A program made the position numbers and the translations under genes. The notes under the pieces were generated by a model. It saw nothing but the letters and a program-made list of their open reading frames with translations, was not told where the DNA came from and made no database searches. Below are positions 1 to 64,000 of a stretch of DNA of 64,000 nucleotides, piece after piece; positions within the stretch are counted from its first letter, which is position 1, and each line of letters starts with the position of its first letter. Source of the DNA: Catenuloplanes indicus (lineage in GTDB: Bacteria > Actinomycetota > Actinomycetes > Mycobacteriales > Micromonosporaceae). The stretch covers positions 4,898,001 to 4,962,000 of the forward strand of contig NZ_JAUSUZ010000001.1 in assembly GCF_030813715.1 (NCBI RefSeq), read 5' to 3'.

Positions 1-447
1 GGCCTGGACTGGTACCACCACGAGGGTGCCGGCTGGGTGGCCACACAGCGGGCCGAGCGCAACGAGCTGGGCTTCCCGATCAAAAGCCTGCGCGACGGTA
101 CGGAACACGCGTTCCCGTTCACCGGACTGGCCGAGCTGCTGAAATCCGCCCGGTCGCGGCTGACCGCGGAGATCTACGGCGCGCCCTGGTGCACCACGAC
201 CGCGGTGGTGCCGCCGGCCCGGCGGATGGTCCACGCCGGGGACCTCACGTCCGTACCGTCGCTGCTCGAGGCTCTGGAAACGGCCGGGTGTGATCACCCG
301 GCCGTGCTGGACGCGCTGACCGAGCCGCTGGTCCCGGCGGAGGCGGCCTGGGTGATCGAGGAGATCGCCGGTACCGCGCCCGGATCGCTGCTGCGGGTGG
401 TCTGCGCCGGCACGCCCGCGGATGTGGAGAGTGCTCGGGTTGACTAG
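1..447 (+). CDS. C-terminal part of an unknown protein (5' end outside the window)
   Basis: The reading frame is open from the first base of the window (GLDWYHH...) to a TAG stop at 445-447, so the start lies upstream. The 148 visible residues are soluble, with two Trp in the first dozen residues, a WC pair near residue 57 and alternating Ala/Leu-rich helices towards the end. I see no catalytic motif and do not recognise the family. It lies 57 bp upstream of murJ on the same strand. A GTG at 37 could serve as a start but has no ribosome binding site in front of it and the frame continues upstream, so I treat the gene as partial. Confidence 0.6.
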   Translation, partial: GLDWYHHEGAGWVATQRAERNELGFPIKSLRDGTEHAFPFTGLAELLKSARSRLTAEIYGAPWCTTTAVVPPARRMVHAGDLTSVPSLLEALETAGCDHPAVLDALTEPLVPAEAAWVIEEIAGTAPGSLLRVVCAGTPADVESARVD

Positions 448-504
448 GGTTCGTTCAACGCCGGCGGCACGCGGGTACGCCGGGCGGTTCCGAGGGGAAA
501 CGAC

Positions 505-2265
505 ATGACCGGCGGTCTGTACCGGAGCTCCAACGCAGGCCATCGCGACGGTCCCTACGACGACAGGCACGCGCCGCCGCTGATCGACGCGGACGAGGCG
601 CGACTGACCGTGCCGGACACGGACACCGTCAGCGGCGGCGGCGAGGTGCCGGGCGCGGAACCGCCGACCAGCACCGCGGGCAACAGCCTGATCATGGCGG
701 CCGGCAGCCTGGTCAGCCGCGGCACCGGTTTCCTGCGCACGATGGTGCTGACCGCCGCGCTCGGTGTCACGATCGGTGACGCCTACACCACCGCACAGAT
801 CTTCCCGGGCCTGATCTACGACTTCCTGCTCGGCGGCATCCTCTCCAGCGTGCTGCTGCCGCTGCTGGTCCGGCGGCGCAAGGCGGACGCGGACGGCGGC
901 CAGGCGTTCACCCAGACGCTGCTCAGCCTCGTGGTGATCGCGCTCGCGCTCGCCACCGTGGTCGCCGTGCTCTGCGCACCGCTGCTGACCATGCTCTACG
1001 CGAGCGAGCAGGCGTCGGACGACTACCACGAGCTGGTCACCCGGCTGTCCTACCTGATGCTGCCGATGATCTTCTTCACCGGCGTGTCCGCGCTGTTCAG
1101 CGCCGTTCTCAACACGCGCGGTCACTTCGCGGCGCCGATGTGGACGCCGATCCTGAACAACATCATCGTGATCGCGACCGGCGGCGCGTACCTGCTGCTC
1201 TACGGCGCCGCGAAGATCGACCCGAGCCAGATGACGCCGGGCCGGATCGCGCTGATCGGCGGCGGCACGCTGCTCGGCGTCGCGATCCAGGCGGCCGGCC
1301 TGATCCCGGCGCTGCGCAAGGTCGGCTTCCGATGGAAGTGGCGGTTCAACTTCCGCGACCTCGGGCTCCGCGACCTGGCCAAGCTCGGCGCCTGGATGTT
1401 CTTCTACGTGGTGGCCAACCAGATCGGCCTGGCCGTCGTGTTCAACCTGCTGAACCGTGCGGCGGCGGCGGGCGAGACCGGCCCGATGATCTACAACAAC
1501 GTGTACCTGCTGCTGATGATGGCGCACGGCATCATCGCGGTCTCGATCATCACGGCGCTGATGCCGCGGATGAGCGCGGCCGCGGCGGACGGCCGCTTCA
1601 CCGACATCGCGGAGGATCTGTCCCGCGGCATGCGGACCGCCACGGCCGCGCTGGCACCGGTCGCGGTCGTCTACGGCGTGCTGGCCGCGCCGATCGCGGT
1701 GGTGCTGTTCCAGTACGGCGCGTTCACCGGTGACGACGCGCTGGCCACCTCGATCGTGCTGATCAGCGCCGGCATCGCGCTGATCCCGTTCTCGGTCAGT
1801 CAGCTGTTCACGTTCGCCAACTACGCGATGTCCGAGAACAAGACCGCCGCGTTGATCAACGCCCCGGTGGTGGTGATCCGGATCGCGATCCACGTCGGCT
1901 GCTTCGTGCTCCTCGAGCCGGAATGGGTGGCCGCGGGGCTGATGATCGGAAACGCCGCCTCGTACCTGATGTCCGCGGTCATCTCGGCCACGGTGCTGCG
2001 CCGCCGGATCGGCGCGATCGGCATGCGCGACGTAGCCGCGACATTCCTAAAGGTGACGGTCGCGGCTGCCGGGTCGATCCTGGTCGGCGTCCTCGTGATG
2101 AAATTGTTGCCCGGTGACGACACCCCGTCCCGGATCGAGGCGTTCCTCGGCCTGGTCGTGGGCGGCATCGCGATCGGCGGCACATACGTCGGCCTCGCGC
2201 TGGCGCTCCGGATCCGTGAGGTCACCCAGCTGCTGGACATGGTCAAGCGCCGGATCAAGCGGTAG
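505..2265 (+). CDS. murJ: Lipid II flippase MurJ (MviN family)
   Basis: MurJ moves the peptidoglycan precursor lipid II across the cytoplasmic membrane. The 586-residue product has a hydrophilic N-terminal tail of about 65 residues, followed by a region of about 14 hydrophobic segments typical of the MOP-superfamily flippases, starting with NSLIMAAGSLVSRGTGFLRT. A purine-rich site (AGGGGAAACG) precedes the ATG. In mycobacteria the MurJ homologue MviN is fused to a C-terminal pseudokinase; here the protein stops after the membrane domain and the pseudokinase is the next gene, 280 bp downstream. The family assignment is secure; the role of the N-terminal tail is unknown. Confidence 0.93.
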   Translation: MTGGLYRSSNAGHRDGPYDDRHAPPLIDADEARLTVPDTDTVSGGGEVPGAEPPTSTAGNSLIMAAGSLVSRGTGFLRTMVLTAALGVTIGDAYTTAQIFPGLIYDFLLGGILSSVLLPLLVRRRKADADGGQAFTQTLLSLVVIALALATVVAVLCAPLLTMLYASEQASDDYHELVTRLSYLMLPMIFFTGVSALFSAVLNTRGHFAAPMWTPILNNIIVIATGGAYLLLYGAAKIDPSQMTPGRIALIGGGTLLGVAIQAAGLIPALRKVGFRWKWRFNFRDLGLRDLAKLGAWMFFYVVANQIGLAVVFNLLNRAAAAGETGPMIYNNVYLLLMMAHGIIAVSIITALMPRMSAAAADGRFTDIAEDLSRGMRTATAALAPVAVVYGVLAAPIAVVLFQYGAFTGDDALATSIVLISAGIALIPFSVSQLFTFANYAMSENKTAALINAPVVVIRIAIHVGCFVLLEPEWVAAGLMIGNAASYLMSAVISATVLRRRIGAIGMRDVAATFLKVTVAAAGSILVGVLVMKLLPGDDTPSRIEAFLGLVVGGIAIGGTYVGLALALRIREVTQLLDMVKRRIKR

Positions 2266-2534
2266 TTTCGGCCCGCGCCGCGCGGGATATAGGTGTCGTC
2301 ACTCGAAGGTTGTGGACAGAGGCTTTGAGTAAGCCCAGCTAGGGCGCACAATCTGTACAGGCGCCGCTCCGGCCCGCCGATCACGGCGGCGCAGGAGGAG
2401 GACGCTCCGGGAGCGCCCGCGATCCAGGTAAGGTCGCTCTCGGCGGAAGCGGCGTGACGCCCACCCTTCGTGGGAGGATTGTCCGCAGCGGGTCTATCGA
2501 TCTGATCGCAGAACTGTTGCAGTGCGTGATCACC

Positions 2535-2541
2535 AAGGAGG
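2535..2541 (+). promoter_or_regulatory. Ribosome binding site that fixes the pseudokinase start
   Basis: AAGGAGG lies four bases before GTG 2546. It argues for this start rather than the in-frame GTG at 2522, which would place the strong site inside the coding region. Confidence 0.7.
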
Positions 2542-2545
2542 ACGG

Positions 2546-4102
2546 GTGACCCAGGTCGGCGAAGGTCGAGAGGCCGCCGAGGCGGTTCCGTCCGTGATGA
2601 CCTTCGGTGAGCCCGCCGTCGGTGACGTCATGGCCGACCGTTACCAGCTGGAAGAGCACGTCAACGACGACTCGGCCGGCCGGCAGATCTGGCGCGGCAC
2701 GGACGTGATCCTCCGCCGCCCGGTCGCCGTCGTGCTGCGCTACCCCGGCGGCGAGGACGCGGCCGAGATGCTTCAGTCCGCGGTCGCGGCAAGCCGGGTG
2801 ATCCACCCCAACCTGGCCGGCGTCTACGACGCGATCGACGAGGGCGAGCGGGCCTACGTCGTACGCGAGTGGATCGACGGCGTGGCGCTGCGCGACCTGG
2901 TCACCGACTCCGGCCCGATGGACGCGGCCCGGGCCATCGGCATCGCGCACGGCGTGGCGGACGCGGTCGCGGCCGTGCACGCCACCGGCATGGTGCACGG
3001 CAACGTGCACGCCGGCACCACGATGATCGGCACGGACGGCCGCGTGGTGCTCGCGGACGCGCGGACCGACGGCGGCGACAAGCCGGACTCGGACGTGCGC
3101 GCGGTCGGCGGCGTCCTCTACTACGCGCTCACCGGTCACTGGCCGCACGCGGAGGCCGGCGCCTCCCGCCTGCCGGACGCGGTGCGCGACGGCTCCGGCA
3201 CGATCGTGGCGCCGCGCCAGGCGCGCGCCGGTGTGCCCGCCTACCTCGACGACCTCACGATGGACCTGCTGGACCCGAAGCTCGCGGTCCCCGCGTCGGA
3301 CGTGCTGGCCGCGGAGCTGACCCGGCTCGACTCCGCCGCCGAGGAGCAGTACCTGGAGGAGGTCGGCCCGCTCCGGTTCACCCAGAGCGACGAGGCCGGC
3401 CCGGAGCAGCCGCAGAACGCCGGTCGCAAGATCGCCGTCGGCGTGGCCGCGCTGCTGGCCATCGCGGTCATCGGCCTGATGCTCGGCATCTCCGCGCTCG
3501 GCGGCGGCGAGGACGACGGCCGCACGCCGGTGCAGGCCGGCGCGAGCCAGGGCACCGACGGTGGCGGCGGCGCCGCGCCCGGCGCGATCCCGAACCCGCA
3601 GCCGATCAAGCTCAACGGCAACCAGATCCGCGTGGTCGACCCGGGGCCGAACAGCAACGGCGACGACCGGCCGGACGCGAACCTCGCGATCGACGGCGAC
3701 GACGGCACGTCCTGGGACACGTCGACGTACAACACGCGAAAGTTCGGCAACCTCAAGCCCGGCATCGGCCTGCTGATCGACCTGGGCAGCCCGCGCCAGG
3801 TCTCCTCGGTCAAGGTGCAGCTCGGCGAGAAGGGCATCTCCGCGCAGCTGCTGACCGGCGAGAGCGACCCGGCGGGCGGCAACACCGGCGCGTCGAACGC
3901 CACGCTGATGGGGTTCGACGAGCAGATCCGCACGACGTACACCCAGATCGGCAAGGGCTTCGAGAACCACGACGCGCCCACGCTGGCTTTCATCGACGGC
4001 TTCGACCCGGACGCCAAGTACCAGTACCTGCTGGTGTGGTTCACGGAGTTGCCGGACTCGCGGAAGATCGTGGTTGATGAGATCACCGTCGAGGGAACCT
4101 GA
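2546..4102 (+). CDS. Membrane pseudokinase with extracytoplasmic discoidin-like domain
   Basis: 518 residues. Residues about 25-260 have the protein-kinase fold pattern of actinobacterial Ser/Thr kinases, but the catalytic loop reads HGNVHAGT (near residue 151) instead of HRDLKPxN, and the DFG position reads ADA (near 170). It therefore probably lacks kinase activity. One membrane helix (about 294-318, KIAVGVAALLAIAVIG) is followed by a Gly/Asp/Pro-rich linker and a beta-rich domain (about 355-515) resembling F5/8-type C domains. In M. tuberculosis the equivalent domains are fused to MviN, where the phosphorylated pseudokinase recruits the FHA protein FhaA. A similar scaffold role beside MurJ is inference. 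The gene overlaps sigM by 26 bp. Confidence 0.8.
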   Translation: MTQVGEGREAAEAVPSVMTFGEPAVGDVMADRYQLEEHVNDDSAGRQIWRGTDVILRRPVAVVLRYPGGEDAAEMLQSAVAASRVIHPNLAGVYDAIDEGERAYVVREWIDGVALRDLVTDSGPMDAARAIGIAHGVADAVAAVHATGMVHGNVHAGTTMIGTDGRVVLADARTDGGDKPDSDVRAVGGVLYYALTGHWPHAEAGASRLPDAVRDGSGTIVAPRQARAGVPAYLDDLTMDLLDPKLAVPASDVLAAELTRLDSAAEEQYLEEVGPLRFTQSDEAGPEQPQNAGRKIAVGVAALLAIAVIGLMLGISALGGGEDDGRTPVQAGASQGTDGGGGAAPGAIPNPQPIKLNGNQIRVVDPGPNSNGDDRPDANLAIDGDDGTSWDTSTYNTRKFGNLKPGIGLLIDLGSPRQVSSVKVQLGEKGISAQLLTGESDPAGGNTGASNATLMGFDEQIRTTYTQIGKGFENHDAPTLAFIDGFDPDAKYQYLLVWFTELPDSRKIVVDEITVEGT

Positions 4103-4769
4103 CACACCCGACGACGAGCTGCTCGCGGCCCACGTCGCCGGCGATCGCGACGCCTTCGCCGAGCTGATCCGCCGGCACCGCGACCGGCTCTGGGCGGTCG
4201 CGGTGCGCACCATCGGCGACCGCGAGGAGGCGGCGGACGCGCTGCAGGAGGCGCTGCTCTCCGCGCACCGGGCGGCCGCGCGCTTCCGGGGCGACGCCGC
4301 GGTCACCACCTGGCTGCACCGGATCGTGGTCAACGCCTGCCTGGACCGGATCCGCCGGCTGCAGAGTCACCGCACGGTACCGCTCTCCGGCCCGGCCGAG
4401 GACGACCGCCCGGAGCGGGAGCCGGCCGCACCGACCGTCGACCACGACACCGCGCTGGTGGTCCGGGCCGCCATCGACGAGCTGCCGTTCGAGCAGCGGG
4501 CCGCGTTGATCCTGGTCGACGTGCAGGGTTACTCGGTGGCAGAGGCCGCTGCCGCGCTCGGCGTGGCCGAGGGGACCGTGAAGAGCCGGTGCGCCCGCGG
4601 TCGCGCCAAGCTGGCGATCAGTCTCGGGCACCTGCGGCCGAACCGGTCTCGGGTCAATAACGCTCCAGTCACGGAGACGTTGAGCGACGCAGCTCACGCC
4701 GGGAACCCGGCGAACGCGGGAGACGTCTCATCGCGGAAGGCCCTGCGAGTGCGGACGGAGGAACAGTGA
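4077..4769 (+). CDS. sigM: ECF RNA polymerase sigma factor, SigM-like
   Basis: 230 residues from ATG 4077 (a TTG lies one codon upstream). Sigma region 2 is clear at about residues 12-82 (FAELIRRHRDRLWAVA, then DALQEALLSAHRAA) and region 4 at about 120-178 (ELPFEQRAALILVDVQGYSV, then GTVKSRCARGRAKL). A tail of about 50 residues of unknown role follows. The start lies inside the pseudokinase gene and the stop overlaps the next start by 4 bp (GTGA), so translation of the sigma and anti-sigma genes is probably coupled. The order sigM, anti-sigma, trxB, trxA, cwlM matches M. tuberculosis Rv3911-Rv3915. Confidence 0.88.
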   Translation: MRSPSREPDTPDDELLAAHVAGDRDAFAELIRRHRDRLWAVAVRTIGDREEAADALQEALLSAHRAAARFRGDAAVTTWLHRIVVNACLDRIRRLQSHRTVPLSGPAEDDRPEREPAAPTVDHDTALVVRAAIDELPFEQRAALILVDVQGYSVAEAAAALGVAEGTVKSRCARGRAKLAISLGHLRPNRSRVNNAPVTETLSDAAHAGNPANAGDVSSRKALRVRTEEQ

Positions 4770-5617
4770 GCAGCTCGGACGCGTCACTGACCGAGGCTCA
4801 GTGGGACCTCCTCGCGGACTACCTGGGCGGAGCGCTGGCCGGCGACCCCCGATTCGACGAGGTCACCGCACTGATCGACACGGATCCGCACTGGCGGGAC
4901 GCGCACGACGCGCTCGCGGCGGCGACCGGCGCGGTCCAGGCGGACCTGCGCGCGCTGGCCGCGGAACCGGTCGGCCCGATGCCCGCGGACCTGGCCGCTC
5001 GGCTCGACGACGCACTGCGGGCGGAGTTCGTGGCCCCGGTCGTTCCGCTACGGAAGCGCCGCCTGCCGCGCTGGGCCGTGCCCGCCACGATCGCCGCCGG
5101 TGTGCTGGCCTTCGCCTCGATCGGACTGACCGGGTTCCTCGACCGCGCGGAGGACAACAGCGAGGTGCCCACGTCGGCCGCGGCACCGGAGGCCGCGTCC
5201 GCACCGCGGCTCGCACAGCAGACGGTGGTCAGCGGCCGGGACTACACGCCGGCCTCCGCGACCGAGCTGGCCGAGCTGGGTCTCTCGGCGGCCAGCACGT
5301 TCAGCAGCCCGATGGCCGACACCGGCGGCATGGCACCGGCCCCGATGCGAGACGAGGCCGCCGGTGCCGTACCCCCGGTGCTGGCCCGGCTCACCGACCC
5401 GGGCGCGTTGCGCGCCTGCCTACAGGCGATCGCGGCCGAGCACGGCGTCGTCGCGGTCACGGCCCGGCTGATCGACTACGCGTCGTTCGAGGGCAGCCCC
5501 GCCATGCTGGTGCTCTTCACCGACCCGGCCGGCAGCGACGTGGTGTGGGTCAGCGGCCCGGCGTGCGGGACCGAGGGCATGGGAGCGGACACTCTCCATC
5601 ACGCGCCGGTAGGGTGA
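4766..5617 (+). CDS. Membrane anti-sigma factor for SigM (RsmA-like)
   Basis: 283 residues. The N-terminal part (about 1-75) has the acidic helical character of an anti-sigma domain (WDLLADYLGGALAGDPRF). One transmembrane helix lies at about residues 100-122 (AVPATIAAGVLAFASIG), followed by an extracytoplasmic domain of about 160 residues with two Cys (CLQ and CGT contexts) that could form a disulfide. Its GTG start overlaps the sigM stop by 4 bp. Assignment as the SigM antagonist rests on position and topology, in analogy to Rv3912; the sequence itself is poorly conserved. Confidence 0.75.
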   Translation: MSSSDASLTEAQWDLLADYLGGALAGDPRFDEVTALIDTDPHWRDAHDALAAATGAVQADLRALAAEPVGPMPADLAARLDDALRAEFVAPVVPLRKRRLPRWAVPATIAAGVLAFASIGLTGFLDRAEDNSEVPTSAAAPEAASAPRLAQQTVVSGRDYTPASATELAELGLSAASTFSSPMADTGGMAPAPMRDEAAGAVPPVLARLTDPGALRACLQAIAAEHGVVAVTARLIDYASFEGSPAMLVLFTDPAGSDVVWVSGPACGTEGMGADTLHHAPVG

Positions 5618-5667
5618 GCAGGCAGCAGCACCCTTCGGGCCCCGACGTGAGCCGGCCCACGGTGTGC

Positions 5668-5688
5668 TGGACCGGGAATCCCGGTCCA
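5668..5688. promoter_or_regulatory. Perfect 21-bp palindrome upstream of trxB
   Basis: TGGACCGGGA, one central base, then TCCCGGTCCA: two 10-bp arms. It lies 51 bp after the anti-sigma stop and 90 bp before the trxB start. No T-run follows, so it may be an operator for trxB or a weak terminator of the sigM unit; the sequence alone does not decide. Confidence 0.45.
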
Positions 5689-5777
5689 TGCGATGACGTT
5701 TCTGCTGGGGCGATCGCCGCCATGCCCTGCCACCGGCCGGACGGGCAGCGCCGCACACGAGGACTGAGGAGTGGGCA

Positions 5778-6740
5778 GTGGACGAGGTCCGCAACCTGAT
5801 CATCATCGGCTCGGGGCCGTCCGGCTACACCGCCGCGGTCTATGCCGCACGCGCCAACCTGAAGCCGCTAGTCATCGAGGGTGTGCAGTCGGGCGGCGCG
5901 CTGATGACCACCACCGAGGTGGAGAACTACCCCGGCTTCCCGGACGGTGTCATGGGTCCGGAGCTGATGGACTCCATGCGCAAGCAGGCGGAGCGCTTCG
6001 GCGCCGAGTTCATCACGGACGACGTCACCCGCGTCGAGCTCACCGGCACCACCGTCACCGAGCCGGGTGCGGAGGGCCTCAAGACGGTCTGGGTCGGCGA
6101 CACCAGCTACTTCGCGCGCGCCGTGATCCTCGCCACCGGCTCGGCCTGGCGCCGGCTCGGCGTCCCCGGCGAGGAGGAACTGCTCGGCCACGGCGTCTCG
6201 TCCTGCGCCACGTGTGACGGCTTCTTCTTCCGCAACCAGCACATCGTGGTGGTCGGCGGCGGTGACTCCGCCATGGAGGAGGCCACGTTCCTGACCCGCT
6301 TCGCGGAGACGGTCACCATCGTGCACCGCCGCGACTCGTTCCGGGCCAGCAAGATCATGGCGCAGCGTGCGCTGGACAACCCGAAGATCAAGGTCGAGTG
6401 GAACAGCGCGGTCGAGGAGATCCTCGGCGCGGACGGCAAGGTCAGCGGCGTCCGCCTGAAGAACACGGTGTCCGGCGAGACCAAGACGCTGGACGTCACC
6501 GGCGTGTTCGTCGCGATCGGCCACATCCCGCGCAGCGACCTGTTCAAGGGGCAGGTCGCGATGGACTCCGACGGCTACGTCACCGTCGACTCGCCCAGCA
6601 CGCGGACCAACGTCCAGGGCGTGTTCGCGGCCGGTGACCTGGTCGACCACACGTACCGGCAGGCGATCACCGCGTCCGGCACCGGCTGTGCCGCCGCGCT
6701 CGACGCCGAGCGCTTCATCGCGTCGTTCGAAGAGATCTAG
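5778..6740 (+). CDS. trxB: Thioredoxin reductase (NADPH)
   Basis: 320-residue flavoprotein that passes electrons from NADPH to thioredoxin in the cytoplasm. Visible are the N-terminal FAD site ([20 protein letters not shown]), the redox-active pair Cys143-Ala-Thr-Cys146 followed by DG, the NADPH site ([13 protein letters not shown]) and the C-terminal FAD motif ([16 protein letters not shown]). The GTG start is preceded by GAGGA. trxA follows 26 bp later, and the gene sits downstream of the SigM/anti-sigma pair, which in related bacteria belongs to the envelope/thiol stress response. Confidence 0.95.
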
Positions 6741-6766
6741 TAGTTTCCCCAGCCCCAGGAGGATCC

Positions 6767-7081
6767 ATGGAGTCGGTCACCGACAAGACCTTTGTCAGCC
6801 AGGTTCTGCAGTCCGACAAGCCGGTGCTCGTCGACTTCTGGGCCGAGTGGTGCGCGCCGTGCCGCAAGGTCACCCCGCTGCTTGAGGAGATCTCGCAGGA
6901 GATGGGCGACAAGGTCACCATCGTCAAGATGAACATCGACGAGAACCCGGAGACCGCCATGGCGTACCGGGTGATGTCCGTACCGACGCTCACGGTCTTC
7001 AAGGGCGGTCAGCCGGTGAAGTCGGTGGCCGGCGCCAAGCCCAAGGGCGCGCTGATCAACCTCATCGAAGACGCGCTGTAA
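6767..7081 (+). CDS. trxA: Thioredoxin
   Basis: 104 residues, the standard thioredoxin length. The active site reads Trp28-Cys29-Ala30-Pro31-Cys32, a common variant of WCGPC. The cis-Pro motif SVPTLTVFKGG is present, and the cytoplasmic protein has no signal peptide. AGGAGG precedes the ATG. It forms an operon with trxB and is followed 14 bp later by a strong terminator. Confidence 0.95.
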   Translation: MESVTDKTFVSQVLQSDKPVLVDFWAEWCAPCRKVTPLLEEISQEMGDKVTIVKMNIDENPETAMAYRVMSVPTLTVFKGGQPVKSVAGAKPKGALINLIEDAL

Positions 7082-7095
7082 GACACTTTTAGCGC

Positions 7096-7137
7096 AAAGA
7101 GCCCCGGTTTATGCGTTTCGCGAAGCCGGGGCTCTTT
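7096..7137 (+). terminator. Intrinsic terminator after trxA
   Basis: Perfect 12-bp stem AAAGAGCCCCGG / CCGGGGCTCTTT around an 18-nt loop, ending in a T-run and starting 15 bases after the trxA stop. It separates the trx operon from cwlM. Confidence 0.8.
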
Positions 7138-7204
7138 ACTGTAGGTAGCCCGTCGTGAATCGGGCGGCGGCGGTGGACCCGCGATACGCTCCGGTTCGAG
7201 TTAC

Positions 7205-7211
7205 GAGGAGG
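7205..7211 (+). promoter_or_regulatory. Ribosome binding site that fixes the cwlM start
   Basis: GAGGAGG lies nine bases before GTG 7221. A longer in-frame reading from GTG 7155 has no ribosome binding site. Confidence 0.65.
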
Positions 7212-7220
7212 TCGTTCCCT

Positions 7221-8387
7221 GTGCGCCCGATCCGACGTGGAGACCGTGGCCCCGCGGTGGCGGAGATCCGCTCGGTCCTGGCACGCCTGGACGCGTCCTT
7301 CGATCCGGATTCCGACGTCTTCGACGATCACACCGACACCGCGATCCGCGCGTTCCAGCAGCAGCGCGGCCTGACCGTCGACGGTGAGGTCGACGAGGAG
7401 ACGTGGCTCGCGCTCGACGCGTCGCGCTGGCGGCTCGGCTCCCGCGCGCTGTTCCATGCGATCCCGCACCCGCTGATCGGCGAGGACGTCCGCACGCTGC
7501 AGGAACGGCTGCTCGAGATGGGCTACGACGTGGGCCGGCCGGACGGCGTCTACGCAGCCCGCACCGCCCGGTCCGTCGGCCAGTTCCAGCGCGAGGTGGG
7601 CCTCGCCCCGGACGGCTCGTTCGGCCCGCAGACCATGCACGCGCTGCGCCGGCTCGGCCGCAAGGTCGTCGGCGGCCGCCCGCAGTGGCTGCGCGAGGCC
7701 GAGGCGTTCCGCCAGTCCGGCCCGCATCTGCTCGGCAAGACCGTCGTCATCGACCCCGGCCACGGCGGTCCCGACGCCGGCATCGTCGTTCCGGACGGCC
7801 CGCTCCGCTGGACCGAGTCGGAGCTCACGTTCGATCTCGCGTCCCGCCTGGAGGGCCGCCTGGCCGGGGCCGGCATGCGCGTCCATCTCACCCGCGGGCC
7901 GCACCCGTCCGCCCGGATCCCCGACCGCGACCGCGCCCAGCTCGCCAACGACCTGCACGCCGACCTGCTGATCTCGCTGCACATCGACGGATACAAGACC
8001 CCCGAGGCAGACGGCGTCTCCACCTACCACTACGGCGACGGCACCTCCGACGGCGTCACCTCGACGGTTGCGGAACGGCTGGCCGGCCTCGTCCAGCGCG
8101 AGATCGTCGCCCGCACCGGCATGCGCAACTGCCACACCCACGCGAAAACCTGGGACCTGCTGCGCCTCAGCCGCATGCCCGCCGTCCGCGTCGAACTCGG
8201 CTACCTCACCTCACCACTCGACCGCGACCGCCTCGTCAACCCACTGTTCCGCGAGCAAGCGATAGAGTCGATCGTCGCCGCCGTCCAGCGGATGTACTAC
8301 CCGGTCGAGAACGACGTCCCCACCGGTTCGATCGACGTCCGCCAGCTGCGCATGTCACTCTCCGGCGGTCTCCCGGTCAAGGCCTGA
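7221..8387 (+). CDS. cwlM: CwlM-like N-acetylmuramoyl-L-alanine amidase family protein
   Basis: 388 residues. Two peptidoglycan-binding type 1 repeats (about 5-65 and 85-140) precede an amidase_3 domain (about 170-360) with the zinc-site motif VIDPGHGG at 175-182, a downstream Glu in TESELTFDLA and a His in LISLHIDGY. There is no signal peptide, so the protein should stay in the cytoplasm. In mycobacteria the homologue CwlM is not a working amidase; when phosphorylated it activates MurA. Position after trxB-trxA matches Rv3915. Whether this copy regulates or cleaves cannot be told from the sequence. Confidence 0.85.
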   Translation: MRPIRRGDRGPAVAEIRSVLARLDASFDPDSDVFDDHTDTAIRAFQQQRGLTVDGEVDEETWLALDASRWRLGSRALFHAIPHPLIGEDVRTLQERLLEMGYDVGRPDGVYAARTARSVGQFQREVGLAPDGSFGPQTMHALRRLGRKVVGGRPQWLREAEAFRQSGPHLLGKTVVIDPGHGGPDAGIVVPDGPLRWTESELTFDLASRLEGRLAGAGMRVHLTRGPHPSARIPDRDRAQLANDLHADLLISLHIDGYKTPEADGVSTYHYGDGTSDGVTSTVAERLAGLVQREIVARTGMRNCHTHAKTWDLLRLSRMPAVRVELGYLTSPLDRDRLVNPLFREQAIESIVAAVQRMYYPVENDVPTGSIDVRQLRMSLSGGLPVKA

Positions 8388-8489
8388 AAACCGATCGAAA
8401 GCCGGCTGTACCCGCTCCCGGCGGCGTGGGTTCCGCACGTTCCCGCGGACAACGGCCGCGCCGGAAGTGGGAAATCCGCTCCTGTGCTC

Positions 8490-9335
8490 CTAAGACGCGA
8501 GGTGTTGTTCGACCAGTTCCAGCGTGCGTGCGCGCAGCGTCTCGCGGGCCCTCCGATCGTAGGCCTGCGAACTGGCCCGGGTGGGACGGTCACGGTCGAA
8601 GAACTGACCGGTGACGCCTTCGAGCGCGGGGTCGAGTACGAGCCGCCGCGTGGCCCGTACTCCTGTGTCGATCGAGTCGGAACTCGTGCCGATCTCGGAC
8701 AGGACCATCTTGGTGGGCATGTGTGTACCCGGATGGAGGCTGATCGCGGTGAGCCCGGCCGGGTCGTGGCTCGCGGCCAGATCAAGCCCGTGCATGATCA
8801 GGGCCACCTTGCTGCGCCCGTACGCGCGGGTACCCGAGTAGCCACGAACGAGCATCAGATCGTCGAAGTCGATCGCCGACTGCCCCAGCGAGGCGACGTG
8901 CACAACCCGGGAGGCATGCCCGGGCGTCGCGGACTTGGACAGCAGCGGCAGCAGATTCTCGGTGAGCACGAAGGGCGCGAGGTAGTTGACGGCGAGGCGC
9001 AGCTCGTGGCCGTCACGGCTGGTGCGCCGCTCACGGCCGTCGGGTTCTCCCGACCCGATGCCGGCGTTGTTGACCAGCACATCCAGCTTCTCGACCCGAT
9101 CAACGATGGTCCGCGCCAACCCCGCGACCTGGCTCAGCTCGGACAGGTCGGCGACCACGCCGGCAGGCATCTCAAAGCCCGCAGCGCGGATCTCGCCCCG
9201 CAGCCGTTCCAGCCTCGCCGGATCGCGTCCATGCAGAACGAGCCGAACGCCGTCGTCAGCAGCCAGCCGCACAGCAAGCGCGCGACCGAGCCCATCGGTA
9301 GCCCCGGTGATCGCGACGGTGACAGCGGAGGTCAT
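8490..9335 (-). CDS. Short-chain dehydrogenase/reductase
   Basis: 281 residues, classical SDR length. The cofactor motif TGATDGLG lies at residues about 10-17, the NNAG motif near 90, and the catalytic Ser-Tyr-Lys set is visible as VVHVASLG and YGRSKVA. An Arg in LHGRDPARL after the second strand suggests NADP(H). The substrate is not predictable. It is convergent with cwlM (102 bp apart) and lies 89 bp downstream of the GNAT gene on the same strand. It is not part of the conserved origin block. Confidence 0.85.
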   Translation of the reverse strand: MTSAVTVAITGATDGLGRALAVRLAADDGVRLVLHGRDPARLERLRGEIRAAGFEMPAGVVADLSELSQVAGLARTIVDRVEKLDVLVNNAGIGSGEPDGRERRTSRDGHELRLAVNYLAPFVLTENLLPLLSKSATPGHASRVVHVASLGQSAIDFDDLMLVRGYSGTRAYGRSKVALIMHGLDLAASHDPAGLTAISLHPGTHMPTKMVLSEIGTSSDSIDTGVRATRRLVLDPALEGVTGQFFDRDRPTRASSQAYDRRARETLRARTLELVEQHLAS

Positions 9336-9424
9336 GCCTCTTCCCGTAAGTCGATCTCATAGGGCGCCTCGACGTCCTCTTCAGTCCGAAGGCTACAACC
9401 GCTGCCGTCCAGACGGCCACGTAC

Positions 9425-10081
9425 TCAGACCGTGGAGCTGGTGGCGGGGCGGACCGGGCGCAGCAGCGTCTCGGGGGTCATCGAGCCGAGAAGTTTCTCC
9501 AGCGCGTACTCGACGTCGGACTTCCAGGACAGTGCGGTGCGGAGCTCCAGGCGAAGGCGGGGGTAGCGGGGGTGCTGGCGGACGGTTTTGAAGCCGACGG
9601 AGAGGAAGAAGTCGACCGGTGCGACGCAGGCCTTGGCGTCGTCGTCGGCCTCGCCGAACTTGGCGTCGCCAAATGCCTCGATCGCTTTGATACCGCGCTT
9701 GGTGAGGTCTCGGGCGACGCCCTGGACCAGCATGCGGCCGAGCCCGCCGCCGGCGAACGCCGGGACGACGTGAGCCGTCATCAGTAGCGCGGCGTCGGCG
9801 GAGACCGGTGAGGTGGGGAACGCCATCGAGCGCGGGACGTAGGCGGGTGGTGCGAACATCACGAAACCGGCCGGCATGCCGTCGACGTAGACCAACTTGC
9901 CGCAGGAGCCCCACTCCAGCAGCGTCTGCGAGACCCAGGCCTCTTTCTCCAGCTCCGGAGCGCCGTCGGCGCAGGCGCGCTCGGCGCTGACCGGGTCGAG
10001 TTCCCAGAAGACGCACGACCGGCACCCTCTCGGAAGGTCCTCGAGCGTGTCCAGGGTCAGGCTGACCAGGCGACGAGACAT
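9425..10081 (-). CDS. GNAT-family N-acetyltransferase (Rv3916c-like position)
   Basis: 218 residues. The acetyl-CoA site is the strand-loop-helix LMTAHVVPAFAGGGLGRMLV with its Gly-rich pyrophosphate loop. Unusual for GNATs are the N-terminal GCRSCVFWELDP segment with a Cys pair and the Phe/Pro-rich core (GFVMFAPPAYVP). A gene of this type is found next to cwlM in many actinobacteria (Rv3916c in M. tuberculosis). The acceptor substrate is unknown. It is divergent from the aminotransferase gene, with about 190 bp between the two starts. Confidence 0.8.
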   Translation of the reverse strand: MSRRLVSLTLDTLEDLPRGCRSCVFWELDPVSAERACADGAPELEKEAWVSQTLLEWGSCGKLVYVDGMPAGFVMFAPPAYVPRSMAFPTSPVSADAALLMTAHVVPAFAGGGLGRMLVQGVARDLTKRGIKAIEAFGDAKFGEADDDAKACVAPVDFFLSVGFKTVRQHPRYPRLRLELRTALSWKSDVEYALEKLLGSMTPETLLRPVRPATSSTV

Positions 10082-10273
10082 GGTGGCGATCCCCCACGGT
10101 ACTTACGGACTCCCCGGAGAATCGTACGCCGGATTTTCAGCTGAGCGCGAAAGACGCGGGGTTGGTCCGCCATGTGGTACCGGCCGGTCGTCCGAGGGGC
10201 GCTCCGGTGTGAAGGGCATAACATCGATCACACCGGCGCCCGCGCTGGGCGCACTGCCAAGAGTGAGGTGATC

Positions 10274-11578
10274 ATGTCCGGCACGACGCTCGATGATTAC
10301 ACCGATAGGTATGCCGCCCGTGTCGGGGGCATGACCGCCTCGGAGATCCGAGCTCTCTTCGCCGTCGCCAGTCGCCCCGAGGTGGTGTCGCTGGCCGGTG
10401 GGGCGCCGTACATCGCCGCACTTCCGCTGGATGCCGTGGGGGAGATGCTGGGCCGGCTCGGCAGCGAGCACGGCAGCACCACCCTGCAGTACGGGATCGG
10501 CCAGGGCACGATCGAGCTGCGCGAGAAGATCTGCGAGGTGATGGCGCTCTCCGGCATCGACGTCGGATGCGGCGCCTCGCCGGACGACGTGGTGGTGACG
10601 GTCGGCGGCCAGCAGGCGATCGACCTGGTCGCGCGCCTGTTCCTGGACCCGGGCGACGTGGTGCTGGCCGAGGGGCCGACCTATGTGGGCGCGCTCGGCG
10701 TGTTCCAGGCGGCGCAGGCGTCCGTGGTCCACGTCGCGATGGACGCCGAGGGGCTCATCCCGGCCGCGCTGGAGTCGACGATCGCGTCGGTGCGCGCGTC
10801 CGGCCGGCGAATGAAATTCCTTTACACGATCCCGACGTATCAGAACCCGGCCGGCGTGACCATGTCGGAGGAACGGCGCGAGCAGGTGCTGGACATCTGC
10901 GAGCGGGAAGGGCTGCTGGTCGTCGAGGACGACCCGTACGGCCAGCTCGGCTTCGACGGTGACGCGCCCCGGCCGCTGCGCGCCCGCCGGCGGGACGGCG
11001 TGTTCTACCTGAGCACGTTCTCCAAGACGTTCGCGCCGGGGCTGCGCGTCGGGTGGATCCTGGCGCCGCACGCGGTGCGCGACAAGCTGGTCATCGCGAC
11101 CGAGGCGACGATCCTCTGCCCGAGCGCGTTCGCGCAGGCCGCGGTCACGCAGTACCTGACCACGATGCCGTGGCGCGAGCAGCTGAAGGTGTACCGCGAG
11201 GTGTACCGGGAGCGGCGCGACGCGCTCCTCGACTCACTCGAAGACCTCATGCCCGCGGGTACGACGTGGACGCGGCCGTCCGGCGGGCTGTTCGTCTGGG
11301 CGACACTGCCGGACGGGCTCGACTCGAAGGCGATGGTCCCGCGCGCGATCGCGGCCCGGGTGGCGTACGTGCCCGGCACCGGGTTCTACGCCGACGGCAC
11401 CGGTCAGCGGTACATGCGGCTGAACTTCTCGTTCCCGTCCCCGGAGCGGATCCGGGAGGGCGTGCGCCGGCTTTCCGGCGTGATGGAGCTGGAGATGGCG
11501 ATGCGGTCCGTCTTCGGCGCCTCAGCGCTGCGCCCCGGGCAGGGCGGGGCGGATGTGCCCGGTTCGCAATTGGCATGA
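10274..11578 (+). CDS. PLP-dependent class I/II aminotransferase (2-aminoadipate type)
   Basis: 434 residues from ATG 10274, preceded by GAGTGAGGTG; a longer frame to 10172 lacks a ribosome binding site. Fold-type I features: GGAPY near the start, LQYGIGQGTIELREKI, the PLP-contact Asp in VVEDDPYGQLGF, and the Schiff-base Lys251 in LSTFSKTFAPGLRVGW. It resembles the aminotransferase domain of MocR/LysN-type enzymes without the HTH domain. The stop overlaps the next start by 4 bp (ATGA), so it is probably co-translated with the D-Ala-D-Ala ligase-like gene. The amino-acid substrate is not known. Confidence 0.85.
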   Translation: MSGTTLDDYTDRYAARVGGMTASEIRALFAVASRPEVVSLAGGAPYIAALPLDAVGEMLGRLGSEHGSTTLQYGIGQGTIELREKICEVMALSGIDVGCGASPDDVVVTVGGQQAIDLVARLFLDPGDVVLAEGPTYVGALGVFQAAQASVVHVAMDAEGLIPAALESTIASVRASGRRMKFLYTIPTYQNPAGVTMSEERREQVLDICEREGLLVVEDDPYGQLGFDGDAPRPLRARRRDGVFYLSTFSKTFAPGLRVGWILAPHAVRDKLVIATEATILCPSAFAQAAVTQYLTTMPWREQLKVYREVYRERRDALLDSLEDLMPAGTTWTRPSGGLFVWATLPDGLDSKAMVPRAIAARVAYVPGTGFYADGTGQRYMRLNFSFPSPERIREGVRRLSGVMELEMAMRSVFGASALRPGQGGADVPGSQLA

Positions 11579-12540
11579 TCGACGGCATGTCTCGCGATCT
11601 TCGTGTCCTGGTTCTCGCCGGCGGCCTCTCCTACGAGCGGGACGTCTCGCTCCGGTCGGGCCGCCGGGTCGTTGACGCGCTGCACGCGGCCGGCGTGCAG
11701 ACCGAGCTCCGGGACGCGGACGTCGCGCTGCTGCCCGGCCTGCGCGCCGACCCGCCGGACGCAGTCGTCATCGCGCTGCACGGCGCCACCGGTGAGGACG
11801 GCTCACTACGCGGCGTGCTCGACCTGTTCGACGTGCCGTACGTCGGGTGTGACGCCCGGGCCGCGCGCCTCGCCTGGGACAAACCGTCCGCGAAGGCGGT
11901 GCTGCGCGAAGCCGGGATCAGTACGCCGGAGTGGGTCGCGCTGCCGCACGACCGATTTTCCGAGTTGGGCGCGGTTGCGGTGCTGGACCGGATCGTGGAG
12001 CGGCTCGGCGTACCGCTGATGGTCAAGCCGGCGCAGGGTGGGTCCGGTCTGGGCGCGTCCGTCGTCCGGGCCGGTTCGGAGTTGCCGGCCGCGATGGTGG
12101 GGTGCTTCGCGTACGACTCGACCGCGCTGGTCGAGCGGTACGTGACCGGCGCGGACATCGCGGTGTCGGTGGTCGACCTGGGGGAGGGGCCGACCGCGCT
12201 GCCGGCCGTGGAGATCGTGCCGCGGGACGGGGTGTACGACTACGCGGCGCGATACACGGCCGGGCTCACGACGTGGCATGCGCCGGCCAGGCTTTCCCCG
12301 GCGGTCGCGGTGGACGTCGCGGCGGTCGCGGTGGCGGCGCACGAGGCGCTCGGGTTGCGGGACCTGTCGCGGGTGGATCTGATCGTGGACCCGGACGGAG
12401 TGCCGCACGTGCTTGAGGTGAACGTATCGCCGGGGATGACCGAGACGTCACTGCTGCCACTGGCGGTGGCGGCGGCGGGGCTGGATCTGGGCAAGGTGCT
12501 GAGCGGTTTGGTGGAGCGGGCGGTTCGGCGCGGCATTTGA
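11575..12540 (+). CDS. D-alanine--D-alanine ligase family ATP-grasp protein
   Basis: 321 residues (317 from the alternative ATG at 11587). The N-terminal domain carries VLVLAGGLSYERDVSLRSG and the HGATGEDGSLRG loop typical of Ddl. The ATP-grasp domain has VKPAQGGSGLGASVV and the metal site VLEVNVSPGMTETSL. Ddl joins two D-alanines for peptidoglycan. This gene lies outside the mur/dcw cluster and is coupled to an aminotransferase, so it may be a second or specialised ligase, possibly for another amino-acid pair. I chose 11575 because of the ATGA overlap. Confidence 0.8.
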   Translation: MIDGMSRDLRVLVLAGGLSYERDVSLRSGRRVVDALHAAGVQTELRDADVALLPGLRADPPDAVVIALHGATGEDGSLRGVLDLFDVPYVGCDARAARLAWDKPSAKAVLREAGISTPEWVALPHDRFSELGAVAVLDRIVERLGVPLMVKPAQGGSGLGASVVRAGSELPAAMVGCFAYDSTALVERYVTGADIAVSVVDLGEGPTALPAVEIVPRDGVYDYAARYTAGLTTWHAPARLSPAVAVDVAAVAVAAHEALGLRDLSRVDLIVDPDGVPHVLEVNVSPGMTETSLLPLAVAAAGLDLGKVLSGLVERAVRRGI

Positions 12541-12604
12541 CCGATTCGCGAACCGGTGGCGGGGAAAATCGGCCGGAGGCGAAATCGCGAGAGAATGGCT
12601 CTGA

Positions 12605-12641
12605 CAGAAGCGGGGTCGGGTGTCATCCGGCCCCGCTTCTG
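12605..12641. terminator. Bidirectional terminator between convergent genes
   Basis: Stem CAGAAGCGGGG / CCCCGCTTCTG (11 bp) with a 15-nt loop, lying between the convergent ddl-like gene and the HIT-like gene. T-runs are weak, as is usual for high-GC terminators. Confidence 0.6.
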
Positions 12642-12665
12642 CGTGGGCGGGGCGGGGCGGCGTGG

Positions 12666-13454
12666 TCAGGCTTGGGTGGGAGTGGGGTCGGTGGGCTCTG
12701 TGGCGGCGGCCTCGTCGTCGGGCTCTTCAAGCGCGGCAACGGAGCTGATGGTCGGCTCGGTGGGCGTCGCCCCGCCGTTAGCCGTGCCCGTTGCTGTTCC
12801 CGTTACCGATCCCGTGAGCGTGCCCGGGTCATCGTCGGCCGGTGTATTCCCGGTGGCCGCGAAGCTGGATGGGGCTTGCCACTGAATGTGCGGCGGCTCG
12901 GCGAGAGGGCGACCGCCGAACTCGGCAAGCCATGCCGCGACGAGCGCGAGGTTCTCCCGCCACTGCATCTCCGGGATCGGCGGGAGGATCGCGTCCCACA
13001 GGGAGAGGAACGTGCCGCGTAGCTGAAGCCGGCCGTAGGGGCGTGCGAGGAACCACATGTGCAGGTGTGCGGAGCCGTCGCCCCAGCGGTTGACGTGCAC
13101 GCGGGCGACGCCGTCCAGGGAACGGATGGCGCGTTCCAGCCGCACGGTCATCACGCCCAGCTCGGCGGCGAGCAGGTTCGGCAGATCGCCGAGATCCAGA
13201 TGGGAGCGTGACTCCAGGATCAGAACCATTGGCAGGCCGGACGGCTGGTCCATGGCGCGGACCCGCCAGCGGTCGCTGACCCAGATATACGCCTCGTCGG
13301 GCGCGGCGCACGCGACGCAGTCCGCCGAGCCCTCGCCCTTGCGCGACGGCTCGACCTCGACCGGGTCGTCGATCGGCTTCACGCGGATATCGCCCTCGAA
13401 CGGGAACGACGGCCACTTCGTGAACTCAGGAACGGAGGAGGGGGTGTGGGGCAC
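12666..13454 (-). CDS. HIT-like nucleotide-binding protein with long Pro/Thr-rich tail
   Basis: 262 residues from GTG 13454. A Cys pair (DCVACAAPDEAYIWV) and the motif GSAHLHMWFLARPYG near residue 155 resemble the N-terminus and active-site strand of HIT-family hydrolases and transferases, although the canonical HxHxH is reduced to HLH. The last 60 residues are rich in Thr, Ala, Pro and Glu and look disordered. The reading frame continues upstream through the DnaA-box and parS region, but no plausible start lies there. The cluster of DnaA boxes begins 85 bp upstream, so DnaA could affect its transcription; that is inference. Confidence 0.65.
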   Translation of the reverse strand: MPHTPSSVPEFTKWPSFPFEGDIRVKPIDDPVEVEPSRKGEGSADCVACAAPDEAYIWVSDRWRVRAMDQPSGLPMVLILESRSHLDLGDLPNLLAAELGVMTVRLERAIRSLDGVARVHVNRWGDGSAHLHMWFLARPYGRLQLRGTFLSLWDAILPPIPEMQWRENLALVAAWLAEFGGRPLAEPPHIQWQAPSSFAATGNTPADDDPGTLTGSVTGTATGTANGGATPTEPTISSVAALEEPDDEAAATEPTDPTPTQA

Positions 13455-13538
13455 GAGGCTGACCCTAACCGGTTTCCCGCCTGATGTCCTTACCTCATTT
13501 CGGCCCTGTCGTGGCCGGTCACGGTGGGGGTGCTGTGG

Positions 13539-13799
13539 TTGTCCACAGGCGCGGTTATCCACCGAGTTATCCACAGGCACGCTTCGCGCCCTGTGGATTA
13601 CGGATCGGCATGCCAGCTCAACGGAGGCGATCAAACACCCTGCGTGGACGCGGGAAACGGAGTTATCCACCGCCTTCATCCACAGGCCAACAGGGCTCCT
13701 GACGCGCTGTTTCACGTGAAACGAGGCAGCCTGTGGATAACTTCTGTGGATAACTTTGGCCGGTGCGACCGTCCCGGCAGGTGGGCGAAGTTTTCCACA
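13539..13799. promoter_or_regulatory. Secondary DnaA-box cluster, about 9 boxes
   Basis: Nine 9-mers close to TTATCCACA lie within 261 bp: 13539 TTGTCCACA, 13555 TTATCCACC, 13567 TTATCCACA, 13592 TGTGGATTA, 13663 TTATCCACC, 13676 TCATCCACA, 13732 and 13745 TGTGGATAA (13 bp apart), and 13791 TTTTCCACA. The spacing and density resemble oriC, 12.8 kb to the right. A parS site (13709) sits inside the cluster. It is located upstream of the HIT-like gene and has no coding capacity that I trust. Confidence 0.7.
13709..13722. other. parS site (exact 14-mer)
   Basis: GTTTCACGTGAAAC, the palindromic ParB-loading sequence of many bacteria, lying inside the secondary DnaA-box cluster. Confidence 0.85.
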
Positions 13800-13825
13800 G
13801 GGATGGTCGGTAAGCCGGTCTCGGG

Positions 13826-13839
13826 GTTTCACGTGAAAC
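13826..13839. other. parS site (exact 14-mer)
   Basis: Second exact GTTTCACGTGAAAC, 117 bp from the previous site and just outside the DnaA-box cluster. Confidence 0.85.
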
Positions 13840-14051
13840 GGGGGGAAGAACTCTCATGTTGGTGCGGTGAGCCGATGGGCGGGTGGCAGGAGCGGTGGGC
13901 GGATCGACTCGGCCCGCGTGCCGCGCGAGCTGTCCTACGGAAGGCCGGCGTCGCGATCACTGCTTGCCTGGCGACGTGGGGCGGGGTGGCGATCTTGGAA
14001 CGCGAGTCCGGAGCCGGTTGGTCGGCCTCGGGTGGGTGAGAGGGTGGAGCG

Positions 14052-14444
14052 TCAGCGCCGCATCCACGGTGCCGCGCGATACGCGACCAGGAGCGAGCCG
14101 GCGGCCAGGCCGGAGATGACCGCCTGGGCCACTCTCGATGCTGGGCTGCCCACGGGCAGGCAGCAGCCGGCGTAGCCGTTGGCGAGCGCGTCGGTCACCA
14201 AGACGAATGCGGCGAGATAGAGACCGGCGCGCGCCGACGGTCGACCAAGAGCCATGCGGCCGAGGGATCCAGTGCGGTGAGCGACATGAAGTACGCCGCG
14301 AGCCATGCCGGTGCCCAGGGGTACGGCGGCCAACCGCTCGTTAGTTGCACCACGTGGATGACCCCCGTAGGCGAGGACGATGGCCTGAGCGAATACGACC
14401 ACCACGATGCTCCGGGGAACTCCACTCCACCGCCGTCGCCACAC
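14052..14444 (-). pseudogene. Small four-helix membrane protein with two frameshifts
   Basis: Read in one frame, the 130-residue product starts with a membrane helix (IVVVVFAQAIVLAYG) and ends with two (GLYLAAFVLVTDALANGYAG; VAQAVISGLAAGSLLVAY), but the middle is hydrophilic nonsense. In another frame of the same strand the middle encodes VIHVVQLTSGWPPYPWAPAW and YFMSLTALDPSAAWLL. The two frames join at a run of five C (14362-14366, plus strand) and at a GC-dinucleotide run (about 14226-14235). Shifts of +1 and +2 (or +1 and -1) would restore a normal four-helix protein of about 120 residues. The family is unknown to me. Read errors at both runs are a possible alternative. Confidence 0.55.
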
Positions 14445-15168
14445 GGATCCATCGTGTCGCGCGGCTTCACCGATTCGTGGGCACGCGCTCGGCTGGTGGG
14501 CTCACGCGTGGCCTTCGGGGTCCGGCGGTCAGGGCTTCCGTCAGCGGGGGAGAAGCACTACGTCTGAGAGTCGTTGGCGCGGTATGCGGGTGCTGCAGAG
14601 TGTTCCGTTGCCGATGGCCGCATGTTTCTGTGGTCGGCGTCGGGTTCGCGTACCGCGGTTGCGGCGGGAGGCAGAGGCCGCTTCGGAGAGCCGGCGTTCC
14701 AGCAAGACGAACCGCTACGTGAACGCCATGGGGGGGCAGAGCGCGACCAGGGCGGCCGCGGGGAGGAACGAGCGCCGGGCTTCGCCAACGCGGATTCAGG
14801 GTAATGAGCCTGACAGCCGCCTCCTACTTCTTATCGGAGCACCCACGTCGCGAGTGCGTCGGCAGGTCGCATGGCGGCGATCGTGCCCAGGCTCTGGACT
14901 GGACCTGCGTCCGACGGTGATGCACGGACGATCACGCTGGCCCGTCCGTGCGAGGCCGGGAAGCGGCTTTCGGCGGATGATCATCTCGGGCGAATGTTTC
15001 TGGCACGCCCTGGGCTGCTGTGCTGGGCGGTCGTAGGCCCGAACCATCGGAGGCGCCGCGAGTTCTCTCTCCGCTCAAAACGAAGGTCGCGATCGGCCAA
15101 CGTCTGGCTTCACCTCAGCTTCCTCCTTCTCATGCTGGTCGACGAATCAACCGCCCCCGCACCCCGCG

Positions 15169-15182
15169 GTTTCACGTGAAAC
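15169..15182. other. parS site (exact 14-mer)
   Basis: GTTTCACGTGAAAC in the gene-poor region left of parB. Confidence 0.85.
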
Positions 15183-15670
15183 TGGGTGATCCCTTTAGCC
15201 ATCGAGGCCCTCGCGCTTAAGTCGGACACCGCGGGGATTTCGATAGTACGGAGCGGCCTTTGGGTGGCGACGGGTTCAGGAGCCCTGACGCACCAGCCTC
15301 TGCGAAGACGACGGCTCGATGATGGACCTCTCCACCGCCAACCACGGGATGGCTCCGCAGCGTTGAGGCCAGGCGGCAAGAGACTACGCATTGCCTCGGC
15401 CGGCAATCGACGCGCCGATTGAGTTTTGCTGCGGCGTCCCACCGCGCTGATAGAGCAGCCCGGCTGGCGCGAGTCAGCGATGAAGTCCCATGGCCGTCAC
15501 GCTGAAAAAGGCGCCTCCTGTCATGAAATGCTGGCGAGCACCCGTCATCGGGGTCGCGGGAATCGCTTGATCCGCGTGTCACATCGTCGGCGCACGGATG
15601 CGATCCAACGCCATCGTGTTTCACGACTGCGGGATCGAACGCGCGGCGCGGCATGTTTGAGGCTCTCGAC

Positions 15671-15684
15671 GTTTCACGTGAAAC
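15671..15684. other. parS site (exact 14-mer)
   Basis: GTTTCACGTGAAAC, 502 bp right of the previous site, in non-coding DNA. Confidence 0.85.
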
Positions 15685-16969
15685 GGAGCGATCCGCAGCT
15701 GTCGCATCAAGCGAACCTGTGCGGGCGCCGTTGCGGCAGCGTCCTCGAATGCAGTTGAAGCGGAAGGCAGCGCCTCGACGTCCGTGATCGCCCGCATGTT
15801 GACCGTATGCGGTGACAGCCCGGCCCAGCTGGAGGGCGTAACCCACCCGATCCGGCGCGCGGCGGTGCGTTTACCTCTACCGGAAGATCGAGTGGATACT
15901 CGGCCTGCACCCGACAGGGTGCGCACTCATCTCAGCGGTGCTGCCCCTTGACGGTGAGCAAGCTTCTCCTCGGAGACCGGCATCTACGCGACGCTGATGC
16001 GTCAGGCCGTGCTCGCGCATAACCATGGCCTAGCGCTTCCAGCATGGTCAGAGATTCCTCTACCGTGTCCTGGCGCCATACGTGCCAGACGTGGTGTCCT
16101 CGCGGCCACCGGCCAGCCCCGAACTCTGGCCACAGTCCGCGTGCCTGCTCGGGAGAACCGGAGGCGACTCAGTCGCGTTGGGCGCAGCGCAAGCGCGATT
16201 GGTTGCTTCTAGGCACGAGCCGGCTCGCCACGCCGGCGCCGGCCTCGCTGCGGCTTCCACTCAACTCAATCCGACGTGCTCCGATCGGGTGCGGCGGTTT
16301 CTCGTCTAGTCCATTGCAATACGGTTCGCCACGATCCAGCGCGGCACGGCCGGGGAACTGGCCCGGCCTGGTGAGCGGGCGACGGTGGTTGGCGTCCGGG
16401 TGCCCGCTCAAGTGGAAGCTCTGCCGAGTGGGTTGGAAGCACACTGCCGCTCCGCACTGCGAATTTGGCGCACTGACACGAAAGGAAGATCACCTGGCAT
16501 CACGAGGGGACCGCGTCTCCGGAGCTTCGATATGGCCGGTGCCGGCCGATGCGACGCCAGCGGCTGTGGTGCCCGCTCCCACCGGTCCCGGTCACGGTGC
16601 TGCCGCGGAGCTCACAGGCCCGAGCGCAACGGGCCGAAACCTGGTCAGCCCGCCCGGCTCGTTGCTCCAGCCATTCGGTTGCGACTCCAAGAGATCGGTC
16701 CCGGCCCCGACGCTTGGCCTACTCACGAAACGGCTTGCACCACACCCAAGCCAGGTCGGCAGCAGAATTGCGGTTCGCCGACAGCCTGTACGGATCCGAT
16801 CGGCAACGGAGCAACGACACCCACAACGCCCACGAGCCAGCGCCGGCAGCTCGGTGAACGCCACGTCCCGGCCGATCCAGGCAACGATGCCGGCACGGGA
16901 AGCCGTTCAGTTCGGCGTGACACCTCCATTCCCCGCACGGGCGATCACGCTCGTCGGGCCGGCACGATC

Positions 16970-16983
16970 GTTCCACGTGAAAC
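16970..16983. other. Variant parS site
   Basis: GTTCCACGTGAAAC, one base different from the exact palindrome, 133 bp left of an exact site. Confidence 0.6.
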
Positions 16984-17102
16984 CTTGCTTCAGCCGCTCA
17001 AATGATCTCTGGCGGCCCGGCGCACCGCAGCCCACCCCCACACACGAGTGTCACCATTTCGACCGCCAGTGAGCCGCACAAGCCGCCCCACGCATGCCCC
17101 AG

Positions 17103-17116
17103 GTTTCACGTGAAAC
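17103..17116. other. parS site (exact 14-mer)
   Basis: GTTTCACGTGAAAC, 87 bp downstream of the parB stop. Confidence 0.85.
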
Positions 17117-17140
17117 CGGCGCCTCCCGTACGTACCCCGG

Positions 17141-17183
17141 AAAAGGAAATCGGCCCGAAGGGCCGGAAGGCCTTCGAGCCGAT
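17141..17183 (-). terminator. Terminator of the parAB unit
   Basis: On the minus strand, a CGGCCCTTCGGGCCG hairpin (plus-strand 17151-17165) is followed by ATTTCCTTTTCC. An outer repeat ATCGGC (17149-17154) / GCCGAT (17178-17183) offers an alternative larger stem. It begins about 20 bp after the parB stop. Confidence 0.6.
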
Positions 17184-17202
17184 GCGGTGTTCCGGGGCAG
17201 GG

Positions 17203-18249
17203 TCAGCCCTCTTCGTCCTCGCGACGCTCGACGCCGATTATTCCGACGATGCGCTCCAAGTCGTCCACCGTCGCGAACTCGATCGTGATCTTGCCCTTGC
17301 TCCGTCCGATGTCGACCTTGACGCGGGTGTCGAAGCGGTCCGAGAGGCGGTCCGCCAGATCGGTCAGTGCCGGCGCATGTGGCTTGGCACGCCGCTGCGC
17401 GGCCTTCTTCGCCACCGGACCGTCGCTCAGCGCAAGCTGAACCAGTTCCTCGGTGCCGCGGACGGAGATGCCCTCGTTCACGATCCGCTTGGCCATCTCG
17501 TCCTGGGCGTCCGCGTCCTCCAGGGCCAGCAACGCCCGTGCATGGCCGGCGGAGAGGACGCCGGCGGCGACGCGGCGCTGGACCTGTGGGGGGAGGTTCA
17601 GGAGGCGGATGGTGTTGGAGATCTGGGGGCGGCTGCGGCCGATGCGGCGGGCCAGCTCGTCATGGGTGGCGCCGAACTCCTCGAGCAGCTGCTGGTATGC
17701 GGCCGCCTCTTCGAGCGGGTTCAGGTTGGCGCGGTGGATGTTCTCCAGGAGGGCGTCGCGGAGCATCGCGTCGTCCTTGGTCTCCCGGACGATCGCGGGG
17801 ATGGTCTCCCGGCCGATCGCCTGGGCAGCGCGCCACCGCCGTTCACCCATGACGAGTTCATAGCTGCCGGGTTCGAGCTCGCGGACCACGATCGGCTGGA
17901 GGAAACCGACCTCCTGGATGGAGATCTTGAGTTCCTCCAGCGCCTCCTCGTCGAAGACGTGCCGGGGTTGCTTGGGGTTGGCGATGATGTCGTTGACCGA
18001 GATCTCGGCGAAGCGGGCACCGGGCACGGGCGCGAGCGCCGGCTCGGCAACGGCGGGCTCCACCACCGGAGCGAGGGGTACGACCGCTGGCTCCACCGGT
18101 GGCGGAGCGTCAACCGGGGCCGGATCCGGCGGAGCGACCTGAGCCGGCGGTGCGGCCGGAGCGGGCACGGACACCGTCTCGGCCGCAGGCGCGGTCGGGA
18201 TCAGGGCTCCGAGTCCACGCCCGAGCCCGCCCTTAGGACCCTTCCTCAT
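17203..18249 (-). CDS. parB: Chromosome-partitioning protein ParB
   Basis: 348 residues. After a basic Gly-rich start ([15 protein letters not shown]) and a Pro/Ala/Val linker, the N-terminal CTPase/ParB domain (about 85-180) contains NPKQPRHVF and the GERRWRA box. The HTH domain follows ([17 protein letters not shown], then [18 protein letters not shown]), and a C-terminal dimerisation region ends at DEEG. ParB loads at parS, spreads, and recruits SMC condensin. Eight exact parS sites in this window support a working system. It lies 146 bp downstream of parA in the leftward origin operon. Confidence 0.95.
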
Positions 18250-18395
18250 CTGCCCGCTTCTCCTTGCTCAGATGCCGCCACCGCCGCGCCACCCGCGACG
18301 GCCACCAAGTCGCCCGAATCAACCACAGTGCCACACACCACGGGCCGGCGGTGTAGCCGTCCCGGAACCGACCATGCTAAAGCGCGCCACGGCGC

Positions 18396-19520
18396 CTACC
18401 CGTTGCGGCCCAGGCTTTCCGCGGCGCCCCGCTCGGCGATCTCGCGGGCGGCCTCGAAGTAGCTGGTGGCCCCGCGCGAGCCCGGGTCGTACGTGACGAC
18501 GGACTGTCCGTAGCTCGGCGCCTCGGAGACGCGGACGTTCCGGGGGATGACGGCCTGCAGCACCTTGTCACCGAAGTGGTTCCGCACGTCCTGCTCGACC
18601 GCGTCGGCCAGGCGGGTCCGCCGGTCGTACATGGTCAGCAGGATCGTGGAGACATCGAGCGTCGGGTTCAGGTGCTGGCGCACCAGGTTGATGTTGTTGA
18701 TCAGCTGGTTGAGCCCTTCCAGCGCGTAGTACTCGCACTGAATGGGGATCAGCACCTCCTGCGCGGCCACGAGCGCGTTGACCGTGAGCAGGCCGAGCGA
18801 CGGCGGGCAGTCGATGAACACGTAGTCGAACTGCTCGGGGTGGCTCTTGATCGCGCGGGACAGCCGCGACTCACGGGCAACCACGGAGACCAGTTCGATC
18901 TCGGCACCGGCCAGGTCGATGGTGGCGGGCACACACCACAGGTTCGGGATGCCCTCGACGCCTTGAGCCACGTCGGCCAGCGGCACGTTGTCGATCAGGC
19001 AGTCGTAGACGTCGGGCACGCCGGCGTGGTGCGGCACGTTCAGACCCGTGGACGCGTTGCCCTGCGGGTCGAGGTCGACCACCAGCACGCGGTTGCCGTG
19101 CAGTGCGAGTGCCACCGCCAGGTTGACCGTCGTGGTGGTCTTACCGACGCCGCCCTTTTGGTTGGCGACGCACATGATCCGGGGGTGCGCCGGACGAGGC
19201 ATGGTCACCTCGCCGCTGGGATTCAGGATCTGCACGGCGCGCAACGCCTCCATGGCCAAAGGAAGATCCACGTCGGCGGGAGCCGACGTTTCACGTGAAA
19301 CGTAGGGGTCGCTTGCTGTCTCAGTCGGCAGTTCGGGTCCGCCGTAGCCGTTTCCCACCCGCGGTTGCGGCACCGGATACTCCTCGCCCTCAAATCCACC
19401 CGGTCCTACCGGGGCGGGATCAATCGTGCCGTACACGGGCTCGCCCGGCGAGCCGTCATAGCGCGTTTCACGTGAAACAGGGTAAGGGGAGGAACCTGAG
19501 TAGCTTCCGTAGTCCTGCAC
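18396..19520 (-). CDS. parA: Chromosome-partitioning ATPase ParA
   Basis: 374 residues from GTG 19520. The ATPase core begins around residue 110 with the deviant Walker A motif ANQKGGVGKTTTTVNLA; the Walker A' motif VVDLDPQGNAS and Walker B motif YVFIDCPPSLGLLTVNAL follow. The 110-residue N-terminal tail is Gly/Pro/Ser-rich and twice contains VSRET, each encoded by a parS site. I chose GTG 19520 because AGGG lies upstream and the tail length suits other actinobacterial ParA proteins. The frame stays open another 828 bp upstream (see the next entry), so the true start is uncertain. Confidence 0.88.
   Translation of the reverse strand: MQDYGSYSGSSPYPVSRETRYDGSPGEPVYGTIDPAPVGPGGFEGEEYPVPQPRVGNGYGGPELPTETASDPYVSRETSAPADVDLPLAMEALRAVQILNPSGEVTMPRPAHPRIMCVANQKGGVGKTTTTVNLAVALALHGNRVLVVDLDPQGNASTGLNVPHHAGVPDVYDCLIDNVPLADVAQGVEGIPNLWCVPATIDLAGAEIELVSVVARESRLSRAIKSHPEQFDYVFIDCPPSLGLLTVNALVAAQEVLIPIQCEYYALEGLNQLINNINLVRQHLNPTLDVSTILLTMYDRRTRLADAVEQDVRNHFGDKVLQAVIPRNVRVSEAPSYGQSVVTYDPGSRGATSYFEAAREIAERGAAESLGRNG
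19288..19301. other. parS site inside parA (encodes VSRET)
   Basis: GTTTCACGTGAAAC within the parA N-terminal coding region. Read on the minus strand it gives Val-Ser-Arg-Glu-Thr. Confidence 0.85.
19465..19478. other. parS site inside parA (encodes VSRET)
   Basis: Second exact GTTTCACGTGAAAC in the parA N-terminal region, 177 bp (59 codons) from the first, in the same codon phase. Confidence 0.85.
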
Positions 19521-20348
19521 CGTGTCATCCCTGCCAAATTCGGATGAGTCCACACTATCGACGCGCGGCCAGCCTACGGCGGTGGGGCGCCCATGGCCAC
19601 GCCCATCCGGACCATGTTTCACGGGAAACGAAAGCCCTTCGGAACTGAAGACCATGAAGCCGGTCGTCAACCGCAGCACGCCGGAGCAGTGCGCCTCGCA
19701 GCCCGGCCAGCCGGTGCCGTCCGGCGCCTCCAGCAGCGGGTCGATCTCCGGCGGTGGCGGGCGCAGACCGGAGGCCAGCCGGGAGGCGAGCGACGCGGAG
19801 AGCGGCGCGGAGAAGGTTGCCGGAAGAAGCGGAACCGCCGCCACCGGTACGGAGATCGGCGCGGGGAAACCAGGGGTTCGCGCGGCAGGCGTCGAGGTCG
19901 ACGGCGGTACCGCCGCGTCGTTCAGCAGGCCGGCATCCAGCGGGCTGGAGGCGAGCAGTCCGGCCGGCGACCGCTTCGTGCCCGGCCCAGCCGCTGGTTC
20001 CCCGGCCGGTGTGCCGGAGGAGCCTTCGCCCCGCGCTTCGCCCGAGGCCGAACGCAACGTAGAGGCCGAGACCGACTCCGAAACGGAAGACGACGCGACA
20101 GACGGTGGCGAGACGGAGTCCGGCGGCGCGGCGAGTGCTGGCAGAAACGCCGGGTTCGCAACCGTCGACGACGGCTGCTGCCCTGAAGCCGATGCGGACG
20201 CCGACCGCTGCGCAGCCGGTAAGGCCAACGGCTGTTCCTCAGCCGGCGAGGACGGCGGCTGCGCCGGAACCGATGAGGACCGCGTCGAGGGCGGCACGAC
20301 CGAACGCCCGCCCCCGGCCTTCCGCTTACCGCGCCGCCGACCCCGCAT
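19521..20348 (-). other. In-frame open extension between rsmG and parA (possible ParA N-terminus)
   Basis: The frame of ParA stays open for 276 codons upstream, to an ATG at 20348 placed directly after the rsmG stop (TAGATG). The encoded sequence is low-complexity Ser/Ala/Pro/Val (SASASASGQQPSSTVANPAF, for example) and becomes more protein-like near the end (EIDPLLEAPDGTGWPGCEAH, CSGVLRLTTGFMVFSSEGL). GC at third codon positions is high. The complementary strand is also open for 831 bp, so chance openness in high-GC DNA cannot be excluded. It could be a disordered ParA extension or a separate small gene. Confidence 0.35.
19616..19629. other. Variant parS site
   Basis: GTTTCACGGGAAAC, one base different from the exact palindrome, about 100 bp upstream of the chosen parA start. 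Confidence 0.5.
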
Positions 20349-21179
20349 CTAGCCCCTCCGTCTCCTCCCGTTCCCGGAGGCACCGCCGGCCCTGGACGAG
20401 GACCGCCGCTCCGGACGGGATGCCTTCCCCGACCGTGCCGGCACGACCGCCCGCTCCCGGACGATCTCCACCACCGTCGTCGGCGCGTCGAGGACGGACT
20501 CCCCGCACACCCGGACGACCGGGGTGGAACCACCCAGCCGGCTCACCGCGCCCTGGTGCGCTGCGATCTCCTCCGCGGCCGACGACCCCTTGAGGGCCAG
20601 CAGCCGCCCGCCGACGGCGGTGAGGGGCAGGCACCAGCCCGCGAGCCGGTCAAGCGGCGCGACCGCCCGTGCGGTGACGACGTCGGCGGGGGAGAGGGGA
20701 CCCCCGACGACCTCCTCGGCCCGACCCCGGATCACCGTGGTGGTGTCGTCCAGGCCCAGCGCCGTCACCGCTTCCGCCAGGAAGGCGGTCCGTCGTGCCA
20801 GTGGCTCGACCAGCGCGATCGTAAGATCAGGACGGGCCACCGCTAGCACGATACCGGGCAAACCGGCCCCAGAGCCGACGTCGACGACGGAAGCGCCGGA
20901 AGGGATTAGCTCGGCGAGCGCGGCACAGTTCAGCAGGTGCCGTTCCCAGATGCGCGGCGCCTCGCGCGGGCCGATCAGCCCACGCACCACGCCGTCCGTG
21001 CCGAGGAGCTGCGCGAAACGCGCGGCCAGGTCCAGCCGCGGCCCGAACAGTGCCTCGGCCGCCGGCCGCAGGGCGTCCGGCAACGAAAGATCAAGCTCTT
21101 CCGGCGTGGGTACGGTGTCAGACGACAGCGGCTCGGAAGGCACGACGCCCTCCGAGCCGCTGGAAGCGGATTCGCGCAC
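20349..21179 (-). CDS. rsmG: 16S rRNA (guanine-527-N7)-methyltransferase RsmG
   Basis: 276 residues. RsmG methylates G527 of 16S rRNA using S-adenosylmethionine; its loss gives low-level streptomycin resistance. The SAM site is [20 protein letters not shown] followed by [16 protein letters not shown], and [17 protein letters not shown] matches the family N-terminal helix. About 35 Arg/Ser/Gly-rich residues at the C-terminus (ending GNGRRRRG) extend beyond the usual family end. The start is GTG 21179, three bases after the jag stop. Confidence 0.92.
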
Positions 21180-21182
21180 GGA

Positions 21183-21755
21183 TCAGTCGACCGGCCGCAC
21201 GACGATGCGACGGCTGGGCTCTACGCCCTCCGACTCGCTCTCCACGCCGGACGCCGCGTTGATCACGTCGTGCACGCACTTGCGCTCGAACGCGGACATC
21301 GGCTCCAGCCGGACCGGCTCGCCATGTTCGCGCACTTTCTCGATCGCGTTGCGCGCGACCGCGGCCAGCTCCTTGCGTCGCGCGTTGCGGTAGCCGCCGA
21401 CGTCGAGCAGCAGCCGGCTCGGCGTCCCGGTGGCCCGGAAGATCGCCAGCCGGGTCAACTCCTGCAGCGCCTCCAGGGTCGCGCCGCGCTGACCGACGAG
21501 CGGCTGCAGCCGGCCGCCGACGACCTCGACCATCGGGCGACCGGCGGAGACCAGCTCGTCGATGTCGCCGTCGTAGTCGAGGATGTCCAGCAGACCCTCG
21601 ACGTAGTCCGCGGCGATCTCGCTCTGCCGGAACAGGTCGCTGTCGGACGGGCCTTCCGATTCCTTGGTCTCCTCGCTGTCCTCGTCCGCGCGCTCGGCGA
21701 CGGCCTCCTCGTTCTCGAGGTCCTGGTCAGCGTGGGGAGTGCTGGTATCGGTCAC
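21183..21755 (-). CDS. jag: Jag/KhpB-type RNA-binding protein (KH and R3H domains)
   Basis: 190 residues from GTG 21755, which has GGAG eight bases upstream; an in-frame GTG at 21791 lacks such a site. The acidic N-terminus is followed by a KH-type segment (RPMVEVVGGRLQPLVGQRGA) and an R3H segment (YRNARRKELAAVARNAI and RLEPMSAFERKCVHDVI). Homologues (KhpB, EloR, Rv3920c) bind RNA and affect cell elongation, and the gene is regularly placed between yidC and rsmG, as here. Confidence 0.9.
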   Translation of the reverse strand: MTDTSTPHADQDLENEEAVAERADEDSEETKESEGPSDSDLFRQSEIAADYVEGLLDILDYDGDIDELVSAGRPMVEVVGGRLQPLVGQRGATLEALQELTRLAIFRATGTPSRLLLDVGGYRNARRKELAAVARNAIEKVREHGEPVRLEPMSAFERKCVHDVINAASGVESESEGVEPSRRIVVRPVD

Positions 21756-21856
21756 GGTGTCATCTCCGTACTCGCTGGGCCGGACCGTCACCGGTCCGCT
21801 GGTTCCCCGGCGCCCCGGCCGCGCGGGCCGGGACGTCGGGCACGTTTATGGGGTCG

Positions 21857-22969
21857 TCAGCCCTTGGGTTTCGCCGACGGGTTGCTCTTCTTCGCCCGGA
21901 CTCCACCGGTACGCCCGACCGCGTTCTTGCCGGGTGTCCCGCCCGTCTTGGCCGGCGTGGCGGTCGCACCGTTCGCCTGGGCCTTGGTGGCCTGCGCCGC
22001 CTTGCCCGGGCGGACCGGCTTGGCACCCGGCTTGGGGGCGAGCGCCTTGGTGTCGACGGACGGCTTGACCGGCTCGACCGGCGCGCTCTTGCGGCCGAAC
22101 AGGCCGGTCTTGGCGGGTTCGGCCTGCCGCGACGCGGCGGAACCACCGGTCTTCCCGGCCGTGGCGGTGACCGGCGGCGGGAACTTCCGGAGGACCCACT
22201 GCTGCTGGGCGAGGGTGACGAGGTTGTTCGACACCCAGTAGATGATCACACCAATCGGGAACAAATAGCCCGAAACAAGCAGAGAAAGCGGAATTCCGTA
22301 CAGCATCAGGCGCTGGATCATCTTCTGCTGCGGGTCCTCGGCCCAGCCGGTCTTCAGGATCATCTGACGGCTGGTGAGGTACGTGGTCGCCATCATGATC
22401 AGAACCAGCAGGCCGGCGACGACCATCACGGTGCCGCGGTTCGCGCCCAGCCGGACCAGTTCGTCCGTGGTCGAGCCGAACTTGCCGGCGATCGGCACGG
22501 TGAAGAGCTTCGCGTTGGCCGCGCCGTCGAACTGCTCCGCGGTCCATCCGTACAGCGTCTTGTTCATCTTGGCCGGGTCCAGGCGGCGGAGCACGTGGAA
22601 GAGGCCGAAGAAGACCGGGATCTGGATGAACATCGGAAGGCAACCCATCAGCGGGTTCGCCTTCTCCTTGCGGTAGAGCTCGACCATCTCCTTCTGGAGG
22701 GTCTCGCGGTCACCCTTGTGCTTGTCCTGCAGCGCCTTGAGCTGCGGCTGGAGCGCCTGCACCGCCCGCTGCGACTTGATCTGCTTGACGAAGACCGGGA
22801 AGAGCACCACGCGGACCGTGACGACCAGGAAGATGATCGCGAGGATCCAGGACCAGTTGGTGCCGAGGAGGGTGGTCTCGGGGACCCCGATGAAGTCCCA
22901 CGCGGCGTGCCACTTCAGCAGGATCCATGAGATCGCCCAGTAGATCGGGTCCAGGCTAAAGTCAAACAA
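21857..22969 (-). CDS. yidC: Membrane protein insertase YidC/Oxa1
   Basis: 370 residues. The Gram-positive short form without the large periplasmic domain: first membrane helix near residues 5-25, a cytoplasmic basic hairpin ([20 protein letters not shown]), then [20 protein letters not shown] and three further helices ending at [20 protein letters not shown]. The last 110 residues are a Lys/Ala/Pro-rich tail likely to contact ribosomes. It inserts proteins into the membrane with or without SecYEG. The start overlaps the yidD stop by 8 bp. Confidence 0.95.
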
Positions 22970-23246
22970 TTCCGGCTCCAGTCACATTCGCGCGACGGCG
23001 GTCCGGGTCGGGCACCGGGTCGAATCCGCCAGGATGGAAGGGGTGGCAGCGCAGCAGCCGCCAGATCGCGAGCCGGCTCCCCCGCAGTGCTCCGTGCCGC
23101 GTGACCGCCTCCAGGGCGTATGCGCTGCACGACGGATAGAAACGACAGCGTGCCGGCAGCGCCGGGCTTATCCACTGACGGTACGCGATGACGCTGCGCG
23201 CGAGTACACGGGCCGCGAGCGTGGGCGGACGCTCGGTGTCGCTCAT
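22962..23246 (-). CDS. yidD: Membrane protein insertion efficiency factor YidD
   Basis: 94 residues with the family pattern [36 protein letters not shown], and [16 protein letters not shown]. YidD is a small amphipathic membrane-associated protein that assists YidC. It overlaps rnpA by 4 bp and yidC by 8 bp, so translation of all three is probably coupled. Confidence 0.93.
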
Positions 23247-23701
23247 CCGGCACCATCCCTGCGTCGCTTCGCACCGTCGGAGTGGCGGCGGGCGCGCGGG
23301 GCGACAGCGGCCCGCAGCGCCGCATCAAGATCAAGATCGAGCTGTGGGTACGTCGCCCGCGCCGCACCCGGCTGCGCGCGCACGACCAGCGTGGCGCCGG
23401 CCGGCAGCGCGTCGAGCCGCTCCCGCACCAGGTGGCGGAGGCGACGGCGGACCCGGTTGCGGACGACCGCGTTGCCGACCGCTTTGGAAACGACGAAGCC
23501 GGCGCGCGCCGCAACGGCGGCGTGCACCGGCTCGATCGCCTCGTGCTGCTGCACTGAACCCTCGGTCCCCTTGACGCCCACGGTCTCCGTGGCCCCGAGG
23601 TGGAGGTGAACGACGACGGCTCCGCGCGCGGCCCGACGGCCAGCGCGGATCGCTACGGCGAAGTCGCTGCTACGCCGCAGTCGCTGCGCTGCGGCCAACA
23701 C
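23243..23701 (-). CDS. rnpA: Ribonuclease P protein component
   Basis: 152 residues, longer than the usual 115-130 because of an insert near the middle ([20 protein letters not shown]) and a basic C-terminal tail. The RNR signature reads [20 protein letters not shown]. RnpA is the protein subunit of RNase P, which removes 5' leaders from tRNA precursors; the RNA subunit is not in this window. It lies 36 bp downstream of rpmH, in the conserved rpmH-rnpA-yidD-yidC order. Confidence 0.92.
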
Positions 23702-23737
23702 GACTGACCTGCCCCCTCCTGACCGGTGGGCCGGACG

Positions 23738-23875
23738 TCAGGCAGACAGCTTGGCGCGGCCCTTGCCGCGGCGCGCGGAAACGATCGCGCGACCGGCACG
23801 GGTGCGCATCCGCAGCCGGAAGCCATGGGTCTTCGCGCGGCGGCGGTTGTTCGGCTGGAAGGTGCGCTTGCTCAC
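23738..23875 (-). CDS. rpmH: 50S ribosomal protein L34
   Basis: 45 residues, very basic, of the standard L34 length, beginning [20 protein letters not shown]. The start is the GTG at 23875, not an upstream in-frame codon, because L34 proteins begin at this residue. It is the first gene of the leftward operon and is divergent from dnaA. Confidence 0.96.
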
Positions 23876-24514
23876 GTCAAACTCCGTCTTCGTACGGCCC
23901 GAGCACGCTCTGCGAGCCGGAGGTCGTCTGTCCCTGCGTTCCCCGAGGCCGGAGGTGATCTTGCAAACGGCCCGAAGTCTCTGGTCAATGCTAACCGGCC
24001 GCACCAGGAGTCGCCCGGCGGGCCGTCACGGCCAGCCGATTAGCCTGCCCAGAGTACGCGGGTGCACCACCAGGCGTCAAAACGCGCCGGCCGGGCGCAC
24101 CCCCGGTGAACTGCTGCTACTCCCGGCCCAGGCCCGCTTGCCCGGTCCGGCGGTTGATGCTGCGGGGCCATCGCTGTTAGCGTGCCCGTTTGCCGGTGAC
24201 GACATCGGCGGCCCGGCCGCCGAGGCGCACCGGGGCGGCCAGAACCGGACGAGGGGGAAAGTCGTTCGGCACGGTGGACCCTTCATCCGCGCCACCGCAG
24301 CTCGGCCGGTCTCACCAGCAACGGACGGTAAGCCACAATCGGTCGGTACACAGGGTGTGGATAACCTGTGGACGACGGTCGTGAAGAACGTGGGTAGCAG
24401 CAGCGTCGGCGGGGGGCCGACGACCCGGCCCGCGGTCCCGGCGACCACAAGACGACAGCGGCTAACCGGCCGGCAGGCGACCGGTGATGCCGGAGCGATG
24501 GGGGTGGCGGGACG
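23876..24514. other. rpmH-dnaA divergent promoter region
   Basis: 639 bp without a gene. It should hold the promoters of the leftward rpmH operon and of dnaA. One DnaA box (24356) is visible about 150 bp before the dnaA start. No other element is clear to me. Confidence 0.6.
24356..24364 (-). promoter_or_regulatory. DnaA box upstream of dnaA
   Basis: TGTGGATAA (reverse of TTATCCACA), followed by a half-matching TGTGGACGA three bases later. The position fits DnaA autoregulation, which is known in several bacteria. Confidence 0.55.
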
Positions 24515-26401
24515 GTGGCCGACACGGTCGACCTGGCCTCGGTGTGGAGCGCCGCAACCGACGATCTCGCCGATGAGATCGCGTCGGCGCAGCATCGCGC
24601 CTACCTCCGCCTGACCCGGCTGCGCGCGATCGTCGAGGACACCGCGCTGCTCTCCGTACCGGACCCGTTCGCCCGCGAGGTGATCGAGACGCGGCTGCGC
24701 CCGGCGATCACCGACGCGCTCTCCCGCCGGCTCGGCCGCCCGATACAGGTGGCGGTGACCGTGCGCCCGCCGGAGGACGGCGCCGGCCGCCCGGCCGGCA
24801 CGATCTACGGCTCTCCGTCGCCCCCACCGGACGCCACACCTACCTATCCGGCGCCCTCCTATCCGGAGCGCGAGGCGCTCTTCGACCCGCCGGCCGACGA
24901 CTACGCCCGCCCGCCGGCCCGCCCGGAGTACCAGGACGAGCGCGCCGCCGAGCCGGAGACCGCGCCGATCTCGCCGAACGGCGCCCGCCGGGACAGCGCC
25001 CCCGAGCCACCGCCCGCCCGGGACGAGCCGCAGGCCGCGCTGTTCGCCGCGCCGCCGCTCGCGGAGGCACCGGCTCCCGCGGCCGAGCCGCACGCACCGC
25101 AGCCGCAGAGCCACCCTGCGTACCCGCCCGCGCAGGTGCACGACCGGCCGCGCCGCGACGAGGTCCGCTCGCGGGCGAACGCGTTCAACGACGACACCCC
25201 GCCACCGTTCGGCCGTGAGCCGCGACCGGTCGCTCCGCCGCCGATGGCCGACGACCCGGCCGACACCGGGCCCGGCGACAGCGGCCCGGGCCGTACCGTG
25301 CGGGAACTCCGCCCCGGCGTAACCGGCGGTCCCGGCGGCCTGGACCGGGCGCGGCCCGGCGGCGAGTCCGGCGGCAACCGGCTGAACCCGAAGTACATGT
25401 TCGAGACGTTCGTCATCGGCTCCTCGAACCGTTTCGCGCACGCCGCATCCGTGGCCGTGGCCGAGTCCCCGGCGAAGGCGTACAACCCGCTGTTCATCTA
25501 CGGCAGCTCCGGGCTGGGCAAGACGCACCTGCTGCACGCTATCGGCCACTACGCCACCACGCTGGGTCACGCACGTTCGGTGCGGTACGTGTCCACAGAG
25601 GAGTTCACGAACGAGTTCATCAACTCGCTCCGGGACGACAAGACCAGCGCGTTCCAGCGGCGTTACCGGGACACCGACATCCTCCTGATCGACGACATCC
25701 AGTTCCTGGTGAGCCGGGAGCGGACGCAGGAGGAGTTCTTCCACACATTCAACACGCTGCACAACGCGAACAAGCAGATCGTCATCTCCTCGGACCGGTC
25801 ACCGAAGCAGCTGACCACGCTGGAGGACCGGCTGCGCACCCGCTTCGAGTGGGGTCTGCTGGCCGACATCCAGCCGCCCGACCTGGAGACGCGGATCGCG
25901 ATCCTGCAGAAGAAGGCCGCGCAGGAGCGCCTGCTCGCGCCGCCGGACGTGCTGGAGTTCATCGCGTCCCGGATCTCGTCCTCGATCCGTGAGCTGGAGG
26001 GCGCGCTGATCCGGGTGACCGCGTTCGCCAGCCTCACCCGGTCGCCGGTGGCGCTGTCGCTGGCCGAGGAGGTGCTGCGGGACTTCATCCCGGACGGCGC
26101 CGGCCCGGAGATCAACGCCGACCAGATCATGGTGTCGACCTCGGAGTACTTCGGGGTGAGCCTGGAGGACCTGCGCGGCCACTCGCGCTCCCGGGTGCTG
26201 GTCAACGCGCGCCAGGTGGCCATGTACCTGTGCCGGGAGCTGACCGACCTGTCGCTGCCCCGGATCGGCCAGGCGTTCGGCGGCCGCGACCACACCACGG
26301 TGATGCACGCGGACCGGAAGATCCGGCAGCAGATGGCGGAGCGGCGGTCGCTCTACAACCAGATCGCCGAGCTGACCAACCGGATCAAGCAGAACTCGTA
26401 G
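24515..26401 (+). CDS. dnaA: Chromosomal replication initiator DnaA
   Basis: 628 residues. Domain I (about 1-95) is followed by a long Pro/Ala/Glu-rich domain II (about 95-285), which explains why the protein is about 120 residues longer than mycobacterial DnaA. Domain III (AAA+) has Walker [10 protein letters not shown] (about 330-338) and Walker [10 protein letters not shown] (about 389-397). Domain IV contains the DnaA-box-binding helices with [15 protein letters not shown]. The GTG start has only a weak GGGGTGGCGGG site. DnaA binds the 9-mers of oriC immediately downstream and probably also the other two box clusters in this window. Confidence 0.97.
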
Positions 26402-26545
26402 CCTCGGGGTCGCCCGGAGGGCTCTTCTTCGGCGCTCGTCGGCGCCCCGGCCGCTCACCAGCGGGCCGTTACTCAACTGTTACCAGGGCGTTCGCCCCAC
26501 CCCGAGTCGCGCGGGTGCGGTGGGCGCCCTTTGTCGTGCCGGAAG

Positions 26546-27184
26546 TTATCCCCAGAAGTTATCCACCGCTTGTCCACTGCGTGGAGGCTTCGTCCACAGG
26601 CATCCACAGATCTTGACGGTTTTCCACAGGTATCTATCCACAATCTGTGGACGCCCAGGTTGCAAGTGCGCAAGGCGGAATTTCCATATCCACAGGTGGC
26701 GACGGCTATCCACATCCTCCGATCGGTTGGTTGTCCACACTGTCCACACGCCGTCCACAAGCTATCCACCGGAGTTATGCACAGTCGGTGGATAACCTAG
26801 ACCCGGCTTGTCCACAGGTGGGGATAACTTCTGTGGAAACGACTGTGGATGTGTACACGCAGTAATCGGCTGTCCCCAGAAGTGGATCACATGTGAATAA
26901 CCTGTTGAAGGTTCTGGGGATAACTCTTGTACACAGGCCACGCCGTAATCCACACCCAGGGGAAAACCCGGTGGAAAACCGGTGGATAACTGGGGTTACG
27001 CAGTGGATAACCCGAAGGCCCGCAGATGGCCTGTGGAGAACTTGCCGAGTTATACCCCGGTTCTCCACAGGTAAATCACCGGTGGATAACTCGCTGACCT
27101 GCTAAAACTCGGGTTATCCCCAGTTTCCACAACACCGATGACTACGACTCTCTTTATTTCTAGAGATTAGAAAGATCAATCATC
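26546..27184. other. oriC: Chromosomal replication origin oriC
   Basis: About 30 nine-mers within two mismatches of TTATCCACA lie between 26546 and 27130. Exact or near-exact copies: 26731 and 26808 TTGTCCACA, 26559 TTATCCACC, 26787, 26981 and 27081 GGTGGATAA. Boxes from 26546 to about 26816 mostly read on the plus strand; those from 26819 to 27090 mostly read on the minus strand. An AT-rich segment (27147-27184) closes the region. Position between dnaA and dnaN is the standard actinobacterial one. Confidence 0.95.
27147..27184. other. AT-rich segment of oriC, candidate unwinding element
   Basis: CTCTTTATTTCTAGAGATTA and the bases after it form the most AT-rich stretch of the origin, at its dnaN-proximal end. 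It is the best visible candidate for the DNA unwinding element; unwinding itself is inference. Confidence 0.5.
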
Positions 27185-27410
27185 GGCTTGTGGAGGATCT
27201 TGAACTCGCGCTTCGCCTCGCAAGATCCAGAGCGCGCCGGGGAGGAGATGGCGGATGGCGAAAACGGGCGGGGGCGGGGAAGCGGAGGTCATCGGGGCGA
27301 CCTAAGGTTCGGTAGGTCAGGGCCGGGCACCCGGTCCGCACAGGGTCTGGCCCGCGTACCCACCTCTTGGCGCTGGACCGGCAGAATAGGGATGCCCAAC
27401 CAGTCGACCC

Positions 27411-27415
27411 GGAGG
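27411..27415 (+). promoter_or_regulatory. Ribosome binding site that fixes the dnaN start
   Basis: GGAGG lies nine bases before ATG 27425. The frame is open further upstream, to 27188, but the family begins at this Met. Confidence 0.7.
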
Positions 27416-27424
27416 CACGTGGCC

Positions 27425-28558
27425 ATGAAGTTCCGAGTGGAGCGCGACGCGCTCGCCGACGCCGTGGCGTGGACCGCCAAGAGCCTGCCCAGCCGGCCGT
27501 CCGTGCCGGTGCTCGCCGGTGTGATGCTGCGCGTCACCGACGGCGTGCTGCAGGTCTCGGGTTTCGACTACGAGGTCTCCAGCCAGGTCAGCGTCGACGT
27601 GCAGGGCGACTCGGACGGTGCCGCGCTCGTCTCCGGCCGCCTGCTCGCCGAGATCACCAAGGCGCTCCCCGCCAAGCCGGTGGACATCGCCGCGGTCGGC
27701 CCGCACCTGGAGCTGGTGTGCGGCAGCGCCCGGTTCACGCTCCCGACCATGCCGGTCGAGGACTACCCGAGCCTGCCGGACATGCCGGCCAGCGCCGGCA
27801 CCGTCGACGCGGCCGCGTTCGCCGCCGCGGTGAGCCAGGTGGCCGTCGCCGCGGGCCGGGACGAGACGCTGCCGATGATGACCGGCGTGCGACTGGAGCT
27901 GACCGGCACCACGCTGGCCATGCTCGCCACCGACCGCTACCGGCTCGCCATGCGCGAGATCGAGTGGTCGCCGGAGGACCCCGAGATCAGTATCAACGCG
28001 CTCGTGCCGGCGAAGACCCTCAATGACACGGCGAAGACGCTCGGCCCGCTGGGCGGTCAGGTCACCCTGGCTCTCGCCCAGGGCGGCGCGGGCGAGGGCA
28101 TGATCGGTTTCGCCGGCGGGACCCGCCGGACGACGAGCCGGCTGCTGGACGGCGCCAACTACCCGCCGGTCCGGTCGCTGTTCCCGGCGACGCACAACGC
28201 GCAGGCGCGGGTCTCGGTCTCCGCACTCCAGGAGGTCACCCGCCGCGTGGCGCTCGTCGCCGAGCGCACCACCCCCATCCTGCTCAGCTTCAGCGAGGAC
28301 GGTCTCGTCGTCGAGGCCGGCGGCACCGAGGAGGCGCGGGCCAGCGAGGCCATGGACGCCACCTTCACCGGCGAGGCGCTCACCATCGGTTTCAACCCGC
28401 AGTACCTGCTGGACGGGTTGAACCAGCTGAACGCGCCCACCGCCGTGCTGTCGTTCGTCGACGCGTTCAAACCGGCCGTGTTGTCCCCCGCGAGCGAAGA
28501 CGGCGAGATCATTACTGGGTATCGCTACCTGATCATGCCGATCCGGGTAACCCGCTGA
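27425..28558 (+). CDS. dnaN: DNA polymerase III sliding clamp (beta subunit)
   Basis: 377 residues from ATG 27425 (MKFRVERDALADAVAWTAKS), the usual length for the clamp. The three clamp domains are visible as repeated patterns, for example FTLPTMPVEDYPSLPDMP, LATDRYRLAMREI and the C-terminal GYRYLIMPIRVTR that forms the peptide-binding pocket. The dimer encircles DNA and tethers the replicative polymerase. It is transcribed away from oriC and followed by gnd and recF. Confidence 0.97.
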   Translation: MKFRVERDALADAVAWTAKSLPSRPSVPVLAGVMLRVTDGVLQVSGFDYEVSSQVSVDVQGDSDGAALVSGRLLAEITKALPAKPVDIAAVGPHLELVCGSARFTLPTMPVEDYPSLPDMPASAGTVDAAAFAAAVSQVAVAAGRDETLPMMTGVRLELTGTTLAMLATDRYRLAMREIEWSPEDPEISINALVPAKTLNDTAKTLGPLGGQVTLALAQGGAGEGMIGFAGGTRRTTSRLLDGANYPPVRSLFPATHNAQARVSVSALQEVTRRVALVAERTTPILLSFSEDGLVVEAGGTEEARASEAMDATFTGEALTIGFNPQYLLDGLNQLNAPTAVLSFVDAFKPAVLSPASEDGEIITGYRYLIMPIRVTR

Positions 28559-28592
28559 TACGCGGAAGCTGAACAACTGCAAGGGGGACGAC

Positions 28593-29462
28593 ATGCAACT
28601 CGGCCTGGTTGGTTTAGGCCGGATGGGCGGCAACATGCGGGAACGCATCCGTGCCGCCGGTCACGACGTGGTCGGTTACGACCCGAGGCCCGAGATCAGC
28701 GACGCAGCGAGCCTGGCGGAGCTGGTCGAGAAGCTCGCGGCGCCACGGGTCGTCTGGGTTATGGTCCCGTCCGGCGTCACCGAGGACATCATCGAGCAGC
28801 TCGGTGGCCTGCTCTCCGCCGGTGACATCGTCATCGACGGCGGAAACTCCAAGTTCAGCGACGACGGCCCGCGGGCGGAGAAGCTCGGCGCGCTCGGCAT
28901 CGGCTACATGGACGTCGGCGTCTCCGGCGGCGTCTGGGGCATCAGCAACGGCTACGCGCTGATGGTCGGCGGCGACAAGAAGCATGTCGACCACTGCATG
29001 CCGATCTTCGAGGCGCTCAAGCCGGAGGGCGAGTTCGGTTTCGCGCACGCCGGCCCGGTCGGCGCCGGTCACTACTCGAAGATGGTCCACAACGGCATCG
29101 AGTACGGGCTGATGCACGCGTACGCCGAGGGTTACGAGCTGCTCAAGGCGTCCGAGCTGGTGCACAACGTGCCCGAGGTGTTCAAGAGCTGGCGTGAGGG
29201 CTCGGTGGTCAAGTCCTGGCTGCTCGACCTGCTCGACCGCGCGCTCGACGAGGACCCCGAGCTGGCCAACATCAAGGGCTACGCGGAGGACACCGGCGAG
29301 GGCCGGTGGACCGTCGAGGAGGGCATCCGCCTCGCGGTCCCGATGAACGTCATCGCCGCGTCGCTGTTCGCCCGGTTCACGTCCCGCCAGGACGACTCGC
29401 CGGCCATCAAGGCCGTCGCCGCCCTGCGCAACCAGTTCGGCGGTCACGCCGTCAAGAGGTAG
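28593..29462 (+). CDS. gnd: 6-phosphogluconate dehydrogenase, short (about 290-residue) type
   Basis: 289 residues. The cofactor site MQLGLVGLGRMGGNM starts the Rossmann domain; IDGGNSKFSD and GVSGGVWGISNGYALMVGG are the conserved 6-phosphogluconate dehydrogenase motifs, and HYSKMVHNGIEYGLM carries the catalytic Lys. It converts 6-phosphogluconate to ribulose 5-phosphate, CO2 and reduced cofactor. The short form often uses NAD, but specificity cannot be read with certainty. Position between dnaN and recF is typical for many actinobacteria. Confidence 0.92.
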   Translation: MQLGLVGLGRMGGNMRERIRAAGHDVVGYDPRPEISDAASLAELVEKLAAPRVVWVMVPSGVTEDIIEQLGGLLSAGDIVIDGGNSKFSDDGPRAEKLGALGIGYMDVGVSGGVWGISNGYALMVGGDKKHVDHCMPIFEALKPEGEFGFAHAGPVGAGHYSKMVHNGIEYGLMHAYAEGYELLKASELVHNVPEVFKSWREGSVVKSWLLDLLDRALDEDPELANIKGYAEDTGEGRWTVEEGIRLAVPMNVIAASLFARFTSRQDDSPAIKAVAALRNQFGGHAVKR

Positions 29463-29474
29463 GTCCAGCCCGAG

Positions 29475-29513
29475 CGGGGGTGTGCGCGACAATCGAGTCG
29501 CGACACACCCCCG
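29475..29513 (+). terminator. Hairpin between gnd and recF
   Basis: CGGGGGTGTG and CGCGAC pair with GTCGCG and ACACACCCCCG around a 6-nt loop, with one bulged base. It lies just after the gnd stop and 31 bp before recF. It may end gnd transcription or attenuate recF. Confidence 0.6.
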
Positions 29514-29543
29514 TCGGCTTTCAACGGCAAAGGATCTCCCTGG

Positions 29544-30710
29544 ATGTACGTCCGCCGGCTCGAACTCGTCGACTTCCGCTCGTACGAGCGCGTCGCCGTC
29601 GACCTCGAACCCGGCGGCACCGTCCTGGTCGGCTCGAACGGTGTCGGCAAGACCAATCTGATCGAGGCGCTCGGGTACGTCGCCACGCTCGGCAGCCACC
29701 GGGTGGCGATGGACGCGCCGCTGGTCCGGTTCGGCGCCTCCTCCGCGGTCATCCGCTGCGCGATCGTGCACGACGGCCGTGAGCTGCTGGTCGAGTTGGA
29801 GATCGTCCCCGGCCGGGCGAACCGGGCCCGCCTCGGCCGCTCCCCGGTCCGCCGTTCCCGGGACATCCTCGGCGCGCTGCGGCTCGTGCTGTTCGCGCCG
29901 GAGGACCTGGAGCTGGTCCGCGGCGATCCCGGCGAACGCCGCAAGTACCTCGACGACCTGCTGGTCGCCCGCCAGCCGCGGTTCGCCGGTGTGCGCGCCG
30001 ACTACGAGCGGGTGGTCAAGCAGCGCAACGCCCTGCTGCGCACGTCGTACCAGCGGCGCAAGTGGGCCGGCGGCGACCGGGACGGCTCCGACCTGGCCAC
30101 GTTGGAGGTGTGGAACGCGCAGCTCGCCCGGCACGGCGCGGAACTGCTGGCCGGCCGGCTGGAGCTGTGCGCCGCACTCGGGCCGCACATCGCCAAGGCG
30201 TACGACGCGGTCGCGGCCGGCAAGGGTGCGGCCGCCATCGCGTACAAGATCGGTTCGTCCGGCCGCGGCACCGAACGGCTCAGCGACCCGCCCAGCCCGC
30301 TGCCGGACCGCGCCGGCCTGGAGACGATGCTGGCCGGCATGCTCGCAGACGCGCGTCCCGCCGAGATCGACCGCGGCACCACGCTGGTCGGCCCGCACCG
30401 CGACGACATCCTGCTCACGCTCGGCGACCTGCCGGCCAAGGGCTACGCGAGCCACGGCGAGTCCTGGTCGTTCGCGCTCGCACTCCGCCTTGCCGCCTAC
30501 GATCTGTTGCGCGGCGACGGCATCGAGCCGGTGCTGGTCCTCGACGACGTTTTCGCCGAGCTGGACGCGGGCCGCCGTACCCGGCTCGCCGACCTGGTCG
30601 CGGGCGCCGCCCAGCTGCTGGTCACCTGCGCGGTCGCCGAGGACGTACCGGAGGCACTGCGTGGCGCCCGATACGCCGTGACCGAGGGGAAAGTGCACCG
30701 TGTCGCATGA
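29544..30710 (+). CDS. recF: DNA replication and repair protein RecF
   Basis: 388 residues. ABC-type ATPase with Walker [15 protein letters not shown] near residue 35, and the C-terminal Walker B/D-loop segment [19 protein letters not shown]. RecF loads RecA at gaps with RecO and RecR. Starts at ATG 29544 ([17 protein letters not shown]). Its end overlaps the next gene by 11 bp. Confidence 0.95.
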
Positions 30711-31248
30711 TCACCCGCTGTCGGAGCCGCTGGAGCCACCGGACGGCCTGCAGGGACCCGAGCTGGCCCGCGCCGTCCTGGACGCCGCCAAGGCCCGCCG
30801 CGAGACCGCCCGCGCCCAGCGCCGCACCCAGCCGCGCCCCGGCGCCGAGTCCGGCCGCCGGCTGCGCGGTTACTCCGGCCCCGGCCCCGACCCGCGCGAC
30901 CCCCAGCTGCTCGGCAGCATGCTCAACCGCCTGGTCCAGACCCGCGGCTGGCAGCGCCCCACCGCCGAAGCCGCGCTCTTCGGCTCCTGGGAGAAGATCG
31001 TCGGCACCGACGTCGCCGCACACAGCCGTCCGGTCAAACTTGAGAACGGCGAACTCACCGTCGAAGCCGAATCGACCGCCTGGGCCACCCAGCTCCGACT
31101 GCTCGCCGCCGGCCTGATCAAGCGCATCGCCGGCGAGGTCGGCCACGGCGTCGTCAAGAAACTCCACATCCACGGCCCCGCTGCCCCCAGTTGGAGCAAG
31201 GGCCCGCGTCGCGTCCGTGGCCGCGGCCCCCGCGACACCTACGGCTGA
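30700..31248 (+). CDS. dciA: DciA-type (DUF721) replicative helicase loader
   Basis: 182 residues from GTG 30700. The N-terminal half is Arg/Pro-rich and probably disordered; the C-terminal DUF721 domain (about 75-150) has [20 protein letters not shown] and [23 protein letters not shown]721 proteins (Rv0004 type) are the ancestral DciA loaders of the DnaB helicase. The position after recF and before gyrB is the usual one. The 11-bp overlap with recF suggests coupled translation. Confidence 0.85.
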
Positions 31249-31673
31249 CCCAGACCCCAGATCTCGATCTTCCCGCTTCCGGCGTGCGCGCTCCGGGCGT
31301 GCTCCCGCGGGCCAACCGCGCGGTGTCCTCCGACTCCGCTGGCGCTCCGCTCCGGACGCCGCGACGGAGCCGGTCCCGGCCCACTCCCGACGAGCCGCGG
31401 CCCGCCACCACTCGCTCTCCGGCCGCGCCATCGCTCACCTGATCGATTACTCGAGGCGGATCGGCGAGGTCACGCGGAGACGGGCGTCGGCAGCTGGTCC
31501 GGATATCACGGTATTTCGGTGCGAGGCGCCCGATCACGGAAGCCACCTGAACGCGGCTCCGGGCGGCGAGGGTTTTGGTGACCACCCACTCGACGTGCAG
31601 GGAGGAGCGCCAGCGACGACCGGTGCCCGCGGGAGCATGCGGGCTGGACCACCCCGGAAGCGGGAAACAGGTT
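31249..31673. other. Non-coding interval between convergent dciA and an unknown gene
   Basis: 425 bp, GC-rich, with several short self-complementary GC blocks but no clear terminator and no open frame that I trust. Transcription converges here. Confidence 0.5.
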
Positions 31674-32228
31674 TCAGTAGTCCGCATAGACGGCGAAGGC
31701 GCGGTCGGCGCAGCGGCGGTAGAAGCGGGCCAGGACGGCGAGTTCCGAAAGGGGAAAAGACCACTGCGGGGCGCCGCCGGATTCGTCGCGGAGGCTGTCC
31801 ATGCGGGTGGCGAGCCAGCGGAGTTGCTGGTCGGCGAGGCGGCTGTCGGCGATCGCGGTGCGCAGGACCTCGCCGACCGTGTCGAAGGTGACCAGGTCGC
31901 CGAGCTTCTCGTGGCCGATGACGAACTTCTCCAGGCCGCCGGCGATCCAGGCGCAGCCGTCCGGGTCGATGACCGGGTCCTCGTCCTCGTTCGCGGCCTC
32001 TGTGGCGTAGAGCACACCGTTGAGGCCGAGGAGCAGATCGACCAGCTCGGTGTACGCGGTGGCGCGCACGCTGCCGGTCTCCGCGATGTGGCCGGCCAGC
32101 GCGGCCGTGGGGGACTCCACGTCCGGCGCGTCGGCGACCTGGGCGAAGTCCACGAACGCGGCGGGTGCCACCGGGTCGTAGAACCGGCCCGTGCGTGGCC
32201 ACTGCACGGCGACGTTGTCAAGCCCCAT
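31674..32228 (-). CDS. Conserved unknown protein
   Basis: 184 residues, acidic, with no signal peptide or membrane helix. Visible segments: [20 protein letters not shown], then [20 protein letters not shown], and a C-terminal helix [21 protein letters not shown] do not recognise a named family. Third-position GC bias is strong, so it is a real gene. It points away from gyrB, with 541 bp between them, and is not part of the conserved origin block in mycobacteria. Confidence 0.7.
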
Positions 32229-32769
32229 CGGGGGTCACCTTCCCTTACGCCTCGGACAGTCTCGAACGCCTAGCGCCCCGCGCCGGGGCAGGTTACGCGA
32301 CCGGACGGGCCGAGCGCGACCCCGGCGCACCCGGATCGGTCATGCGTGCTTCGTCACTCAGTTCTTGCTTCCCCAGCGTGACGGACCGGCACGCATTTTC
32401 GCGCTCACCGTGGCTTTCCACACCATATGTGCCGCTCGGCTGGTCGTATCTCGGAGACCGGGGCCCGTGGGGGGAGTCGAGATCGGGCGGTTCTCGCCGC
32501 TACGGAGGTCTCAGGTGCCCGGAAGGGGATGCCGTACCCGGAGAATGTCGTCGGGGCACAGTAGGATTGGAGGCGATCGGGACGTCGTGAGCAAGCTGGT
32601 CGCGGAGATACACTCCGTGACCGGATTTGCCCGCTGCGTCCCGCCGATCGCGATCCGCGGGCTTCCCGCGGTGGTCCGCACGGCCCAGTCGCCGTGCGTG
32701 TCGCCGTGCGCCCGCCGAACCCGCAACGTCCGTCCCCCCGGGGCGTCCGGTGCGAGAAAGTGGCCGAGG
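32229..32769. other. gyrB upstream region
   Basis: 541 bp without a gene. The gyrB frame stays open through it, but the encoded residues do not resemble GyrB. It should contain the promoters of gyrB and of the divergent unknown gene; a TAGGAT at 32562 could be a -10 element, without a good -35. Confidence 0.45.
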
Positions 32770-34713
32770 GTGGCAGCGGAAGAAAAGCAGGAGTACAACT
32801 CCGATTCACTCACCGTGCTCGAGGGCCTCGAGGCGGTGCGGAAGCGGCCCGGTATGTACATCGGGTCCACCGGTGAGCGCGGCCTGCACCACCTGGTGTG
32901 GGAGATCGTCGACAACGCGGTGGACGAGGCACTGGCCGGTTACTGCGACACGATCGACGTGACGCTGCTGGCGGACGGTGGCGTCCGCGTCGCCGACAAC
33001 GGCCGCGGTATCCCCGTCGACATCCACCCGAAGCTGAAGAAGCCGGGTGTCGAGGTGGCCTACACGGTGCTGCACGCCGGCGGAAAGTTCGACGGCAAGG
33101 CGTACGCGGTCTCCGGTGGTCTGCACGGCGTCGGCGCGGCCGTGGTGAACGCGCTCTCCACCAAGGTGACCGTGGAGATCCACAAGGCGGGCACGCACTG
33201 GCGGCAGCACTTCGACGCGTCCAAGCCGACGCCGATCGAGCAGCTCGGCGCGACCGACGGCAAGGGCACTACGGTCTCGTTCTGGCCGGATCCGGCGATC
33301 TTCGAGACCGTCGAGTTCGACTTCCAGACGATCTACCGCCGGCTTCAGGAGATGGCCTTCCTCAACAAGGGCCTGACCATCCACATCCTGGACGAGCGCC
33401 AGGCGGACGAGGAGGGCAAGAAGCGCGAGGTGACCTTCTGCTACAAGGAGGGCATCGCCGACTTCGTCCGTCACCTCAACGCGACCAAGACGCCGATCCA
33501 CAAGTCGGTGATCCAGTTCGACGCCGAGGGCGACGGCATCGCGGTCGAGATCGCCATGCAGTGGAACGAGTCGTACGGCGAGTCGGTCTACACGTTCGCC
33601 AACACGATCAACACCCACGAGGGCGGTACGCACGAGGAGGGCTTCCGTGCGGCGCTGACCACGCTGATCAACAAGTACGGCGCGGAGAAGAAGATCCTCA
33701 AGGGCGACGAGAAGCTCTCCGGCGAGGACATCCGCGAGGGACTCGCCGCGATCATCTCGGTCAAGCTGGCCAACCCCCAGTTCGAGGGCCAGACCAAGAC
33801 CAAGCTGGGCAACACCGAGGCCAAGAGCTTCGTGCAGAAGATCTGCAACGAGTGGCTGGTCGACTGGCTGGACCGCAACCCGGCCGAGGCCCGGACGATC
33901 ATCACGAAGGCGTCGCAGGCCGCTCGTGCCCGCATCGCCGCGGCGCAGGCGCGCAAGCTGGCCCGCCGCAAGTCGCTGCTGGAGTCCGGCTCGATGCCGG
34001 GCAAGCTGGCCGACTGCCAGTCGACCGACCCGCGGGTCTCCGAGGTGTTCATCGTCGAGGGTGACTCGGCCGGCGGCTCGGCCAAGCAGGGCCGTGACCC
34101 GCGAGTCCAGGCGATCCTGCCGATCCGCGGCAAGATTTTGAACGTGGAGAAGGCGCGGATCGACCGCGTGCTGAAGAACAACGAGGTCCAGGCGCTGATC
34201 ACGGCGCTGGGCACCGGCATCCACGACGACTTCGACATCGAGAAGCTGCGGTACCACAAGATCGTGCTGATGGCCGACGCGGACGTGGACGGCCAGCACA
34301 TCCAGACGCTGCTGCTCACGCTGCTGTTCCGGTTCATGCGGCCGCTGGTCGAGCTGGGTCACGTCTACCTCGCGTCGCCGCCGCTCTACAAGATCAAGTG
34401 GAACCGCAAGGGTGACGACGCGCAGTACGCGTACTCCGACCGCGAGCGGGACGGTCTGATTCGGCTGCGCCAGGAGAAGAAGCCGAACGCGAAGCCGGAC
34501 GACATCCAGCGGTTCAAGGGTCTCGGCGAGATGAACTACCCCGAGCTGTGGGAGACCACGATGAACCCGGCCACGCGGACGCTGCGCCAGGTGAGTCTGG
34601 ACGACGCTGCAACCGCGGACGAGCTTTTCAGCGTCCTCATGGGGGAGGACGTGGAAGCACGCCGTTCGTTCATCCAGCGCAACGCGAAGGACGTGCGCTT
34701 CCTGGACATCTAG
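32770..34713 (+). CDS. gyrB: DNA gyrase subunit B
   Basis: 647 residues from GTG 32770 ([20 protein letters not shown]). The GHKL ATPase domain has [15 protein letters not shown] and the G-rich lid ([15 protein letters not shown]). The TOPRIM domain has [14 protein letters not shown] (about 428-441) and the metal-binding DADVDGQH (about 502-509). The C-terminal segment [15 protein letters not shown] contacts GyrA. With GyrA it introduces negative supercoils; this subunit hydrolyses ATP and is the target of aminocoumarins. gyrA follows after 105 bp. Confidence 0.97.
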
Positions 34714-34742
34714 CGGAGAGCGGCCGAGCCGCTCTCGCAGAG

Positions 34743-34782
34743 TTATCCACAGCTTCCGCGCTTTCCACAGCGGTTATCCACA
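34743..34782 (+). promoter_or_regulatory. Three DnaA boxes between gyrB and gyrA
   Basis: TTATCCACA at 34743, CTTTCCACA at 34761 and TTATCCACA at 34774, all in the same orientation, within 40 bp. The last ends 36 bp before the gyrA start. Confidence 0.65.
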
Positions 34783-34818
34783 GGGAAATGCCGCTTTTGA
34801 CAGTAGTTAGGGTTAACT

Positions 34819-37341
34819 GTGACGGATACTCCCGAGTCCACGGGTAGCGAGCAGCCGGAGGAGCCCGCGGCCGACGCCGCGGTGGACGCCGGCGGCCGGA
34901 TCGAACCGGTCGGCCTCGAAGTAGAGATGCAGCGGTCGTACCTCGATTACGCGATGAGCGTCATCGTCGGCCGCGCCCTCCCGGACGTCCGCGACGGCCT
35001 CAAACCGGTGCACCGCAAGATCCTCTACGCGATGTACGACTCCGGCTACCGGCCGGACCGCGGCTACGTGAAGTGCTCCCGCGTCGTCGGTGACGTGATG
35101 GGTCAGTTCCACCCGCACGGCGACTCCGCGATCTACGACGCGCTGGTGCGCATGGCGCAGAACTGGTCGCTGCGCTACCCGCTGGTCGACGGCAACGGCA
35201 ACTTCGGCTCGCCGGGCAACGACCCCGCGGCCGCCATGCGGTACACCGAGTGCAAGCTCGACCCGCTGGCCATGGAGATGCTGCGGGACATCGACGAAGA
35301 CACCGTCGACATGCAGGACAACTACGACGGCCGGGCCAAGGAGCCCACGATCCTGCCGTCGCGGATCCCGAACCTGCTGGTCAACGGGTCCGAGGGCATC
35401 GCGGTCGGCATGGCCACCAAGATCCCGCCGCACAACCTGCGGGAGATCGCGGCCGCGGTGCAGTGGTGCCTGGAGAATCCGGAGGCCGAGGAGGCCGAGA
35501 CGCTCGAGGCGCTGCTCGGCATCGTCAAGGGCCCGGACTTCCCGACCAACGGCCTGATCGTCGGCACCCAGGCGATCCAGGACGCCTACCGGACCGGCCG
35601 CGGCTCGATCCGCATGCGCGCGGTGGTGGACGTGGAGGAGGACGCGAAGGGGCGCACCTCGCTGGTCGTCACCGAGCTGCCGTACCAGGTCAACCCGGAC
35701 AACCTGGCCGAGCGGATGGCTGACCTGATCAAGGAGGGCAAGCTCGCCGGGATCGCGGACATCCGGGACGAGTCCTCCGGCCGTACCGGTATGCGCCTGG
35801 TGATCGTGCTCAAGCGCGACGCGATCGCCAAGGTCGTGCTGAACAACCTGTACAAGCACACGCAGTTGCAGGAGACGTTCGGCGCGAACATGCTGGCGCT
35901 GGTCGACGGCGTGCCGCGCACGCTCAACCTGGCGCAGTTCATCCGGTACTACGTCGAGCACCAGATGGAGGTCATCCGCCGGCGGACCGCGTACCGCCTG
36001 CGCAAGGCCGAGGAGCGCGCGCACATCCTGCGCGGTCTGGTCAAGGCGCTGGACATGCTCGACGAGGTGATCGCCCTGATCCGGCGCTCGCCGACGGTCG
36101 AGGACTCCCGCCAGGGCCTGATGTCGCTGCTCGAGGTGGACGAGATCCAGGCCACCGCGATCCTCGACATGCAGCTGCGGCGTCTCGCCGCGCTGGAGCG
36201 CCAGAAGATCATTGATGAGCTCGCGAAGATCGAGATCGAGATCGCGGACCTCAAGGACATCCTGGCCAAGCCGGAGCGGCAGCGCACGATCATCTCCGAG
36301 GAGCTCGGCGAGATCGTGGCGAAGTGGGGCGACGAGCGCCGTACGCAGATCATCCCGTTCGACGGCGAGGTCTCGATGGAGGACCTCATCGCCCGCGAAG
36401 ACGTGGTGGTGACGATCACACGGACCGGGTACGCGAAGCGCACCAAGGTCGACCTGTACCGCTCGCAGAAGCGTGGCGGCAAGGGTGTGAGCGGTGCCAC
36501 ACTGCGCCAGGACGACATCGTCTCGCACTTCTTCGTGACCTCGACGCACTCGTGGATGCTCTTCTTCACCAACAAGGGCCGGGTCTACCGCGCGAAGGCG
36601 TACGAGCTGCCGGAGGCCAGCCGGACCGCGCGTGGCCAGCACGTGGCCAACCTGCTGGCGTTCCAGCCGGAGGAGCACATCGCGCAGGTGATCGTGATCC
36701 CTGGGTACGACATCGCGCCGTACCTGGTGCTCGCGACCAAGGAAGGCCTGGTCAAGAAGACTCGGCTGGCCGAGTTCGACTCCAACCGCAGCGGTGGCAT
36801 CATCGCCATCAACCTGCGCGAGGAGGACGAGCTGGTCGGTGCGGCGCTGGCCGGACCGGGTGACCATCTTCTCCTCGTCTCGAAGAAGGCTCAGGCCATC
36901 CGCTTCGAGGCGACAGACGATACGCTGCGCCCGATGGGACGGGCGACCTCCGGTGTCATCGGCATGCGCTTCAGCGAGGACGACGAGCTGCTCGCGATGG
37001 AGGTCGTGCAGGAAGGGATGGACGTTTTGGTAGCCACCAACGGTGGGTACGCGAAGCGGACACCCATCGAGGAGTATCCGGTGCAGGGACGTGGGGGCAA
37101 GGGCGTGCTGACCGCCAAGATCACGGAACGGCGTGGTGGTCTGGTCGGTGCCGTTGTCATCAACCCGGATGATGAACTGTTCGCGATCACGAGTAACGGT
37201 GGCGTGATCCGGACTCCGGTGAAGCCTGTACGTCGTACGCGGGACCGGAACACAATGGGGGTCAAGCTCATGGATCTCCCAGAAGGCGTGACCATCGTGG
37301 CGATTGCTCGCAATGCCGACGAGCCTGACGAACAGGACTGA
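34819..37341 (+). CDS. gyrA: DNA gyrase subunit A
   Basis: 840 residues from GTG 34819. The breakage-reunion domain carries catalytic Tyr142 in MRYTECKL. The quinolone-resistance region reads [10 protein letters not shown], with Ser103 and Asp107 at the E. coli Ser83 and Asp87 positions, that is, the sensitive residues. The C-terminal beta-pinwheel has the GyrA box QKRGGKGV and a second related motif QGRGGKGV further on. Three DnaA boxes lie just upstream, and DUF3566 follows after 3 bp. Confidence 0.97.
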
Positions 37342-37344
37342 TGA

Positions 37345-38316
37345 ATGACGGAGACACAGGCGACGTCGGGGGCGGGGACCTCGGCGACTCCGGCCGGCAA
37401 GGACTCCGCCGACGGTGACGCCAAGGCCAAGGGCCGCGCGGTCGTGGGCCGTGCGGTGGTCGGACCCTCCACGGACGCACCGTCGCCGAAGTTCACGCGT
37501 GCACCGGGGATGAAGCCGCCGCCGGACGAGGCGCCGGCCGGTTCGTCGTCGACCGGGACCGCCAAGCCGGCGACGCCGAGCGCCACAGGAGACAAGGACA
37601 CCGTGAAGCCCGTCATCGTGCCGGCCGGCAAGCCCGCCTCGGCGAGTTCGTCGACCTCGACCTCGACCTCGGCATCGGCATCGGCGAAGGCCGCACCGGC
37701 CAAGCCCGCCACCCCGCCGAAGGCCAGCCCGGCCGCCGCCGGCAGCAGCCCGTCCAGCCCGCCCGGCGAGCGGACCGAGCGGATCCCGGCCAGCGTCGGC
37801 ACCGCGTCCTCGGCGAGCACCACCGGCGGGCTCAGCGGCCTCGGAAGTAAGGTCAGCGGCGCCGTCCGCGGCGTCGGCGCGGCCCGCGTCACAGACACCA
37901 TCCGGGCCGCGCGCAACGCGGTCGGCGGAGCCGCCGCCCGCGGCCCCCGCCGGGCCCGGCTGAACGTCAAGCGGATCGACCCCTGGTCCGTGATGAAGTT
38001 CTCGTTCGCGGTCTCGCTGGTGCTGTTCATCGTGGTAATCGTGGCCACGTCCGTGCTCTACCTGGCACTCGACGCGATGGGCGTCTTCCAGAGCGTCAAC
38101 GAGACGCTGGCCGAGCTGGTCACCGCATCCGGCGGCGACACCGGCGGCGGCTCCGTCTTCAAGATCACCGCTAAGGGCGTGATCGGCACCTCCGCGCTGA
38201 TCGGCCTGGTCAACGTGGTGCTGTTCACCGCGCTGGCAACCCTCGGCGCATTCATCTACAACGTCTGCGCCGACCTCGTCGGCGGCGTCGAGCTCACGCT
38301 CGCGGAGCGCGACTGA
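37345..38316 (+). CDS. DUF3566 membrane protein (Rv0007 type)
   Basis: 323 residues. The first 200 are disordered and rich in Ala, Ser, Pro, Thr and Lys (SSSTSTSTSASASAKAAPAK). The DUF3566 domain follows, with two membrane helices (MKFSFAVSLVLFIVVIVATS and LIGLVNVVLFTALATLGAFI) and the ending VELTLAERD. Actinobacteria keep such a gene directly after gyrA; the function is not established. ATG 37345 lies 3 bp after the gyrA stop, so it is probably cotranscribed. Confidence 0.88.
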   Translation: MTETQATSGAGTSATPAGKDSADGDAKAKGRAVVGRAVVGPSTDAPSPKFTRAPGMKPPPDEAPAGSSSTGTAKPATPSATGDKDTVKPVIVPAGKPASASSSTSTSTSASASAKAAPAKPATPPKASPAAAGSSPSSPPGERTERIPASVGTASSASTTGGLSGLGSKVSGAVRGVGAARVTDTIRAARNAVGGAAARGPRRARLNVKRIDPWSVMKFSFAVSLVLFIVVIVATSVLYLALDAMGVFQSVNETLAELVTASGGDTGGGSVFKITAKGVIGTSALIGLVNVVLFTALATLGAFIYNVCADLVGGVELTLAERD

Positions 38317-38444
38317 CCCACCGGACCCGGCGGTCAGGAGAAAATCGCGTGCCTCACCACGGCAACCACGCGACACTGAACCTGACCGCCGGACCCCCGA
38401 TTTGGGGCGTCCGGAGCAAGTGCGGTAATCTTTCCCGGTCGCAC

Positions 38445-38518
38445 GGGGCTATAGCTCAGTCGGTTAGAGCGCAGAGCTGATAACTCTGAGGTCGCTGGTT
38501 CGATTCCAGCTAGCCCCA
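38445..38518 (+). tRNA. ileT: tRNA-Ile (anticodon GAT)
   Basis: 74 nt. Acceptor GGGGCTA pairs with TAGCCCC, the D-arm reads AGCTCAGTCGGTTAGAGC, the anticodon GAT is at 38479-38481, and the T-loop reads GGTTCGATTCC. CCA is not encoded. Order gyrA, DUF3566, tRNA-Ile, tRNA-Ala matches other actinobacterial origins. Confidence 0.96.
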
Positions 38519-38585
38519 CTTCCGATTCTCCCGAATCGCCGCGACACCCCGGTCGGCCGGCTCAAACAGCGAGGGGACAACCCCA

Positions 38586-38714
38586 ATGTTTAAGAAGCTC
38601 CTGATCGCAGCGGGTGTTGTCGGCGCGGCCGTCCTGATCGCGCGAAAGATCAAGCAGTCGAGCGACGAGCGCGCACTGTGGCACGAGGCCACCACCGCTC
38701 CCGACCTGCGGTAA
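38586..38714 (+). CDS. DLW-39 family small protein
   Basis: 42 residues, MFKKLLIAAGVVGAAVLIAR followed by a polar tail ending in LWHEATTAPDLR. One N-terminal membrane helix is evident. A GAGGGGAC ribosome site lies 8-10 bases upstream. Small proteins of this kind, with an LW...AT tail, are found between tRNA-Ile and tRNA-Ala in many actinobacteria; the function is unknown. Confidence 0.82.
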   Translation: MFKKLLIAAGVVGAAVLIARKIKQSSDERALWHEATTAPDLR

Positions 38715-38725
38715 GTAACAAACCC

Positions 38726-38798
38726 GGGGCCCTAGCTCAATTGGCAGAGCACCGCCTTTGCAAGGCGGGGGTTAGGAGTTCGATTCTCCTGGGCTCCA
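38726..38798 (+). tRNA. alaT: tRNA-Ala (anticodon TGC)
   Basis: 73 nt. Acceptor GGGGCCC pairs with GGGCTCC (one G-U), the D-arm reads AGCTCAATTGGCAGAGC, the anticodon TGC is at 38759-38761, and the T-loop reads AGTTCGATTCT. CCA is not encoded. Confidence 0.96.
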
Positions 38799-38808
38799 CG
38801 AGCTTTGG

Positions 38809-38845
38809 GCGCCCCCTGTCCGCGGACTGCGCGGACCGGGGGCGC
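38809..38845 (+). terminator. Hairpin after tRNA-Ala
   Basis: GCGCCCCC / GGGGGCGC outer stem with an inner GTCCGCG / CGCGGAC stem, 11 bases after the tRNA end. No long T-run. Confidence 0.6.
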
Positions 38846-38969
38846 TCGTCATTCTGCTCCGGGGGCCGAGCCCCCGGACGCCCCCACGGGCTGGTGGTTG
38901 CGTTGGGTGGGCGGGGTGCTGGTTCTGGGGTGGGGGTTGCCTCGCTTCGCTCGGCTCATTGACGCGCTA

Positions 38970-39265
38970 CCGCGCCGACTGCGCTGACCGGGCTACCGCG
39001 CTGACTGCGCCGACCGCGCGACTGCGCTACCGCGCCGACTGCGCTGGCCGCGCTACCGCTACCGTGCCGACTGCGCTGACTGCGCTACTGCGCCGACTGC
39101 GCTGACTGCGCTACTGCGCCGACCGCGCGACTGCGCTACCGCGCCGACCGCGCTGGCCGCGCTACCGCTACCGTGCCGACTGCGCTGACTGCGCGACTGC
39201 GCTACCGCGCCGACCGCGCTGGCCGCGCTACCGCTACCGTGCCGACTGCGCTGACCGCGCCGACG
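38970..39265. repeat. GC-rich degenerate tandem repeat with a 66-bp higher-order unit
   Basis: The tract is built from short blocks such as GCGCCGACTGCGCT and CCGCGCTACCGCTACC. A unit of about 66 bp starting GCGACTGCGCTACCGCGCC occurs near 39018, 39127 and 39193; the last two are directly adjacent. One reading frame on the minus strand stays open through it and repeats AASAVGAVAQS, but I do not consider that a gene. Together with 38846-38969 and 39266-39571 it forms a gene-free interval of about 770 bp between tRNA-Ala and the sulfotransferase. Confidence 0.7.
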
Positions 39266-39571
39266 GCGCTGGATTGTGGGGGTGGGGGCGAGGGTGGGCG
39301 TTATGCCACTTTGATGATGGACTTGCCTGAAGGGTGGCCGGTTTCGATGGAGGCGAGGGCGGCTGGTGCATCGGAGACGCTTCCGAGGCTCGGACCATCT
39401 GGTGCGGGACTGGCTGCGTAGCGGCGGCCGGGGCGGAACGCCAGCGGAGTCGGAGGCACCGCGATCTCGTGGGGAAGGGGAGCGCGGTATGGAGGGCTTG
39501 GACGGACGGATTCGGGGTAACCTGGGTGGATATCCCATTTAGGAGATGGGAATGACGGGGTAGGAGGCGCC

Positions 39572-40510
39572 ATGGCGTTGCCCGACTTCCTGATCGCGGG
39601 GGTGCCCAAGGCCGGTACGACCGCGTTGCATGCGGCGTTGGCCAGGCATCCGGGGCTGTATCTGTCGCCGGTGAAGGAGCCGAAGTTCTTTCTGTCGGAT
39701 GGGCCGCCGCCGAAACACGGGGGGCCGGGGGACATCCAGACGTATCAGGAGCACGTGTGGCGGCGGGCGGATTACGAGCGGCTGTTCGCGGGCGCGCCGG
39801 CGGGGGCGTTGACCGGGGAGGCGACGCCGTTCTACCTGCATGATCTGGCGGCGCAGCGGCGGATTCGCGAGCTGGTGCCGGATGTGCGGATCATTCTGTT
39901 GCTGCGCGACCCGGTGGACCGGGCACACTCGAACTGGCAGCACCTGTGGACCGCGGGGCTGGAGCCGGAGGCGGACTTCGTGGCCGCGATGCGGCGGGAG
40001 CCGGAGCGTGTCGCGGCCGGGTGGGCGGCGTTCTGGCACTACGCGGGGCTCGGGCGGTACGGCAGTCAGGTGCGGCATCTGTTCGAGCTGTTCGACCGCG
40101 ATCAAGTGCTGATTCTCCGCTATCGCGACCTCCGGGAGACGCCGGCGGAGGCGCTGGACCGGGTGTGTGCGTTCCTGGGCGTGGCAACCGGCGTGATCGA
40201 CGTGGTGCCGCAGGCGAACGTGAACTTCTCGGTCGCGGACACGCCGGTCAACGGCGCGCTGCGCTTTCTGTTGCGCAACGGCGGCCGGATCGGGCACCGG
40301 TATCCGGTGTGGCTGCGGAAGACGTTCCGTGGGCCGCTGCTGACCGCGTTGCACCGGGAGCGGGGACGCCGGCCGCGGCTGACCGTGGCGCAGCGGGCCG
40401 CGGTGCTGCCGGGGTTCATCGAGGAGATCCGGCTGTTGGAGGAGGTCACCGGCGTGTCGTACGACGATTGGACGCAGTTGACCACCCATACCGCACAAAT
40501 CGTGAAGTAA
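39572..40510 (+). CDS. Sulfotransferase (PAPS-dependent)
   Basis: 312 residues. The 5'-phosphosulfate loop Pro12-Lys-Ala-Gly-Thr-Thr17 and the 3'-phosphate motif LRDPVDRAHSNW are clear, and KEPKFFLSDG follows the family pattern. No signal peptide: cytoplasmic. It transfers a sulfuryl group from PAPS to a hydroxyl or amine of an unknown acceptor, often a sugar or lipid. AGGAGG precedes the ATG. The next gene, a glycosidase-like propeller, starts 9 bp downstream, which suggests that the acceptor could be a glycan or glycoside. Confidence 0.88.
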   Translation: MALPDFLIAGVPKAGTTALHAALARHPGLYLSPVKEPKFFLSDGPPPKHGGPGDIQTYQEHVWRRADYERLFAGAPAGALTGEATPFYLHDLAAQRRIRELVPDVRIILLLRDPVDRAHSNWQHLWTAGLEPEADFVAAMRREPERVAAGWAAFWHYAGLGRYGSQVRHLFELFDRDQVLILRYRDLRETPAEALDRVCAFLGVATGVIDVVPQANVNFSVADTPVNGALRFLLRNGGRIGHRYPVWLRKTFRGPLLTALHRERGRRPRLTVAQRAAVLPGFIEEIRLLEEVTGVSYDDWTQLTTHTAQIVK

Positions 40511-40519
40511 GGAGACAGC

Positions 40520-41413
40520 GTGACCACGCCGACGACGACGTTTCCCCTGCCGCGGTGGCACGAGGGCACGACCGTGATCGCGCCCCCGGAGGGACGGACC
40601 GGTGCCTGGGCCGGTGCGCCGAGCGCGGTGCGCGACGGTGACACGATCTACCTGGCCTACCGGTTGCGCAAGCCGATCGGGGAGGGGCGCGGCTTCGTCA
40701 ACGTGATCGCCCGGTCCGGCGACGGCGTCCACTTCACCACGGTCGCGGAGCTGCACCGGGACGCGTTCGGCGGTGAGTCGCTGGAGCGTCCCGCGCTGGT
40801 GCGCACGCCGGACGGCCGGTGGCGGGTGTACGTCAGTGTGGCCACGCCCGGCACCAAGCATTGGCGCGTCGACCTGCTGGAGGCGGACACGCCGGAGGGC
40901 CTGGCCACCGCGCCGGCGGTCACGGTGCTGCCCGGCGACGACACGGTCGGCGTCAAGGACCCGGTGGTGCTGTTCCACGACGGTGGCTGGCACCTCTGGG
41001 CGTCCTGCCACCCGCTGGAGACGGACGAGCACGCCGACCGGATGACCACCTGGTACGCGACCAGCCCGGACGGCTTGGCCTGGACCTGGCGCGGCACCGC
41101 GCTGGCCGGGCGGTCCGGCGAGTGGGACGCGCGCGGCGTCCGGGTGGCCGCGGTGCTCGCGGACGGCGACGAGCTGACCGTCGCCTACGACGGGCGGGCG
41201 ACCGCGGAGGAGAACTGGGAGGAGCGCACCGGCGTCGCGCGCGGCGCGTTCGGGCGGCTGACCGCGGACGAGGGGGACCCGATCGAGTCGCCGTACGCGC
41301 CGCACGGGCTGCGCTACCTGAGCGTGGTCGCGCTGGACGGCGGCCGGCACCGGATCTACTACGAGGGGACCCGGCCGGACGGCGCGCACGAGCTGCGTAC
41401 CGAACTGGTCTGA
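40520..41413 (+). CDS. Glycosidase-like five-bladed beta-propeller protein
   Basis: 297 residues, no signal peptide. Repeating blade patterns (DGDTIYLAYRLR; ESLERPALVRTPDGRWRVYV; VGVKDPVVLFHDGGWHLWAS; GLRYLSVVALDGGRHRIYYE) resemble the GH32/43/68/130 propeller superfamily. Acidic residues in these strands (VKDPVV, for example) could be catalytic, but no exact family signature is recognisable. It forms an apparent operon with the sulfotransferase (9 bp) and the YbaK-like gene (12 bp). The substrate is unknown. Confidence 0.6.
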   Translation: MTTPTTTFPLPRWHEGTTVIAPPEGRTGAWAGAPSAVRDGDTIYLAYRLRKPIGEGRGFVNVIARSGDGVHFTTVAELHRDAFGGESLERPALVRTPDGRWRVYVSVATPGTKHWRVDLLEADTPEGLATAPAVTVLPGDDTVGVKDPVVLFHDGGWHLWASCHPLETDEHADRMTTWYATSPDGLAWTWRGTALAGRSGEWDARGVRVAAVLADGDELTVAYDGRATAEENWEERTGVARGAFGRLTADEGDPIESPYAPHGLRYLSVVALDGGRHRIYYEGTRPDGAHELRTELV

Positions 41414-41425
41414 CACGATGGCTCG

Positions 41426-41953
41426 GTGATGGGAAACCTGAAGACCGAGCCGGCGCTCGACCGGCCGGACCTGCTGGCCGCGCCGGTCGAGGCCGCCCTC
41501 AAGGGGTGGAACCGCCCGGGTGTCGAGGTGGCCGCGATTGACGCCGGGCTGGCCGACACGGCCGCGTTCTGTGCGGCGTACGACGTGCGCCTGGACGAGT
41601 CCGCGAACTGTGTGATCGTCGCCGGCAAGCGCGAGGGCGTCACCCGGTACGCGGCCTGCCTGCTGCTGGCGACCACGCGCGCGGACGTGAACGGCGTGGT
41701 CCGCAAGCACCTGAACGTGCGCAAGCTGAGCTTCGCGCCGATGGACGACGCCGTGGCACTGACCGGGATGGAGCACGGCGGCATCACGCCGATCGGCCTG
41801 CCGGCGGAGTGGCCGGTGCTGATCGACCCGCGCGTGCTGGAGGCGGCCTCAGTAGTGATCGGGTCCGGCGTGCGGCACGGCAAGCTGCAGATCCCGGGCG
41901 CGCTCGCGGCGGAGCTGCCGCGAGCGGAGATCGTCGAAGGGCTGGCGCGCTGA
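41426..41953 (+). CDS. YbaK/aminoacyl-tRNA deacylase-like protein
   Basis: 175 residues (174 from ATG 41429). The YbaK/ProX pattern is visible in CVIVAGKREGVTRYAACLLL and VRKLSFAPMDDAVALTGMEH, then GGITPIGLPAEWPVLIDPRV. These domains hydrolyse mischarged aminoacyl-tRNA, such as Cys- or Ala-tRNAPro. ProRS, whose own insertion domain belongs to the same superfamily, lies 0.5 kb downstream on the opposite strand. A parS site lies 5 bp after the stop. Confidence 0.8.
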   Translation: MMGNLKTEPALDRPDLLAAPVEAALKGWNRPGVEVAAIDAGLADTAAFCAAYDVRLDESANCVIVAGKREGVTRYAACLLLATTRADVNGVVRKHLNVRKLSFAPMDDAVALTGMEHGGITPIGLPAEWPVLIDPRVLEAASVVIGSGVRHGKLQIPGALAAELPRAEIVEGLAR

Positions 41954-41957
41954 CGGC

Positions 41958-41971
41958 GTTTCACGTGAAAC
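41958..41971. other. parS site (exact 14-mer), right arm
   Basis: GTTTCACGTGAAAC between the convergent YbaK-like and sufE genes, 15 kb right of oriC and 22 kb from the main parS cluster. Confidence 0.85.
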
Positions 41972-41986
41972 ATGAAAGCTGCAAGA

Positions 41987-42406
41987 TCAGGAGATCTGCC
42001 GCTTCAGCCGGGCCAGGATCGCGTGGCCGCCGCGCACCCGGAGCGGGCTGATCACCTCGGCCAGGCCCATCCGTACGTACAGGTCGTCCGGCACGGCCAG
42101 CACCTCCGGCACGGTCGCGCCGGCCAACCCCTCCGCCAGGATCCCGGCGAACGCGCGCGTGGTCGGTGCCTCCGGCGGCGCGTCGAAGTACGTGGTCACC
42201 ACGCCGTCCGCGCCGACCTCCGCGTGCAGGAAGAACGCGGTCTGGCACTCCGGCACCTGCTCCATGCCGTCGTGGGCCAGGGTCGGCGGCAGCGGCGGGA
42301 CCGCGTCGGAGAACTCCAGCAGCATCTCCAGCACCACGTCCCGCGGCGCAGAGGCCAGTTCGTCGACGATCTCGGCCAGTTTCGGCGGCATCTCAGACAT
42401 GATCAC
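41987..42406 (-). CDS. sufE: SufE-family sulfur acceptor
   Basis: 139 residues from GTG 42406 (GGAG lies 8 bases upstream; an ATG two codons later is the alternative). The acceptor Cys54 is in MEQVPECQTAFFLHAEV, the standard SufE context, and SPLRVRGGHAILARL is the conserved C-terminal helix. SufE takes persulfide sulfur from SufS for Fe-S cluster assembly. In many actinobacteria it is found next to a thiosulfate sulfurtransferase; here that gene lies 4.4 kb away, at 46836. Confidence 0.88.
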   Translation of the reverse strand: MIMSEMPPKLAEIVDELASAPRDVVLEMLLEFSDAVPPLPPTLAHDGMEQVPECQTAFFLHAEVGADGVVTTYFDAPPEAPTTRAFAGILAEGLAGATVPEVLAVPDDLYVRMGLAEVISPLRVRGGHAILARLKRQIS

Positions 42407-42464
42407 AAACTACGCTCCGCGGGTAGGTGGACCGTGACGTCCACCTACCCGGCGGGCGAACGTC

Positions 42465-44198
42465 TCAATCGCTGGTCAGGAGGCTGACCACGTCGGAGAT
42501 CGGCACCTCGGAGCGCTCGTCCGTGGCACGTACGCGCAGCTCCACGACGCCGTCCGTGGCACCGCGGCCGACGACGACCGAGTGCGGCGCGCCGATCAGG
42601 TCCGCGTCCGCGAACCGTACGCCGGTGGACACCTTGGCCGGCCGATCGTCGAGCAGCACCCGCAGTCCCGCGGCGACCAGTGTGGAGGCCAGCTCAGTAG
42701 CGATCTCCAACTGCGCGCCCTTGCCGGCCGGGATCACCTGCACGTCGAACGGGGCCACCGACTTCGGCCACACCAGACCACGCTCGTCGCAGTGCTGCTC
42801 CGCGATGGCCGCGACCGCTCGGGAGACGCCCACGCCGTACGAGCCCATGGTGATCCGGACCGGCTTGCCGTCCTGGCCGAGCGCGTCCAGCCCGAACGCG
42901 TCCGCGAACCGGCGGCCGAGCTGGAAGATGTGCCCGATCTCGATGCCGCGGCGGATCTCCAGCGTGCCGTCCGCGCAGTTCGGGCACGGGTCGCCGGCGC
43001 GCACCTCGACCGCCTCGATGGTGCCGTCCGGCGTGAAGTCGCGGCCGGCGACCACGTTCGTGGCGTGCTTGCCGGGCTCGTTCGCACCGGTCAGCCACGC
43101 GCTGCCGGCCGCCACCCGCGGGTCGACCAGGTAACGGGCGTCGAGCTTCTGCGGCCCGATGTAGCCACGGACCAGGTCGGGCCGAGACGCGAAGTCCTCG
43201 AACATGGCGACCGCTGCCGGGTGCACCTGGGCCTCGACCCGCTTCAGGTCCACCTCGCGGTCACCCGGCACGCCGATGACCAGCAGTTCCTTCTCCGCGA
43301 CACCGGGCCGGCTCAGCTGCACGACCACGTTCTTCAGCGTGTCCGCGGCGGTCCAGTCGGTACGGCCGGCCAGCCCGCGCGCGTTCGCCAGGTCGACCAG
43401 CGACTGGATCGTCGGCGTCTCCGGGGTGTCGTGCACCTCCAGCGCCGGGTGCTCCCCGTCGACCGGAGAGGGAGCGGGCGTGGTCACCGCTTCCGTGTTG
43501 GCCGCGTAGGAACAGGCCGCGCAGCCCACGAAGGTGTCCTCGCCGACCTCGGCCGCGGCCAGGAACTCCTCCGAACCGGAGCCGCCCATCGCGCCCGACT
43601 GCGCCGACACGATCGTGAAGTCGAGCCCGAGACGCTCGAAGATCCGCTGGTACGCGACGCGGTGCTTGGCATACGACTCCTCCAGACCGGCGTCCGTGAG
43701 GTCGAACGAGTACGCGTCCTTCATCAGGAACTCGCGCCCGCGCAGCAGCCCGGCCCGGGGCCGCGCCTCGTCGCGGAACTTCGTCTGGATCTGGTAGAGG
43801 ATCACCGGGAAGTCGCGGTAGGACCCGAACAGGTCCTGCACCAGCAGCGTGAACAGCTCCTCGTGCGTCGGCGCCAGCAGGTACTCCGCGCCGCGCCGGT
43901 CCTTGAGGCGGAAGATGTCGTCACCGTAGGCGGTCCACCGGCCGCTCTTCTCGTACGCGTCCCGCGGCAGCAGCGCCGGGAAGTGCACCTCCTGCCCGCC
44001 GATCGCGCGCATCTCCTCGTGCACGATCGCGGCGACCCGGTCCAGCACCATCTTCCCCAGCGGCAGCCAGGTGTAGCCGCCCGGCGCGGCCCGCCGGACG
44101 TAACCGGCACGGACCAGCAACCTGTGGCTCGGAACCTCGGCCTCGGCGGGGTCCTCGCGGAGCGTGCGCAGGAACAGGGTCGACATGCGAAGCAGCAT
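42465..44198 (-). CDS. proS: Prolyl-tRNA synthetase, bacterial type with editing domain
   Basis: 577 residues. Class II synthetase: motif 1 region [20 protein letters not shown], motif 2 [19 protein letters not shown], and motif 3 near [17 protein letters not shown]. The insertion (YbaK-like editing) domain lies between motifs 2 and 3 (about 230-390), and the anticodon-binding domain follows at the C-terminus. It charges tRNAPro with proline. Starts at ATG 44198 or at ATG 44186 (MSTLFLRTL); neither has a strong ribosome site. Divergent from the ECF sigma gene by about 95 bp. Confidence 0.95.
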
Positions 44199-44294
44199 GC
44201 GAGAAGGGTACGGCGCACACCGCGGGCAACCATTGTCGGGCAGACTCGCGTCTGGGCTGACATGATCCCCTCAGCTGCCGTCAGGAGGACGCCG

Positions 44295-44792
44295 GTGGCC
44301 GACCCGCCGTCACCGGGCTTTGACGACTTCGTCCGAGGCCGCACGCCCGCGTTGCTGCGCGCGGCCTACCTGCTCACCGGGGATCAGCACCTGGCCGAGG
44401 ACCTCGTGCAGTCCGCACTGGCCCGGACGCACCGCGCGTGGCAGCGGCTTGACCGGACCGGCAACGCGGAGGCGTACACCCGGAAGACCATGTATCACCT
44501 GCAGGTCTCCTGGTGGCGGCGCCGCCGGGTGGCCGAGGTGCCGCTCGACGCGCTGCCGGAGCGCACGGGCAGGCCCGGGGCCGACCTCGCGCTGCGGATG
44601 ACGCTGCGGGCCGCGCTGCTGACGTTGCCGCCCCGGCAGCGCGCGGTGATCGTGCTGCGGTTTTTCGAGGACCGGACCGAGGTGGAGACCGCACAGCTGC
44701 TCGGCGTCACGGTCGGCACCGTGAAGAGCCAGACCGCGAAGGCGCTGGCCAAGCTGCGCACCGCGACCGACCTCGACGGGAGCCCGGCATGA
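44295..44792 (+). CDS. SigE-family (SACE-type) ECF RNA polymerase sigma factor
   Basis: 165 residues from GTG 44295, with GGAGGAC at 44284-44290. Region 2: FDDFVRGRTPALLRAAYLLT and DLVQSALARTHRAW; region 4: LPPRQRAVIVLRFFEDRTEV and GTVKSQTAKALAKLR. This small-ECF type is common in Streptomyces and Micromonosporaceae. The TGA stop overlaps the next ATG by 4 bp, so the membrane propeller protein downstream is probably its regulator or sensor. Confidence 0.9.
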   Translation: MADPPSPGFDDFVRGRTPALLRAAYLLTGDQHLAEDLVQSALARTHRAWQRLDRTGNAEAYTRKTMYHLQVSWWRRRRVAEVPLDALPERTGRPGADLALRMTLRAALLTLPPRQRAVIVLRFFEDRTEVETAQLLGVTVGTVKSQTAKALAKLRTATDLDGSPA

Positions 44793-45898
44793 ACCTCGAC
44801 CGACTCCGTACCGACCTGGCCGGCCTTGCCGATGAGGTCGAATACAAAGACCTGCGCGACCGCGCGGTACGCACGTCCCGCCGGATCGCGCGCATCCGGC
44901 TGGCGCTGGTCGCGGCCGGCACCGTGGCGGTCATCGGCATCACGTCCGCCGGTTTCGCCCTGCACCGCGACGACCGCGCTCTGCCGGAGATCGCCACGAC
45001 GCGGACACTGCCGCCGGCCGGCGCGACGTCCGCGGTCTACATCGCCAATCTCGAAGGCTTCGGGAACATGGCGGTCTGGGACGGCGGTGGCGTGCGGACA
45101 CTGCATTTCCGGGACCACCCGGTCGGCCGGTACGGCGGCGACGATCTCCGTGAGTCGCTGACCGTCTCGCCGGACGGCACCTACCTGTCCTGGATCTCGG
45201 CCGCCGGCCTGCACCTGAGCCGGCTCGGCGACAACGACATGGTCGTGCTGAACCGGCAGGACGGAGACTTCCGGATCAGTGGCGGCTGTTTCGGGCCGGA
45301 GTGGGCGTCCGACTCGACCCGGCTGCTGGCGGCGACGTCGCAGCCCACGCGGAACGCCGTGGAGACCGGCTGGTTCGCGGCCGACGGAGGAGCGTTCACG
45401 CCGCTCGTCGACGAGAAACTCCGGGGCGCCTGCGACGTGCACCTCAATGGCGACTGGGCGGCCTACACCACCAGTCCGCGGCTCGGGATCTTCGACACCT
45501 ACGTGCGGAACCTGCGTACCGGCGAGACCAGGATGGTTCCGGACCTCTCCGCGAACCGGCTGGACTTTGAGATCAGCAGTGTCTCGCCGGACGGTAGCCG
45601 GATCACCGCCCGCCTGATCGACAACGATGACGAGCGCAATGCCGTGCCGCCGCGCACGCTGGAGGCCAATCACGTGATCGACACCAGGACCGGCGAGACG
45701 TTGCCGTTCGGCATCGAGACCGGCCGCCTGGGTGCGCACCAGCTCTTCTTCACGCCGGCCGGTGATCTGGTGGCTCGCTTCACCGAGGGCGACCGGTCAT
45801 GGCTCACGCTCGTCGCGCCGGACGGCCGGCTGATCAGCCGGGCCGACGAACCCGCGGAGGTACGCGACTGGGTTCTGTTACGCCTGGTCACCCCTTGA
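44789..45898 (+). CDS. Membrane-anchored beta-propeller protein paired with an ECF sigma factor
   Basis: 369 residues. A basic N-terminal part of about 45 residues faces the cytoplasm, one membrane helix follows (IRLALVAAGTVAVIGITSAG), and the remainder is outside with WD40/TolB-like repeats (SLTVSPDGTYLSWISAAGLH; SSVSPDGSRITARLIDN; LFFTPAGDLVARFTEGDRSW). The topology and the ATGA overlap suggest an anti-sigma factor or sensor, but the cytoplasmic part is too short to show a classical anti-sigma domain. Confidence 0.7.
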   Translation: MNLDRLRTDLAGLADEVEYKDLRDRAVRTSRRIARIRLALVAAGTVAVIGITSAGFALHRDDRALPEIATTRTLPPAGATSAVYIANLEGFGNMAVWDGGGVRTLHFRDHPVGRYGGDDLRESLTVSPDGTYLSWISAAGLHLSRLGDNDMVVLNRQDGDFRISGGCFGPEWASDSTRLLAATSQPTRNAVETGWFAADGGAFTPLVDEKLRGACDVHLNGDWAAYTTSPRLGIFDTYVRNLRTGETRMVPDLSANRLDFEISSVSPDGSRITARLIDNDDERNAVPPRTLEANHVIDTRTGETLPFGIETGRLGAHQLFFTPAGDLVARFTEGDRSWLTLVAPDGRLISRADEPAEVRDWVLLRLVTP

Positions 45899-45920
45899 CC
45901 GGGCCAACACAACAACACAC

Positions 45921-45963
45921 AAACCCGCCGCCGGGTACGTACGCGCGGCGGGTTTGTTGTTTT
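45921..45963 (+). terminator. Terminator after the propeller gene
   Basis: AAACCCGCCGC / GCGGCGGGTTT, an 11-bp stem with a 13-nt loop, followed by GTTGTTTT. It begins 23 bases after the stop. Confidence 0.8.
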
Positions 45964-46048
45964 GAAGCTCACCTATCGCGGGCCTACCGGCCGGTAATGG
46001 GAGTCGGCAAAATGCCTGGGGACTGCAACTACCTAGTGGGGGACAGGT

Positions 46049-46825
46049 ATGCGCTGGCGCAACTTCGTGGCCGTCGGGGACAGCTTCTCGGAGGGTATGG
46101 ACGACCCGTACCCGGACGGCACGTTCCGCGGCTGGGCCGATCTGGTCGCCACCCGGCTCGCGGCCGAGGCCGGCCCGGACTTCCGCTACGCGAACCTGGC
46201 GATCCGGGGCCGGCTGCTGCCCTCGGTGACCGCGGACCAGCTGCCGGCCGCGCTGGCGATGCAACCCGACCTGGTCAGCTTCGCGGCCGGTGGAAACGAC
46301 ATCCTGCGCCCACGGTGCGAGCCGGCCGCGGTCTGCGACAGCTTCCACGACTCGATCACCCGGATCCGCGCGACCGGCGCCGACGCGATCGTGTTCCGGT
46401 TCGCGGACGTGACGCTGCGGCTGCCCGGCCAGCGTGTGATGGGCCCGCGCGTCGCCTACATGAACGCGCGCGTCGGCGAGACCGCGGCGCAGACCGGCGC
46501 CTACCTGATCGACCTGTTCGCGGACGACGAGTTCCGCAACCCGCTGCTGTGGAGCATCGACCGGCTGCACCTGTCCGAGGCCGGCCACCGCCGGACCGCC
46601 GCGCACGTGCTGAACGCGCTCGGCGTGGCCGTGGACGGGGACTGGATGCTGGTCCCGCCGCACCCGGCGCCGTCGCCGTGGCTGCTGGCACGCGGCGCGG
46701 ACCTGCGCTGGGCCGGCCGCTACCTGGCGCCGTGGGTGAAGCGGCGGCTGACCGGCCGTTCCTCCGGCGACCTGATCACCGCGAAACGACCCTCGCTGGC
46801 ACCGATGGTCCGGGAGGACGCGTAA
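46049..46825 (+). CDS. SGNH/GDSL hydrolase
   Basis: 258 residues. The catalytic blocks are present: GDSFSEG (block I, residues 10-16), an NLAIRGR Gly (block II), GGND (block III) and [10 protein letters not shown] (block V, catalytic Asp and His). No signal peptide, so it is probably a cytoplasmic esterase or lipase of unknown substrate. GGGGGACAGG precedes the ATG. The sulfurtransferase gene follows 10 bp later, suggesting cotranscription with it and the VanZ-like gene. Confidence 0.88.
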
Positions 46826-46835
46826 CTTAGGTGCC

Positions 46836-47717
46836 ATGCCCGCATCCACGGATCCCGCACCGCACCTGCAGGACTACGCGCATCCCGAGCGCCTGGTGAC
46901 CACCGACTGGCTGGCGGAGCACCTGCACGATCCCGGCCTGGTCGTGGTCGAGTCGGACGAGGACGTGCTGCTCTACGACACCGGCCACATCCCGGGCGCG
47001 GTGAAGGTCGACTGGCACACCGAGCTGAACGATCCGGTGACCCGGGACTACCTGACCGCGGAGCGGTTCGCGGAACTGTGTGCGGCGAAGGGCATCGGCC
47101 GTGACGACACGATCGTGTTCTACGGCGACAACTTCAACTGGTGGGCGGCGTACGCGCTCTGGGTCTTCACGCTCTTCGGCCACGCGGACGTGCGGCTGCT
47201 CGACGGCGGCCGGCAGAAGTGGGCGGCGGAGGGCCGGGAACTGACCCGCGAGCGCACCACCCGCCCGCGCGCCGACTACCCGGTACCGGCCCGCGACGAC
47301 GCGCCGATCCGGGCGTTCCGCGAAGAGGTCGAGGCGCACGCGACCGCCGGCCGGCCGCTGGTCGACGTGCGCTCGCCGGGGGAGTACAGCGGCGAGCTGA
47401 CGCATATGCCGGACTACCCGCAGGAGGGTGCGCTGCGCGGCGGGCACATCCCGGGCGCGGTGAACCGGCCGTGGAAGCAGGCGGCCCGTGAGGACGGCAC
47501 CTTCAAGCCGGCCACCGAGCTACGCGAGATCTACGCGGACCTCACCGGCGCGGACGACGTGATCGCCTACTGCCGGATCGGCGAGCGGTCCAGCCACACC
47601 TGGTTCGTGCTGCGGCACCTGCTCGGGCTGCCGGCCGTGCGCAACTACGACGGCTCGTGGACCGAGTGGGGCAACCTGGTCCGCGCGCCGATCGTGAAGG
47701 GCCCGGATCCGCGTTGA
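46836..47717 (+). CDS. sseA: Thiosulfate sulfurtransferase (two rhodanese domains)
   Basis: 293 residues. Two rhodanese domains: an inactive N-terminal one (about 15-140, [20 protein letters not shown]) and a catalytic C-terminal one with Cys246 in [15 protein letters not shown]. The CRxGxR loop favours thiosulfate or 3-mercaptopyruvate as donor. The homologue SseA in M. tuberculosis is next to a SufE-like gene. Its stop overlaps the next TTG start by 4 bp. Confidence 0.9.
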
Positions 47718-48262
47718 GCGTCTGGCGCGAGTGGGGTCACGTCGTCCTGATCGCGTTCGCGCTGGTGCCGGTGGCGGTGCTGATCGCCGCCGGGCTGGCC
47801 GCGCTGCGCATGCGGCGTGGCCGGCCGCGGGAGGTCGCGTGGCGGCACAGCGCGGCCGAGATCGGCATGCTGGCCACCACGGTTCCCTGGGTGTGGATGA
47901 TCCTGACCCCGCTGGACGCGCCGGGTCAGGTCTTCCTGGTTCCGTTCACCGACCTGCCGAACCAGGCCGCGGAGGGGCTGGTCTTCCTCGGCTACCAGGT
48001 GGGCGGCAACCTGCTGGTCTTCGCGGGGCTGGGTGCGCTCGCGCCGATCCGCTGGCCGGCGCTGCGCGGCGTCGGCCGGGTGCTGCTGCTCGGCGCGCTC
48101 GCCTCCGCCACCGTGGAGACGCTGCAGTTCGCGCTGGACCTGGGGCGTGTCGCCTCGATCGACGACGTCCTGGTGAACGCGACCGGCGCCGCACTGGCCG
48201 CGTTACTGTCCCGCCGCTGGTGGGAACCCATCATCGCGCGTGATTACGCTCCCACTGCTTGA
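47714..48262 (+). CDS. VanZ-like membrane protein
   Basis: 182 residues from a TTG start that overlaps the sulfurtransferase stop (TTGA). Four to five membrane helices: [74 protein letters not shown]; and a conserved [18 protein letters not shown] near the end. That last pattern is diagnostic for VanZ-like proteins, some of which give low-level teicoplanin resistance; the function here is unknown. It contains one rare TTA codon. Confidence 0.82.
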
Positions 48263-48273
48263 ACGATCGTTCA
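48260..48273. promoter_or_regulatory. Palindromic operator upstream of the tetR gene
   Basis: TGAACGATCGTTCA, a perfect 14-bp palindrome, 32 bp before the TetR start. The core AACGATCGTT recurs at 53909-53918 upstream of the carboxyltransferase gene. A TTGACA (48282) lies just downstream. The first two operator bases overlap the vanZ-like stop codon. Confidence 0.65.
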
Positions 48274-48305
48274 GCTTTTGCTTGACAGCGGGATAGGCTG
48301 AGCGG

Positions 48306-48914
48306 GTGACGGTGGACCAGCAGACCCCGAGCGTTCCGGGACAGAGCACGAAGAAGCGCTCCCGTAAGGACGAGATCCTCGGCATCGCCGTCCGGCTCTT
48401 CGCGTCCCGCGGTTATCACGGCGTCTCCATGGACGACATCGGCTCGGCCGCCGGTGTCACCGGCCCCGCGCTCTACCACCACTTCAAGGGCAAGGAGGCG
48501 ATGCTGGTCGCGGCGCTGATACCGGTCAGCGAGCGCCTGCTGGCCGGCGGCCGGGAGCGCGTCACCCAGCACGAGGGCGACCCGCGCGCCGCGATCGAGT
48601 CGCTGATCGCCTTCCACGTCGAGTTCGCGCTGGCCAACCCGGCCGTGATCGCGCTGCACCTGCACGAGCTGGACCGCCTGCCGGAGGAACCGCGCCGGCA
48701 GATCCGCCGGTTGCAGCGCCTCTACGTGGAGGAGTGGGTGCAGGTACTGACCGTGCTGCGCCCCGAACTGAGCGCGGCCGAGGCGCGGGTGATGGCACAC
48801 GCCGCGTTCGGCCTGATGAACTCCACGCCGTTCCTCGGCGGCGAGGTCGAGCGCGAGCGCCGGGCCACCCTGCTGCGCGCCGCGACGCTCTCCGCACTGG
48901 TGTACGCCGGATAA
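48306..48914 (+). CDS. TetR-family regulator of the acyl-CoA catabolic locus
   Basis: 202 residues. The N-terminal HTH (about 20-65) has EILGIAVRLFASRGYHGVSM and IGSAAGVTGPALYHHFKGKE. The ligand domain follows, with IESLIAFHVEFALANP. It is placed directly before biotin carboxylase and HMG-CoA lyase. A palindrome upstream and its twin at 53908 suggest that it represses its own operon and the carboxyltransferase operon, with an acyl-CoA as likely inducer (inference from related TetR regulators of fatty-acid and leucine catabolism). GTG start. Confidence 0.85.
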   Translation: MTVDQQTPSVPGQSTKKRSRKDEILGIAVRLFASRGYHGVSMDDIGSAAGVTGPALYHHFKGKEAMLVAALIPVSERLLAGGRERVTQHEGDPRAAIESLIAFHVEFALANPAVIALHLHELDRLPEEPRRQIRRLQRLYVEEWVQVLTVLRPELSAAEARVMAHAAFGLMNSTPFLGGEVERERRATLLRAATLSALVYAG

Positions 48915-48934
48915 CTCCAGAAGGGCGCTCCCGC

Positions 48935-50266
48935 ATGATCGAGTCGTTGCTCATCGCGAACCGGGGCGAGATCGCCCGCCGGATCCTTCGCACCGCGCGC
49001 CGCCTCGGTGTGCGTACCGTCGCGGTGCACTCCGACGTGGACGCGGACCTGCCGTTCGTGCGTGAGGCGGACGAGGCGGTCTGCATCGGGCCGGCCGATC
49101 CGGCGCTGAGCTACCGCAACGCCGAGGCGATCCTCGCGGCGGCGAAGTCGACGGGCGCGCAGGCGATCCACCCGGGTTACGGCTTTCTCTCGGAGAACGC
49201 GGAGTTCGCCCGTACCGTCGCGGGCCAGGGTTTGATCTGGGTCGGTCCGGGCGCGGACGCGATCGCCGCGATGGGCGACAAGATCCGGGCGCGGAATCTG
49301 ATGGAGGCGGCCGGGGTGCCGGTGGCGCCCGGCACCCGCGAGCCGGTCGCGGACGTCGAGTCCGCGCTGGCCGCGGGCATCGACTACCCGGTGATGATCA
49401 AAGCTGCAGCGGGCGGCGGCGGCATGGGCATGGCGGTCGCGGCGGACGAGACCGCGCTGCGCGCCGAGTTCGACAAGGTCCGCGCGTTCGCGGAGCGCAT
49501 GTTCGGTGACGGCTCCGTGCTGCTGGAACGCTACTTCCCCCGGGTACGGCACGTGGAGGTGCAGATCCTCGGTCTGGCGGACGGCCGGGTGGTCGCGCTC
49601 GGCGAGCGCGAGTGCTCGGTGCAGCGCCGCAACCAGAAGGTCGCTGAGGAGGCGCCGTCCCCGGCGGTCACGCCCGAGCTCCGCGAGCGCCTGCTGGCCG
49701 CCGCGGTCCGGGCCGGTGAGGCCGTCGGCTACCGCAACGCCGGCACCGTGGAGTGCCTGCTCGACCCGGCCAGCGGCGAGTTCTTCTTCCTGGAGATGAA
49801 CACCCGGCTGCAGGTCGAGCACCCGGTCACGGAGCTGGTCTGGGGTGTGGACCTGGTCGAGGAGCAGTTGCGGGTGGCGTCCGGGCTGCCGCCGGTGTTC
49901 ACCGGCCTGCACCTGAACGGCCACGCGATCGAGCTGCGCGTCAACGCGGAGGACCCGAAGCGCTTCCTGCCCGGCCCCGGCGTGGTCACCACCTGGGCCG
50001 AGCCGTCCGGCGAGGGCGTCCGGGTGGACTCCGGGTACGCCGAGGGCACCACGGTCCCGCGCTTCTACGACTCGTTGATGGCCAAACTGATCGTCTTCGG
50101 CGCGGACCGGGAGCAGGCGCTGGCCCGCGCGCGCGACGCGGTCGCCGGGTTCGAGATCGCCGGGCCGAAGTCGAACCTGCCGTTCTTCGCCGAGCTGCTG
50201 GAGAACGAGGAGTTCCGGTCCGGCGACTACGACACCGGCATTGTGGGCCGGATGAGGGGACGGTAG
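48935..50266 (+). CDS. Biotin carboxylase subunit without biotin carrier domain
   Basis: 443 residues. The complete biotin carboxylase fold is present: IESLLIANRGEIARRILRTA at the start, ATP-grasp motif IKAAAGGGGMGMAVA, catalytic FFLEMNTRLQVEHPVTE and RVNAEDPKRFLPGPG. It ends right after this domain; the C-terminal BCCP domain with the biotinyl Lys (MKM) found in most MCC/PCC alpha subunits is missing, and no separate carrier gene is visible nearby. ATG 48935 lies 20 bp after tetR; the HMG-CoA lyase gene starts 3 bp after its stop. Confidence 0.9.
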   Translation: MIESLLIANRGEIARRILRTARRLGVRTVAVHSDVDADLPFVREADEAVCIGPADPALSYRNAEAILAAAKSTGAQAIHPGYGFLSENAEFARTVAGQGLIWVGPGADAIAAMGDKIRARNLMEAAGVPVAPGTREPVADVESALAAGIDYPVMIKAAAGGGGMGMAVAADETALRAEFDKVRAFAERMFGDGSVLLERYFPRVRHVEVQILGLADGRVVALGERECSVQRRNQKVAEEAPSPAVTPELRERLLAAAVRAGEAVGYRNAGTVECLLDPASGEFFFLEMNTRLQVEHPVTELVWGVDLVEEQLRVASGLPPVFTGLHLNGHAIELRVNAEDPKRFLPGPGVVTTWAEPSGEGVRVDSGYAEGTTVPRFYDSLMAKLIVFGADREQALARARDAVAGFEIAGPKSNLPFFAELLENEEFRSGDYDTGIVGRMRGR

Positions 50267-50269
50267 CCG

Positions 50270-51154
50270 ATGGTCTCGATCCGCGAGGTCGGCCCGCGCG
50301 ACGGGCTGCAGAACGAGGAGCCGGTGCCCACCGACGCCAAGGTCCGGCTGCTGGACGCGCTCTCCGCCACCGGCGTGCGGCGGATCGAGGCGGTGTCCTT
50401 CGTGCACCCGAAGGCGATCCCGCAGATGGCCGACGCGGACGAGGTGTGGACACGAGCACGCAAGGCCCACGGCGTGCGCTACTCCGCGCTGGTGCCGAAT
50501 CCGCGCGGCGCCGAGCGCGCGCTGGCCGCCGGCTTCACCGAGCTCGAGGTGGTGGTGTCGGCCAGTGACACGCACAACCGGCGCAACCTCAACCGGTCCA
50601 CCGAGGAGTCGCTCGCCGGCCTGACCGAGCTGATCGCGACCGTGCACGCGGCCGGTGCCACGGTGGAGGTGATCGTGGCGACCAGCTTCGGCTGCCCGTA
50701 CGAGGGGGACATCGCGCCCGCCCGGGTGGCCGGCATCGTGGAGCGGGTGCTCGGTGACGGCGCGGACCGGATCGCGTTCGGCGACACCACCGGCATGGCA
50801 ACCCCTCGCCGGGTACGGGACCTGCTGGCCGCGGTCGGGCGGATCCCGCTGCTGCTGCACTTCCACGACACGCGCGGCACCGGCCTGGCGAACATCCTGA
50901 CAGCGCTGGAGTTGGGCGTGACCGAGTTCGACGCGAGCGTGGGTGGTCTGGGCGGCTGCCCGTACGCGCCGGGCGCCTCCGGCAACGTGGCCACCGAGGA
51001 AGTTGTCCACATGCTGCACGACATGGGCATCGACACCGGCATCGACCTGGAGAAACTTCTGGAGGCCGCGGCACTGGCCGAGCAGATCACCGGACGGGAG
51101 CTGCCGTCCGGCGTCTTGCGCGCCGGCCCGCGCTCCCGATTGGTGTCGCAGTAA
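50270..51154 (+). CDS. Hydroxymethylglutaryl-CoA lyase
   Basis: 294 residues. TIM-barrel lyase with the substrate-binding REVGPRDGLQNE at residues 5-16, metal-site His pair in LLHFHDTRGTG, and the family signature GGLGGCPYAPGASGNVATE containing the catalytic Cys. It splits HMG-CoA into acetyl-CoA and acetoacetate, the last step of leucine degradation. This is the strongest evidence that the surrounding carboxylase and dehydrogenase genes act on leucine intermediates (isovaleryl-CoA, 3-methylcrotonyl-CoA). Confidence 0.92.
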   Translation: MVSIREVGPRDGLQNEEPVPTDAKVRLLDALSATGVRRIEAVSFVHPKAIPQMADADEVWTRARKAHGVRYSALVPNPRGAERALAAGFTELEVVVSASDTHNRRNLNRSTEESLAGLTELIATVHAAGATVEVIVATSFGCPYEGDIAPARVAGIVERVLGDGADRIAFGDTTGMATPRRVRDLLAAVGRIPLLLHFHDTRGTGLANILTALELGVTEFDASVGGLGGCPYAPGASGNVATEEVVHMLHDMGIDTGIDLEKLLEAAALAEQITGRELPSGVLRAGPRSRLVSQ

Positions 51155-51277
51155 ATCCGATTCGTTGCGTATCCCGCCCTTATCCGCTTCGTTACCTAAT
51201 TCGGTGAGAGCGTTTCGTCCAATTTGCGTGGATGAAGCGCCCGCCGAACGACGTGCCGACGGACGAGGGGCGGACCA

Positions 51278-52312
51278 ATGGCGGAGCAACGGGCGGGACG
51301 TGCGTCATGCACGACCGTGCCCGCGACCGCCGTCCCGCCCTTTGGCGTGTCCGCGGTCCTGCGATCAGTCAACCAGGTGGTGGCGGATCGCCGGGGACGC
51401 CGGCCGGTCCTGCGCACGCTCGTGATCAGTGGCATCGCGGGGGCGGCCTGGCTGCTCTCCGCCGCTGCCGCCCACGCCGCAGAGCCTGAGACGCCTACCG
51501 AGGCCGCGCACCGCGGTCCGGGCGTGCTCTCCCTCGTCAACGACCTCGGCACCGGGGTGGTCGAGGAGCGAGCACCCTCGCTGGTCGGTGAGCTTCTGAC
51601 GCCTGCGGCGCTGCCGATGGACCACCTCCTCGGCAACGGCATCTCCGCCCGGACCGACACGGCGATGCCGGCACGCCAGCCGGCGGAGCCGAACGCTCCG
51701 GCGCACACGCTACGCACGCTCGTCACCGGCGACGGTGCCGAGCGGGAGCCCGTCGCATCGATCTGCCTCATCGGCGGACCGGCCGGCTCCACGAACCCCG
51801 CCCTCCGGCACCCGGCCGCCGCATCGGCCGGTCCGGCGGGCCAGGACGGATCGGACCCGGATCCCGGCGGTCCCGGGATCGACTCCGTCACCGCGTTCCC
51901 GGACGTGGTGGTTCCTACTCCGGTCACCCCGCTCACGGGTGTCACCGCCGCGAGCACCGCGCCCACCCGGGTGCCGGCGGCGGCGGTCGTGACCGGCATG
52001 CGGCTCGACTCGGAGCCCGGGCGGGCCGCGCGCTCGGCGCCCGCCGAGCCGCTCCCGCTCCGAGGCGCCCGGACGGGTGCCCCGGAGCAGCCTCCCGCCG
52101 CGCCGCTGCCGATCGGCCCCGTCAAGGGCACATCGGGCGGTACGACGGGAGCACCGACCGGCGGGTCGGTAGTGCACACCGACGGTGGCTCGTCCGCCGT
52201 CAGCTCCGCCGCGGTCATGGGCACGATGGGGGCCGCGTCCCGGCCTACCGCCCCGGCCGATGTCGTGGTGCCCCGGCGCGACGCCGAGGCCCCGACCATT
52301 TCTCCGGATTAG
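51278..52312 (+). CDS. Secreted or membrane-anchored low-complexity protein
   Basis: 344 residues. A 45-residue basic N-terminus is followed by a hydrophobic signal segment (LRTLVISGIAGAAWLLSAAA) ending in AHAAEP, a likely signal-peptidase site. The mature part is rich in Pro, Ala, Thr and Gly without recognisable domain. One short motif, GPGVLSLVNDLGTGVVEERA, lies early in the mature part. GAGGGGCGG precedes the ATG. It lies between HMG-CoA lyase and the chaplin-like gene, inside the otherwise metabolic locus; a role in the cell envelope is inference. Confidence 0.6.
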   Translation: MAEQRAGRASCTTVPATAVPPFGVSAVLRSVNQVVADRRGRRPVLRTLVISGIAGAAWLLSAAAAHAAEPETPTEAAHRGPGVLSLVNDLGTGVVEERAPSLVGELLTPAALPMDHLLGNGISARTDTAMPARQPAEPNAPAHTLRTLVTGDGAEREPVASICLIGGPAGSTNPALRHPAAASAGPAGQDGSDPDPGGPGIDSVTAFPDVVVPTPVTPLTGVTAASTAPTRVPAAAVVTGMRLDSEPGRAARSAPAEPLPLRGARTGAPEQPPAAPLPIGPVKGTSGGTTGAPTGGSVVHTDGGSSAVSSAAVMGTMGAASRPTAPADVVVPRRDAEAPTISPD

Positions 52313-52510
52313 GGATCGTTCCGCCGGCGTATCGGTGCCGGTCGGCTCTCCCGACCATTACCAGGGGAAACAGCACAAAGGTCCAGGGCACCGCCGCGCC
52401 CGGCAAGGCGTTCGTTCGCCCGCCGGACTACGGATTCGGCACCACAACCTAATAGCGAAATTCCGCAAGAGACATTCTCTTTTCTTATTTCGAAAGGTTA
52501 TTGCCTTCCC
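52313..52510. promoter_or_regulatory. Leader region of the chaplin-like gene
   Basis: 198 bp, with a clearly AT-richer end (TTCTCTTTTCTTATTTCGAA around 52475-52495) than its surroundings. It probably contains the promoter of the chaplin-like gene. I see no recognisable riboswitch. Confidence 0.4.
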
Positions 52511-53824
52511 ATGAAGACTTGGGTTCGCAAGACTCTGAGCGTCGGCGTGCTGACCGCGGGCGCGCTGCTGCTCGCGCCGACCGCCGCCCAGGCGGCCGAC
52601 ATCCAGCAGGCCTCGACGTCCGACGGTGACACCGACGGCATCCTGAACAACGCGTCGATCGCCGCGCCGATCGACATCCCGATCAACCTGTGCAGCGTCG
52701 CGGCCGGCGTGCTCGGCGACGGCTACGCCGCGTCCGAGTGCTCCAACGAGCTGCCGGAGCACTCCATCACCCAGGGTTCGGGTGGCGGCGACGTCGACGG
52801 CATCGGCAACAACCTCCAGGTCGCTGCGCCGATCCAGGTGCCGGTCAACGTCATCGGCGTTGCCGCGGGCATCCTGGGCGACGCGTCCGCCGAGGGCGTG
52901 GGCAAGAACGGCGGCAGCGCCGAGACCGAGTCCGCGATCACCGAGCGCGGGACCAAGCGGCACGGCGGCGGCCAGGGCAAGAGTGCGGGCGGCCACGACG
53001 TCGACGGCATCGGCAACAACCTGTCGGTCGTCGCGCCGATCCACGTGCCGGTGAACGTCGGCGGCATCGCGGTCGGTGACGCCAAGTCGGCGGCCAAGCT
53101 GAGCAACGGCGGGCACGGCCACGGCGGTGCCGAGGGCGCTGCGATCATGCAGAACACCTCCGGCGGCGACGTCGACGGCGTTCTGAACAACGCCAGCGTC
53201 GCGGTTCCGGTCGACGTGCCGATCAACCTGTGCGGCGTCGCGGTCGGGCTGCTCGGCGACGGCGAGGCCGCCGCCGACTGCAAGAACGAGGGCTCCCACT
53301 GGGGCGAGGCCGGTATCCACCAGGGTGGCGGCTCCGGCGACGTCGACGGCGCGCTGAACAACCTCCAGGTCGCGGTGCCGGTCAACGTGCCGATCAACAT
53401 CTGCGGCATCGCGGCCGGTGTGCTGGGCGACGGCGAGGCCGCCGCGCAGTGCTCCAACGGCGGCGACGAGGGCAACGGCGTCTCCCCGGAGCAGCCGGAC
53501 TCGCACTACCCGGGTGACGACGAGGAGCCCACCGACGAGGAGCCGGTGGACGAGGAGCCCGTGGACGAGGAGCCGGTGGACGAGGAGCCGGTGGACGAGG
53601 AGCCGGTCGACGAGGAGCCGGTCGACGACGGCAGCGGCGACCCGTCCGGCGACTACGACGGTGTCAGCCCGGACGCCTACGGCGACGGTGCGGACGCGGC
53701 CGCCGGTCGTCACTCGGCCGAGTCGCTGGAGCTCCCGGTCGTCAGCGGCCTGACCAAGGGCGGCAACAACAGCCTGGGCAACGGCCTGCCGGTGCAGAAC
53801 CTGCTCTCCGGCCTGCTGGGCTGA
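52511..53824 (+). CDS. Secreted protein with five chaplin-like repeats and an acidic repeat
   Basis: 437 residues. Signal peptide KTLSVGVLTAGALLLAPTAA ending QAA-D. Five repeats follow the pattern DVDG-LNN-x-VPVxVPIN-GVAxGLLGDGxAAA, at about 38-77, 93-131, 159-190, 218-259 and 276-317. Repeats 1, 4 and 5 have two Cys each (for example NLCGVAVGLLGDGEAAADC), as in chaplin domains; repeats 2 and 3 have none. An EEPVDEEPVDEEP run and a C-terminal hydrophobic end (LPVQNLLSGLLG) follow. Chaplins are amyloid-forming surface proteins of Streptomyces aerial hyphae. This is likely a related, longer surface protein. Confidence 0.72.
   Translation: MKTWVRKTLSVGVLTAGALLLAPTAAQAADIQQASTSDGDTDGILNNASIAAPIDIPINLCSVAAGVLGDGYAASECSNELPEHSITQGSGGGDVDGIGNNLQVAAPIQVPVNVIGVAAGILGDASAEGVGKNGGSAETESAITERGTKRHGGGQGKSAGGHDVDGIGNNLSVVAPIHVPVNVGGIAVGDAKSAAKLSNGGHGHGGAEGAAIMQNTSGGDVDGVLNNASVAVPVDVPINLCGVAVGLLGDGEAAADCKNEGSHWGEAGIHQGGGSGDVDGALNNLQVAVPVNVPINICGIAAGVLGDGEAAAQCSNGGDEGNGVSPEQPDSHYPGDDEEPTDEEPVDEEPVDEEPVDEEPVDEEPVDEEPVDDGSGDPSGDYDGVSPDAYGDGADAAAGRHSAESLELPVVSGLTKGGNNSLGNGLPVQNLLSGLLG
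53533..53632 (+). repeat. 15-bp tandem repeat encoding (Asp)-Glu-Glu-Pro-Val
   Basis: GACGAGGAGCCGGTG and near copies occur about seven times in a row, coding for an acidic DEEPV run near the end of the chaplin-like protein. The third codon positions vary, so the repeat is not entirely recent. Confidence 0.8.
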
Positions 53825-53842
53825 CGCACCACGTAACACCGG

Positions 53843-53876
53843 AAAGCCCCCGCGCGGTCTTCGCGCGGGGGCTTTT
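53843..53876 (+). terminator. Terminator after the chaplin-like gene
   Basis: AAAGCCCCCGCGCG / CGCGCGGGGGCTTT, a 14-bp stem with a 5-nt loop followed by T. It begins 19 bases after the stop and isolates this gene from the carboxyltransferase operon. Confidence 0.82.
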
Positions 53877-53907
53877 CCCTGGCGCGCGCACCGGAGCTGG
53901 GATACCC

Positions 53908-53919
53908 TAACGATCGTTA
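53908..53919. promoter_or_regulatory. Palindromic operator upstream of the carboxyltransferase gene
   Basis: TAACGATCGTTA, sharing AACGATCGTT with the site upstream of tetR (48260-48273). It lies 22 bp before the carboxyltransferase start. Confidence 0.65.
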
Positions 53920-53930
53920 AGCGACGGTGC

Positions 53931-53937
53931 GGGGAGG
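53931..53937 (+). promoter_or_regulatory. Ribosome binding site that fixes the carboxyltransferase start
   Basis: GGGGAGG, four bases before GTG 53942. It rules out the in-frame GTG at 53927, which lies upstream of it. Confidence 0.65.
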
Positions 53938-53941
53938 TCCG

Positions 53942-55471
53942 GTGACGCTCGACGAGGCGACCCTGGCGGAGATGCGCAAGCGCGCCGAGGCGGGTGGCGC
54001 CGAGAAGTACCACGCCGCCAACGCCGCGAAGGGCAAGCTCTTCGCACGCGAGCGCATCGCGCACCTGGTCGACGAGGGCTCGTTCACCGAGGACGGGCGC
54101 TACGCCAACGCACTGGCCGACGGCCTTCCGGCGGACGGCGTGATCACCGGCACCGCCACCGTCGCCGGCCGCCCGATCTGCCTGATGGCGAACGACTCCA
54201 CGGTCAAGGCCGGCTCCTGGGGCGCCCGCACGGTCGAGAAGATCATCAGAATCATCGAGCGGGCGTACGAGCGCGGCCAGCCGATGATCTACCTGGTCGA
54301 CTCCGCCGGGGCTCGGATCACCGACCAGGTCGACCTGTTCCCCGGCCGGCGCGGCGCTGGCAAGATCTTCCACACCCAGGTCCGCGCGTCCGGCGCGATC
54401 CCGCAGGTCTGCGCGCTGTTCGGCCCGTCCGCGGCCGGTGGCGCCTACATCCCGGCGTTCTGCGACGTGGTCGCGATGGTGGACGGCAACGCCAGCATGT
54501 ACCTCGGCTCCGACCGGATGGTCCGCATGGTCACCGGTGAGCAGACCACGCTGGAGGAGATGGGCGGCGCGCGCGTCCACTGTGCGGAGTCCGGCGTCGG
54601 CCATTTCCTGTGCAAGTCCGAGGTGGAGGCGCTGGACGTGGTCCGCCGCTACCTCTCCTACCTGCCGGACAACTGGACGCGGCAGCCACCCGTCGCCGAC
54701 CCGGCCGACGCGCCCGCGGTCGACCTCGGCGGGCTGGTCCCGGCCAGCGAGCGGCAGGCGTTCGACATGCGCCGGTTCGTGAAAGGCCTGCTCGACCGCG
54801 ACTCGTTCCTGGAGATCCAGGCACTGTGGGCGCGCGAGCTGACCGTCGGGTTCGGCCGGCTGAACGGCCGTACCGTCGGGGTCCTCGGCAACAACTCGAT
54901 GTTCAAGGGCGGCGTGCTGTTCGTCGACTCCGCGGACAAGGCGGCCCGGTTCGTGCAGCTCTGCGACGCGTTCAACGTGCCGCTGCTCTTCCTCGCGGAC
55001 GTGCCCGGCTTCATGGTCGGCACCGCGGTCGAGAAGCAGGGCATCATCCGGCACGGCGCCAAGATGATCAGTGCGGTTTCCGAGGCCACGGTGCCGAAGA
55101 TCTGCGTGGTGGTCCGCAAGGCGTACGGCGCCGGCCTGTACGCGATGGCCGGCCCCGGTTTTGACCCGGACGCCACGATCGCACTGCCTACCGCCAAGAT
55201 CGCGGTGATGGGCGCGGAGGCCGCGGTGAACGCGGTCTACGCCAACAAGATCGCCGCGATCGGGGACGAGGCCGAGCGGGACGCGTTCGTCGCCGCCCGC
55301 CGCGCGGAGTACGAGCGGGACATCGACATCGCGCGCCTCGCGGGTGAGCTGGTCGTGGACACCATCGTGCCCCCGGCCGAGCTGCGCGCCGAGCTGATCG
55401 CGCGGTACGCGGCCGCGGACGGCAAGGACCGCTCGTTCGCCCGCCGCCGGCACGGTGTGACGCCCGTCTAG
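53942..55471 (+). CDS. Acyl-CoA carboxylase beta (carboxyltransferase) subunit
   Basis: 509 residues from GTG 53942, the normal length for MCC/PCC beta subunits. Two crotonase-fold halves: the N-terminal part has YLVDSAGARITDQVDLFPGR and FGPSAAGGAYIPAFCDVVAM; the C-terminal part has FVQLCDAFNVPLLFLADVPG and EKQGIIRHGAKMISAVSEAT. It transfers CO2 from carboxybiotin to an acyl-CoA, by context probably 3-methylcrotonyl-CoA. It starts the second half of the locus and is followed by acyl-CoA dehydrogenase after 13 bp. Confidence 0.9.
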   Translation: MTLDEATLAEMRKRAEAGGAEKYHAANAAKGKLFARERIAHLVDEGSFTEDGRYANALADGLPADGVITGTATVAGRPICLMANDSTVKAGSWGARTVEKIIRIIERAYERGQPMIYLVDSAGARITDQVDLFPGRRGAGKIFHTQVRASGAIPQVCALFGPSAAGGAYIPAFCDVVAMVDGNASMYLGSDRMVRMVTGEQTTLEEMGGARVHCAESGVGHFLCKSEVEALDVVRRYLSYLPDNWTRQPPVADPADAPAVDLGGLVPASERQAFDMRRFVKGLLDRDSFLEIQALWARELTVGFGRLNGRTVGVLGNNSMFKGGVLFVDSADKAARFVQLCDAFNVPLLFLADVPGFMVGTAVEKQGIIRHGAKMISAVSEATVPKICVVVRKAYGAGLYAMAGPGFDPDATIALPTAKIAVMGAEAAVNAVYANKIAAIGDEAERDAFVAARRAEYERDIDIARLAGELVVDTIVPPAELRAELIARYAAADGKDRSFARRRHGVTPV

Positions 55472-55484
55472 AAGGGAGATCCGC

Positions 55485-56624
<1,140 letters not shown>

Positions 56625-56704
56625 CTGTCGGTTATCGGCGGTCGGCCGGTCGGTCCGCTGACGATCGACTTCCGGCGTGTGATAGGCGCCCGTAGTCTTC
56701 CGCC

Positions 56705-59164
56705 ATGACCGTGGATCATGGCTCTGACCAGCATGGAATCGGCTTCGCCGGTCTGCTGCGGGCACGACGGGCCACCGCGGGCATGACGCAGGCAGACCTG
56801 GCCGCCGCGGCCGGCATCGGCGTTCGCACGGTCCGTGACCTGGAGCGGGGGCGGGCGTCCCGGCCGCAGCGCACCACGGTGGAGCTGATCGCCACCGCGC
56901 TCTCGCTCTCCGGCCGGGACCGCGCCGAGTTCCTCGCGGCCGCGCGTGGCCGTCCCGCCGTACCCGGCCAGCCGGCGCCGCCGCGCAACGGCCTGCCACC
57001 GCCGATCGAGCTGATCGGCCGGGACACCGAGGTCGCGGACGTGGCGGAGCTGCTCACCACGTCCGGACCGCCCGGCGTGGTGACGTTGGTCGGGCTGGCC
57101 GGGGTCGGCAAGACCAGCCTCGGCCTCGCGGTCGCGGAACGCGTCGCCGGTGCGCACCCCGGCGGCACGGCCGGCACCGTGATCACCGAGCTGTCCAGCG
57201 GCAGCGACGTGCTGGCCCAGCTGGCCGCGGTGCTCGGCGTGGCCCGCGCGGCCGACCTGCGCGCCCGGCTGCGCGGCGAACGCACGTTCGTGATGATCGA
57301 CGGCGTCGAGCGCGCACCGGACGCGGTCGCGGAGGCGCTGCACTGGCTGATCGAGTCCGCGCCCAACCTGCGCGTGCTGGCCACCGGCCGGCACCCGATC
57401 GGGCTGCCCGGCGAGCACGTCTGGCCGGTCGGCCCGCTGGAGACGCCGCCACCGGACGCGCCGGACATCACCGCCTACCCCGCGGCCGCGCTGTTCCTGG
57501 CCCGGCTCCGGCAGGTGCGCCGCGACCCGATCACGGACGAGGAGTCGGTCGCGCTCGGCGCGCTGCTGCGCCGGCTCGGTGGGCTGCCGCTCGCGCTGGA
57601 ACTGGCGGCCGCGCGCGGCAGGCTGCTCGACATCGACGAGATCCTGCAACGGTACGGAGACCGCGTGCTCGACCTGTCCGGCCGGCCCGGCAGCCGCCCG
57701 TCCGTGGACGTCACGCTGCGTGATGCGGCCGCCGCCAGCTACCGGCTGCTGGAACCGGCCGAACGCGCGGGCCTGCGCCGGCTCGCCGCGTTCCGCAACC
57801 GCTGGTCGGTGCGCCTGGCTGCGGCGATCCTGTCCGACGACGACGACGAGCCGGCCGACCCGCTGCCGCTGCTGGACCGGCTGCTGGAGTTGGGCCTGCT
57901 CGGCGTGCGCGGCGCCGGTCCGTTCCGGTTCCGGCTGGTCGACGTGGTCCGCGACCTCGCGGAGGAGCGGGCCGTCGCGCGCGGCGAGGCCACCGCGATC
58001 CGCACCCGGCACGCGGCCGTCCTCGCCCGGCTGGCCGAACGCACCGCCCCGCAGCTGGCCGGGCACGACCTGAGCGGCGGCGTCGGCCGGCTGGACGAGG
58101 TGTCCGGCGACCTGTGGGCCGCACTGGCCCACGCCGCGAACGACGACCCGCACACCGCGCTGCGCCTCGCCGCCGCGTTACCCCGGTGGTGGCGGTTCCG
58201 CGGGCGGGACGTGGTCGGCCGGCACTGGTTGCGCCGCCTGCTCGCGGACCCGCGCACCGGTGACGCGGACCCTCGGATCCGGGCGTGGGCGCAGGTCGGG
58301 CTGGGCCGGCTCGCGCTGGAGCACGGCGCGGGTGCGGAGGAACTGCCGGCCGTGACCGATGCGCTGGCCGAGTTCCAGCGCCGCGGCGACGTGGCCGGTG
58401 AGCTCGCGGCCCGCAACCTGCTGTGCGCGCTGTGGATGACCAACGGGGGGTACGACGAGGCCCGCCGGCACGGCGAGGCCGCGCTCGCGCTCGCCACCCG
58501 GACGGACCGCCCGCGCGACATGACGGTCGCGCAGAACAACCTGACCTGGCACGAGGTCCGGAGCGGCGACCTGCGCGCGGCCCGGCGCCGGCTGGCCGCG
58601 GTGGACCGGCTGGCCGCGCAGCAGGGCGACGACCGGCTGCGGGCGCTTGCGATGGCGAACCTGGCCGAGGTGAGCCGGCTCGGCGGCCGGTACGCGGAGG
58701 CACAGGCGCTCGGCCATCGCGCGACCGAGGTACTGGAGCGGCAGGGCGATCCCGGCCACCGGCGGCGGCTGCTCGGCACGATCGGGATCGCGGCCGCGCA
58801 GGCCGGTGACGCGGAGACGGCCGGCCAGATTCTGACCGAGCTGCGCGAGCCGGCCGGCGTGCCGGACGACCCGGACGAGCGGCGGCCGGCCGTGACCGAG
58901 GGACAGATCGCGATGATCGAGGCGTACCTGGCGTCCGGTCGCGGCGAGCGGGAACTGGCCGTGGAGTGGTTCACGGCCGCGGCGGACTCGCACACGGGCG
59001 GTCACGATCTGCGCGACGTGGCGGAGGCGCTGGTCGGACTGGCGGCGAGCACGGAGGACGCGCAGCAGCGCGCGTCCGTGCTGGCCCGGCTGGCCGAGGT
59101 GTGCAAGCTCGGCGGCATCACGCTGCTTCCGGCCGAGCGGGAGCGCAGCGGCGCAGGCTTCTGA
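56705..59164 (+). CDS. XRE-type HTH / NTPase / TPR-like regulator
   Basis: 819 residues. Residues about 13-68 are an XRE HTH (GMTQADLAAAAGIGVRTVRD). An NB-ARC-like NTPase follows with Walker A VGLAGVGKTSLGLAV (near 133-145), the TFVMIDGVERAPDAV Walker B segment and the GGLPLALELAAARGRL motif. The C-terminal half is made of helical repeats of TPR type (AQNNLTWHEVRSGDLRAARR, for example). Such AfsR/LuxR-like regulators often control nearby secondary metabolism or stress genes; the target is unknown. One rare TTA codon (near 58169) lies in the middle. Confidence 0.85.
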   Translation: MTVDHGSDQHGIGFAGLLRARRATAGMTQADLAAAAGIGVRTVRDLERGRASRPQRTTVELIATALSLSGRDRAEFLAAARGRPAVPGQPAPPRNGLPPPIELIGRDTEVADVAELLTTSGPPGVVTLVGLAGVGKTSLGLAVAERVAGAHPGGTAGTVITELSSGSDVLAQLAAVLGVARAADLRARLRGERTFVMIDGVERAPDAVAEALHWLIESAPNLRVLATGRHPIGLPGEHVWPVGPLETPPPDAPDITAYPAAALFLARLRQVRRDPITDEESVALGALLRRLGGLPLALELAAARGRLLDIDEILQRYGDRVLDLSGRPGSRPSVDVTLRDAAAASYRLLEPAERAGLRRLAAFRNRWSVRLAAAILSDDDDEPADPLPLLDRLLELGLLGVRGAGPFRFRLVDVVRDLAEERAVARGEATAIRTRHAAVLARLAERTAPQLAGHDLSGGVGRLDEVSGDLWAALAHAANDDPHTALRLAAALPRWWRFRGRDVVGRHWLRRLLADPRTGDADPRIRAWAQVGLGRLALEHGAGAEELPAVTDALAEFQRRGDVAGELAARNLLCALWMTNGGYDEARRHGEAALALATRTDRPRDMTVAQNNLTWHEVRSGDLRAARRRLAAVDRLAAQQGDDRLRALAMANLAEVSRLGGRYAEAQALGHRATEVLERQGDPGHRRRLLGTIGIAAAQAGDAETAGQILTELREPAGVPDDPDERRPAVTEGQIAMIEAYLASGRGERELAVEWFTAAADSHTGGHDLRDVAEALVGLAASTEDAQQRASVLARLAEVCKLGGITLLPAERERSGAGF

Positions 59165-59190
59165 GCCAGCACCCGGGCGCCTGAAGGAAA

Positions 59191-59224
59191 CCGGCGCCGG
59201 CCGCTGGTGAGCGGCCGGCGCCGG
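59191..59224 (+). terminator. GC-rich hairpin after the HTH-NTPase gene
   Basis: CCGGCGCCGGCCGC / GCGGCCGGCGCCGG, a perfect 14-bp stem with a 6-nt loop, 27 bases after the stop. No T-run. Confidence 0.65.
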
Positions 59225-59437
59225 CAGGCGCGCACCCCCGTGCACGCGCGACGCGACGGAAACCCCGCAGAGGCCCCCCGACCTCCGTGCGTAAACACCC
59301 CCCGGTGTGCGTCCCCGTGCGCGGGAAATCTAACCGATCACCCGAGGTCTTTTGTCCGTTTGGACGGCAATGCCGCTTGAGGTGGTCTCTTCTGCCTCTT
59401 GTTCTGCCGGTTACCCACCCGGATCACGCACGGATGA

Positions 59438-59929
59438 CTACTCTCCGGATTGGGAAGTGTCCGTAGTGCCCACCATCGCCCCGGGATTCGCCGCGTCCCG
59501 GATCACGCGCAGTGTGCTGAGCAGATCCTTCAGCTGGCCGGCGTCGAGCAGGCCGGTGAAGAACTCGTCGATCAGCGCGAGGTGACCGGGCAGCGTCTCC
59601 TCGATCCGGGTCAGCCCGGCGTCGGTGAGCACCGCGTAGGAGCTGCGCCGGTCGGTGGGGCAGGCGCGACGGCAGAGCAGACCGTCCCGCTCCATCCGGT
59701 CGACGACCCGGGTGACGCCGCTGGTGGAGAGCGAGGTCTGCGATGCCAGGTCGGTCATCCGCAGCTCGCGACGGGGTGATCGAGCCAGGCGCATCAGCAC
59801 TTCGAACTCGACGGCGGAGAGGTCGTGCTGGTCGAACTGGGCGGCGAACCGGTTGGTCAGACCCGAGTGAACCTCGGAGAACAAGCCGATCGCGGTGATG
59901 CGCGGGTCGTCGAACAGGTTCGGAGTCAC
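59438..59929 (-). CDS. MarR-family transcriptional regulator
   Basis: 163 residues from GTG 59929. The winged-helix core is clear: VEFEVLMRLARSPRRELRMT, TSLSTSGVTRVVDRMERDGL and the wing RRACPTDRRSSYAVLTDAG. It is divergent from the YceI gene, and the 100-bp space between them contains inverted repeats at the YceI promoter, so it most likely represses yceI and itself. The ligand is unknown. Confidence 0.88.
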   Translation of the reverse strand: MTPNLFDDPRITAIGLFSEVHSGLTNRFAAQFDQHDLSAVEFEVLMRLARSPRRELRMTDLASQTSLSTSGVTRVVDRMERDGLLCRRACPTDRRSSYAVLTDAGLTRIEETLPGHLALIDEFFTGLLDAGQLKDLLSTLRVIRDAANPGAMVGTTDTSQSGE

Positions 59930-59934
59930 TGCTC

Positions 59935-59983
59935 AACTTTAGCAAAGCTTGACACGCGGAATACTGCGCAGCATATAGTTGCT
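59935..59983. promoter_or_regulatory. Divergent marR-yceI promoter with two inverted repeats
   Basis: AACTTTAGCAAAGCTT (59935-59950) holds the inverted repeat CTTT/AAAG, and AGCATATAGTTGCT (59970-59983) has AGCA/TGCT arms. TTGACA (59949-59954) and CATATA/TATAGT (59972-59979) form a plausible promoter for yceI. The two repeats flank and cover it, as expected for a MarR operator. Confidence 0.5.
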
Positions 59984-60029
59984 TAGTCAGACGTCCTGAC
60001 CGCAGATCTTGTTTCTGGGAGACCTTCCA

Positions 60030-60602
60030 ATGAGTGACCTTAACGTTCGCGACTACAACGGCGTGTCCATCCCGGCCGCCGGTGTGTACGACATCGACCC
60101 CGATCACTCGCGGGTCGGCTTCGTCGCCAAGCACCTTGTGGTGAGCAAGGTCCGCGGTCAGTTCAAGACCGTGACCGGCGTGGTCACGATCGCCGAGGAC
60201 CCGCTGGAGTCCTCCGTCACCGCGGACATCGACGCCGGAAGCATCGACACCAACCAGGGCGACCGTGACGGTCACCTGAAGAGTGGCGACTTCCTGGACA
60301 TCGAGAAGTACCCGCAGCTCACGTTCCGCAGCACCGGCCTGGCCGAGATCAGCGGCAACGAGTTCAAGCTGCACGGCGACCTGACGATCAAGGACGTCAC
60401 CCGCCGCGTCGAGCTGGACGTCGAGTTCGAGGGCGTCAGCAAGTCCCCGTGGGGTCAGGAGGTCATCGGCTTCTCCGCGACGACCGAGATCGACCGCGAG
60501 GAGTTCGGCATCACCTGGAACCAGAACCTGGAGACCGGCGGCGTGCTCGTCGGCAAGAAGGTCAAGATCGAGATCGAGGCCGAGGCCATCCGCCGCGCCT
60601 GA
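60030..60602 (+). CDS. YceI-family isoprenoid-binding-like protein
   Basis: 190 residues from ATG 60030, preceded by GGGAGA. The lipocalin-like YceI fold is recognisable by GVYDIDPDHSRVGFVAKHLV, DIDAGSIDTNQGDRDGHLKS, DFLDIEKYPQLTFRSTGL and GFSATTEIDREEFGITWN. There is no signal peptide, so it is cytoplasmic. YceI proteins bind isoprenoid chains such as polyprenyl quinone precursors; the precise role is unclear. Probably controlled by the divergent MarR regulator. Confidence 0.88.
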   Translation: MSDLNVRDYNGVSIPAAGVYDIDPDHSRVGFVAKHLVVSKVRGQFKTVTGVVTIAEDPLESSVTADIDAGSIDTNQGDRDGHLKSGDFLDIEKYPQLTFRSTGLAEISGNEFKLHGDLTIKDVTRRVELDVEFEGVSKSPWGQEVIGFSATTEIDREEFGITWNQNLETGGVLVGKKVKIEIEAEAIRRA

Positions 60603-60611
60603 TCTTTCGTG

Positions 60612-60646
60612 AAAACCCCCGGCCGCCCGCACGGCCGGGGGTTTTT
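60612..60646 (+). terminator. Terminator after yceI
   Basis: AAAACCCCCGGCCG / CGGCCGGGGGTTTT, a 14-bp stem with a 6-nt loop and a T-run, starting 10 bases after the stop. Confidence 0.85.
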
Positions 60647-60731
60647 GCTATCTCTGGGAATCCCATGCACGTGGGAAGTGATCTATCCAGCACTAGAGGT
60701 GACACGTTCCCGTGTGGCATGGTGGACAGAG

Positions 60732-60754
60732 CGTCCCGTAACGCTTACGGGACG
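60732..60754. promoter_or_regulatory. Inverted repeat upstream of the GCS2 gene
   Basis: CGTCCCGTAA, CGC, TTACGGGACG: perfect 10-bp arms with a 3-nt centre, 77 bp before the start. No T-run follows, so an operator is more likely than a terminator. Confidence 0.45.
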
Positions 60755-60830
60755 TTGTGACTCACTTTGTCTTCCTGAGCTGCGTCGCTCACCCACATAG
60801 ATCCGTCACTGCCGTGCGCCGGGAGGACAG

Positions 60831-62303
60831 ATGGGCAAGGACGTCTCCTCAGCCGCTTTCACCAGGGAAGACAGGGTTCAGTACCGGCGGAAGGTGCGCC
60901 GGTGCCTTGACGTCTTCGCCCTGATGCTCGACGACTTCGCGTTCGACGCCGAGCGCCCGACCACCGGACTCGAGATCGAGCTCAACCTGATCGACGCCGA
61001 CGCCGAGCCCGCGATGCGCAACGCCGAAGTGCTCGCCACCATGGACGATCCGCTGTTCCAGACCGAGCTTGCCCGGTTCAACCTGGAGCTGAACGCATCG
61101 CCTCGGCTGATCGCCGGCACCGGCTTCGCCGACTACGAGCACGCGCTGCGCACCAGCCTGGATCGCGCGGAGGACCGGGCCGGCAAGTCCGACTCGCGGA
61201 TCATGATGGTCGGTGTGCTGCCCACGCTCACCGAGCGGCACACGGTCGTCGAGAACCTCTCCGCCAACCCGCGCTACCACGCGCTCAACGACCAGATCAT
61301 GGCCGCTCGCGGCGAGGCGCTGGACCTGGACATCCGCGGTGCGGAGCGGGTCCGCTCGTACGTCGACTCGATCGCGGCCGAGGGCGCCTGCACCAGCGTT
61401 CAGTTCCACCTCCAGGTCGCGCCGGACACGTTCGCCGCGTACTGGAACGCCGCCCAGGCCGTTGCCGCGGCCCAGGTCGCGGTCGGGGCGAACTCGCCGT
61501 TCCTCTACGGCCGCCGGCTGTGGGCGGAGACCCGGATAGCGCTTTTCGAACAGTCCACCGACACCCGCCCGGACGAACTACGAGCCCAGGGGGTACGCCC
61601 GCGGGTGTGGTTCGGCGAGCGCTGGATCACCTCGATCTTCGACCTGTTCGAGGAGAACGTGCGGTACTTCCCACCGCTGCTGCCGATCCTGGACGACGAG
61701 GACCCGGTCGCGGTGCTGCACGACGGCGGCGTGCCCAACCTCGGCGAGTTGCGGCTGCACAACGGCACCGTCTACCGGTGGAACCGGCCGGTCTACGACA
61801 TCATGAACGGCCGGCCGCACCTGCGGGTGGAGAACCGGGTGCTCCCGGCCGGGCCGACCGTGGTCGACATCCTGGCCAACGCCGCGTTCTACTTCGGGCT
61901 GGTCCGCGCGCTGGCCGAGGCGGAGCGGCCGATCTGGTCGCAGCTCACGTTCAGCTCGGCCGAGGAGAACTTCCACCGGGCCGCGCGGCACGGGCTCGAC
62001 GGGTACATCAACTGGCCCGGCATGGGCGAGACGCAGGCGGACAAGCTGATCCTGGACACGCTGCTGCCGATGGCGTACGACGGACTGGACCGCTTCGGCG
62101 TCGACCCGGCCGAGCGGGACCGGCTCCTCGGGGTGATCGAGGGCCGGTGCCGCACCGGGCAGACCGGGGCCGGCTGGCAGACCGCCCGGGTCACGGACGC
62201 GGAGCGCCGTGGCCGCAGCCGCGACCAGGCCCTGCACGAGATGGTCCTCGCCTACACCGAACTCCAGCGTACGAACGAGCCGGTCCACCTCTGGCCATGC
62301 TAG
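60831..62303 (+). CDS. Glutamate-cysteine ligase family protein (GCS2 type)
   Basis: 490 residues. The GCS2 fold shows TGLEIELNLIDADAEPAMRN at the nucleotide/glutamate site, FNLELNASPRLIAGTGF, and the later HLRVENRVLPAGPTVVDILA. Such enzymes join glutamate to the amino group of a small partner such as cysteine. Actinobacteria of this group usually make mycothiol and have no glutathione synthetase, so the product may not be gamma-glutamylcysteine; an ergothioneine-type EgtA role is another option. GGGAGGACAG precedes the ATG. Confidence 0.82.
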   Translation: MGKDVSSAAFTREDRVQYRRKVRRCLDVFALMLDDFAFDAERPTTGLEIELNLIDADAEPAMRNAEVLATMDDPLFQTELARFNLELNASPRLIAGTGFADYEHALRTSLDRAEDRAGKSDSRIMMVGVLPTLTERHTVVENLSANPRYHALNDQIMAARGEALDLDIRGAERVRSYVDSIAAEGACTSVQFHLQVAPDTFAAYWNAAQAVAAAQVAVGANSPFLYGRRLWAETRIALFEQSTDTRPDELRAQGVRPRVWFGERWITSIFDLFEENVRYFPPLLPILDDEDPVAVLHDGGVPNLGELRLHNGTVYRWNRPVYDIMNGRPHLRVENRVLPAGPTVVDILANAAFYFGLVRALAEAERPIWSQLTFSSAEENFHRAARHGLDGYINWPGMGETQADKLILDTLLPMAYDGLDRFGVDPAERDRLLGVIEGRCRTGQTGAGWQTARVTDAERRGRSRDQALHEMVLAYTELQRTNEPVHLWPC

Positions 62304-62331
62304 CTGGCCGTCGCTGCCCGCGCCGGTGCGG

Positions 62332-63624
62332 TCAGTCCTTGGTATCGGGCTTGGACGGGGGTACCGGCTTCGGCTTGACCGAGGCGCGGGCCCGGCCGGT
62401 GGGCTTGGGCTGCTGATCGGTGACGAGCTCAGGAGCCGGCGGCTTGTCGGCGGGCTTGTCCGCCGGGGACGGGCGTTTCGGCCGTGACTTCGGGGCCGTG
62501 CCGTCCTCCTCGTCGGCCAGGCCGAGCGTTGGCCGCTCCGATTTGGGCTTCAACCGCAGTTTCGGGGTTCCCGGCTGGGGCTGAGACGGTACCGGTGGCG
62601 CCGGTTGCGCCGGGACCGCCGGTGGCGGGCGGAGTGGTTCCGGGGCGGCGGTGAGCGCCGGGCGTACCGTCGGGGCCGGGTCTTCGTCGTCGAGGTCGAC
62701 CGGGAGCAGCGCCCGTTCGTAGGAGGGGCGGGGCGTGGCGGCCGCGATGATCACGGAACCGAGCAGGCCGGCGATCACCGCGTACGGTGCGATCAGGTAG
62801 GCCGACACCTGCCAGGACTCCATGCCGACCGGGCGCGGGGCGGCCATGAAGTACGCGGCCGCGACCAGGATCGGGCCGATCGCGCCGGAGACCGACACGC
62901 CGACCTTCGAGTCGGTGCGGCGACCGCCCCACCACGCCGAGACCAGGCCCGCGACCAGCGCGGCGGACAGCGAGATCGCGGCGCCCGGCCAGTACAGGCT
63001 GCGGATCCAGTAGCCCTCGCCGTCGTCCGTGATGCGCCAGACGCCGAGCTGCGCACCGGCGAAGCCGCGGCCGGACAGCGCGCCGTCGACCGTCGCCGCG
63101 ATCGCGAGCAGCCAGAGCCAGGCGGTCGTGATGATCACGTTTGCCGCTATCGCCGCGGACGAGATCGCGGCGAATGACACGGCCAGGCCGACCAGTACGC
63201 CGATCACGGTGTAGCCGGCCGCGATCGTCTCCGGCGCGAACGTGTAGTCCTGCGCGGCCTCCCGGGCCGGCACCGCGACCAGCGCCACGGTCACGGCCGC
63301 GCCGAGCGCGGCGGCAAGGCACAGCGCGATACGCCAGAGCACCAGCTCCAGCATTCCGCTGACCTTGCGCGCGGTGGGATCCGCGGCCAGCGCACTCGGG
63401 CCGCTGCGCCGGTCCGCGTAGACCGCACCGGCTATCACGGACGTCGCCGCGATCCAGGTGGCCCATGTGAGGCTCGCCACCCAGACCGGCTCCGCGGAAC
63501 CGTCCGGCGACGGCACCCATGCGATGATCCCGAGCCCGTAACCGAGCCCCAACTGTGCTGCGCCGGTGCCCGCGGCCACGCCGACTGCCGACGCGATCGA
63601 TCCACCCCAGCCTCGTACGGCCAT
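62332..63624 (-). CDS. Polytopic membrane protein with Pro/Lys-rich C-terminal tail
   Basis: 430 residues. About eight hydrophobic segments occupy residues 8-300 (for example VALVAVPAREAAQDYTFAPE lies between two of them; IAANVIITTAWLWLLAIAAT is one), followed by about 130 residues rich in Pro, Lys, Ala and Glu that are probably cytoplasmic and disordered (RPKRPSPADKPADKPPAPEL). I do not recognise a family. It is convergent with the GCS2 gene, 28 bp apart. Confidence 0.7.
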   Translation of the reverse strand: MAVRGWGGSIASAVGVAAGTGAAQLGLGYGLGIIAWVPSPDGSAEPVWVASLTWATWIAATSVIAGAVYADRRSGPSALAADPTARKVSGMLELVLWRIALCLAAALGAAVTVALVAVPAREAAQDYTFAPETIAAGYTVIGVLVGLAVSFAAISSAAIAANVIITTAWLWLLAIAATVDGALSGRGFAGAQLGVWRITDDGEGYWIRSLYWPGAAISLSAALVAGLVSAWWGGRRTDSKVGVSVSGAIGPILVAAAYFMAAPRPVGMESWQVSAYLIAPYAVIAGLLGSVIIAAATPRPSYERALLPVDLDDEDPAPTVRPALTAAPEPLRPPPAVPAQPAPPVPSQPQPGTPKLRLKPKSERPTLGLADEEDGTAPKSRPKRPSPADKPADKPPAPELVTDQQPKPTGRARASVKPKPVPPSKPDTKD

Positions 63625-63766
63625 GCGGGGGAGAGTAGCGGGCCAGGGCCACCCGAGGCGAGGAGGCGAACTGGGAGCGGGTCGTTACCGCAACGAGCTG
63701 AAACGGCCGATAGGTTTAGGGCGACCGCCAAGAGGACTGGCGACCGTCTCCGCGGAGAGGACAGCG

Positions 63767-64000
63767 ATGGCTGACGGCAGGCGTCCCGGTGACGACCAGG
63801 GCTCGCCCGACGAGACGCGGCAGTGGCGCGGCGATGACGCGCGGTACTGGGGCGGTGACGATCACACGGCCGCGGGCCGGCCACCGGCCGATCCATGGGC
63901 CGCGAACGAGGAGACCCGCCTGCAGCGCCCGATGAGCGGCCCGCCGCAGGGTGGCCCGCTGCGCGGCGGCGACCAGACCGCTCCCTACCGCCCGGTTTCC
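63767..64000 (+). CDS. N-terminal part of an unknown protein (3' end outside the window)
   Basis: Starts at ATG 63767 behind a GGAGAGGACAG site and stays open to the window end (78 codons). The visible part is hydrophilic, rich in Gly, Asp, Arg and Trp (RQWRGDDARYWGGDDHTAAG), and looks like a disordered cytoplasmic tail preceding a domain outside the window. It is divergent from the membrane protein gene, with 142 bp between them. The family cannot be told. Confidence 0.6.
   Translation, partial: MADGRRPGDDQGSPDETRQWRGDDARYWGGDDHTAAGRPPADPWAANEETRLQRPMSGPPQGGPLRGGDQTAPYRPVS

Follow-up and report, generated by a model that had tools for sequence, protein, structure and literature searches.

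A conserved arrangement of DnaA boxes around the outermost parS of the Micromonosporaceae centromere: a predicted joint site for DnaA and ParB

In Catenuloplanes, the parS that ends the array on its outer side is bracketed by DnaA boxes at near-constant distances. The arrangement recurs in many genera of the Micromonosporaceae, as a rule in single copy, and is kept whichever way the neighbouring gene is oriented. Near-constant spacing, single copy and the choice of the parS at the edge of the array suggest that DnaA and ParB act together here. With somewhat more confidence than doubt, we therefore predict that the two proteins share a conserved binding site where the centromere ends on its outer side. 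Such a site would probably couple the level of the initiator to ParB loading and would possibly titrate DnaA as well. This suggests that a small DNA element links the start of replication to chromosome segregation.

How unusual is the cluster? The earlier note had seen nine DnaA-box-like 9-mers, several of them exact, in 261 bp with a parS inside, and had expected a random stretch of this length to hold almost none. Counting 9-mers with at most one mismatch to TTRTCCACA bears this out: nine lie within 13539-13799, four of them exact, around a perfect parS (Table 1), and at the shuffled rate 0.027 would be expected per 261 bp, giving a Poisson P(>=9) of ~2e-20. The whole window, by which we mean the 64-kb stretch of DNA that was analysed, holds 46 such matches against a mean of 6.57 and a largest value of 14 in shuffles. 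In the entire 9.25-Mb genome, TTATCCACA occurs only 26 times and TTGTCCACA only 20 times. Chance was rejected as the source of the cluster on the box rate relative to shuffles and on a reversed-pattern control without matches: read with its letters backwards, the strict pattern defined below gave 0 matches in 150 genomes of the family.

Table 1. Features of the cluster and its surroundings, in window coordinates
Feature	Position	Strand	Remarks
HIT-like gene, family unknown	12666..13454	-	GTG start at 13454; beside the element in relatives
Whole DnaA-box cluster	13539..13799	.	nine boxes with at most one mismatch, four exact
Exact box TTGTCCACA	13539	+	
Exact box TTATCCACA	13567	+	
Further boxes	13539+, 13555+, 13567+, 13592- (span 13539..13600)		partly kept in the same-genus loci examined
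Core composite element, 78 bp	13676..13753	+	weaker forward box, 24 bp, parS, 9 bp, two inverted strong boxes
Left outer box TTATCCACC	13663..13671	+	starts 13 bp before the left inner box; conserved at genus level, not family-wide
Left inner, weaker box TCATCCACA	13676..13684	+	TCATCCACA in 47 of the 80 named loci listed
parS GTTTCACGTGAAAC inside the element	13709..13722	.	perfect; outermost exact site of the parS array
Right inner strong box TTATCCACA, exact	13732..13740	-	
Right outer strong box TTATCCACA, exact	13745..13753	-	13 bp from the right inner box
Box TTTTCCACA	13791..13799	+	between the core element and the second parS
Second parS of the array	13826..13839	.	just outside the box cluster
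parS array	13709..19478	.	seven of the genome's eight exact parS; eighth at 41958
parB	17203..18249	-	Pfam
parA ORF	18396..20348	-	Pfam
dnaA	24515-26401		Pfam
oriC	26402..27187	.	between dnaA and dnaN; own box cluster 26546-27122; 70% AT stretch
dnaN	27188-28558		Pfam

Because dnaA, dnaN, parB, parA and rsmG were identified by Pfam, the cluster can be placed beyond parB and ~12.8 kb from oriC, the distance that had been proposed from the sequence. The parA ORF has about 390 residues ahead of the ATPase domain, and its true start may be internal. The HIT-like neighbour gene of the earlier note is present, its extent now being set from the minus-strand GTG at 13454 to its end at 12666; a shorter minus-strand ORF at 12829-13416 is in another frame. 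Its product is conserved, with a match (E<=1e-10) in 28 of 30 family genomes searched. Pfam and PDB sequence searches with the protein gave no match, nor did NCBIfam with the 388-aa ORF that contains it, and the putative label 'HIT-like' comes from an HLHMWF motif. Between this gene and parB lie 3.7 kb (13455-17202) with five exact parS, in which the ORFs tested were all without a Pfam match.

Could the cluster itself be a second origin, or one half of a bipartite origin, as the earlier note had considered? The number and density of its boxes are origin-like, and a box cluster is among the features expected of an oriC. An AT-rich unwinding stretch beside the boxes, also expected, is lacking: the best 40 bp are 55% AT vs 70% in oriC. 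The two clusters are moreover 12.8 kb apart, while bipartite origins extend up to ~2 kb according to the portion of a review that treats them (PMC4285127). On both counts an origin at this place is very improbable, and the second origin was discarded. Other boxes lie closer to oriC or beyond it. Two, one of them exact, are found just upstream of dnaA (24356-24375) and perhaps serve dnaA autoregulation. The gap between gyrB (32191-34713) and gyrA (34819-37341) contains two exact TTATCCACA boxes, 34743-34751 and 34774-34782, 31 bp apart; box pairs at 30-31 bp occur within ~25 kb of the element in six other genomes of the family (G047, G084, G032, G034, G036 and G003).

In the core element, the two inner boxes stand head to head, 56 bp start to start in window coordinates, and the centre of parS is 20.5 bp from the centre of the right inner box in the window and 20.5-21.5 bp overall, or about two turns of B-DNA. 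A conserved left-hand box pair 13 bp apart was considered and dropped, the pair being seen in Catenuloplanes loci and few others. The left outer box is present at 13 bp in the Catenuloplanes loci examined; among the loci listed, a left box-like 9-mer (<=2 mismatches) lies at 13 bp in 3 of 52 loci with the element oriented as in the window (A+) and at 12 bp in 17 of 27 loci with the element inverted (A-).

Which parS carries the boxes? All eight exact parS sites of the genome are inside the window, seven of them within 5.8 kb and close to parAB and oriC, as expected of a ParABS centromere. Since these seven lie between 13709 and 19478, it is the array's outermost parS that carries the cluster. 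The same holds in relatives: over the 79 listed loci, 203 other exact parS were counted on the parB side of the element (296,860 bases) vs 7 on the side of the HIT-like gene (313,373 bases), and the element thus marks the outer edge of the parS array. Among parS sites more than 200 bp from the element in these 79 loci, 1 of 176 has a box within ~50 bp, a count that leaves aside parS at 200 bp or less, such as the additional parS found in the Actinoplanes clade, likewise with boxes nearby. In the window, the second parS at 13826 is 26 bp from the box at 13791-13799. From the rarity of boxes at distant parS and the box near 13826, we conclude that boxes go with the outermost parS and with the site close beside it.

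We next consider conservation within the family. Of 150 Micromonosporaceae genomes, 72 match a strict pattern (half-box, 23-26 bp, parS, 8-11 bp, inverted half-box), and these represent 18 of 44 genera; each has a single copy, except for one assembly with two copies on one contig. A named scan with one genome per species gave at least 120 stretches, of which 80 are listed. These include Micromonospora, Actinoplanes, Paractinoplanes, Dactylosporangium, Salinispora, Plantactinospora, Virgisporangium and Catenuloplanes, the remainder being other Micromonosporaceae and one MAG labelled Actinobacteria. Among the 80 listed loci, the gaps from box to parS and from parS to box are (24,9) in 37, (24,10) in 37, (24,8) in 3, (23,10) in 2 and (25,9) in 1; the 24-bp gap is kept in 77, and the second gap is 9 or 10 bp in 77 and 8 bp in the other 3. 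The right inner box is TTATCCACA in 39 of these loci, TTGTCCACA in 23, TTTTCCACA in 17 and ATTTCCACA in 1. The right outer box, which the pattern does not demand, is exact TTATCCACA in 70 of the 80 and contains TCCACA in all 80.

Alignment rows were chosen by a pattern that requires parS and half-boxes, so that only the remaining box letters and the right outer box count as evidence of conservation. Most spacer and flank columns show 30-50% row agreement and some 60-70% (81/85 loci). The comparison of relatives proposed at the outset, boxes conserved while the spacer varies, thus came out positive for the 18 of 44 genera with the strict form. The TTC-ACG columns ~5 bp before parS are better conserved than other spacer columns. 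They would fit a further protein that bends or loops the region and sets the spacing, DnaA and ParB being passive; column conservation nevertheless peaks over the box and parS motifs, in rows selected for that pattern, and we consider such a protein improbable.

Does the cluster regulate its neighbour? DnaA can be a transcription factor, as the part of PMC8203912 on this point describes, and the element lies 67-324 bp from the start of the HIT-like gene in 51 of the 52 listed loci with the window orientation. An operator through which DnaA controls this gene or a divergent transcript should keep a fixed promoter position and orientation. The distance to the gene start varies from 67 to 808 bp in the 52 listed loci, the longest in a single locus, and the element is reversed relative to the gene in 27 of 79 listed loci (the 80th has no HIT match). 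In addition, 11 of the twelve genera with at most one upstream box have the gene, at 55-72% identity. The variable distance and the inversion lead us to disfavour the operator suggested in the earlier note, which we regard as quite improbable.

The remaining genera are informative as to how the arrangement varies. In a first set of 30 loci anchored on the HIT-like gene, the arrangement is readable in many genera. For 27 genera whose sampled genome lacks the strict pattern, 30 genomes were searched with the HIT-like protein (E<=1e-10) and 28 matched; some of these variant loci (L248, L253 and L266) had less than 800 bp of upstream DNA. The 44 genera divide into 18 with the strict form, 7 with the inverted pair only, 5 with another arrangement, 12 with at most one box and 2 (g6 and g30) in which no match to the HIT-like protein was found at E<=1e-10. 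The inverted pair without an exact parS inside is seen in g2, g3, g15, g18, g25, g31 and g39, and six of these seven have a parS within ~40 bp outside the pair. Since the pair persists without an exact parS between its boxes in seven genera, it is under a constraint of its own. Several boxes and parS in another order are found in g9, g16, g17, g19 and g42; in four of these five, a minus-strand box starts 30-31 bp from the start of a parS. At most one box is present in g5, g7, g11, g12, g13, g14, g26, g27, g35, g38, g40 and g41. Absence of the boxes from close relatives, which the earlier note had named as a refutation, was not seen: the same-genus genomes examined have boxes. Further out in the family, 12 of 44 genera have at most one there. 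The five genera with another arrangement and the twelve with at most one box indicate that the element is dispensable for ParABS in general.

A tree of 70 HIT-like proteins (one gene, 209 columns, midpoint root) places ten of the twelve genera with at most one box in one early split. A branch with support 98/95 separates 13 rows, each with fewer than two boxes, from the remaining 57, of which all but 2 carry boxes in one of the arrangements. This looks like a single event within the family, either a gain of the element or an early loss on the opposite side of this branch. The strong pair faces parB in 52 and the HIT-like gene in 27 of the 79 listed loci, and the inverted rows in the tree, 8 of 8, fall in one clade, Actinoplanes and kin (support 97/94). 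There the inverted element keeps its geometry. All 27 inverted loci listed also have a further exact parS towards parB, which starts 77-79 bp away from the first one. With the modules set in the same orientation, spacer identity between A+ (49) and A- (27) loci is 0.389 vs 0.284 for permuted columns, a value reached by 10 of 500 permutations. This points, with moderate strength, to inversion of the working unit in the Actinoplanes clade; as the spacer test is only moderate, the element may instead have re-formed in place by a shift of parS.

Is the element a general actinobacterial feature? Sampling of the class does not support this: the strict pattern was found in 0 of 391 genomes of other families, and a slightly wider pattern in 3 of 394 class genomes, all three of them Micromonosporaceae. 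The element was also absent from ~10-14 kb downstream of parB in 20 other-family genomes (24 with parB located); one f3 genome has four box-like sites in ~60 bp with no exact parS. When the pattern was relaxed to a parS with one full inverted box no more than 34 bp away, 5 of 296 genomes matched: three Micromonosporaceae and, among the 293 genomes outside the family, two of genus g90 (family f29). Within ~100 bp of a parS, one of the g90 genomes has two boxes and the other three, all on one strand and spaced by 21 bp or more; the sites are at L288 1501-1560 and L289 1501-1605, the first two boxes being 21 bp apart. Hence parS with boxes in another geometry exists elsewhere, possibly as an independent pairing of parS and DnaA.

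Might the boxes simply titrate or inactivate DnaA, with parS present merely because the array occupies this stretch? Several consensus boxes lie together outside oriC, as expected of a titrating cluster, and nine boxes, four exact, are many for a genome so poor in TTATCCACA. As described in the relevant portion of PMC4585315, oriC-proximal clusters repress untimely initiation in Streptomyces coelicolor and Bacillus subtilis. The genus has other conserved box clusters without parS, and the survival of the inverted pair in seven genera that lack an exact parS between its boxes points the same way. A hitchhiking parS, however, should not hold a 24-bp gap in 77 of 80 listed loci, and the near absence of boxes at parS more than 200 bp away speaks against titration alone, as do clusters without parS in two Streptomyces-like genomes. 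Plain titration is the strongest of the alternatives, though we judge it rather unlikely; titration and coupling may both hold.

Four more DnaA-box clusters are present in the Catenuloplanes genome (G000:C1 5064721, 5234478, 5541879 and 5830474; loci L032, L033, L034 and L036), all on one side of oriC and within about 0.9 Mb. Their exact-box spacings are identical in three Catenuloplanes genomes (G000, G047 and G084), and they could form a graded set of DnaA-binding stations. On the other side of oriC, G000 has no exact TTATCCACA pair outside the element.

Known oriC-proximal box clusters of Streptomyces coelicolor are H69, H24 and D78. In two Streptomyces-like genomes (genus inferred), we located clusters of 6 and 7 box-like sites (L270 1604-1915 and L272 1595-1907) about 75-90 kb from parB, each with an exact box pair 13 bp apart; no parS (<=2 mismatches) was found in the 3.5 kb around them. 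This cluster may be D78. The 14 kb downstream of parB in four Streptomyces-like genomes have at most two boxes within 300 bp, and positional homology to a D78-type cluster was not found there.

How would a joint DnaA/ParB site work? DnaA on the head-to-head boxes would bracket one parS, flanking it at the weaker box to the left and at the strong pair to the right as the window is read, and a ParB dimer would nucleate on parS. As the strong inner box is about two helical turns from parS, DnaA and ParB would be neighbours on the same face of the helix. Occupancy by DnaA would track the level of free or ATP-bound DnaA, and bound DnaA could help or hinder both ParB loading at the bracketed parS and the escape of sliding ParB clamps. 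The centromere next to oriC would thereby sense the state of the initiator. Conversely, ParB sliding off parS could strip DnaA from the boxes. Binding by DnaA and ParB, their effect on one another, the sign of that effect and the link to the cell cycle are what we infer from the arrangement of motifs. The strong side faces either way, 52 vs 27 of 79 listed loci, which argues against a simple one-way barrier to ParB.

A bolder proposal is that the element is an initiator-sensing centromere switch, in which one designated parS per chromosome, placed between DnaA molecules at distances set by the turn of the helix, would have its ParB loading gated by DnaA, so that the protein which fires oriC would also license segregation, and which would have arisen once in core Micromonosporaceae and later been inverted as a working unit. 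We offer it tentatively, as a possibility that falls clearly short of an even chance. The second parS of the Actinoplanes clade also has nearby boxes, so the one designated parS may there be two.

Why would such a site matter? Only the outlines of how bacteria couple the start of replication to segregation have been worked out, in a small number of cases. An element this compact, present in single copy with distances kept over many genera and alterable base by base, would make this coupling directly testable. The Micromonosporaceae are antibiotic-producing actinobacteria, and their multi-genomic hyphae may, if the coupling we suppose holds, thereby choose which chromosome segregates.

DnaA boxes near parS are already known; the new part would be an element of set geometry shared by many genera, since a DnaA-parS-DnaA element of this kind was not found in the open-licence literature searched. 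How does it compare with known systems? The clusters of Streptomyces coelicolor and Bacillus subtilis, as presented in part of PMC4585315, likewise lie near but outside oriC in Gram-positive bacteria. The E. coli regions datA, DARS1 and DARS2 are non-origin regions acting on DnaA, in the account that the same text gives of them (PMC4585315). They resemble the cluster as DnaA-related regions outside the origin. To our knowledge, E. coli has no parS and no ParB. On Vibrio cholerae chromosome II, parS2 is embedded in rctA, a locus that binds the initiator RctB, according to a section of PMC6399470. There, as in Catenuloplanes, a parS lies inside a locus bound (here, by prediction) by a replication initiator; the differences are that the initiator is RctB instead of DnaA and that the chromosome is a secondary one. 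Mera et al. 2014 reportedly found that the centromere of Caulobacter crescentus is bound by DnaA. In that organism, DnaA occupies the parS region, and a low level of it can set an unreplicated centromere in motion, as set out in part of PMC6399470, and the DnaA-bound parS region is 8 kb from the origin, as mentioned in a passage of PMC6667618. Caulobacter belongs to another phylum than Catenuloplanes. The likeness is one of position: DnaA boxes in Catenuloplanes and bound DnaA in Caulobacter are found at parS near oriC. The spacing, the single copy and the choice of the edge parS, together with this nearest precedent, lead us to favour coupling over plain titration, whichever sign its effect may have.
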